Of a stretch of 33,236 bases of DNA, positions 1 to 33,236 are shown one piece after another (positions within the stretch are counted from its first letter, which is position 1; the number at the start of each line of letters is the position of its first letter). Under the pieces are notes generated by a model. That model saw only the letters and a list, made by a program, of their open reading frames with translations. It was not told where the DNA came from and made no database searches. The stretch comes from Crocinitomix sp. (GTDB lineage: Bacteria; Bacteroidota; Bacteroidia; Flavobacteriales_D; Crocinitomicaceae). Position numbers and translations under genes: made by a program. The stretch spans positions 1 to 33,236 of the forward strand of contig JAURQI010000164.1 of NCBI GenBank assembly GCA_030836155.1. The letters run 5' to 3'.

Positions 1-255
1 ACTGTTGGTCAAAACCAACCAAACCCGTTTGGTGATAACGCTGTTATCAACTACGAGTTGAATGAGTCTGCTAACGTAATGATTGAGTTCACTGATCTTT
101 CTGGAAAAGTGGTTAAAACAATCAACAATGGTCAGCAGCAAGCTGGTGCTCACACATTGTATATCGATGGAAACGACTTCGCTGAAGGTGTTTACTTCTA
201 TACTTTCACTGTTGGTGCTGAAAAAATCACAAAAAGAATGGTAATCTCTAAATAG
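1..255 (+). CDS. C-terminal fragment of a T9SS type A cargo protein
   Basis: The reading frame is open from base 1 to the TAG at 253-255, so only the last 84 residues of a longer gene are present. They form a typical type IX secretion type A sorting domain. It opens with QNQPNPF, follows with a beta-rich stretch containing FTDLSGKVVK, then a GVYFYTF strand, and ends in a basic strand TKRMVISK. In known T9SS substrates this domain directs export across the outer membrane and is cleaved by the sortase-like PorU, which leaves the cargo secreted or surface anchored. The catalytic or adhesive part lies upstream of the window, so the function of the whole protein cannot be told. A strong terminator follows within 35 bp, so this is the last gene of its transcript. 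Confidence 0.9.
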   Translation, partial: TVGQNQPNPFGDNAVINYELNESANVMIEFTDLSGKVVKTINNGQQQAGAHTLYIDGNDFAEGVYFYTFTVGAEKITKRMVISK

Positions 256-287
256 TCCCTGGACTAATTAGATCCATTATAATATTG

Positions 288-327
288 AAAGCCTGCTTTG
301 TCATCGACAAGGCAGGCTTTCTTTTTT
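288..327 (+). terminator. Rho-independent terminator after the T9SS cargo gene
   Basis: A 13-bp stem (288-300 paired with 308-320, one G-T wobble) encloses a 7-nt loop. It is followed by C and then six T at 322-327. The stem core is AAAGCCTGC/GCAGGCTTT. Confidence 0.9.
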
Positions 328-401
328 ATCTATGATCATCATTTAAGTGATGATTCTTATAATTGTGAAATATGTCTTGATGAAGTCAATTAATGATGCG
401 A

Positions 402-644
402 TCAACCCATAATCAGATCAACATGTAGAAAATATCGATACGAAGAAAGGTTGGCCATCGCCTGAATTTTGAGGTACTTTATTTTAAATTCCTCATCATT
501 TTTTGTAGCATTCAGCTGCTGAAGTCGATACTGATCAAAATTATCAAGCGCACGCTCCTCATCCTCCGTCAAAGGAAGGTCATCAAAGTACTTGTCTCTC
601 AAGTCATTGATAGAAACGGGCAATAATTTTGTTTCGACTTTCAT
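402..644 (-). CDS. Small hypothetical protein, 80 aa
   Basis: Unknown function. The frame is open upstream to an ATG at 683, but I prefer the ATG at 644. The extra 13 residues (MLYVKLLCNF...) look like translated leader, while MKVETKLLPVSI begins a normal soluble protein. The product is charged and helical, with the segment LTEDEERALDNFDQYRLQQLN followed by KIKYLKIQAMANLSSY. It has no signal peptide or membrane segment and is probably a cytosolic protein of Bacteroidota. It lies alone on the minus strand, divergent from the macroglobulin gene at 777. No clear TAnnTTTG element was found upstream. Confidence 0.6.
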   Translation of the reverse strand: MKVETKLLPVSINDLRDKYFDDLPLTEDEERALDNFDQYRLQQLNATKNDEEFKIKYLKIQAMANLSSYRYFLHVDLIMG

Positions 645-723
645 TTCTGTTATAAAGTTACATAACAATTTTACATAAAGCAATTGTAAAAAACATCAGT
701 GGAAATACCTACAAATAAAGATA

Positions 724-756
724 TTTGAACCTTTCATAAAGTAATTTGTACATTTG
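724..756 (+). promoter_or_regulatory. Bacteroidota-type promoter for the macroglobulin gene
   Basis: TTTG at 724-727, a 21-bp spacer, then TACATTTG at 749-756. This matches the -33/-7 pattern TTTG-N19-23-TAnnTTTG. Transcription would start near 760, which leaves a leader of about 17 nt before the ATG at 777. Confidence 0.75.
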
Positions 757-776
757 ATTGTACTAAACTACCTAAG

Positions 777-3700
777 ATGCGGGTTCATTTTAACTTCATT
801 TCAATCATTTTTCTTTTTGCCTTCCTATATATTGGTCATGTTCATGCCCAAGAAGACAAAAATGGTGCCGTATATCAAAAGACTTGGGAAAAGGTCGACT
901 CGTTAGAAGATAAAGGTTTATATCGTGCCGCATTGGCAGAAGTGAATGGTATTTTTGACAGAGCCTCTAAAGCACAGCATCACAATCAAGTCATTAAGTC
1001 GGTTATTTTTGAACTGAAGTATAATTCCTATCTAGAAGAGGACGATTATGTTTTGGGCATCTATCGATTAGAAGAATTAATCGAAGCGGCTCCATCTCCC
1101 TCTAAAGAGATACTTCATTCTATTCTTGCTGAAGCATACTGGGGGTATTATTCAGCCAATACGTGGAAGTATAATAATCGGACAACCGTTGCGAATGTTG
1201 AGTCGAAAGATATCCGTACTTGGGATTTAAAACGCATCGCGCTAAAGATTAGAGAACATTATGCTTTATCGTTAGTTAATGCTGAATTGAGTCAAAGTAA
1301 GTCGATAACAGATTTTAAAACCATCCTCAATTATGCTGAACGGCAAATGGCAATGCGTCCAACCCTCTACGATTTTTTAGGTCATCGCGCTTTGGATTTC
1401 TTTAAATCAAACCGCTTCGATGTTCCCGGTCCAGCAAAACAATTCGCAATTGATGATGAACGCTTTTTTGCAAACACCAAAACTTATCTTGGATTTAATG
1501 CAGCTACGAACGATTCATTAAACACGAATTTTCTAGCTGCTCGCGTTTTAAGATCTTTAACCAGTTTTCATTATCGCTATAAGAATACAGAAGCCTTATT
1601 TTATTTAGAACTAGAACGTTTAGAATTTGCCCATAACAAATCCAAATTGCCGAATAATGAATCACTTTATTATGAGGGGCTAAACAGGTTAGCAGAAGCA
1701 AATAAAAATGAAGATTATGCATCCGAGGCTTGGTATAAAATGGCGCAATTTCATAATGTTAAGGGACAACAATTTAGACACGATGGTGATACCAGTTTAC
1801 GCAATGAAAGAAAGAAGGCGGCGGAGATCTGTCAAGCAACGATTGAAACCTATACAGATGCATTCGGAGCGCTACAATGCGCTGGTTTATTGTCTGATAT
1901 TATGCAAAAATCTCTGGGTATTCAATCAGAAGAGGCTGTTTACCCGTCAACATTGAGCAAGTTTTTGCTCAATTATAGAAATGTTGAAGGTGTCCATCTG
2001 AAAATTGTGGAAATGGATTATAAAAAACTGAAGGAAGACAATTATCGGGGTGAAAAATTTTACAAGCATCTCCGAAAAGATAAAGGTGTTCATTCAGAAG
2101 TTATTGACCTAAAGACACCCGCTGATTATAATCCGCATAGCCAAGAATTTGAGTTACCGGCATTGCCACATGGATTTTACTATTTGATCATTTCCACTGA
2201 CGGCAGTTTTGATTATCAGCAAGATGGGTTTGCGATGGTCTCTTTTTGGTCAACCAGCATCACCTATCAAACAAGAAAAAATAAACGTCAACGAGAAGTA
2301 TTGGTTTCAGATCGAAATACCGGCGCTCCGATGGAAGGAGCGAAAGTTAAGGTGACTTATCAATCATATAACTCAGTTTCGAGTCGGTATGAAACGGTAA
2401 ACGTAGGCACCTTTAAAACGGATGAAAGCGGAAAATTTGCTTTTGATCGTCCCGCTGCATACAAGAATTATAATCTTGAAATTACGTATAACAATGAAAC
2501 GTATGATCCTGATGCATCCATATATGAATACCGTTATTATGAGGACAATAATAAACGAACTCAAACGAGCTTATTCACTGATCGAAAAATATACCGACCG
2601 GGTCAAAAAGTCTACTTTAAAGGTATCGTTGTGGATTATGAAGGCAAGAAGGAAAGAAAACTGAAGAAGAACTATAAAACGACTGTATATTTCTATGATG
2701 TAAACGGACAAGAAGTCGCTAAGAAAGAAGTAACCACAAATCGTTTTGGTTCTTTCGAGGGATATTTTGAGGCACCATTTGGAGTGCTGAACGGACAAAT
2801 GCGTATCACGGAAAAAGACGGTTCAACCTCATTTCGTGTAGAAGAGTATAAAAGACCCAAATTTTTTGTAGAAATGGATCCTGTTGAAGGCGAATACAAT
2901 GTGAATGACAGTATTGAAGTAACTGGATTTGCCGAAGCTTTTGCCGGAAATAAAATTGACGGCGCTGAGGTTAAATATCGCATTGTACGTTCTACAGAAT
3001 GGAGTCGTTATGATTGGTGGGGTTGGTGGCCGAGCATTCCCGCGCGCGAAGTTGACCAAGGCGAATTAAAAACGAGTGATGATGGTTCTTTTACAGTGAC
3101 GTTTAAGGCGATTCCTGATGCACAGTCTGATCCAAAATCTTTACCCATCTTTAATTATACGATTTATGTAGACGTAACGGATATTAATGGGGAGACACAT
3201 TCTAATTCTACAAGCGTACGTGTAGGTTTTCATAGTTTAATATTGGGTAATAATATTCCTGGGGGCCTCAATGCGAGCAATGATTTTACCTGTCGCGTCC
3301 GCACAAATAATTTAAATTATCAATCCGTTGATGCTGCTGGTGAAATTAAAATCAATCGACTAAGATCACCAGAACAACCCTTTTATAGTCGCTTATGGTC
3401 AAGACCTGACCAACAACGATGGACAAATGCTGAGTTTGCGGAAAAATTTCCGGGATCCGTTTATAGCAACGAAGATCAATATGAAACGTGGGGTATTGGG
3501 AAAGAAGTGCTCAATACAGATTTCAACACAGCAGAATCGGATAGCATAGCCTTAGTTGGATTAAAGGAATGGGAGCCTGGTGTCTATCGATATGAATCCG
3601 TTGCTAAAGACAAAAAAGGGATAGAAGTCAAAGACGTCAAATACTTTACGGTTTACAATCCGAACGGGGATGTGGTTGCTTCTAATGAAGTACTCAAAGT

Positions 3701-6700
3701 CCGTTTATTAAAAACAACCGCCGAACCTGGCGAGAAGGTTCAAGTGCTGGTAAGTTCGGCAGAGGAATCAGTAAGGGTGCTTTGCGAAGCGGAGGCGAAT
3801 GGAGAATTGGTTGAGTCTAAGCACATAGACCTGAATAAAGAACAAGTCATTTTAGAATATGATATCAAAGAGGAATATCGAGGAAATCTGACCTTACATT
3901 TTTCAACGGTGCGGAAGAACCGTCATTTTGCGGTCTCTAATACCGTATACGTTCCGTATACAAATAAACAGTTGGATCTATCTTTTTCAACCTTTAGAGA
4001 CAAGTTAAAGTCTGGGCAAGAGGAAGAGTGGACGATGACTATCAAAAACAAAAAAGGAAGCGCTGAAGAGGCTGAATTATTGGCAACACTTTACGATGCA
4101 AGTTTGGATGAATTAGCTTATCCAAATTCTTTCTACATGAACCTCTATCAATCATTTTATGGTCAAATGGCTTGGGATAGTCCAGTGGACTTTTCATACC
4201 ATAACGGATATAATATTAATTATAATTGGAATGAATCAGTCGGTTATCCAAGTCGTTATTTGCCATCGTTAAACTATTTCGGATGGCGATCACATTATTA
4301 CTACTACAATTATGGCTATTACAATAGAGGTGGTTTCGAAGGTGAATTGCTTATGGATGAAGTGGTCATGGAGGAAGCTGACGAAGACGCGCCAGTTGGT
4401 TTAGCTGAAAAGTCGGCGCCAATGGGCAGTGCGATGAATAAAGAAGTGGCTGCTGTTGCCTCGGGTAGTTTCGATGTGGATGACAGGAAACAAACGATTC
4501 AACGAGAGGATAATGAACAAGATAAATCAAAAGAAGGGGGTGGAGTAAAAGAAGTAAAAGCGCGCACAAACTTCAATGAAACTGCATTTTTCTATCCACA
4601 GTTAACTTCAAATGAGAAAGGAGAGGTTAAAATTAGCTTTACCATTCCAGAATCGCTCACTAAATGGCGCTTTTTAGGATTGGCACATACGGAAGATTTA
4701 AAGACTGGGACGATTTCAAAAGACGTTGTTACACAAAAAGAATTAATGGTGGTACCCAATACACCCCGTTTCTTGAGAGAGGGCGATCAAATAACCTTAT
4801 CGGCGAAAATTTCTAATATCTCTGAGGAAGATGTAAACGGAATGGCGCAGTTAATTCTGTATGATCCATTTACCGATAAACCTATTGGAAAAGCATTTAA
4901 ATTATCGAACCAACCGTTGGCTTTTGAAGCTGAAAAAGGGAAAAGCACTGTGGTCAGTTGGACATTTGAGGTGCCATTCGACGTTAGTACGGTTCGTTAT
5001 AAATTTGTCGCAAAAGCAGGCAAATTTGAAGATGGTGAAAGTAATGTCTTACCGATTTTATCCAACCGTATGTTAGTCACAGAATCGATGCCAATGCCAA
5101 TTAGAGGTGGGCAAACGAAGGGATTTAATTTTGAGAAATTGACTAAAACAGGATTGAGTTCGACTTTAAAACATCACCGTTTTACACTGGAGTTCACCTC
5201 AAATCCAGCTTGGTACGCCATTCAAGCAATGCCATATATGATGGAGTATCCGCATGAGTGTGCAGAGCAAACGTTTACCCGTTATTATTCCAATACGATT
5301 GCATCGCATATCATGAATAGCAACCTGAAAATTAAAAGGGTGATTGAGGAGTGGGGAGAAAATAGTCCGGATGCATTTTTATCTAACCTTCAAAAAAACC
5401 AAGAATTAAAAGCGGTCATCCTCGAAGAAACACCCTGGGTTTTACAGGCTAAAAGTGAAGCAGAAACAAAACGCAACCTTTCAATTTTATTAGATATGGA
5501 GCGAATGTCTCGCGAAATGGGCAAAGCTTTTGGTAAAATTATGAAAATGCAAGGTGGCAATGGCGGTTGGGCCTGGTTCCCGGGAATGAAAGAAAACCGT
5601 TATATCACACAACATATTGTCACTGGAATGGGGCACTTAGATCATTTAGGGATTAAGGAAGTGCACAATAATCGAGGAGTTTGGCAAATGATTACCAAAG
5701 CTGTTCAGTTTTTAGATCGTGAAATTGTGGATGATTATAAAGACGCTAAACGTTGGGATCCTGATTATAAAATCAACCAACATATTGGCTATACGCAAAT
5801 CCAATACCTCTATGCCCGTTCATACTTTATGGATATTCCATTAGATAAGGCTACAGAAGAAGCGGTAGGTTATTATAAAGATCAAGCCGTTAAATATTGG
5901 TTGAAGTTTAATATTTATGCCGAGGGAATGATCGCGCTTGCAGCGCATCGATTCGAAATGTCTGAATTGGCGAATGATATTGTTAAATCCTTAAAAGACC
6001 GTTCTATTCAACATGAGGAATTCGGGATGTACTGGAAGGATTATTATGTAGGTTATTATTGGTATGAAGCTCCAATTGAAACACAAGCTCTGATGATTGA
6101 GATGTTTGATGAAGTAGCACAGGATGATGCTTCGGTTGAAGAATTAAAAATCTGGTTGCTAAAAGAAAAGCAAACGACCCATTGGAAAACAACTAAACAA
6201 ACAACCGAAGCTGTTTATGCATTGTTATTAAAAGGGTCAGACCTTTTAGCATCCGATGATTTAGTGAATATTACTTTGGGTGGAAAACCGATCAAATATA
6301 CGAGCCGTCCGGATGTCAATAATCCTTATGAGGTAAAACCAGAAGCTGGAATAGGTTATTTTAAAACGGCTTGGGAAGGTAAAGATGTGACCTCGAATAT
6401 GGGAGAAATCTCCGTCACCAAAAAGAGCAAAGGTGTGGCTTGGGGAGCGGCCTATTGGCAATATTTTGAAGATTTAGACAAGATCACATTTGCTGAAACC
6501 AACTTAAAGCTAAAGAAAGACTTGTATCGCTTGGAAGTAGGTGCCGATGGAGAAAAATTAGTTGAGATTAATGATAATGATCAACTGAAAATTGGTGAGA
6601 AAGTAAGAGTCCGTATTGAATTACGTACTGATCGTAATCTAGAATATGTTCACATGAAGGATATACGGGCGGCAGGTCTAGAGCCTTTAAATGTTTTAAG

Positions 6701-6920
6701 TCGATACCGATACCAAGATGGTTTGGGTTATTATCAATCTACAAAAGATGCGGCAACGCATTTCTTCTTTGATTATATCCAAAAAGGGACTTATGTTTTT
6801 GAATATGATTTACGTGTTCAGCATAAGGGTGATTTTTCTAATGGTATTGCAACAATTCAATGTATGTATGCACCTGAATTTACGTCACATTCAGATGGAA
6901 TTCGCGTGATCGTAGAATAA
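777..6920 (+). CDS. Exported alpha-2-macroglobulin family protein (2047 aa)
   Basis: This looks like a bacterial alpha-2-macroglobulin, a family of periplasmic or surface protease traps that link covalently to a target protease once their bait is cut. Residues 1-24 are a Sec signal peptide ending HAQ. There is no lipobox, so the protein is soluble. A helical N-terminal region of about 370 residues precedes the macroglobulin (MG) beta domains; TDRKIYRPGQKVYF near residue 602 is the classic MG signature. A Tyr/Asn-rich stretch (about 1130-1187) and an acidic, low-complexity bait-like linker (about 1188-1265) precede FFYPQLTSNEKG and LTKWRFLG. The thioester motif CAEQ is intact (Cys1495, Gln1498) and is followed by an alpha/alpha toroid-like domain with GGNGGWAWFPG. 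C-terminal beta domains complete the chain. Bacteroidota members are often near 1900-2000 residues, so the length is normal. The gene is monocistronic between its own promoter and terminator. Which protease it traps is not visible. Confidence 0.9.
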   Translation: MRVHFNFISIIFLFAFLYIGHVHAQEDKNGAVYQKTWEKVDSLEDKGLYRAALAEVNGIFDRASKAQHHNQVIKSVIFELKYNSYLEEDDYVLGIYRLEELIEAAPSPSKEILHSILAEAYWGYYSANTWKYNNRTTVANVESKDIRTWDLKRIALKIREHYALSLVNAELSQSKSITDFKTILNYAERQMAMRPTLYDFLGHRALDFFKSNRFDVPGPAKQFAIDDERFFANTKTYLGFNAATNDSLNTNFLAARVLRSLTSFHYRYKNTEALFYLELERLEFAHNKSKLPNNESLYYEGLNRLAEANKNEDYASEAWYKMAQFHNVKGQQFRHDGDTSLRNERKKAAEICQATIETYTDAFGALQCAGLLSDIMQKSLGIQSEEAVYPSTLSKFLLNYRNVEGVHLKIVEMDYKKLKEDNYRGEKFYKHLRKDKGVHSEVIDLKTPADYNPHSQEFELPALPHGFYYLIISTDGSFDYQQDGFAMVSFWSTSITYQTRKNKRQREVLVSDRNTGAPMEGAKVKVTYQSYNSVSSRYETVNVGTFKTDESGKFAFDRPAAYKNYNLEITYNNETYDPDASIYEYRYYEDNNKRTQTSLFTDRKIYRPGQKVYFKGIVVDYEGKKERKLKKNYKTTVYFYDVNGQEVAKKEVTTNRFGSFEGYFEAPFGVLNGQMRITEKDGSTSFRVEEYKRPKFFVEMDPVEGEYNVNDSIEVTGFAEAFAGNKIDGAEVKYRIVRSTEWSRYDWWGWWPSIPAREVDQGELKTSDDGSFTVTFKAIPDAQSDPKSLPIFNYTIYVDVTDINGETHSNSTSVRVGFHSLILGNNIPGGLNASNDFTCRVRTNNLNYQSVDAAGEIKINRLRSPEQPFYSRLWSRPDQQRWTNAEFAEKFPGSVYSNEDQYETWGIGKEVLNTDFNTAESDSIALVGLKEWEPGVYRYESVAKDKKGIEVKDVKYFTVYNPNGDVVASNEVLKVRLLKTTAEPGEKVQVLVSSAEESVRVLCEAEANGELVESKHIDLNKEQVILEYDIKEEYRGNLTLHFSTVRKNRHFAVSNTVYVPYTNKQLDLSFSTFRDKLKSGQEEEWTMTIKNKKGSAEEAELLATLYDASLDELAYPNSFYMNLYQSFYGQMAWDSPVDFSYHNGYNINYNWNESVGYPSRYLPSLNYFGWRSHYYYYNYGYYNRGGFEGELLMDEVVMEEADEDAPVGLAEKSAPMGSAMNKEVAAVASGSFDVDDRKQTIQREDNEQDKSKEGGGVKEVKARTNFNETAFFYPQLTSNEKGEVKISFTIPESLTKWRFLGLAHTEDLKTGTISKDVVTQKELMVVPNTPRFLREGDQITLSAKISNISEEDVNGMAQLILYDPFTDKPIGKAFKLSNQPLAFEAEKGKSTVVSWTFEVPFDVSTVRYKFVAKAGKFEDGESNVLPILSNRMLVTESMPMPIRGGQTKGFNFEKLTKTGLSSTLKHHRFTLEFTSNPAWYAIQAMPYMMEYPHECAEQTFTRYYSNTIASHIMNSNLKIKRVIEEWGENSPDAFLSNLQKNQELKAVILEETPWVLQAKSEAETKRNLSILLDMERMSREMGKAFGKIMKMQGGNGGWAWFPGMKENRYITQHIVTGMGHLDHLGIKEVHNNRGVWQMITKAVQFLDREIVDDYKDAKRWDPDYKINQHIGYTQIQYLYARSYFMDIPLDKATEEAVGYYKDQAVKYWLKFNIYAEGMIALAAHRFEMSELANDIVKSLKDRSIQHEEFGMYWKDYYVGYYWYEAPIETQALMIEMFDEVAQDDASVEELKIWLLKEKQTTHWKTTKQTTEAVYALLLKGSDLLASDDLVNITLGGKPIKYTSRPDVNNPYEVKPEAGIGYFKTAWEGKDVTSNMGEISVTKKSKGVAWGAAYWQYFEDLDKITFAETNLKLKKDLYRLEVGADGEKLVEINDNDQLKIGEKVRVRIELRTDRNLEYVHMKDIRAAGLEPLNVLSRYRYQDGLGYYQSTKDAATHFFFDYIQKGTYVFEYDLRVQHKGDFSNGIATIQCMYAPEFTSHSDGIRVIVE

Positions 6921-6922
6921 AA

Positions 6923-6967
6923 AAAGGGCTTTGCTTTTAATTGCATTGCCCTTTCAATTTTTTTCTC
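6923..6967. terminator. Bidirectional terminator between convergent genes
   Basis: Arms AAAGGGC (6923-6929) and GCCCTTT (6948-6954) enclose a partly paired loop that also contains GC/GC pairs. T-rich sequence lies to the right at 6958-6964. On the other strand a T run is formed by the A run at 6919-6925. It can serve both the macroglobulin gene and the minus-strand gene ending at 6973. Confidence 0.75.
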
Positions 6968-6972
6968 TTGAT

Positions 6973-7515
6973 TTAGAAACCTAATCGAGCGCCCCAAAGC
7001 ACCACCAATTGGTTTTGGCCATTTACATTGATTAAGCTGGTGTTTGAATAACGGGCTTCTAATAATCCGCTAATGCGTTTGGTGATTTGCAAAGACGAAC
7101 CAAATCCGGCATGTAATTCAATGCCATACTCGTCATTGGTGAACTCTTTAAATTCTAAGAAGCCACCTCCAAGCGTAAAATAAGGATCAAAATGATTACT
7201 AATTTCTTTAAAATACATCGACAAACCCAAGTTGGCATTATGTGTCATACCATGGTTGCCAAATACATCACTATTATGTCCCGCTAGGTATTCAATAGTG
7301 AAATTGAATCGGTTCATATTGCCAAAATTGAATCCTAACCGCGCGCCATTCATCATAAAGGCATCATATTGTAAATTGTCTATCAAAAGGTATGGACCCA
7401 TGACATAGTCAATAAAATAAGGCTTTTGAATTCTGCCTTCTGCTTCTTGTGCAAATGCTTCCGTGCTTGATAAGGCCAACCCTAAGGTGACAAGTAAATA
7501 GAATTTTTTGATCAT
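6973..7515 (-). CDS. Secreted outer-membrane beta-barrel-like protein (180 aa)
   Basis: Residues 1-22 are a signal peptide (MIKKFYLLVTLGLALSSTEAFA, cleavage before QEAE). The rest alternates hydrophobic and polar residues in short strands separated by turns, for example FNFTIEYLAG, DPYFTLGGGFLEF, SGLLEARYS and LVVLWGARLGF. It ends with an aromatic residue, as outer-membrane barrels usually do. This suggests a small 8-stranded barrel in the outer membrane, but no specific family is recognised. It is downstream of the LytTR regulator gene in the same direction (79-bp gap) and could be co-transcribed with, or a target of, that two-component system. That link is inference from position only. Confidence 0.7.
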   Translation of the reverse strand: MIKKFYLLVTLGLALSSTEAFAQEAEGRIQKPYFIDYVMGPYLLIDNLQYDAFMMNGARLGFNFGNMNRFNFTIEYLAGHNSDVFGNHGMTHNANLGLSMYFKEISNHFDPYFTLGGGFLEFKEFTNDEYGIELHAGFGSSLQITKRISGLLEARYSNTSLINVNGQNQLVVLWGARLGF

Positions 7516-7594
7516 CTTTTGTGTTTTGAGGTTTTTAATGGAACAAAAAAGATAGTAAAAAGTTCTTTCTTCAGAATTTCATAGGACAAAAATC

Positions 7595-8371
7595 TTACCG
7601 ACTAAACAACTCCAGAAATCCTTTTTTCTTTTGCGCAGAGACATCTAACCAGGTCCCATCTGATAATTGAACTTGGCCCGTTTTACCCTTGCGATATTCT
7701 TTAATCTCGCTGGTATTGATCAGGTGCGATTTATGAATCCGCATAAACCCCAATTCACTCAATATATCATCAAAGAATTTTAGCGTTTTTGAAACCACGT
7801 GTTTCTGCCCATTTTTAAGGTGAATCACACTGTAATTATCATCGGCTTGAGCATATACAATATCACTGACAGCTATAACAATAAAACCGGTGAGTTGAGG
7901 TAGTACAATACGTTGCAATTGACCGTTGGCTAATTTCAAATTATCTAGTAAGACTTTTGATTGAATGGAAGTTTCGTTTGAAGCGTGATCTGCTACTAGG
8001 CGCTTTTGTTTTATTTTGTCGACAGCCGTCACCAATTCCTCGATATCAACCGGTTTGAGGATATAGTAAGTGGCGCTCATATTTAAAGCACGAATCGCAT
8101 AATTGCTAAAAGCAGTAATAAAAACAACATCAAAATTGATATGAGGCACACGGTCGAGTAAATCAAAACCGTCACCGTAAGGCATTTCTATATCCAGAAA
8201 TACGATATCAGGCTGATATGTTTGAATAGCGGATAGGCCTTCTTCCACATTTTCACAAAGGGCCTTTACTTCAACCCCATCACAATATTTTTGTACGTAG
8301 TTTTCAAGTGTTTCTCTGCTGATGGCTTCATCATCTACAATGATGCAAGATAGGGCATGGGCATTATTCAT
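7595..8371 (-). CDS. LytTR-family response regulator (258 aa)
   Basis: This is a two-component response regulator that binds DNA through a LytTR domain. The receiver domain (about residues 8-125) has the acidic pair in IIVDDE (Asp13, Asp14), the phosphoacceptor in FLDIEMP (Asp60), the switch Thr86 in FITAFS, and the conserved lysine in LKP (Lys106). The LytTR domain (about 155-258) shows the motifs VYAQADDNYSVIHL and FMRIHKSHLINTSEI. The frame is open upstream to a TTG at 8377, but the ATG at 8371 is the better start. It overlaps the stop codon of the kinase gene by 8 bp (8364-8371), so translation is coupled. It is the cognate partner of the kinase encoded just upstream. The regulon is unknown. 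Confidence 0.93.
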   Translation of the reverse strand: MNNAHALSCIIVDDEAISRETLENYVQKYCDGVEVKALCENVEEGLSAIQTYQPDIVFLDIEMPYGDGFDLLDRVPHINFDVVFITAFSNYAIRALNMSATYYILKPVDIEELVTAVDKIKQKRLVADHASNETSIQSKVLLDNLKLANGQLQRIVLPQLTGFIVIAVSDIVYAQADDNYSVIHLKNGQKHVVSKTLKFFDDILSELGFMRIHKSHLINTSEIKEYRKGKTGQVQLSDGTWLDVSAQKKKGFLELFSR

Positions 8372-10334
8372 GATCAAATAGTTTTATAATAACGCGCGTT
8401 CCTTTTCCTTCCGATAAATCACTGATTTCGTAATCAATCTTTTTGCGAAACAGGGAGCGAATCATTTCAGTACGGTTTTCAATATTTCGCATACCGCTTG
8501 ATTTGTGCTTCTTTTGGTTAACCGTTTTTATTTCTTGAGATTTTGTTCGTCCAATGCCATCATCACTGACTTCAATTTCAACATGGTCGCCTCGATCTCT
8601 AAAGTATACGGACAATTGCCCTTCTTCTTTTTTATAACGCAAGCCGTGCCAGACGGCATTTTCAATGAAGGGTTGGACAATCATAGGAGGTATTTGAAAT
8701 TGCTCGGTATTAATTGTCTCATCGACTTCAAACACATAATGAAACTTATCCTTAAAGCGTTCATGTTCCAGCTCAACATATAACCTTAGCAATTCCACCT
8801 CATTGGTCAAAGAAATGAATTCTACTTGAGAATAGTCTAAAACCATACGCATAAGGCGAGAGAATTTAGCTAAATATTTGTTAGCCGCGCGCTCATTACT
8901 TTTAGCAATATAATTGTTGACCGAGTTCAACGAATTAAAGATGAAATGCGGGTTCATCTGTGCGCGAAGATTTTTTAAATGAAGCAATTGGTTCGCTCTA
9001 TTTTTAGCTTTTGTATTCCGATAAACAAGAATGGCTATAAATATGAAAATAGTGATAATAAAGCCTAATACATAAAGCAAAATGCGTTGTTGTTGAAGTG
9101 CCGAATTATTAACTTCTTGTTCTTTTTCAAGCAATAGGATCGTTTCTTGGTCCAATTGTCTTTCACGTTCTAAAACGTCAATTTCCTTTTCGACAGTTTT
9201 TAACGCCAATTGTTTTTGAAGTAATTCATCTTTCTGATTAGTCCTTAACTTATTAGCAGAGTCCAATAAGTTTTGGTAATTTGAATAGGCTTGCACAGCT
9301 TCTTCCGGTTTGTTACTGGACGCATAAGCGTCATATAGTTTTTTTTGCGAGCTTAACTCATTTTCAATATCACCTAATTGGCGCGATAATTCAACAGAAC
9401 GATTTAATTCTTCAATGGCCTGACCAACATCGCCTGAAATCGTTAAATAGTCTGCCTTTTGTATACTCGTTTCGATTAAGGCAATCGTATCCTGTTGATC
9501 TTGAAAGTATCCCGCTGATGTATTTAGGGAATTGTAAAAGGCATCTTTTTTATTTTCTAAATCAACCGAACTGTTCGAAAAAGTTTGTACCATTCTAAAA
9601 TTCGATCGGTTGACAAGATCATTATCTTGTGTTTGAATGGCATTGGATTGTGCATCCATATAGTAGTCAGTGGCTTGTGCTGCGTCTCCGCGTAATTCTG
9701 ATATCTCGCCCAATCGATAATCAATCTCTCCAACAATCACATTCATGTTCTTAGCTGTTGCTTCTTTTCGAAGCGATAATAATAGGGTCTCCGCATCCGT
9801 ATATTTTTCTTGTTTTATTTGTACGCCTGCCATTTCAATTTGAGATTTCAACGAAGGATTTAGTTTATTTCCTATTTCTGCTAATTCATGGGCCTTTTGG
9901 TAATGATTATAAGCTAAACTATATTCACCTAGCGCACTATTGCATTCTCCAAGAAGCATCCGATTTTCGTATACTTTATTCCAATCTGAAAGTGAGCTAT
10001 AAATTGGTAGAGCTCGTCCAATGTGCAGAATGGCACTATTGTATTCTGACAATGCCATATTAAAGGAACCTAATGTGGCATATCCTGCAGCAAGTTCTCT
10101 GCGTGCATTATTGTCAACGGCCTTAGCAATAGCCGACTCGACCAATTCAAAAGCCGCTATCGTATTTTCTTCAAATAAAGATTTTGCCGAATCAATTTCG
10201 GCTTGAATGATGGAGGGATCGATGGAGTCATAACTATCCGCCTTATAACGCAAGTTCTTTTTTTGCTGCCCAAAAAGCGGTGCAACAATAAATAAACTGA
10301 CCAGCAGAATAGCGTATGACATAAATGATCGCAT
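8364..10334 (-). CDS. TPR-containing sensor histidine kinase, LytS-like His_kinase family (656 aa)
   Basis: A membrane sensor kinase paired with the LytTR regulator. A signal-like hydrophobic N-terminus (SYAILLVSLFIVAPLFG) is followed by about 350 residues of helical TPR repeats that probably face the periplasm. Next come a coiled coil, one membrane helix (about residues 418-437, ILLYVLGFIITIFIFIAILV) and a cytoplasmic His_kinase domain. The phosphoacceptor His463 sits in MNPHFIFNSLNS. The N box is QPFIENAVWHG (Asn559) and the nucleotide-binding motif is SDDGIG (Asp591/592). The frame extends upstream to 10439, but the extra 35 residues are not signal-like. A near-consensus -7 element (TATCTTTA, 10340-10347) lies just before the ATG at 10334, so I chose that start; the ATG at 10322 is also possible. 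The TPR input domain suggests sensing by protein contact, and no ligand is evident. Confidence 0.9.
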   Translation of the reverse strand: MRSFMSYAILLVSLFIVAPLFGQQKKNLRYKADSYDSIDPSIIQAEIDSAKSLFEENTIAAFELVESAIAKAVDNNARRELAAGYATLGSFNMALSEYNSAILHIGRALPIYSSLSDWNKVYENRMLLGECNSALGEYSLAYNHYQKAHELAEIGNKLNPSLKSQIEMAGVQIKQEKYTDAETLLLSLRKEATAKNMNVIVGEIDYRLGEISELRGDAAQATDYYMDAQSNAIQTQDNDLVNRSNFRMVQTFSNSSVDLENKKDAFYNSLNTSAGYFQDQQDTIALIETSIQKADYLTISGDVGQAIEELNRSVELSRQLGDIENELSSQKKLYDAYASSNKPEEAVQAYSNYQNLLDSANKLRTNQKDELLQKQLALKTVEKEIDVLERERQLDQETILLLEKEQEVNNSALQQQRILLYVLGFIITIFIFIAILVYRNTKAKNRANQLLHLKNLRAQMNPHFIFNSLNSVNNYIAKSNERAANKYLAKFSRLMRMVLDYSQVEFISLTNEVELLRLYVELEHERFKDKFHYVFEVDETINTEQFQIPPMIVQPFIENAVWHGLRYKKEEGQLSVYFRDRGDHVEIEVSDDGIGRTKSQEIKTVNQKKHKSSGMRNIENRTEMIRSLFRKKIDYEISDLSEGKGTRVIIKLFDHE

Positions 10335-10470
10335 CAGTCTAAAGATACGAACAATAATATATTGTTTATCCGAATAAAAGGGGCTAGAATGCGTCATAAT
10401 AGGATTTGACCAGTTAAAATGACATGATAACTCATTCAACCGTTCGGTTGACGCATTTCTAAGAAGTGAT

Positions 10471-10830
10471 TTATACCGATCTTAATTCTACATTTATCTG
10501 CTTCTCATCAATGATTTCTGCAAATTTAGATTCGATTTTTTCAGGAACCATTAAGTAAAACTTGCCTTTTCTTTTTCTTGCCTCTAAACTAAATAGGATC
10601 CATCTGGAGATCGTTTCAGGTAATTTAGATTTCACTAATTTGTCCTCGATTGAAAAAAGATCACGCCTATTTGGGTAGTAGGCTACGACATCAGGTGTAA
10701 AACTAATGCGAGAACCTTTATAACCTAAGCCTTCTGGTTTTTCGGTATTTTTAGTTTTGGCAGCAATACGCTCCGCACCTTTATCTTTTGCCTTAGAAAT
10801 AATTGAATCAATAATTGTTGTTTTGTTCAT
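10471..10830 (-). CDS. Small protein with a PD-(D/E)xK-like motif (119 aa)
   Basis: Function not established. After a basic N-terminus (many Lys, residues 1-40) the core reads FTPDVVAYYP (Pro46, Asp47), about 14 residues, then FSIEDKL (Glu62, Lys64). A hydrophobic helix (ISRWILFSLEARKRKG) and a strand FYLMVP follow. The order strand-PD, strand-ExK, helix, strand is what minimal PD-(D/E)xK nuclease-fold proteins show. The family is highly divergent, so this is a suggestion only. It has no signal peptide. It is downstream of cysteine dioxygenase but separated from it by a terminator hairpin, so it is probably a separate transcript. Confidence 0.6.
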   Translation of the reverse strand: MNKTTIIDSIISKAKDKGAERIAAKTKNTEKPEGLGYKGSRISFTPDVVAYYPNRRDLFSIEDKLVKSKLPETISRWILFSLEARKRKGKFYLMVPEKIESKFAEIIDEKQINVELRSV

Positions 10831-10853
10831 AGAATAAAAAAAATAGACAAAAG

Positions 10854-10871
10854 ACCGTAAATGTTTACGGT
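10854..10871 (-). terminator. Terminator-like hairpin after cysteine dioxygenase
   Basis: Perfect 8-bp arms ACCGTAAA (10854-10861) and TTTACGGT (10864-10871) flank a 2-bp centre, so the real loop would be larger. On the minus strand it is followed by CTTTTG and, further on, a run of eight T. It lies between the stop of the dioxygenase gene (10893) and the start of the next minus-strand gene (10830). It could also be a palindromic operator. Confidence 0.55.
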
Positions 10872-10892
10872 TTTAATCTTAGATAAATAATA

Positions 10893-11420
10893 TTAGGCTG
10901 AAATCGATATGCCAGGAGCTGAATCGTAACTTAGCTCCACCCGTTCAAAGCTTTCTTTTTCAAGGTTGTATACGCGACACTCGTCAATAGGTGAAGCATA
11001 TAAATGCAAGGTCATAGACCGTTGTTTTGTTGGGTTGATTATAGAATGAAATCCCATTCGGTCATGCATATAAGTCATGCGTCCTTGAGGTAATTCCATG
11101 TGATTGGTTTCGACTATTTGACCTTCTTGATGAGCATATCGCTTTTCGCAAACTGTACCTTGAACCTGATAGACCCAGCAGTCTTGACCACCATGCCCGT
11201 GAATAGGAGTTATCGCTTCAGCGTCCCAACAAAGGAGTATCAGTTCAAATTCATTCGTACGTTCAATGCAGTTTCTGGTGTAGCCATCAGATTTCCAAGT
11301 GGCGTAGGCTTCAAAGTCAGCCGTGGGGATTTCGATTCGCTTAAGAACGCTTCCCTGTTCGGAAGGCTCCGTATCATTTAAGGCTTCGATTAATTGTTCG
11401 ATTGTCTGGATAGTTTGCAT
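10893..11420 (-). CDS. Cysteine dioxygenase, Cys-Tyr cofactor type (175 aa)
   Basis: A cupin-fold, Fe(II)-dependent enzyme that oxidises L-cysteine with O2 to cysteine sulfinate in the cytosol. The metal ligands are His74 and His76 (PIHGHGG) and His125 (MGFHSI). Tyr47 and Arg49 (GYTRN) match the substrate-binding Tyr58/Arg60 of mammalian enzymes. Cys81 lies seven residues after His74, exactly as Cys93 follows His86 in the rat enzyme, and TLHLY (Thr137, His139, Tyr141) matches the Ser153/His155/Tyr157 triad. The protein should therefore be able to form the Cys-Tyr crosslink, which most bacterial homologues lack because they carry Gly at this position. It is divergent from the decarboxylase gene at 11560, which would use its product. 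Length is slightly below the roughly 200 residues of the animal enzyme. Confidence 0.92.
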   Translation of the reverse strand: MQTIQTIEQLIEALNDTEPSEQGSVLKRIEIPTADFEAYATWKSDGYTRNCIERTNEFELILLCWDAEAITPIHGHGGQDCWVYQVQGTVCEKRYAHQEGQIVETNHMELPQGRMTYMHDRMGFHSIINPTKQRSMTLHLYASPIDECRVYNLEKESFERVELSYDSAPGISISA

Positions 11421-11459
11421 AGTCTTTAGATAAGTCTAGTTGGTGTAGTTTGTAAAATA

Positions 11460-11496
11460 CAAAAGTAATCAAAAAATGTCGAAAAATGGTCAAAAA
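11460..11496 (-). promoter_or_regulatory. Promoter of the cysteine dioxygenase gene
   Basis: On the minus strand, TTTTTG (11496-11491) is followed by a 23-bp spacer and TACTTTTG (11467-11460), a match to TTG-N17-23-TAnnTTTG. Transcription would start near 11456, about 35 nt before the ATG. The element lies inside the phased A-tract array. Confidence 0.65.
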
Positions 11497-11538
11497 CAAT
11501 CTAAAAATGGCTCAAAATTTTAGTTTTTCGATTAAAAA
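11461..11538. promoter_or_regulatory. Phased A-tract (curved DNA) array in the divergent promoter region
   Basis: Eight A or T tracts of 4-6 bases lie at 11461-11464, 11471-11476, 11482-11486, 11492-11496, 11503-11507, 11514-11517, 11524-11528 (T tract) and 11534-11538. Their centres are 10-11 bp apart, mean 10.5 bp, which is one helical turn. Phased tracts like this bend DNA in one plane. The units resemble a degenerate repeat ending AAAAATGG. The array fills most of the gap between the two divergent hypotaurine-pathway genes. Confidence 0.8.
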
Positions 11539-11543
11539 TGGAG

Positions 11544-11551
11544 TAATTTTG
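11544..11551 (+). promoter_or_regulatory. -7 element of the decarboxylase gene
   Basis: TAATTTTG matches TAnnTTTG and ends 8 nt before the ATG at 11560, so the leader would be only a few nucleotides. No good -33 element is seen; the curved A-tract DNA lies directly upstream and may substitute for it. Confidence 0.6.
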
Positions 11552-11559
11552 ATTATTTT

Positions 11560-12960
11560 ATGACAAAATCAACGATGGAAGAATCACTTGAAATATTTAA
11601 TCAAATTACTCAAGACTTATTAAAAGATGAGAAAACAAATCCGGTAGCGCGACACATCCCTTCTGCTGAATTGTATGAAACGTTGGATTTAGGGTTGAAT
11701 GAAGATCCTATGGAGGATGCAGCGTTTTCAGAGAGCCTAAAAGAACTTGTTTTCTCCACACCGCGTACGTCAACAAATGCATTCTTTAATCAGTTGTTTG
11801 GTGGCAGAAATGGTAAAGCGATTTTAGGTGATTTGTTGGCTGTTATTATGAATAATAGTATGTACACCTATAAGGCGGCTGGCCCAATGGTAGGCGTTGA
11901 AAAGACTATTCTGAGAAAAGTATGTGACATGATTGGTTGGGATCATAATGCAGATGGAACATTTGCAACTGGAGGATCCATGACTAATTTTATGTCTATG
12001 CTGATGGCGCGCGATGCGTTTAACGATAAAATTAGAAAAGAAGGGCTAGCTCAAAAACTAACGGTCTATACGTCTGAAGAATCTCATTATAGTATTCCAA
12101 AGAACGCTGCTTTTTCTGGCATTGGTCGGGAAAACGTACGTTATGTGCCTACCGACAAATTCGGAAAATTAATTCCGGCTGAGCTTGAATCACAAATCAA
12201 AGCAGATATCGCCAATGGTTATCATCCCGTATTGGTAAATGCTACTGCTGGAACAACAGTATTAGGTGCTTTTGATCCTATTAAACCATTGGCAAAAATC
12301 TGCAAAGAATACAATGTTTGGTTGCATGTAGATGGTGCATACTGCGGCTCTGTTTTGTTTAGCAAAAAATATAAACATTTGATTGATGGCATTGAGGAGG
12401 TAGATTCTTTCAGTTTTAATGCGCACAAAATGTTGGGTACGCCACTAACTTGCTCAATTATTGTTGCAAAGAATAAAAAGTACTTACACGATTCATTCTC
12501 TAATGATGCGAGTTATTTATATCAAACAGACCATGATGATTTTAATCTCGGTAAAACATCTTTACAATGCGGTCGAAGAAACGACGCATTAAAGTTTTGG
12601 ACTTTGTGGAAAAGTGTTGGAACAAAGGGATTAGAAACAATGGTAGATCATCAGTTTAATCTAGCAGATGTTGCTTTAGATTATATTGTAGATAATGATG
12701 ATTATAAGGTTTACAGTTATCCAGATTCGATCTCAATTTGTTTCAATTATAAAGATATTCCGGCAAGAAATATTTGTACAGCTTTATATGAATCTTCTGA
12801 ATTATTAGTTGGATATGGTTCATTTGATGGAGAGGAATTCATTCGGTTAGTGACGATAAATGTGCAAAATGGACCAGAAGATATTTTACAATTCTTCAAG
12901 CAAATGGAAACGTTTGTAAGTGAGCATGAAGATCAGCTCAATCGCTTGACAAACGCATAA
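11560..12960 (+). CDS. PLP-dependent decarboxylase, probable cysteine sulfinate decarboxylase (466 aa)
   Basis: A group II pyridoxal-phosphate decarboxylase of the glutamate/cysteine sulfinate decarboxylase family. The cofactor lysine is Lys290 in FNAHKMLG. Asp258 (HVDGA) would pair with the pyridine nitrogen, and His176 (EESHYS) would stack on the ring. The substrate region FFNQLF...NNS places Phe80 and Ser100 exactly where mammalian cysteine sulfinate decarboxylase has Phe94 and Ser114 (as I recall them). Glutamate decarboxylases have FFNQLS and Asn at these positions. This, plus the adjacent cysteine dioxygenase, favours cysteine sulfinate to hypotaurine over glutamate to GABA. Aspartate, cysteate or glutamate remain possible substrates. 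It is followed 12 bp later by a sodium symporter gene, probably in one operon. Confidence 0.88.
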   Translation: MTKSTMEESLEIFNQITQDLLKDEKTNPVARHIPSAELYETLDLGLNEDPMEDAAFSESLKELVFSTPRTSTNAFFNQLFGGRNGKAILGDLLAVIMNNSMYTYKAAGPMVGVEKTILRKVCDMIGWDHNADGTFATGGSMTNFMSMLMARDAFNDKIRKEGLAQKLTVYTSEESHYSIPKNAAFSGIGRENVRYVPTDKFGKLIPAELESQIKADIANGYHPVLVNATAGTTVLGAFDPIKPLAKICKEYNVWLHVDGAYCGSVLFSKKYKHLIDGIEEVDSFSFNAHKMLGTPLTCSIIVAKNKKYLHDSFSNDASYLYQTDHDDFNLGKTSLQCGRRNDALKFWTLWKSVGTKGLETMVDHQFNLADVALDYIVDNDDYKVYSYPDSISICFNYKDIPARNICTALYESSELLVGYGSFDGEEFIRLVTINVQNGPEDILQFFKQMETFVSEHEDQLNRLTNA

Positions 12961-12972
12961 AATAAAATCCCT

Positions 12973-14481
12973 ATGATCAGTAAAATCATTGTACTTGCGA
13001 TCTACGTTGGAATTCTATTTCTGATTGGTATCGTGGCCTCACGAAGGATCAAAAGTATGAGTGATTTCTATGTGGGGGGAAAAAATATTGGCTATTGGGC
13101 CGTAGCTTTTTCTGCACGTGCTACTGGTGAATCAGGTTGGTTGCTTATTGGTTTAACCGGGATGGGCGCCATGGCTGGTTTGTCGGCTTATTGGGTAGTA
13201 GCCGGGGAGGTTTTAGGCGTAGCTGTATCTTGGTGGCTCATGGCTAAAAGGTTCAAGCGACGCTCTGATCGTTATGGTTCTATAACAGTTCCAGATTATC
13301 TAGAAAGTCATTTTAAGTCAACCCGACACACGCTGCGTATAATTGCGGCATCAGTATTGTCGGTTTTTGTTGTGATTTATGTGAGTTCGCAGATTGATGC
13401 AACTGGAATTGCATTTGAGTCTTTCCTAGATATGAATTATTACTGGGGAGCTATTCTTGGTTTTGTTATTGTTTTAGTCTACATTTTTATTGGTGGTTTT
13501 GTGGCTGTGGTTTGGTCTGATTTATTTCAAGGGCTATTGATGTTTATTGGTCTGGTTTTATTGCCAATTGTCGTTTGGTTCACAATGGATCATGGCGATG
13601 GTATTATTGCTGGTTTAAATACAATAGATCCAGCGTTGACCAATATTTGGGGTGGCCATGAAGATGTTTGGATGAATGTCTTTACATTGGTTGGATTTGC
13701 TGCAATTGGACTTGGGTTTCTTGGATCTCCACAAGTATACGTGCGATTCATGTCCATTAAAAGTGAAAAGGAAATTGACAAAGGAAAATGGGTTGCGATT
13801 ATTTTTACATTATTGACGGATATAGCAGCTGTGACCATTGGTGTTTTAGCTCGTTATATCTTCACAGAAGCGGGAGATGATGCGAGTTCTATTCTGGGAG
13901 TCGGAGGGAAAGAAGTATTGCATTTGATGACAGAAAACTTCTTACCTTATATCGTAACGGCCATTTATGTGGCTATCATTCTTTCGGCAATTATGTCCAC
14001 TATTGATTCGCTGTTAGTTATTGCTTCTAGCGCGATTACGAGGGATTTTTATCAAAAGATATTCAGACCTGATTTGAAAGACAAAGACTTAACGATTATT
14101 TCGCGTTATGTGACCCTAATTATGGCGCTGGTTGCACTGGCACTCGCCATGGCGATCGCCTATTTTTCGCCGGAGCGCCAAGTTTTCTGGGTCATTATTT
14201 TTGGCTGGTCTGGCATAGCTGCGACATTTTGTCCTGTCATTATCCTTTCTCTTTTTTGGAAAGGATTTTCAGAGAAAGGAGCAATTGCTGCTATGATCGC
14301 CGGGTTTTTGTCAGTCCCGCTATTCAATTTTTACCTCCAAAAACTCGAAACGGTCGGTCCGTATCTAGATAAGATGGATGTCTTAGCCCCGTCGTTTTTA
14401 ATCGCTATGATTTTCGGATTTATATTTAGTAAGTTATATCCGCCAGTGAAAAGACTCGATACAAGGCGCAAGTCGACTTAA
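12973..14481 (+). CDS. Sodium/solute symporter, PutP-like SSS family (502 aa)
   Basis: An inner-membrane transporter of the SSS family with about 13 hydrophobic helices and no cleaved signal. Residues 5-25 form helix 1. The loop SDFYVGGKNIGYW and the segment SARATGESGWLLIGL are characteristic of the PutP branch, where this region contributes to the sodium and substrate sites. LSAIMSTIDSLLVIASSAI near residues 337-355 is the conserved helix 8-9 region. It starts 12 bp after the decarboxylase gene without an intervening promoter or terminator, so the two are likely co-transcribed. PutP homologues carry proline, but the neighbourhood raises the possibility of a sulfur amino acid, a sulfinate/sulfonate or another compatible solute. 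The substrate cannot be read from the sequence. Confidence 0.9.
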   Translation: MISKIIVLAIYVGILFLIGIVASRRIKSMSDFYVGGKNIGYWAVAFSARATGESGWLLIGLTGMGAMAGLSAYWVVAGEVLGVAVSWWLMAKRFKRRSDRYGSITVPDYLESHFKSTRHTLRIIAASVLSVFVVIYVSSQIDATGIAFESFLDMNYYWGAILGFVIVLVYIFIGGFVAVVWSDLFQGLLMFIGLVLLPIVVWFTMDHGDGIIAGLNTIDPALTNIWGGHEDVWMNVFTLVGFAAIGLGFLGSPQVYVRFMSIKSEKEIDKGKWVAIIFTLLTDIAAVTIGVLARYIFTEAGDDASSILGVGGKEVLHLMTENFLPYIVTAIYVAIILSAIMSTIDSLLVIASSAITRDFYQKIFRPDLKDKDLTIISRYVTLIMALVALALAMAIAYFSPERQVFWVIIFGWSGIAATFCPVIILSLFWKGFSEKGAIAAMIAGFLSVPLFNFYLQKLETVGPYLDKMDVLAPSFLIAMIFGFIFSKLYPPVKRLDTRRKST

Positions 14482-14530
14482 ATAAAGTGACATTCAACTG
14501 AATTATTGTATCATTGTAAAAAGTATTTCT

Positions 14531-14782
14531 ATGACGAATAATGACATTTTCAAAAAACTCCGTGTAGCATTAAAACTAACCAACAAAGATATCGTCGACA
14601 TCTGTAAGCTGGTAGACTTTCATGTCTCTGAAAGTGAACTAGGAGCATTCTTTCGTAAAGAAGGTCATCCCAAATATCGTAATTGTGGCGATCAAATTCT
14701 AAGAAACTTCCTCAACGGATTGGTCATTCATTTACGCGGTCCAAGACCCGAACGTAAAGAAAGTGAAGACGTCAAAAAGTAA
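14531..14782 (+). CDS. DUF1456 family protein, single-repeat form (83 aa)
   Basis: Matches the DUF1456 (YehS) repeat. NNDIFKKLRVALKLTNKDIVDI opens it, and the hallmark YRNCGDQILRNFLNGLVIHLRG closes it. E. coli YehS has two such repeats in about 156 residues, whereas this protein has one, which is a common short form in Bacteroidota. It is cytosolic and its function is unknown. It stands between the symporter gene and the convergent gene ending at 14796. A weak -7-like TATCATTG precedes it. Confidence 0.85.
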   Translation: MTNNDIFKKLRVALKLTNKDIVDICKLVDFHVSESELGAFFRKEGHPKYRNCGDQILRNFLNGLVIHLRGPRPERKESEDVKK

Positions 14783-14795
14783 TGACCAAAAAAGT

Positions 14796-15557
14796 CTATT
14801 TAGCGCATTTTAATTGAAATTTTAAATTGCCGTGATTACGGATAATGATTTGTTTTTCATTTGCTGCTGCATCTTTACCCAAAACAGTTCGTTCTCCGTT
14901 TGAAATTATAAAAGTTAGCGGTTCCGTTTGACCAATACATTCAAATCCTATCGTCTCATAAGTAAGGCCCGTAGACCATTCGCGATCAACAAAAGTTATG
15001 ATATCATCTGGCTGATAGGTTCTTAAATAATACTGGATGACTTTGTCTAATCCGCCTACAACAGTTGTGTGTGAAAGGGTGCAAAATCGAATCAAAACAC
15101 TTGAATAATACGCAGGCTCTTCATGTTTCATAAAGAGTGGTTTTGAAAAAGAAGCAACTCCAACTAAATTATTCGTTGAAAATAAGCCGAGGTATATACT
15201 TCCCCCGCCATCACTCAATAAGTGATTATCATTGATGAATTGTCGGCCAGTTAATCGATCAATTTTATGGATTTTTATCTGACGTCCATGAATACGGTTT
15301 TGGATTAGCCCCAGAAGTGAAACAAGACGTTGAATTACATGGTTTTTTCTAGCTCGAAAAATATCCTCGTGCAATAGAATACACTTTTCAATGCGGCCTG
15401 AAAAGCTATCACCGGTGTTTAGTAGATATAAATCGACTGATCGATTCTTCCCTTCCAACTCAAGCAAATAAGGTTCCGTTTCAATGAAGCCGATACCAGA
15501 TGCGGTAAGTTTTGTTTTTATATCTTCAATCCATTCGATGATACAAAAATAGATCAA
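14796..15557 (-). CDS. Protein with a phage Hef-like C-terminal domain (253 aa)
   Basis: Residues about 95-225 resemble the C-terminal domain of phage Hef-like homing endonuclease proteins. They read IDRLTGRQFINDNH, IYLGLFSTNNLVGVASFSKP, IRFCTLSHTTVVGGLDKVI and DDIITFVDREWSTGLTYETIGFE. That domain looks GNAT-like and its role is not settled. The N-terminal 95 residues do not show an obvious nuclease motif, so this may be a domesticated stand-alone version. The start is unsettled: the only in-frame conventional start is TTG at 15557, just after an in-frame stop. A -7-like TATTTTTG (15551-15544) overlaps the first codons, and no in-frame ATG exists before the conserved part. A start-codon mutation or a non-AUG start is possible. 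Confidence 0.65.
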   Translation of the reverse strand: MIYFCIIEWIEDIKTKLTASGIGFIETEPYLLELEGKNRSVDLYLLNTGDSFSGRIEKCILLHEDIFRARKNHVIQRLVSLLGLIQNRIHGRQIKIHKIDRLTGRQFINDNHLLSDGGGSIYLGLFSTNNLVGVASFSKPLFMKHEEPAYYSSVLIRFCTLSHTTVVGGLDKVIQYYLRTYQPDDIITFVDREWSTGLTYETIGFECIGQTEPLTFIISNGERTVLGKDAAANEKQIIIRNHGNLKFQLKCAK

Positions 15558-15621
15558 TTAAATAGTTGAGCATAAATCGTAATTATTTATTGTTTTTTTA
15601 GGGGATCGAATTTTATAGAGC

Positions 15622-15629
15622 TAACTTTG
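15622..15629 (+). promoter_or_regulatory. -7 element of the FG-GAP lipoprotein gene
   Basis: TAACTTTG, an exact TAnnTTTG match, ends 5 nt before the ATG at 15635. The mRNA would be leaderless or nearly so. No good TTG is found at the -33 spacing. Confidence 0.6.
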
Positions 15630-15634
15630 TTTGT

Positions 15635-17884
15635 ATGATAAGAGCTTTGTCAATATTAACAATTATATTCTTTACTACTTCTTGTATTCAAACTGTTGAA
15701 AAACACGATGAAGTTGTTTTTGGGCAACAGAATAATATTCAAGATACTATGGTGCGAATGCAAACAGAAGAGACTAACGAAATGATCCAATATTTGCAAG
15801 GGCTTTTATCAGATGCAAATCCTCAAAACTATCTTCATTTGAATAAATCGCGAGCGGATTTACTCAAAAAACAATTAGATAATAAACCTCCGGGAACGTA
15901 TGATCAAATATGGTTTGAATATTGTACACAACTTTTAAGAGCGGGGGAAACAGAAAACTGTATCAGTGAATTAGAAAGTCATTTTGATTCGAAGATTCCC
16001 TATGAACAACAAATGTCTCCAAATAATTACCTACTCTTTGAACTGTTAGCAATTGCATATCTCCGATTAGGAGAGGAGCAAAACTGTCAAGCCAACCACA
16101 ATGCCTATTCATGTATCGTGCCTTTAAAAGAACCAGCATATCATGTGGATAAAAAGGGATCCAGAAGTGCTATAAATCTATATCAATCGATGTATGACAA
16201 AATGCCCTCTTATAAGTACAAATGGTTGATAAATTTAGCCTATATGACCCTTGGAGAGTATCCCTCAGGCGTACCAGAAAAGTATTTTTTGTCCATACCC
16301 TTAAAAAATGAATCAAAAGACTTTAAGCGCTTCAATGAAGTGGCAATGAATACTGGTGTAGCGTATAATGGGCTTTCTGGTGGTGTTTGTTTGGAGGATT
16401 TTAATGGGGATGGCTTAATCGATATATTTGTTACTGCTTATGGCTTAAACGAGAATGTCGTTTTATATCAAAACACAGGTAAGGGTTATTTCGAAGATGT
16501 GACAGATGATGCACTTTTGAAAGGAATAGTTAGCGGGTTAAATTGTGTTCATGCTGATTATGATAATGATGGTTATAGTGATATTTTAATTCTCCGAGGG
16601 GCGTGGCTCAATCAATTTGGGAATCATGCTAATTCCTTACTTCACAATAATGGTGATGGAACTTTCGATGATGTCACAAAATCAAGTGGTTTATTATCCT
16701 ATCATCCCACGCAAGCAGCAGGATGGGCAGATTACAATCGTGATGGTTTTCTTGATTTATTTATTGCAAACGAGGATAAACAGGAATACAGCAGCCCATG
16801 TGAGCTTTATCAGAATAATGGGGACGGTACTTTTACGGAGGTTTCACAACAAGTCGGAATCGGTCAACTCGAAGTGTTTGCAAAAGGAGTTTCTTGGGGT
16901 GATATTGATAATGATGGCTGGCCTGATCTTTTTGTTTCGGTAATGCGTGGACCAAATCTTTTGTTCAAAAACAACCATGGTCAGTTCGAAAACATTACTG
17001 ATAAAGCTGGCATAACTGAACCGTTATTTAGTTTTTCAAGTTGGTTTTGGGATGTTAATCAGGATGGGTATGAAGATTTATTTGTTGCTAGCTATAATAT
17101 TGATAACTTCTCAACAGTTTCGGATTTTTATGGTGCTGAATTAATGGGAGAACCTACTGAAATTTCAAAACCTGTGTTATACATAAATAACGGAGACAAT
17201 ACTTTTACAGATCAAACTAAGGCATATAATCTCGATAAATCTATGTTTGCCATGGGTTCCAATTTTGGTGATTTAGATAATGATGGATATCTTGATTTTT
17301 ATGTGGGTACAGGATCACCAGACTATACGGCAGTTGTTCCAAATAGGATGTTCAGGAATGTTGGAGGTAGAAAGTTCGAAGAAGTTACCGCTGCTGGAGG
17401 TTTTGGCCATATTCAAAAGGGGCATGGTATTGGATTTGCGGATATTGACAACGATGGAGATCAAGATGTTTATGCCGTTATGGGTGGTGCATTCGAAGGA
17501 GATGTTTTCACGAATGTTTTATTTGAAAATACTTATTTCGAACATAACTGGTTGGTTTTACACTTAACTGGGACAAAGTCTAACACTTCGGCGATTGGAG
17601 CCAGAGTAGAATTTTTTCTGAATAATGGTAAAAAATTATTTAGAACTATCGGTACTGGAAGTTCGTTCGGTTCAAATAGTATCGATCTCGAAATAGGTAT
17701 AGGAGATGCGTCAGCAATTGACCGCATAATAATTAAATGGCCGTCTGGTGAAATTAATACGCTTGATAATGTTCCAATTAATAAAAAGTTAGAACTAATT
17801 GAGGGTGAAGGTAAGTACACTGAAATCGAGTATGAATACACTCCCTTTTCTGAGGAACAACATGGAGAACACCATCACCACTAA
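15635..17884 (+). CDS. FG-GAP/VCBS repeat lipoprotein with ASPIC/UnbV domain (749 aa)
   Basis: A surface or periplasmic lipoprotein. The signal peptide ends in a lipobox-like TTSC with Cys17. Residues about 40-225 form a helical, TPR-like region. A seven-bladed beta-propeller follows, marked by seven calcium-binding repeats of the DxDxDG type: DFNGDGLID, DYDNDGYSD, DYNRDGFLD, DIDNDGWPD, DVNQDGYED, DLDNDGYLD and DIDNDGDQD. The ASPIC/UnbV domain (about 655-735) contains IGARVEFF and IIIKWPSG. This architecture, like animal CRTAC1, is common in marine Bacteroidota and usually unassigned; adhesion or polymer binding is the usual guess. The C-terminus EEQHGEHHHH is unusually histidine rich. It has no T9SS sorting domain. 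Confidence 0.88.
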   Translation: MIRALSILTIIFFTTSCIQTVEKHDEVVFGQQNNIQDTMVRMQTEETNEMIQYLQGLLSDANPQNYLHLNKSRADLLKKQLDNKPPGTYDQIWFEYCTQLLRAGETENCISELESHFDSKIPYEQQMSPNNYLLFELLAIAYLRLGEEQNCQANHNAYSCIVPLKEPAYHVDKKGSRSAINLYQSMYDKMPSYKYKWLINLAYMTLGEYPSGVPEKYFLSIPLKNESKDFKRFNEVAMNTGVAYNGLSGGVCLEDFNGDGLIDIFVTAYGLNENVVLYQNTGKGYFEDVTDDALLKGIVSGLNCVHADYDNDGYSDILILRGAWLNQFGNHANSLLHNNGDGTFDDVTKSSGLLSYHPTQAAGWADYNRDGFLDLFIANEDKQEYSSPCELYQNNGDGTFTEVSQQVGIGQLEVFAKGVSWGDIDNDGWPDLFVSVMRGPNLLFKNNHGQFENITDKAGITEPLFSFSSWFWDVNQDGYEDLFVASYNIDNFSTVSDFYGAELMGEPTEISKPVLYINNGDNTFTDQTKAYNLDKSMFAMGSNFGDLDNDGYLDFYVGTGSPDYTAVVPNRMFRNVGGRKFEEVTAAGGFGHIQKGHGIGFADIDNDGDQDVYAVMGGAFEGDVFTNVLFENTYFEHNWLVLHLTGTKSNTSAIGARVEFFLNNGKKLFRTIGTGSSFGSNSIDLEIGIGDASAIDRIIIKWPSGEINTLDNVPINKKLELIEGEGKYTEIEYEYTPFSEEQHGEHHHH

Positions 17885-17944
17885 TGTTATTAAAGTTCAA
17901 TTTGAAAGTTTGTTACTTTTAAACGCATAGTGCATTATTTCGTT

Positions 17945-18517
17945 ATGAAAAAGTTATTGCACATACCCCTTTGCTTGCTGTTGATATTTTTCGTTTTTGG
18001 CTGGGCAGTCATTCCTGATCAATCTAGTTCACTTGATTATAGGGAGGAATTTATTACAAACGGTTTTGATTATCCCGTAGGAAAACCAGATGGAGAAGGG
18101 TATTACAACGCGCAAAAATTTGGAGAAAACAATCATTTGGGAGATGACTTTAATGCTCTTACAGGTGGTGATACTGATTTAGGTGATCCAGTTTACGCGG
18201 TTGCGAATGGTAAAGTAAGATTTGTTGATGACGTAAAAGGGGGTTGGGGAAATGTCATTCGAATCGTCCATCAATTGCCGAATGGCCAATTGGTCGAATC
18301 ATTATATGGACATTGTGATACAATCTTGGTTAAGAAAGATCAATATGTCAAAAAAGGCGATCAAATTGGCACTATTGGTAATGCACATGAAATTTATACG
18401 GCCCATTTGCATTTTGAAATGCGGACCAATATGAAGTTGTTGATTGGTCCTGGTTATGCAAAAGACAAGTCAGGATATCTCAATCCGACGGCCTATATTG
18501 AGGCCAATAGAAACTAA
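17945..18517 (+). CDS. M23 family metallopeptidase (190 aa)
   Basis: A zinc peptidase of the lysostaphin/LytM type, expected to cut peptide crosslinks in peptidoglycan. The N-terminus (MKKLLHIPLCLLLIFFVFGW) is a signal peptide or membrane anchor. The zinc and catalytic residues are complete: His64 and Asp68 in NHLGDDF, His123 in YGHC, and His154/His156 in AHLHFE. The glycine-rich segment DPVYAVANGKVRFV and the hairpin KKGDQIGTIGN are typical of the fold. A GTG at 17930 is open in frame, but the ATG at 17945 gives the better signal peptide, and a -7-like TACTTTTA lies just upstream. It is convergent with the helicase gene, with one base between the two stop codons. Confidence 0.92.
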   Translation: MKKLLHIPLCLLLIFFVFGWAVIPDQSSSLDYREEFITNGFDYPVGKPDGEGYYNAQKFGENNHLGDDFNALTGGDTDLGDPVYAVANGKVRFVDDVKGGWGNVIRIVHQLPNGQLVESLYGHCDTILVKKDQYVKKGDQIGTIGNAHEIYTAHLHFEMRTNMKLLIGPGYAKDKSGYLNPTAYIEANRN

Positions 18518-18518
18518 A

Positions 18519-19754
18519 CTATTTCTTTTTTTTGCGTTTCTTTTTGAAGTCTTCTTTGTTTTTAGCGATGAGACTTTTCCAGTTATCTGTGCCGTCATCT
18601 GAAAAGAAAATGCTTTGGTCAATGTCCGATTTACTGAGTTCAATGATCTCAATTGGAACGTGAATATATTCTTCGATACCTTCTAATAGTGGTTTTTCAT
18701 GCTCAGCGCAGAATGAAAGCGCTTCTCCTTTTTGATTACCACGTCCTGTTCGTCCAACACGATGCACATAATTTTCAGGCTTATCGGGTAAATCGTAATT
18801 GATGACGTAATCAACATTCGGAACATCGATGCCTCTTGCGCTTACATCTGTAGCGATTAAAATCCGATTTTCACCACTTTTAAAGGCTTTTAAAACAGCG
18901 AAACGATCTTCTTGCTCTTTCTCTCCATGAATCGTGTCAGATTGAATCGCAACACGCTCCATAGCTGCCTTGACGCGTTCGGCCCGAACGCGGGTTCGAA
19001 CAAAAATCAGAAATTTTAAGGTATCGTTTTCCTTGATGATTCGCTCGAGAACAAATCGTTTATGATCAGGTTCAACAAATGTGATGGCATGCGTGACGTT
19101 TTTTGAAACCGGGTTTTTAGGGGATAATTGTATCCGAATTGCTTTGCTATTCACGAGTGAATAAGCTAGTTTTTTGATCTCTTTATCAATGGTTGCTGAA
19201 AAGAAGAGCGTCTGTCTATTTTTAGGTAAATGACGTAACAAATCTTGAATATCCTTGTAGAATCCAAGCTTCAGCATTTGATCGGCTTCATCAACAATTA
19301 ATGTTTTGATCGTATCGGTCTCGACATAACCCTGGTGAATTAAATCGAATAAACGTCCAGGAGTAGAAACTAGAATGTCTACACCTGCTAAAAGTGTGTC
19401 GATTTGAGGGTCTTGTTCAACACCACCATGTATAGCCAAAGTTTTGACTTTTGTATAGCGACTAATTTGATGAAAAACTTCCGCAATTTGAACAGCCAAT
19501 TCCCGTGTGGGTGCTAAGACGATGGTCTTGATACCGCTATGACCATCCTTTTTACGATTAAACTGAATTTGATCGATAATTGGAATTGCAAAGGCTGCGG
19601 TTTTACCGGTGCCTGTTTGGGCGATTGCCAAAACATCTTCCCCTTTTTGTATATTAGGAATGCATTTAAACTGAATGTCGGTGGGGCGCTTGAAACCCAT
19701 GGCAGCTAAATTCTTCTTTATTTCTTTCGTTATTCGATAACTTTCAAATCGCAT
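18519..19754 (-). CDS. DEAD-box RNA helicase, RhlE-like (411 aa)
   Basis: An ATP-dependent RNA helicase that remodels RNA in ribosome assembly or decay. All core motifs are present: the Q motif GFKRPTDIQ, motif I AQTGTGKT (Lys51), PTRELA, TPGRL, DEAD (155-158), SAT (186-188), and in domain 2 ARGID and HRVGRTGR. The C-terminal tail is short and strongly basic (KKKRKKKK), likely for RNA contact. The start ATG follows a -7 element by only 4 nt, so the mRNA is probably leaderless. It is monocistronic and convergent with the M23 peptidase gene. Confidence 0.95.
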   Translation of the reverse strand: MRFESYRITKEIKKNLAAMGFKRPTDIQFKCIPNIQKGEDVLAIAQTGTGKTAAFAIPIIDQIQFNRKKDGHSGIKTIVLAPTRELAVQIAEVFHQISRYTKVKTLAIHGGVEQDPQIDTLLAGVDILVSTPGRLFDLIHQGYVETDTIKTLIVDEADQMLKLGFYKDIQDLLRHLPKNRQTLFFSATIDKEIKKLAYSLVNSKAIRIQLSPKNPVSKNVTHAITFVEPDHKRFVLERIIKENDTLKFLIFVRTRVRAERVKAAMERVAIQSDTIHGEKEQEDRFAVLKAFKSGENRILIATDVSARGIDVPNVDYVINYDLPDKPENYVHRVGRTGRGNQKGEALSFCAEHEKPLLEGIEEYIHVPIEIIELSKSDIDQSIFFSDDGTDNWKSLIAKNKEDFKKKRKKKK

Positions 19755-19758
19755 GGGA

Positions 19759-19766
19759 CAAAATTA
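19759..19766 (-). promoter_or_regulatory. -7 element of the helicase gene
   Basis: On the minus strand TAATTTTG matches TAnnTTTG and ends 4 nt before the ATG at 19754, which predicts a leaderless transcript. No clear -33 TTG was found. Confidence 0.6.
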
Positions 19767-19878
19767 GATTAATTATGCAGGATCATCACTATTTACGAAT
19801 GAATCCTTGAATTGTTTTCATCAGATCTTCTTAACGATAATAAAACATTAGCCTAACTGTAAGAGAACAGACGGTCTA

Positions 19879-19886
19879 TAAATTTG
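19879..19886 (+). promoter_or_regulatory. -7 element inside the 302-bp intergenic region
   Basis: TAAATTTG, an exact TAnnTTTG match, with ACTGT about 19 bp upstream as a poor -33. No coding region follows before two terminators, which makes it a candidate promoter for the small RNA below. Confidence 0.45.
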
Positions 19887-19930
19887 TGATCAAGTCAATT
19901 TGGTTCCTGGCCAATTTGTAAATCGAAGAG

Positions 19931-19959
19931 CTGAAACCAAAAATTTCAGTGATTTTTTT
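19931..19959 (+). terminator. First of two tandem terminators in the intergenic region
   Basis: Stem CTGAAA (19931-19936) with TTTCAG (19944-19949), a 7-nt loop, then TGA and seven T (19953-19959). It is weaker than the next one. Confidence 0.5.
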
Positions 19960-19970
19960 CATATCAGTAG

Positions 19971-20004
19971 TCCGATCATTTGGGGGAATGATCGGATTTT
20001 TTTT
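19971..20004 (+). terminator. Strong orphan Rho-independent terminator
   Basis: A perfect 10-bp stem (TCCGATCATT at 19971-19980 with AATGATCGGA at 19987-19996), a 6-nt loop and eight T (19997-20004). No plus-strand gene lies upstream before the divergent helicase, so it must end an unannotated transcript. Confidence 0.9.
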
Positions 20005-20020
20005 GAACCATAAACTTTGC

Positions 20021-20052
20021 TTGCTTGTTTCAAAAGGGAATCCTTAACTTTG
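20021..20052 (+). promoter_or_regulatory. Promoter of the DUF2480 gene
   Basis: TTG at 20021-20023, a 21-bp spacer, then TAACTTTG at 20045-20052. The last base of the element is 4 nt before the ATG at 20057, which predicts a leaderless mRNA. Confidence 0.7.
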
Positions 20053-20056
20053 TACC

Positions 20057-20569
20057 ATGGAAGGTGAGATAGTAAATAAAGTTGCAAAATCAGGTATCGA
20101 GCAACTTGACTTGGCTGATTTTAATAAGCCGTCTGGAATCGTTGAGATTGATTTGATGCCTTTGTTATGGCAAGAATTGGTGTTGAGAGAAAAAGAATTC
20201 CGTGTCTGGGTCAAAGAACATGACTGGACGATCTATGAAGGCAAAAATGTCTTTGTACATTGTTCAAATGACGCCATTGTTCCGGCTTGGGCTTATATGC
20301 TGATCACAACGTTGCTTGAAAAAGCCAAGAATGTGTTTTACGGAAATAGTGATGTTGCAAAAGAAGCGTTATTCATTCAAAACCTCGAGCAAACTTCTTT
20401 TGATCATTTAAAAGATGTAAGGGTAATGGTGAAAGGTTGTTCTTCTGTTCCGAACCCCAATCGGGCATTTATTGTATTAACGAGAAGATTGACGCCAATT
20501 GTTAAGTCACTGATGTTTGGTGAGCCTTGTTCTGCAGTGCCTGTTTATAAACAACCAAAGAAAGCCTAG
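20057..20569 (+). CDS. DUF2480 family protein (170 aa)
   Basis: Matches the Bacteroidota-specific DUF2480 family in length and pattern. It begins with EIVNKVAKSGIEQLDLADF. The middle contains KEHDWTIYEGKNVFVHCSNDAIVPAWAYML, and the C-terminal part contains VMVKGCSSVPNPNRAFIVLTRRLTPIVKSLMFGEPCS. The conserved Cys, His and Asp residues hint at a metal or redox role, but none is established. It is cytosolic with no signal. It starts right after its own leaderless-type promoter. Its stop codon overlaps the stop of the convergent gene: both use the four bases CTAG at 20566-20569. Confidence 0.9.
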   Translation: MEGEIVNKVAKSGIEQLDLADFNKPSGIVEIDLMPLLWQELVLREKEFRVWVKEHDWTIYEGKNVFVHCSNDAIVPAWAYMLITTLLEKAKNVFYGNSDVAKEALFIQNLEQTSFDHLKDVRVMVKGCSSVPNPNRAFIVLTRRLTPIVKSLMFGEPCSAVPVYKQPKKA

Positions 20570-21588
20570 ATCATCAGTTTCTCTTTTGATAAAAGGTAAT
20601 CAACGGTGTCTTTAATGGATTGATCAATTGGAATAAACTCCATTCCAATTCGTTCTTTTATTTTCTCATTGGAGAAAACGGTAGTGGTCATAGCGCTGTG
20701 TGCCGTCTCTTTTGTGATGTTCTGTTTTTTTCCAAAAAGAAAAGCCAATATACCTTCGATACGCCACGCAATACCAGCCATCCATTTTTTGGTTTCGATA
20801 TGCGGAGGTTTGACTTTAAAAACAGACGCCATTTCATCAAAAACAGAACGATAAGCCCGATTTTCAGAGAAAACTAGAAAACGTTCTTTGTAAATTTTCC
20901 TTTCAGCCAATTCGCACAAAGCGAAAGCAACATCTCGTGCATCCACGAAAGCATTGGCACCTGGAGTATAAAATTTTAATCCCTTTTTAACCACTTTAAA
21001 AATACTCAGTGAGCCTTCATTCCAATCACCCGCACCAAAAATCACCGAAGGGTTAACAATAACAACATTTAATCCTTCCTCACTGCCACGCCAAACTTCA
21101 GTCTCTGAACTATATTTACTTATTGCATAGTTTGAAGTGCCTTCTTTCTTCACCCATTTATTGGACTCATCTTGAATATCCTTTTCAGTCGATTTCCCAA
21201 TAGTTGCGGTAGAACTGACATGACAGAATACAGTAACACCTTTGTCCAAGGCGACATTTACCACGTTTGCCGTTCCTTCCTTGTTGATTTTCATCAAACG
21301 TTTAAAATCGCGCTTGCGAAATGAAACCATGGCCGCACAATGATAGACAGCATCACAACCTTTCATTGCTTCTTCGATTGAAACAATGTCAAGGATATCT
21401 CCTTCAACCCATTCGATCTTACTGAATTGCTTTTTAGATGGTTCGCCTAAATAATGATTGAATATGGTCTCTGCCTTCCTAATTTTAGATGGATCCCGAT
21501 ACAATGCCCGAATGGCATGTCCCCGACCAGTTAATTCGATCAATACATGCGTGCCTAATAAACCTGTTCCGCCGGTGACAAATACCAT
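20566..21588 (-). CDS. NAD-dependent epimerase/dehydratase, extended SDR family (340 aa)
   Basis: A Rossmann-fold oxidoreductase of the extended short-chain dehydrogenase family, nearest to the 3-beta-HSD/dihydroflavonol reductase branch. The NAD(P)-binding motif TGGTGLLG lies at residues 5-12. The catalytic Tyr/Lys are in YAISKYSSE, preceded by HVSSTATIG with the serine. The substrate is unknown. The frame extends to an ATG at 21648, but a perfect -7 element (21595-21602) lies inside that extension, and MVFVTGGTGLLG is the usual family start, so I place the start at 21588. Its stop codon overlaps that of DUF2480. Confidence 0.9.
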   Translation of the reverse strand: MVFVTGGTGLLGTHVLIELTGRGHAIRALYRDPSKIRKAETIFNHYLGEPSKKQFSKIEWVEGDILDIVSIEEAMKGCDAVYHCAAMVSFRKRDFKRLMKINKEGTANVVNVALDKGVTVFCHVSSTATIGKSTEKDIQDESNKWVKKEGTSNYAISKYSSETEVWRGSEEGLNVVIVNPSVIFGAGDWNEGSLSIFKVVKKGLKFYTPGANAFVDARDVAFALCELAERKIYKERFLVFSENRAYRSVFDEMASVFKVKPPHIETKKWMAGIAWRIEGILAFLFGKKQNITKETAHSAMTTTVFSNEKIKERIGMEFIPIDQSIKDTVDYLLSKEKLMI

Positions 21589-21594
21589 AGGCTG

Positions 21595-21630
21595 CAAATT
21601 TAAGGGTTTAAATTGAATACTTAATCCAAA
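21595..21630 (-). promoter_or_regulatory. Promoter of the SDR gene
   Basis: On the minus strand TTTG (21630-21627), a 24-bp spacer and TAAATTTG (21602-21595). The element ends 6 nt before the ATG at 21588 and argues for that start. Confidence 0.6.
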
Positions 21631-21671
21631 TTCGTAAAGGACCAACACATAAAAAAGGTATGCATTTTGTG

Positions 21672-21679
21672 TATATTTG
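21672..21679 (+). promoter_or_regulatory. -7 element of the cyclophilin-FKBP gene
   Basis: TATATTTG matches TAnnTTTG. It lies 22 nt before the ATG at 21702, leaving a short A-rich leader (AAAAAAAGAGAT), which favours initiation in Bacteroidota. No good -33 is visible. Confidence 0.55.
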
Positions 21680-21701
21680 TATGAATTGAAAAAAAGAGAT
21701 T

Positions 21702-22703
21702 ATGAAACGCTTAACCACCTTATTATTTTGTTTTCTAACCGTTGGTTTATTTGCTCAGGATTTGGGCGAAGGAATGTACGCTAAAATTGAGACGGATAAG
21801 GGCGACATCATTATTCAGTTGGAGTACGAAAAGGTGCCATTAACAGTTTCAAGCTTTGTTGCCTTGGCTGAAGGAAAACTGAAGTATGATACGGTTGTTG
21901 TTAAAGAACCTTTTTTCGACAGTTTGAAATTTCACCGTGTGATTGATAATTTTATGGTACAAGGTGGAGATCCACTTGGAAATGGAACAGGTGGGCCTGG
22001 TTATCGTTTTCCAGATGAAATCGATTCTTCTTTAACACATAGCGGTCCTGGTATTTTATCGATGGCTAATTCAGGTCCAAACACAAATGGAAGTCAGTTT
22101 TTTATCACACACAAGGCAACACCTTGGTTAGATGGTAAACATGCCGTTTTTGGTCACGTAATTGTTGGTCAAGAAGTGGTTGACAAGATTGCGCAAGACG
22201 ATATCATTAAAGCGGTTAAAATCATCCGTATTGGAGATGATGCAGAAAAGTTTAAAGCAGGAAAGTATTTTAAGAAGTCCTTAAAAACCATGGATAAGGA
22301 AGAAGCGAAAAAAGCAAAAACACGGAATGCAACCTTTTTCAAAGAAATGGCTGAACAGTTTCCAAAAGCTAAAAAAACAGCGTCTGGATTAATGTATGTA
22401 ACAATAGAAGAAGGCGACGGAACGCATCCAGTTTCGGGTACTGAAGTCGAAGTGCATTATACAGGTACATTCCTAGATGGCAAAAAATTTGATTCCTCTA
22501 AAGATCGAAACAAGACCTTTAAGTTCAAGGTTGATGAAAGCCGTGTTATTCAAGGGTGGCATGAAGGTTTGAAATATGCAGAAAATGGGGGTAAAATCAA
22601 GCTAATTTTACCTTATTGGTTGGCTTACGGAAAGCAAGGGCGTGCTTCTATTCCTCCTAAAGCAACACTGATCTTCGATATCGAGTTGATCAGCATGAAA
22701 TAA
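21702..22703 (+). CDS. Exported dual PPIase: cyclophilin-FKBP fusion (333 aa)
   Basis: Two unrelated prolyl cis-trans isomerase domains in one exported chain. Residues 1-18 are a signal peptide ending FAQ. The cyclophilin domain (about 25-178) has the active-site residues in [14 protein letters not shown] (Arg79, Phe84, Gln87), SQFFIT (Phe133) and [11 protein letters not shown] (Trp142, the cyclosporin-contact position). A charged helical linker (about 180-225) leads to an FKBP domain (about 228-333). That domain has VHYTG (Tyr253), KFDSS (Phe263, Asp264), VIQGW (Val282, Ile283, Trp286), LAYG (Tyr309) and FDIEL (Phe325). Both sites look complete. It probably assists folding of periplasmic and outer-membrane proteins. 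It is monocistronic. Confidence 0.95.
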
Positions 22704-22808
22704 AGTTTATCCATGGCTTAAGGCAATGGAGAGATCAATCTCTATTCAGGACTTTTTCTAAAAAAATAGTAAGGGTGAAAACACTTGCGTGTCTGATGGA
22801 AAAAAGCT

Positions 22809-23186
22809 TTAGATGACCTCTGCGAGCTTGTCTAAATATTGCGTAAAACGCGTGCTTTGAGGTAATTTGCCTTCACCAACGAAAAGTACAGACTGCGGCT
22901 TATTGTTCTCTAACCAAAAGCGCAATGAAGCAACACTTGCATTCATGGTACCATTCACATCAATAGAATGTGTTGGTTTGTGAATTTTTTCAACTGCATC
23001 TTCCAGTTCACGAATTTCTTTTGAAACATTATGATCTTCCTGAAGAATAACCAGAGAATCTATAATATCGTAAAGGTTCGCTTTGCCGTCGAACAATTCA
23101 ACGTCAATATTGCGACCATTTGCCCAAGCTGAAATGGCTTGTGCGAAATCATCATCTTTCCTTAAAACGATTTTCTTTAATAGCAT
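22809..23186 (-). CDS. Hypothetical protein (125 aa)
   Basis: Not recognised. It is a soluble, acidic protein with no signal peptide or membrane segment. It has a conserved-looking start (MLLKKIVLRKDDDFAQAI), a helical middle (residues about 45-70) and an end with SVLFVGEGKLPQSTRFTQYLDKL. It is preceded on the minus strand by TACTTTTG at 23219-23212, 25 nt before the ATG, so it probably has its own promoter apart from the heme A synthase gene upstream. Confidence 0.7.
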   Translation of the reverse strand: MLLKKIVLRKDDDFAQAISAWANGRNIDVELFDGKANLYDIIDSLVILQEDHNVSKEIRELEDAVEKIHKPTHSIDVNGTMNASVASLRFWLENNKPQSVLFVGEGKLPQSTRFTQYLDKLAEVI

Positions 23187-23211
23187 ACTTTTCTTTAATA
23201 CAAAGAGGGCA

Positions 23212-23219
23212 CAAAAGTA
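23212..23219 (-). promoter_or_regulatory. -7 element of the 125-aa hypothetical gene
   Basis: On the minus strand TACTTTTG matches TAnnTTTG, 25 nt before the ATG at 23186. No clear -33 was found. Confidence 0.5.
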
Positions 23220-23313
23220 GTTCTTTTTATACTTCCTACATGAAATAACGGTAAATTTTTTTTGAGGTTGGTTATTTTTTGTAGAAGTTCTGCTTTTATC
23301 CGCCTTTATTTGT

Positions 23314-23331
23314 CACAATTCATAGATTGTG
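23314..23331. repeat. Short inverted repeat, possible operator
   Basis: CACAAT (23314-23319) and ATTGTG (23326-23331) flank a 6-bp spacer, between heme A synthase and the hypothetical gene. No T run follows on the minus strand, so it is not a convincing terminator; a protein-binding site is possible. Confidence 0.3.
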
Positions 23332-23367
23332 CCACTATTTTTAGCCTAAGCGAATCATGAAATCAAA

Positions 23368-24399
23368 CTAGCGAATAAGAGATTCGCGCTGATATTCAAA
23401 ATAACGTAAAGCGTAAAACTGGATTCCGAGTAAAAGCGAAGCAACCAGTAAATGAAGTGGTTGAATGATAGCAGGCATTCCTGCATAAGAGAATAAAACA
23501 CCTGTGATGAATAGGACGACAACCAAACCAACAAAATACTTGATGGCTGGTATTCCGTAATTTGATTTTCGGTTCATCCATAAGAGAAGTACATTTATTC
23601 CTAAAAGCAACCATGAGAAGGAGCGGTGAAACAAGAAATCACCCTCCATGCTATCCACCCAATAGGCACGATCAATACCATCTTGAACTAAGAAATCAAC
23701 CTCTTGACGCACTTGAGTTCCCAGAATGATTTGTGTAAATGTTAAAAACAATGAAAAGTAAAAGAGATATTTGAATTTAGAATCTACTTTAATTCCGGCG
23801 GTGTTTGTGCCTGCTTGCTTTTTGGCAAGCCGGATGATTTTGAATTGAATTCCAACTATAACAAGAGCAAATAGCATATGCAAAGTGATCGTCCAGGGAA
23901 GTAAATTGGTCGCAACGACGATGGATCCGAACCAGCCTTCAAATCCCATTAAAACAAGGTTTATGAATGTCAAGGCCAGTAGCGTTCTGTTTCTACGGTA
24001 ACGAATTAAAGTCCAAATGAAAAGAATAAGCACTCCATTTCCGGCTAAAAAACCTACGAGACGATTCCCATATTCAGTCCATGTTCGTGCTACATTAAAA
24101 TCCTCTTCAACCAAAAGAGAATCGTCATTCCGCAATGCATTAGCCGTTTCGGAAAAACCGATTTTATCCAGCAGGTTGGCAAACTTGTCAATTTTCTTTT
24201 TTCGATATCCCGAGTAAGTTTCTTTATATCCTTCCGGCAATTGATCTTCTGCGGTTGGAGGTACAATTTGATCAAAGCACTTTGGCCAATCTGGACAGCC
24301 CATCCCAGAGCCAGTCGTTCGAACAATACTACCTGCCAGAATAACAAGATAAATTAAGACTAAAGTAATCCAGGACAATCGAATATAACCGCGGCTCAT
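23368..24399 (-). CDS. ctaA: Heme A synthase, CtaA/COX15 family (343 aa)
   Basis: An inner-membrane enzyme that oxidises the C8 methyl of heme O to give heme A for cytochrome c oxidase. It has about eight hydrophobic helices. The first is followed by SIVRTTGSGMGCPDWPKCF with the conserved Cys35 and Cys41. Heme-ligand histidines are seen at His174 (TLHML), His258 (LFHRSFSW) and His316 (QPLHLLVA). The first ligand position of the Bacillus type (EFxHR) is EYGNR here (Asn112), which I believe is usual in Bacteroidota. The frame extends to 24450, but a -7 element lies at 24416-24423 and MSRGYIRLSW fits the family start, so I use the ATG at 24399. No cox genes adjoin it. Confidence 0.93.
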   Translation of the reverse strand: MSRGYIRLSWITLVLIYLVILAGSIVRTTGSGMGCPDWPKCFDQIVPPTAEDQLPEGYKETYSGYRKKKIDKFANLLDKIGFSETANALRNDDSLLVEEDFNVARTWTEYGNRLVGFLAGNGVLILFIWTLIRYRRNRTLLALTFINLVLMGFEGWFGSIVVATNLLPWTITLHMLFALVIVGIQFKIIRLAKKQAGTNTAGIKVDSKFKYLFYFSLFLTFTQIILGTQVRQEVDFLVQDGIDRAYWVDSMEGDFLFHRSFSWLLLGINVLLLWMNRKSNYGIPAIKYFVGLVVVLFITGVLFSYAGMPAIIQPLHLLVASLLLGIQFYALRYFEYQRESLIR

Positions 24400-24415
24400 G
24401 TCTGCTAATTTTCTA

Positions 24416-24450
24416 CAAAAATAACCGCTTTCGACTGTATTTTGTTTCAA
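24416..24450 (-). promoter_or_regulatory. Promoter of the heme A synthase gene
   Basis: On the minus strand TTG (24450-24448), a 24-bp spacer and TATTTTTG (24423-24416), 16 nt before the ATG at 24399. It supports the shorter reading of the gene. Confidence 0.5.
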
Positions 24451-24569
24451 GTTTCTAAGTTTTTTATGGCTGATATTTATCAGGGTTTGTTTTTTATGCC
24501 ATCCATCGCGCTAATCCTGAATAAAACAATAACTTTATATACTCAGCGTTTCTTTTAAAAAACCTGCTT

Positions 24570-25211
24570 ATGAATTGGAAAATGATCTTTCTTGTTGCTC
24601 TGGGATTAAATCTGCAGACAACGTTAGCACAAGATGAAGTACCTTACATAGAAAAGGGGCATCTCTCGCTTGGCTTGAGGACAACTACGAGTTTGTTTGG
24701 TCATGATAATGTTCCAGGTTTAGGAACGGGCGGACATTTCAGATTGCAGCTATTTGATCGACTAAGTACCGAATGGTTTGCCGATTGGATTACAATGGAT
24801 CTCAAAGGTGCAGGAACTCGAAATAGCGCCCATATTGGATGGTCTGTGCTGTTTTATCCACTCACTGCACAAAAAGTGACACCGTATCTCATAGCAGGTC
24901 ACTGTTTTGATTATAATCAAATAACCCCATTAAGCACGGCTTTTGTTGATCGAAGTGGCGAACAAATCGATCGATGGAGTTCAGCTGTTCAGGCTGGAAT
25001 TGGTAGTCATTTTTTCTTATCGGAGCGGTTTAATGTGTCATTTGCTGCCCAGTATATGTTGCATTTGGGCGAACATTTAGATTACGAATTGCAATCTGTT
25101 GGTAGCGGTTATTTTTTAAATATGTCAAATGGAGGAGCGCATGAAGCCGGATTTGAGGGGCATATTTTATTGACCTTAAGTATTAATTATCGAATAGGAG
25201 ATTTATGTTAG
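24570..25211 (+). CDS. Secreted beta-barrel-like protein (213 aa)
   Basis: No specific family is recognised. The first 20 residues are a signal peptide (ending TTLAQ). The remainder has alternating-polarity strands such as HLSLGLRTTTSLFG, HFRLQLFDRLSTEWFADW, SAHIGWSVLFYPL, VQAGIGSHFFLS and FNVSFAAQYML, with strands ending in aromatic residues. This fits an outer-membrane barrel of eight or more strands. It overlaps the next gene by 7 bp (ATGTTAG), so the two are translated together and may act together. A near-consensus TAACTTTA lies about 30 bp upstream. Confidence 0.7.
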   Translation: MNWKMIFLVALGLNLQTTLAQDEVPYIEKGHLSLGLRTTTSLFGHDNVPGLGTGGHFRLQLFDRLSTEWFADWITMDLKGAGTRNSAHIGWSVLFYPLTAQKVTPYLIAGHCFDYNQITPLSTAFVDRSGEQIDRWSSAVQAGIGSHFFLSERFNVSFAAQYMLHLGEHLDYELQSVGSGYFLNMSNGGAHEAGFEGHILLTLSINYRIGDLC

Positions 25212-25780
25212 CGAAAAAGAATATGTCAATAAGATCAATCCTGCTAATTGCCATTTTGGCTTTATCGAGCTATAGTTTTGGGCAAGAGAAAACAAGACCT
25301 ACTTATAAAGCGGCTTTGTCTTTTTCACCAGGTTTTTTAACAGAAAACACCATCACATCTCAAATTCACGGGTATTTTGGTTTACGCCCTATGGCCGGAA
25401 ATATTGAATTAAGAGGAGATGGATTTTACTTTATGGGATCTCAAGGTGATCGCCCAAGATTTACCATGAATCATCAAGTGTATGCAGGAGCTTTTTATCG
25501 TTTTTCAAATAAGTCCTTACAGCCTTATGCGGGCTTTCAACCCGGTATTGCATATTCACAATCTTCTGAATATGGCGTGCCTGATGAAAGTGGAAATCTG
25601 GTCTATAAAAAGACCGTAAATCCAGTTGGATCAATCGCGGCAGGAGTCGATTTTTTCGGTGAGAAAGTCTTTTTCTTATTTGCTGAAACACGTTATATTT
25701 TCGGAAAACATACATCCGATTCATACCCCATTTTTCTGGATGAATGGCGCTTATCTTTTGGTCTCGGTTTTCACTTTTAA
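25205..25780 (+). CDS. Outer-membrane beta-barrel protein (191 aa)
   Basis: A signal peptide (residues about 7-26, SIRSILLIAILALSSYSFG) is followed by barrel-like strands: AALSFSPGFL, GNIELRGDGFYF, HQVYAGAFYRF, QPYAGFQPGIAY, VGSIAAGVDFFG, VFFLFAETRYIF, and the C-terminal EWRLSFGLGFHF, which ends in Phe as in outer-membrane barrels. The first ATG (25205) overlaps the previous gene by 7 bp; the ATG at 25223 would give a cleaner signal peptide. Ligand and role are unknown. Confidence 0.75.
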   Translation: MLAKKNMSIRSILLIAILALSSYSFGQEKTRPTYKAALSFSPGFLTENTITSQIHGYFGLRPMAGNIELRGDGFYFMGSQGDRPRFTMNHQVYAGAFYRFSNKSLQPYAGFQPGIAYSQSSEYGVPDESGNLVYKKTVNPVGSIAAGVDFFGEKVFFLFAETRYIFGKHTSDSYPIFLDEWRLSFGLGFHF

Positions 25781-25910
25781 AAATAAAAGCAACAATAGGG
25801 GTTCTTCTCTCGTTTAACGTATAGTGAATGGATGTTTCTTGGTGTAGTTTTTGGTCATGAGTAAGTTAAACGACCATAAACTAAACAAATATTACCGTTT
25901 ACTTGTTTTT

Positions 25911-25942
25911 TTTGGATACTATGACGACTAATGTTAACTTGG
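25911..25942 (+). promoter_or_regulatory. Promoter of the PKD/T9SS gene
   Basis: TTTG at 25911-25914, a 20-bp spacer, and TAACTTGG at 25935-25942 (one mismatch to TAnnTTTG). It ends 8 nt before the TTG start at 25951 and supports that unusual start. Confidence 0.5.
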
Positions 25943-25950
25943 TATAAGTT

Positions 25951-28125
25951 TTGAGATTGATACTGAGCACCATATGGATGATTTTACTCTCTTCGCAGCT
26001 TTATGCATCGCATATTGTTGGGGGTGAAATGTATTATGATTGTTTAGGCGGAACGACTTATCGTGTTACGGTTAAGCTCTATCGTGATTGTTTATCCGAT
26101 GGGGCTGCTTATGATATGATGTTGCCCGTAACGGTATTCAATGGGGATAATATACAAATCCATAATTTTATTATTCCATTTCCAGGCAGTGAATTATTAG
26201 ATGCTGAACTGGACAATCCTTGCATTACTTTGCCTACCGACATTTGTATTCAAGAAGCCGTTTATCAGGCTACTGTTACTTTACCTCCATCACCAACAGG
26301 GTACACTTTAGCGTATCAACGGTGCTGTAGGGGTCCAGAAGTTACTAACGTTGAAGATCCAGGAGAACAAGGATTGACATTGCAAGTGGTGATTCCACCG
26401 CCAGGACTAGCTGATTGTAATAATAGTGCTCGTTTTGATGAAGTACCTCCGCTTGTTTTATGTGCAGGACAAGAATTAGAATTCGATCATTCCGCTACAG
26501 ATCCTGATGGAGATGAGTTGGTTTACGAATTGTGTACACCTTTTCATGGTGGTACAAGTTTCGCGCCAGCGCCAGATCCGGCTAGTGCTCCACCTTATAC
26601 ACCGATTCCATGGGCAGGTGGTATATCAGCAGAGGACCCTTTTGGTTTAGGCGAAATGTCAATTGATGCGGTTACTGGTGAGGCAGTTGCTGCACCTGAT
26701 GCACCTGGTTTGTATGCGGTGGGAGTATGTGTAAAGGAATATAGAGATGGGGTATTGATCAGTACAACCATTCGAGACTTTTTATTCCGTGTACTGAACT
26801 GTGAAATTGAACTGGAGGCTTTGATGGTTGAGCAAGAAGATTTATCGACTTTCATTTCTTTCTGTGATGGATTGGAAATTCAGTTTGAAAATAACAGTTA
26901 TGGGGGTGAGTTTTATGAATGGGATTTTGGAGTACCCGAAACAGATACGGATGTAAGTACTGCTTTTGAACCAACGTTTACATTCCCTGAGCCAGGGTCT
27001 TATGATGTGATGCTGGTTGTTAATCCAGGATGGCCTTGTACGGATACAGCGATTGAAACCTTTGTAGTACAAAATTCAATTGATGCTTATTTTGAAGTGC
27101 CAGATCCGCAGTGTATTGTTGACAATAGTTACGATTTTAATGGCGATGGAATCTATCCAACACCAGAGGAAGGAACGACATTCTCTTGGGATTTTGGAGG
27201 CTATACAGATCCTCTGGGATCTGATATAGAAGACCCCACAGATATTGTTTTTGAGGTGGCAGGGCCACATGACGTGACGTTTACTGTAAACTATGAAATT
27301 TGCGAAGCCTCATACACACAAGAAGTTTTTGTATTTGCCGAGCCTTCAATAATGTTTACTGTTCCTGATGAATTAAAATGTGCGCCGTATACAGCTAGAT
27401 TTACAGACTTGTCTTTTGCACACACAGAGATTTTCTACGATTGGGATTTTGGCGATGGCGAAGGAACCTCAGATGAAAAACATCCCGTCTATATTTATGA
27501 TGAGGTTGGCGTATATGATGTCTCATTGACCATTTGGACCGATTCTGGATGTATCGACACCCTCACGTTGGTCAGAGAGAATTTAATTGAAATCTTCCCT
27601 AGTCCAACGGCAGGTTTTTCAGTTGCACCGACAGTGCAAGATGAATACCATGCTGATTTTTTCTTTACTGACATGTCAATTGATGGAGTAGAGCAATGGT
27701 TTTATTTTGCCGATGGGAACTTTTCACAGGAAACAGAAGTATGGCATAATTATGCTGAGACTGGTGTCTATTATCCGTATCAAATTGTAGAGAATGAATA
27801 TGGTTGTCGCGATCGAGCACAGCTTCAGATCACAGTGGTGCCAGTTATCCCAGTCATGGTGCCTAACGCTTTCACACCGGATGGAGATCAATTTAATAAT
27901 ATATTTAAGCCGGTTTTTTATGAAAGTCAGGTTTGTAAATTATACATCTACAATCGTTGGGGAGAACTGATTCACTTTGCTGAAGAAATGGACGCCTCTT
28001 GGGATGGTTCACACATGAATGGAAGTATAGTTTCAGATGGGATTTATATCTGGAAAATCATTTATAATGATTACAAAACGGGACTGCCGGTTGAAATTCA
28101 GGGCCACGTCACATTCTTGCGATAA
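25951..28125 (+). CDS. PKD-domain protein with T9SS type B sorting domain (724 aa)
   Basis: A secreted, probably adhesive surface protein. It begins with a TTG codon. Starting there gives a proper signal peptide (MRLILSTIWMILLSSQLYA), and a promoter lies just upstream; the ATG at 25978 would remove the positive N-region. The mature N-terminus SHIVGGEMYYDCLGG and YRVTVKLYRDC match the N-terminal domain of many gliding and adhesion proteins of Bacteroidota. PKD-type domains follow, with the signatures YEWDFG (about 322), FSWDFGG (about 411) and YDWDFGDGEG (about 497), plus a degenerate fourth. The last 88 residues, from VPNAFTPDGDQFNN to VTFLR, are a type B (CHU_C) sorting domain that directs T9SS export and cell-surface attachment. 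Cysteine pairs are frequent, as expected outside the cell. Confidence 0.92.
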   Translation: MRLILSTIWMILLSSQLYASHIVGGEMYYDCLGGTTYRVTVKLYRDCLSDGAAYDMMLPVTVFNGDNIQIHNFIIPFPGSELLDAELDNPCITLPTDICIQEAVYQATVTLPPSPTGYTLAYQRCCRGPEVTNVEDPGEQGLTLQVVIPPPGLADCNNSARFDEVPPLVLCAGQELEFDHSATDPDGDELVYELCTPFHGGTSFAPAPDPASAPPYTPIPWAGGISAEDPFGLGEMSIDAVTGEAVAAPDAPGLYAVGVCVKEYRDGVLISTTIRDFLFRVLNCEIELEALMVEQEDLSTFISFCDGLEIQFENNSYGGEFYEWDFGVPETDTDVSTAFEPTFTFPEPGSYDVMLVVNPGWPCTDTAIETFVVQNSIDAYFEVPDPQCIVDNSYDFNGDGIYPTPEEGTTFSWDFGGYTDPLGSDIEDPTDIVFEVAGPHDVTFTVNYEICEASYTQEVFVFAEPSIMFTVPDELKCAPYTARFTDLSFAHTEIFYDWDFGDGEGTSDEKHPVYIYDEVGVYDVSLTIWTDSGCIDTLTLVRENLIEIFPSPTAGFSVAPTVQDEYHADFFFTDMSIDGVEQWFYFADGNFSQETEVWHNYAETGVYYPYQIVENEYGCRDRAQLQITVVPVIPVMVPNAFTPDGDQFNNIFKPVFYESQVCKLYIYNRWGELIHFAEEMDASWDGSHMNGSIVSDGIYIWKIIYNDYKTGLPVEIQGHVTFLR

Positions 28126-28336
28126 TTCGGCTGAAAACCAAAATTTCTTGATCACTTTTCCTGGATTATAGTTATCTTTATATCGCTGTTTTGACAGTTT
28201 CTTTTTGGTAAATTTTATCTGGTAGTTGTAAAGCCTCATTTTATAATTAGAAGCGAGTTAGATCGTAAATAGGTTACGTTCTCAATTCGTTGATTTGTAT
28301 AATACACTTGTGGTAGAAGGGTATTAAATAAATAAG

Positions 28337-29545
28337 ATGCAACGATCAATTCTACACATGGATTTAGACACTTTTTTTGTGTCTTGCGAACGACTAATCG
28401 ATAGCCGATTAAAAGGAAAACCAATTCTAATAGGAGGTACTTCAGATCGCGGAGTAGTCGCTTCTTGCTCATACGAAGCAAGGAAATTCGGAATCCACTC
28501 GGCGATGCCGATGTGATTAGCGAAAGAGTTATGTCCTGAAGCTATTGTATTAAGGGGTAACTCTGGAACTTATACCAAGTATTCTCAATTGGTGACAGAG
28601 ATTATTAAAGAAGAGGTACCCCTATATGAAAAGACATCTATAGACGAGTTTTATGTTGATATGACAGGGATGGATCGTTTTTTTGGTTCGATGAAAATGG
28701 CTTCTGAACTACGTGCGAAAATTATGCGTGAGTCGGGCTTACCCATCTCGTTTGGGTTGTCGATTAATAAAACGGTTTCTAAGATTGCAACAGGAGAGGC
28801 AAAACCGAATAATGAATTGGCCATTTTGAAGGGGGGAGAAAAGCCATTCTTAGCTCCCTTATCTGTCCGGAAAATTCCGGGAGTTGGCGAAAAAACATAT
28901 CGTGCTTTGTGTGACTTAGGGGTGAAAAAGATTTCTACCATTCAGGACATGCCAATGGATGTGATGCAAAAAGTTTTTGGAAAATACGGGCTTTCGATCT
29001 GGAAAAAAGCAAACGGAATTGACCTTACCCCTGTTGTGCCGTATCGCGAAAGGAAATCAATTTCGACTGAACGCACATTCGGGAAAGATACCATTGATGT
29101 GCATAAACTTGAAGGGTTGTTGACCGCCATGGCTGAAAATCTTATTTTTCAACTGAGAAGAGGGAATAAATTGACTGCTTGCGTGACCATTAAGATTCGA
29201 TACGCCGATTTTCAAACCTATACCTTGCAACGAAAGATTCCTTACAGTGCTTCGGACCATACAATTTTACCTATTGTCAATGAATTATTCAAAAAGCTAT
29301 ATAATCGTCGCTTATTGGTTAGATTAATTGGTGTTCGTTTTAGTCATTTGGTTGAAGGAGGACATCAAATTAACCTGTTTGAAGACCCCAACACGATAAA
29401 ACTATACCAAGCGATGGATCACATCCGCGAACGTTATGGCGACCGCTCTATTATGCGTGCGTCCGGGTTTGATGCTAAAAGTATCAGCCGTTGGAACCCC
29501 TTTAATGGAGAGCCCCCTCCTTTATTAGCCAATCGAAGACAATGA
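28337..29545 (+). pseudogene. dinB: DNA polymerase IV (DinB) with in-frame stop at codon 60
   Basis: A Y-family translesion polymerase interrupted by TGA at 28514-28516. The frame from ATG 28337 begins [20 protein letters not shown], with catalytic Asp9, and runs to HSAMPM, where the TGA occurs. The same frame then resumes without shift at LAKELCPEA and continues to 29545. It contains SIDEFYVDMTG (Asp103, Glu104), the helix-hairpin-helix IPGVGEKTYRALCDLG and the little-finger domain. The family usually has Arg or Lys at the stop position, so a single C-to-T change of CGA to TGA explains it. Restart at GTG 28589 would lose Asp9 and most of the fingers, so the product would be inactive. Other genes here end in TGA, so general recoding is unlikely. 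A sequencing error is the main alternative. Confidence 0.85.
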
Positions 29546-29558
29546 TCATTCATGCTAA

Positions 29559-30281
29559 TTATTCAATAACCGGCAACAGTAGAGAAGCTTGATCCAATCG
29601 GATGTCATCGACATGACCAGCTAGATCATCTTGTTTGGTCTTAAAATGCAAATGCATATTTGTGCTATGATGCGTAAATATGGCATGATGTTGATCAGAA
29701 TAGAATCCCAATACATCAGCTGAGGCATTCTCCAAAACATCATGTGGCCCTGATGTTTTATGCTTTTCATGTGTATGCAAAGAGTCCCCTTCAGGCCAAT
29801 TGATGACATGCCAATCCACGGTTTTAAAAATACCATCTAATAAAAAGGGAAAAGGAGTTTTAACATCTATTCCATGATTCTCTGCCGTCTCTGCCACAAA
29901 AAGTTCAAGACTATGATAATCTTTTACATCTTCTGGAATGGCAAAACTTTTCCAAGTCGAAATTTCTACATATACAAAAAGACCCGCTTTATGGTTAAAA
30001 GAGGTGTCTATTTTAACGGTATTATTTTCCGTAAAAGACATATATGCTTTACCGTCCCAAATCAAAATTTCTCCTTTTAAGTTCTCTAAAGCGCCAAGCC
30101 CATATAGATGTTCATGGTCTTTAAACTTGGATAAATCAACTTTCGCCGATAAATCATTTTCATGCATGAAATTCTTGAGGGCGCCATAATGCGATACGGT
30201 ATAATCAAAACTAATTTCATCTGCTGATGTTCCGCATCCCAGCAATAAGCAAGAGAGCATAAGTAAAGTGCATATTCTCAT
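29559..30281 (-). CDS. Acetolactate decarboxylase-like lipoprotein (240 aa)
   Basis: A lipoprotein (lipobox LLGC, Cys16) whose body matches the alpha-acetolactate decarboxylase fold. LYGLGALENLKGEILIWDGKAY carries the conserved Glu71. The zinc-site block is HLHF followed by GHVDD, with His210, His212 and His223. The spacing (2 and 11) equals that of His194/196/207 in the Aneurinibacillus brevis (formerly Bacillus brevis) enzyme. Where that enzyme has the catalytic Arg145, the aligned residue here is His158 (VDWHVINW). The true enzymes are cytosolic and make acetoin, so a lipidated form with an altered site may act on another compound. The start is the ATG at 30281; the frame opens at a TTG (30287). 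It is the third gene of a minus-strand operon, 9 bp after the previous stop. Confidence 0.8.
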   Translation of the reverse strand: MRICTLLMLSCLLLGCGTSADEISFDYTVSHYGALKNFMHENDLSAKVDLSKFKDHEHLYGLGALENLKGEILIWDGKAYMSFTENNTVKIDTSFNHKAGLFVYVEISTWKSFAIPEDVKDYHSLELFVAETAENHGIDVKTPFPFLLDGIFKTVDWHVINWPEGDSLHTHEKHKTSGPHDVLENASADVLGFYSDQHHAIFTHHSTNMHLHFKTKQDDLAGHVDDIRLDQASLLLPVIE

Positions 30282-30290
30282 GGTCAAAGA

Positions 30291-31424
30291 TTAACGATTA
30301 ACTTCATTTACTTTGTCTAACCATTCTTTTTCTTCGAGTAATAGATCTGTCTGCTTTGCCTCATATGCTGCGTTTGCTTCATACCAAGGTTGCTGTTCAT
30401 AATACTCCTGAATGTATGCCGTTTTAAAGATATAACCGCGTCTAGCATAAGGCAAGTTTCGCAGAATTTTATACGACTTTTCATCCTTAGCTTTATGTAA
30501 ATGCATTAAATCGCGAAAATCAAAAGGTAAGCGATGTTCCTGGGCGTTGAAAGATTCAATTTGCATTAAAGAATAATCCATTAATTTCCCTAAATAAAGC
30601 TCTCTTTTTGGGTGAAAATTCTTTTGATGGTAAGTCAATTTTCCAGCGCGTACAAAGGCGCGAACACCATTTTTATAAAGTTCTAGCCAGTTGTCTTTAT
30701 CGCTAACATTGCGCAAAACACCATCAACTTTCCATTTATTGTTGTCCTCAAAAAACGTTTTGGCCAAATCAAATGACGTCCATGATCCTAAATCCAACTC
30801 CAATGTAAAATCATCAATTCCATTATTTGCCCAACGGTTAGCTGCAGTCAAAATATATTGAAAAGAATAATGCTCCATCACCGAACTTGATAATTGAAAT
30901 CGGTAATGATGAATAAGGCGATTGACTCCTTTTTTGAAACTCGCGTTAAAGTAATAGACGTAATAAAAATCTGGCGCATTTACATTAAAATCATTACCCA
31001 TAGCCTGATCAATGCTAATTGAATGTACTTCATCATTCAGATAGTCAGAAGTATCACGAACGATAGCTGTTTTAAAACGCAATGGTATACCGTTTAATTC
31101 TGCCGAAAAGCCATTCATATAGGGATGTTTTCCATTTTTCGGCGTTCCATCTACATCTCCAGAGGGTGATGCCGCTTCAAACCCAACAAGAATACTTTTT
31201 GCCTGGCCTGGATTAAAGAAGGTATAATCGACCGTTACATCCAACTCATCACCAACTTTGACAATACGCAATATCTCTTTCTGGATGGAAATAGTTGTTT
31301 CTCGGATTGGAATCAACTGATTTCCGGAAGCATAAAATGCACCGTCATTAGCAAGCGCTATAGCACTATAAAAGAAAAGCCCTGTGATAAACAGAGCTTT
31401 TCCAATTTTAAATAATTCTTTCAT
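30291..31424 (-). CDS. Exported protein with C-terminal YARHG domain (377 aa)
   Basis: Residues 1-25 are a signal peptide (ending ALAN). The next 240 residues are beta-rich and resemble DUF4424-like exported proteins: ASGNQLIPIRETTISIQKE, DVTVDYTFFNPG, and FTLELDLGSWTSF. The C-terminal part (about 326-377) is a YARHG domain: LRNLPYARRGYIFKT followed by QQPWYEAN and a charged helix. YARHG domains are extracellular and of unknown function, possibly binding cell-wall or peptide ligands. It is the middle gene of the operon: 7 bp after the small lipoprotein stop and 9 bp before the decarboxylase-like lipoprotein start, so the three probably act at the same envelope site. Confidence 0.8.
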   Translation of the reverse strand: MKELFKIGKALFITGLFFYSAIALANDGAFYASGNQLIPIRETTISIQKEILRIVKVGDELDVTVDYTFFNPGQAKSILVGFEAASPSGDVDGTPKNGKHPYMNGFSAELNGIPLRFKTAIVRDTSDYLNDEVHSISIDQAMGNDFNVNAPDFYYVYYFNASFKKGVNRLIHHYRFQLSSSVMEHYSFQYILTAANRWANNGIDDFTLELDLGSWTSFDLAKTFFEDNNKWKVDGVLRNVSDKDNWLELYKNGVRAFVRAGKLTYHQKNFHPKRELYLGKLMDYSLMQIESFNAQEHRLPFDFRDLMHLHKAKDEKSYKILRNLPYARRGYIFKTAYIQEYYEQQPWYEANAAYEAKQTDLLLEEKEWLDKVNEVNR

Positions 31425-31431
31425 GAGAATT

Positions 31432-31767
31432 TTACATGTAAGGATCTAACTTATCTGAATGCTCACGCATTTTATTCCAGCTTTCGCATTGCTCAGCCTC
31501 AGAACGCTCAAATTTGTCACGTGCAATTTCATCAATTTCATTTCCTTTATCCTCAAGTTTGCTAAAAGTTTCTTTTTCATCCTCACTTAATTCCCCATCT
31601 TCTATGAATGAAACCATTTCATTTGACACTTGCTCTAAAGCATCCACAAAATCACAAGCTGTTTCGAGATCCTCGACTTTAATGTCTAAAGCAGAGCTTG
31701 ATCCACCGCAGCTAAACAATCCGGTGCTGATTAATCCCACACCCAGGATATAGGTTAATTATTTCAT
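31432..31767 (-). pseudogene. Small lipoprotein gene with a stop at codon 3
   Basis: A GTG at 31740 opens a 102-residue frame, but the sequence upstream in the same frame completes a classic lipoprotein signal. From the ATG at 31767 the codons read M, K, stop (TAA, 31761-31759), then L-T-Y-I-L-G-V-G-L-I-S-T-G-L-F-S-C-G-G. An ancestral AAA (Lys) at codon 3 would give the usual MKK start. Translation from the GTG keeps the lipobox LFSC but has no basic N-region. The mature part is acidic and helical (ELSEDEKETFSKLEDKGNEIDEIA) with Cys residues and no known family. A perfect promoter element lies upstream. It heads the operon with the YARHG and decarboxylase-like genes. A base-call error is the simplest alternative. 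Confidence 0.6.
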
Positions 31768-31891
31768 ATTTTAAAAATTTTTAGGTAAATAGATTCTTAA
31801 TATTAACCAAATTTATCCGTTTTCAAAAGGTTTTTCTACCCAAAATAGTTTATAGGGTTACCTTTTTTAAAATTGGACATATAATGACAGC
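31768..31891. other. Divergent intergenic region
   Basis: An AT-rich 124-bp gap between the lipoprotein operon and the sigma gene. It holds the minus-strand -7 element (31808-31815) and a near-match plus-strand one (TACCTTTT at 31859-31866). No other structure was seen. Confidence 0.5.
31808..31815 (-). promoter_or_regulatory. -7 element of the lipoprotein operon
   Basis: On the minus strand TAAATTTG, an exact TAnnTTTG match, about 40 nt before the ATG at 31767. A TTTTG lies 25 bp upstream (31844-31841), slightly far for a -33. Confidence 0.55.
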
Positions 31892-32455
31892 GTGAAAGAT
31901 CAAGAGATTATCCATAGCATCCGCAAGGGAAAAACGAATAAGGCCATTAAGGTTTTATATAAGGAGTTTCCGAAGGTGAAGGCAAATATTATCTCTTCTG
32001 GTGGAGACGAAGAAATAGCCCGTCAAATATTTCATGACAGTTTAATCCTATTGGTTGAAAAAGTAGAAGATCCAAGCTTTAGATTAACCTCTAAATTATC
32101 AACATACCTCTACGGTATCAATCGTTTCATGTGGAAGAATGAAGCGAGGAAAAGACAGAAGCATCCAGAACTGGAGTGGAAAGACACGCTTATTTTGACT
32201 GCGGATGAACTCGGTTATGATGAAGAAAAAGAAATGCAATTATCTCAATTAGAATCTATTTTGGATACGATTTCAGAACGCTGTCGAAAGATTTTTGAAT
32301 TATTTTATTTCCGCAAGATGTCAATGAAGACGATAGCGGAACATATGGAGTTTTCTTCTGTGAATTCGGCCAAAACACAGAAGTACAAATGCATGGAAAA
32401 AGCCATTAAAATGGCTTCAGAAGCAGAACCAACAACCTCAACCAACCAACCATGA
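31892..32455 (+). CDS. ECF-like RNA polymerase sigma factor (187 aa)
   Basis: A small sigma-70 family protein with region 2 and region 4 only. Region 2 (about residues 25-95) includes IFHDSLILLVEKV and LSTYLYGINRFMWKNEARKRQ. Region 4 (about 120-175) includes LDTISERCRKIFELFYFRKMSMKTIAEHM, followed by the recognition helix with SVNSAKTQKYKCMEKA. It begins at GTG 31892; the nearby ATG at 31884 is out of frame and stops at once. Its stop codon overlaps the next gene's start (ATGA, 32452-32455), so it is coupled with its probable anti-sigma partner. A near-match -7 element (TACCTTTT, 31859-31866) lies upstream. It is divergent from the lipoprotein operon, which may be a target. Confidence 0.88.
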   Translation: MKDQEIIHSIRKGKTNKAIKVLYKEFPKVKANIISSGGDEEIARQIFHDSLILLVEKVEDPSFRLTSKLSTYLYGINRFMWKNEARKRQKHPELEWKDTLILTADELGYDEEKEMQLSQLESILDTISERCRKIFELFYFRKMSMKTIAEHMEFSSVNSAKTQKYKCMEKAIKMASEAEPTTSTNQP

Positions 32456-33236
32456 GACCAGAACTGGACCAATTAGAAAAAATATCGCAATACCTCAATG
32501 GAGAGATGGACGCGACTCAAGCGGAGGCGTTTGCAAAAGAATTGTCTCAAAGCAGTGATTTGAAAGATTTACTTTCTCAACAAGAGGACCTTATTCGTGC
32601 GGCTAAGCGAAAAGCGCTAAGAGCAGAAATTCAAGCAGTTGCTGCTGGAGGAGCATCTACCATTAGTACAGGTGGGTATGTCTTAGGAAGTACGCTTATT
32701 ATTGGTTTGGGGGCTGTCCTTTATTTTACAACTCTTGGTGCAGATAACATTGACATAGCAGCTACTCATGATTCACCGTTAAACCAGCAAGCAACAGATA
32801 TGGTAGATTCTTCCTACTATTCAGAAGAATTCGAATCCGAGGCGTCGCTAAATCAAGGTCAAGAAGAACTGGTCATGGAAACGCCCGAAACAATATTTTC
32901 TTCTGTCGCGACCTATACCGATGAGGGAGAAGAAAATAAAACTTCTTATGATCAACCAATGGAAATTCAGTTAGATAAAACAGCTGATCATTCGGGATCT
33001 AGAAATGAAGGAAGATTGGTCACTAAAGAAAAATCAAACCCCTCTGATAAAAAACATGTGAGTGATGTGTCGGATTACGAGGACAAATCGCAAATAGCAG
33101 GTTTTCCAGGAGGAAATATAGCCATGAAATCCTTCATGGATAAGAATTTGCGTTACCCTAAATCAGCTTCTAACAAAGGTATTGAAGCAGTTGTGAAATG
33201 TGATTTTCAAATATCTGAGGATGGCATCATTCAAAA
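32452..33236 (+). CDS. Membrane anti-sigma-like protein with C-terminal TonB domain (partial)
   Basis: It begins at ATG 32452, overlapping the sigma stop by 4 bp, and runs off the window after 261 codons. The short cytosolic N-terminus (about 70 residues, LDQLEKISQYLNGEMDATQA) looks like a Bacteroidota anti-sigma segment (LxxYLxGEM). One membrane helix follows at about 75-96 (YVLGSTLIIGLGAVLYFTTLG), then a long acidic periplasmic linker (about 97-215). The final part (FPGGNIAMKSFMDKNLRYPKSA and VKCDFQISEDGII) is the start of a TonB C-terminal domain. The order suggests a membrane protein that could hold the sigma factor and at the same time contact an outer-membrane or TonB-type partner. The end lies outside the window. 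Confidence 0.85.
   Translation, partial: MRPELDQLEKISQYLNGEMDATQAEAFAKELSQSSDLKDLLSQQEDLIRAAKRKALRAEIQAVAAGGASTISTGGYVLGSTLIIGLGAVLYFTTLGADNIDIAATHDSPLNQQATDMVDSSYYSEEFESEASLNQGQEELVMETPETIFSSVATYTDEGEENKTSYDQPMEIQLDKTADHSGSRNEGRLVTKEKSNPSDKKHVSDVSDYEDKSQIAGFPGGNIAMKSFMDKNLRYPKSASNKGIEAVVKCDFQISEDGIIQ

Follow-up and report, generated by a model that had tools for sequence, protein, structure and literature searches.

Taurine is a major organosulfur currency of the sea, and little is known of the bacteria that make it. In animals, the route to its precursor runs from cysteine to hypotaurine by way of cysteine dioxygenase (CDO) followed by cysteine sulfinate decarboxylase (CSAD). Prokaryotic taurine synthesis by CDO and CSAD was reportedly described by Agnello et al. 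in 2013 (ACS Chem Biol), in Synechococcus sp. PCC 7335. PMC8153620 cites the 2013 work for the expression and purification of a bacterial CSAD, and a study of sponges calls bacterial taurine synthesis sporadic (PMC10356861). The synthesis of taurine by bacterial CDO and CSAD is already known. For the symporter link and the complementarity to PanD described below, a literature search returned no report.

The window, by which we mean the whole 33,236-nucleotide stretch analysed, comprises positions 1 to 33,236 of the forward strand of contig JAURQI010000164.1 (assembly GCA_030836155.1, Crocinitomix sp.; GTDB lineage Bacteria; Bacteroidota; Bacteroidia; Flavobacteriales_D; Crocinitomicaceae). The host is a marine-type Bacteroidota bacterium. 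A sequence-only reading of the window had described a CDO with full metal and substrate residues, a divergent group II PLP decarboxylase carrying Phe80 and Ser100, and an SSS symporter 12 bp further on; all three open reading frames are confirmed (Table 1).

Table 1. Features of the module, in window positions.
Feature	Positions	Strand	Length	Remarks
CDO	10893-11420	-	175 aa	CDO_I Pfam match, residues, solved relatives
Divergent intergenic region	11421-11559		139 bp	Expected site of both promoters
Group II PLP decarboxylase, CSAD/GADL1/GAD class	11560-12960	+	466 aa	
Codon of Phe80	11797-11799			Decarboxylase
Codon of Ser100	11857-11859			Decarboxylase
Codon of PLP Lys290	12427-12429			Decarboxylase
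SSS-family sodium:solute symporter	12973-14481	+	502 aa	Distinct PutP-like subfamily

The CDO scores 65 bits against the CDO_I Pfam model (cut-off 23), and its best solved relatives are the animal CDO1 enzymes, with 3-mercaptopropionate dioxygenases scoring far below them. When aligned to rat and human CDO1, the protein has the three-histidine metal site (His74, His76 and His125 for H86, H88 and H140) together with Tyr47 and Arg49 (Y58 and R60), His139 and Tyr141 (H155 and Y157) and Cys81 (C93). That is, it has the three-His site, the Arg60 and the Tyr58/His155/Tyr157 set of an Arg-type CDO. Its likeness to animal CDO1 includes every catalytic residue as well as the Cys93/Tyr157 pair, which is typical of eukaryotes and absent from many bacterial CDOs (PMC4019311); the window protein is bacterial, and its Cys/Tyr cross-link is putative. 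The catalytic residues are invariant in all 45 linked CDOs aligned, every one of which is Arg-type and carries the animal-type pair. The module's copy is the only CDO in its genome, and it would be expected to oxidise L-cysteine to cysteine sulfinate.

The decarboxylase scores 274 bits against Pyridoxal_deC (cut-off 27). Its group II PLP fold, its PLP lysine, Lys290, in an NAHKM motif, and its best solved relatives, namely animal CSAD (2jis, 276 bits; 6zek), GADL1 (6enz, 274.5 bits, nearly equal to 2jis) and GAD, place it in the CSAD/GADL1/GAD class. Given such similarity to solved CSAD and CDO structures, the predicted folds of both enzymes can be regarded as already settled. Phe80 and Ser100 align to residues 116 and 136 of the 2jis chain, which would be human Phe94 and Ser114, the CSAD selectivity positions, if that construct carries a 22-residue tag. 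The window enzyme thus has the Phe and the Ser of animal CSAD at the positions that set specificity, although it is a distant relative with a shorter N terminus and a predicted substrate. The sequence-only reading took this pair as the mark of a CSAD. The residues are indeed present, but the same motif occurs in about 23 tested genomes that lack CDO, and in a class of enzymes, 33-35% identical, from genomes that lack PanD; the motif is therefore not decisive for cysteine-sulfinate specificity.

The symporter scores 265 bits against the SSF model (cut-off 22.8), is 30% identical to PutP and retains its Na2-site positions Ala53, Ala337, Ser340 and Thr341, so that it belongs to the SSS (SSF) family. 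It differs from PutP by Ile at Trp244, Phe at Tyr248, Gly at Asp55 and Glu at Met56 (Glu53 of the window protein), and it does so in 48 of 48 linked copies. The PutP sodium/proline symporter was rejected as an identity both by this isoleucine and by score (334.7 bits against the 515.5 of TIGR02121, and 234 against the 955 of a second PutP model). Given the 12-bp gap between them, symporter and decarboxylase are probably co-transcribed. The predicted solute probably belongs to the cysteine-hypotaurine pathway rather than being proline.

A survey of gene neighbours had been set beforehand as a test of the module, and in close relatives the neighbours are indeed not random: the three genes stay together, in either of two layouts. 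Among 80 decarboxylase loci of relatives, obtained from a search of genome contigs, CDO adjoins the decarboxylase in 38. The same type of symporter is adjacent in 20 of 34 CDO-linked loci versus 0 of 33 unlinked loci (Fisher P = 3e-8, relatedness ignored). Such conserved neighbourhoods imply that the association is not due to chance. Some CDO-linked loci have no symporter. In one layout CDO diverges from a decarboxylase-symporter pair (the window, G016 over two contigs, and many others); in the other the symporter diverges from a CDO-decarboxylase pair (G001, G005, G006, G165, G167, G170, G174, G175, G179 and G251). In G182, moreover, CDO and decarboxylase are encoded as a single 622-aa fusion, whose CDO half is complete (Y52, R54, H79, H81, C86, H129, H143, Y145), whose decarboxylase half carries Phe245/Ser265, and in whose linker no ATG or GTG codon was found. 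In 36 loci with divergent CDO and decarboxylase genes, the spacing between the two is conserved at about 70-175 bp. A scan of these 36 intergenic regions for TTG-N17-21-TAnnTTTG gave one forward match and no pair, and we therefore claim no regulation for this region. The neighbouring 119-aa ORF, DUF1456 gene and two-component genes are not conserved alongside the module in relatives' loci.

We consider it quite probable, from sequence and gene context, that the three genes make up a module for turning cysteine into hypotaurine, with cysteine sulfinate the more probable main substrate of the window decarboxylase. CDO would use O2 to convert cysteine to cysteine sulfinate, from which the PLP decarboxylase would remove the alpha-carboxylate to give hypotaurine, and hypotaurine may go on to taurine, through a further enzyme or chemically. 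The sodium symporter would most likely serve the uptake or re-uptake of hypotaurine or taurine, or the supply of cysteine or cysteine sulfinate. The product might act as a compatible solute or an antioxidant, or the pathway might serve cysteine disposal. With the chemistry unchanged, the module could dispose of excess cysteine or use imported cysteine, the symporter importing cysteine or cysteine sulfinate and hypotaurine leaving the cell instead of being retained as an osmolyte. We regard this role as a real but lesser possibility: the symporter comes from the amino-acid (PutP-like) branch and its linkage goes with CDO, not with the decarboxylase, but the largely marine or saline taxa of the family, going by taxon names, also fit osmolyte handling. 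That the decarboxylase instead makes GABA from glutamate, in the manner of acid-resistance systems and with a symporter for GABA or glutamate, is very improbable. The PLP class is indeed common to the window enzyme and animal GAD, but GAD membership is rejected by TIGR01788 (26 bits against a cut-off of 380), and what relatives conserve beside the gene is CDO rather than a glutamate/GABA antiporter. In addition, the window enzyme has Phe at the specificity-pocket position, where Phe or Tyr in CSAD/GADL1-type pockets goes with an inability to use glutamate (PMC7367687).

It is harder to disentangle cysteine sulfinate from aspartate, whose decarboxylation would supply beta-alanine for pantothenate and CoA. 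In the order of the window's genome, we compared 45 genomes with the decarboxylase and 200 without it: PanD is missing from 22 of the former versus 11 of the latter (Fisher P = 2e-11, uncorrected for relatedness), and PanC is retained in 38 of 41 genomes tested. CDO is present in 34 of the 45, and the 11 that lack it all lack PanD as well, reflecting about three separate CDO losses on a tree made with a quick method. Of 11 other PanD-less genomes, seven carry the 33-35% identical CSAD/GAD-class enzyme. Precedents are animal GADL1 and the archaeal GAD homologues quoted by PMC7142369. Since the decarboxylase tracks the absence of PanD, its class probably also accepts aspartate, a likely activity at least of the relatives' enzymes, and probably supplies beta-alanine in PanD-less relatives, in addition to hypotaurine or instead of it. 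Nevertheless, that the window enzyme is mainly an aspartate 1-decarboxylase, its CDO linkage reflecting a second or older activity, seems unlikely. Its genome has PanC, and PanD elsewhere (C163), and so does not need it for beta-alanine; as a PanD replacement (PanP) it is rejected on this ground and by score (139 bits against 606). Furthermore, 11 PanD-less genomes of the order keep CDO beside the decarboxylase. Of the 23 genomes with Phe80 but no CDO to which the genome-contig loci led, about 19 have PanD, so that PanD replacement cannot account for every member. The fusion, and a symporter linkage that depends on CDO, also speak for the cysteine branch. The presence of both CDO and PanD in the window's genome favours cysteine sulfinate as the main substrate there. 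The hypotaurine module proposed by the sequence-only reading is thus partly supported, by the kept linkage and the fusion, with a weaker residue argument and a likely aspartate activity in relatives.

A single scan of species genomes gave more than 500 matches to relatives of the decarboxylase. Roughly half of the relatives examined lie beside a CDO gene, and marine Bacteroidota may therefore commonly make hypotaurine. Altibacter, Aureispira and Salibacter are among the cultured relatives that carry the module. The symporter subfamily becomes a defined candidate for transport in the hypotaurine pathway. The enzymes of CDO-containing and of PanD-less genomes, with their natural variation between Phe and Tyr, offer a ready-made panel for asking what decides between cysteine sulfinate and aspartate, and suggest an unrecognised source of beta-alanine for CoA.

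Compared with GADL1 and the archaeal aspartate decarboxylases of related classes, the window enzyme differs by its Phe and by the PanD in its genome, whereas its Brumimicrobium orthologues, whose best solved relative is GADL1, combine a GADL1-like Tyr80 with the absence of both CDO and PanD. A simple rule, by which Tyr80 marks PanD-less and Phe80 PanD-containing genomes, fails on 11 CDO-containing Phe80 genomes without PanD. We tentatively suggest, at somewhat less than even confidence in the whole, that a dual cysteine-sulfinate/aspartate decarboxylase repeatedly took over beta-alanine supply upon PanD loss in this order, that the losses of CDO and PanD in Brumimicrobium with the change from Phe80 to Tyr made a dedicated aspartate decarboxylase, parallel to the animal CSAD/GADL1 split, and that the linked SSS subfamily transports a solute of the hypotaurine/taurine pathway. 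With the pathway of Synechococcus sp. PCC 7335, the module shares the two predicted enzymes and the selectivity logic of three active-site positions. Compared with that pathway as cited in PMC8153620, it differs in being mainly from Bacteroidota, in its divergent or tandem CDO, in the CDO-CSAD fusion and in its linked SSS symporter.

The sequence-only reading had assigned three ORFs of the window to a cysteine dioxygenase (CDO), a pyridoxal-phosphate (PLP) decarboxylase and an SSS symporter, and an ORF and Pfam check agrees with it on all three. The window is the whole of a 33-kb contig, C129, whose source assembly measures 3.19 Mb and is 94% complete. Alignment to animal CDO1 shows that the CDO retains the complete set of catalytic residues, including the pair Cys81/Tyr141, whose equivalents in animal CDO are joined by a cross-link. 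PMC4019311 describes the Cys of this pair as absent from many bacterial CDOs. Comparison with solved structures places the decarboxylase in the class of cysteine sulfinate decarboxylase (CSAD), GADL1 and GAD, and alignment shows Phe80 and Ser100; the symporter is PutP-like and scores under the PutP family cut-offs.

Features in the window and in related genomes
Location	Strand	Feature
Window 777-6920	+	2047-aa bacterial alpha-2-macroglobulin-like protein; domains MG2, A2M, bMG10
Window 10893-11420	-	CDO
Window 11560-12960	+	Decarboxylase
Window 12973-14481	+	SSS symporter
Window 14796-15557	-	253-aa ORF; no Pfam match
G000 (window's genome), C84:1919-2605 (L048:1694-2464)		Second short PLP decarboxylase-like ORF, possibly truncated; adjoins QueD-like gene
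L200:3756-5624 (genome G182)	+	Single 622-aa ORF: CDO domain plus decarboxylase domain
L043:6268-7698		33-35% identical enzyme (see text)

In a species-genome collection we matched 517 relatives of the decarboxylase and examined 80 loci for neighbours. CDO adjoins the decarboxylase in 38 of these; in 37 the two genes diverge, as they do in the window, and in one they stand in tandem. Among 245 genomes of the same order, 45 carry the decarboxylase and 34 of those also carry CDO, nearly always adjacent; one exception is G183, where the two lie on different contigs. A symporter of the same subfamily adjoins 20 of the 34 CDO-linked loci with room downstream, versus 0 of 33 CDO-unlinked loci (P 3e-8, kinship of genomes ignored). 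The trio occurs in two gene orders, CDO<- ->CSAD-SSF and SSF<- ->CDO-CSAD (SSF being the symporter), and other neighbours cluster by lineage only. That the trio survives rearrangement speaks for a functional tie and against mere inheritance of the gene order.

The linked symporter subfamily is uniform. In all 48 linked symporters, from both layouts, the positions that we take to be the Na2 site are kept in alignment to PutP, while PutP Arg40, Asp55, Met56, Trp244 and Tyr248 are invariantly Lys, Gly, Glu, Ile and Phe. In PutP, Trp244 and Tyr248 contact proline, and the linked subfamily is probably not a proline transporter. Because the symporter goes with CDO rather than with the decarboxylase by itself, we infer that a sulfur amino acid or hypotaurine/taurine is a likelier substrate than aspartate or beta-alanine.

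The G182 fusion keeps every CDO catalytic residue and the decarboxylase Phe/Ser, and gives the most direct indication of the two enzymes working one after the other. It is known from one assembly, about 90% complete, and may reflect an assembly error; however, it lacks both the CDO C-terminal stretch and a separate decarboxylase start, and is therefore unlikely to be two tandem genes joined by a simple frameshift. Its linker contains no ATG or GTG codon, and one TTG, at codon 155.

PMC7367687 gives a GAD pocket Ser as Tyr in GADL1, and a pocket residue as Tyr in GADL1 and Phe in CSAD. The sequence-only reading had taken Phe80 and Ser100 to mark CSAD rather than glutamate decarboxylase; the motif is supportive but not diagnostic, because Phe80 is seen alongside CDO and, equally, in about 23 of the genomes tested that have no CDO. 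Brumimicrobium contributes six of the 80 loci; every one of them has Tyr80 and lacks CDO, and together they make up a single clade. The order survey holds seven Tyr80 genomes without CDO or PanD (the aspartate decarboxylase giving beta-alanine) that keep PanC. The top solved relative is GADL1 for the Brumimicrobium enzyme and CSAD for the window's, by margins of just a few bits. GADL1-like Tyr80 orthologues in Brumimicrobium genomes lacking CDO and PanD are found at L034, L035, L077, L086, L098, L099, L120 and L122. Ten alphaproteobacterial copies (L101, L103, L106, L121, L126, L130, L131, L135, L136 and L141; Kordiimonas, Algimonas, Hellea, Caulobacterales) nest within the Bacteroidota tree beside Chitinophagaceae copies, an apparent lateral transfer without CDO.

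PanD is absent from 33 of the 245 order genomes: 22 of the 45 that have the decarboxylase lack it, against 11 of the other 200 (Fisher P 2e-11, inflated by relatedness). On the decarboxylase tree the PanD pattern requires about 8 changes, at least 6 of them forced by well-supported branches, and the association is therefore not one event. Within one genus, g22, seven of eight genomes with the decarboxylase lack PanD and 42 without it have PanD; all 11 order genomes with the decarboxylase and no CDO lack PanD. PanC was found in 38 of 41 tested genomes, so beta-alanine must have some source. The most economical explanation is an ability of this enzyme class, its Phe80 forms too, to decarboxylate aspartate. 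Alternatively, PanD-less genomes may obtain beta-alanine by uptake or by the pyrimidine route, which is described in PMC7142369. Aspartate decarboxylation leaves unexplained the CDO-less Phe80 genomes, reached through the species-genome collection loci, that carry PanD (about 19 of 23). Among the 11 PanD-less genomes without an orthologue, seven carry a same-class enzyme of 33-35% identity, and the remaining four are 90-92% complete. Such enzymes, in families f2 and f4 (L043, L044-L046, L204-L206), have conserved neighbours of their own and are nearer animal CSAD than the window's enzyme is (354 bits for L043).

Our literature search, thin on subscription journals, found no paper on a symporter linked to CDO and the decarboxylase, nor on complementarity between the decarboxylase and PanD. 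Bacterial taurine synthesis via CDO and CSAD is attributed to Agnello et al. 2013 by PMC8153620 and PMC10356861. This chemistry is already known; what the genomes compared here would add to it is a transporter, a CDO of animal type in a bacterium, a fusion and, probably, a second substrate of the decarboxylase.
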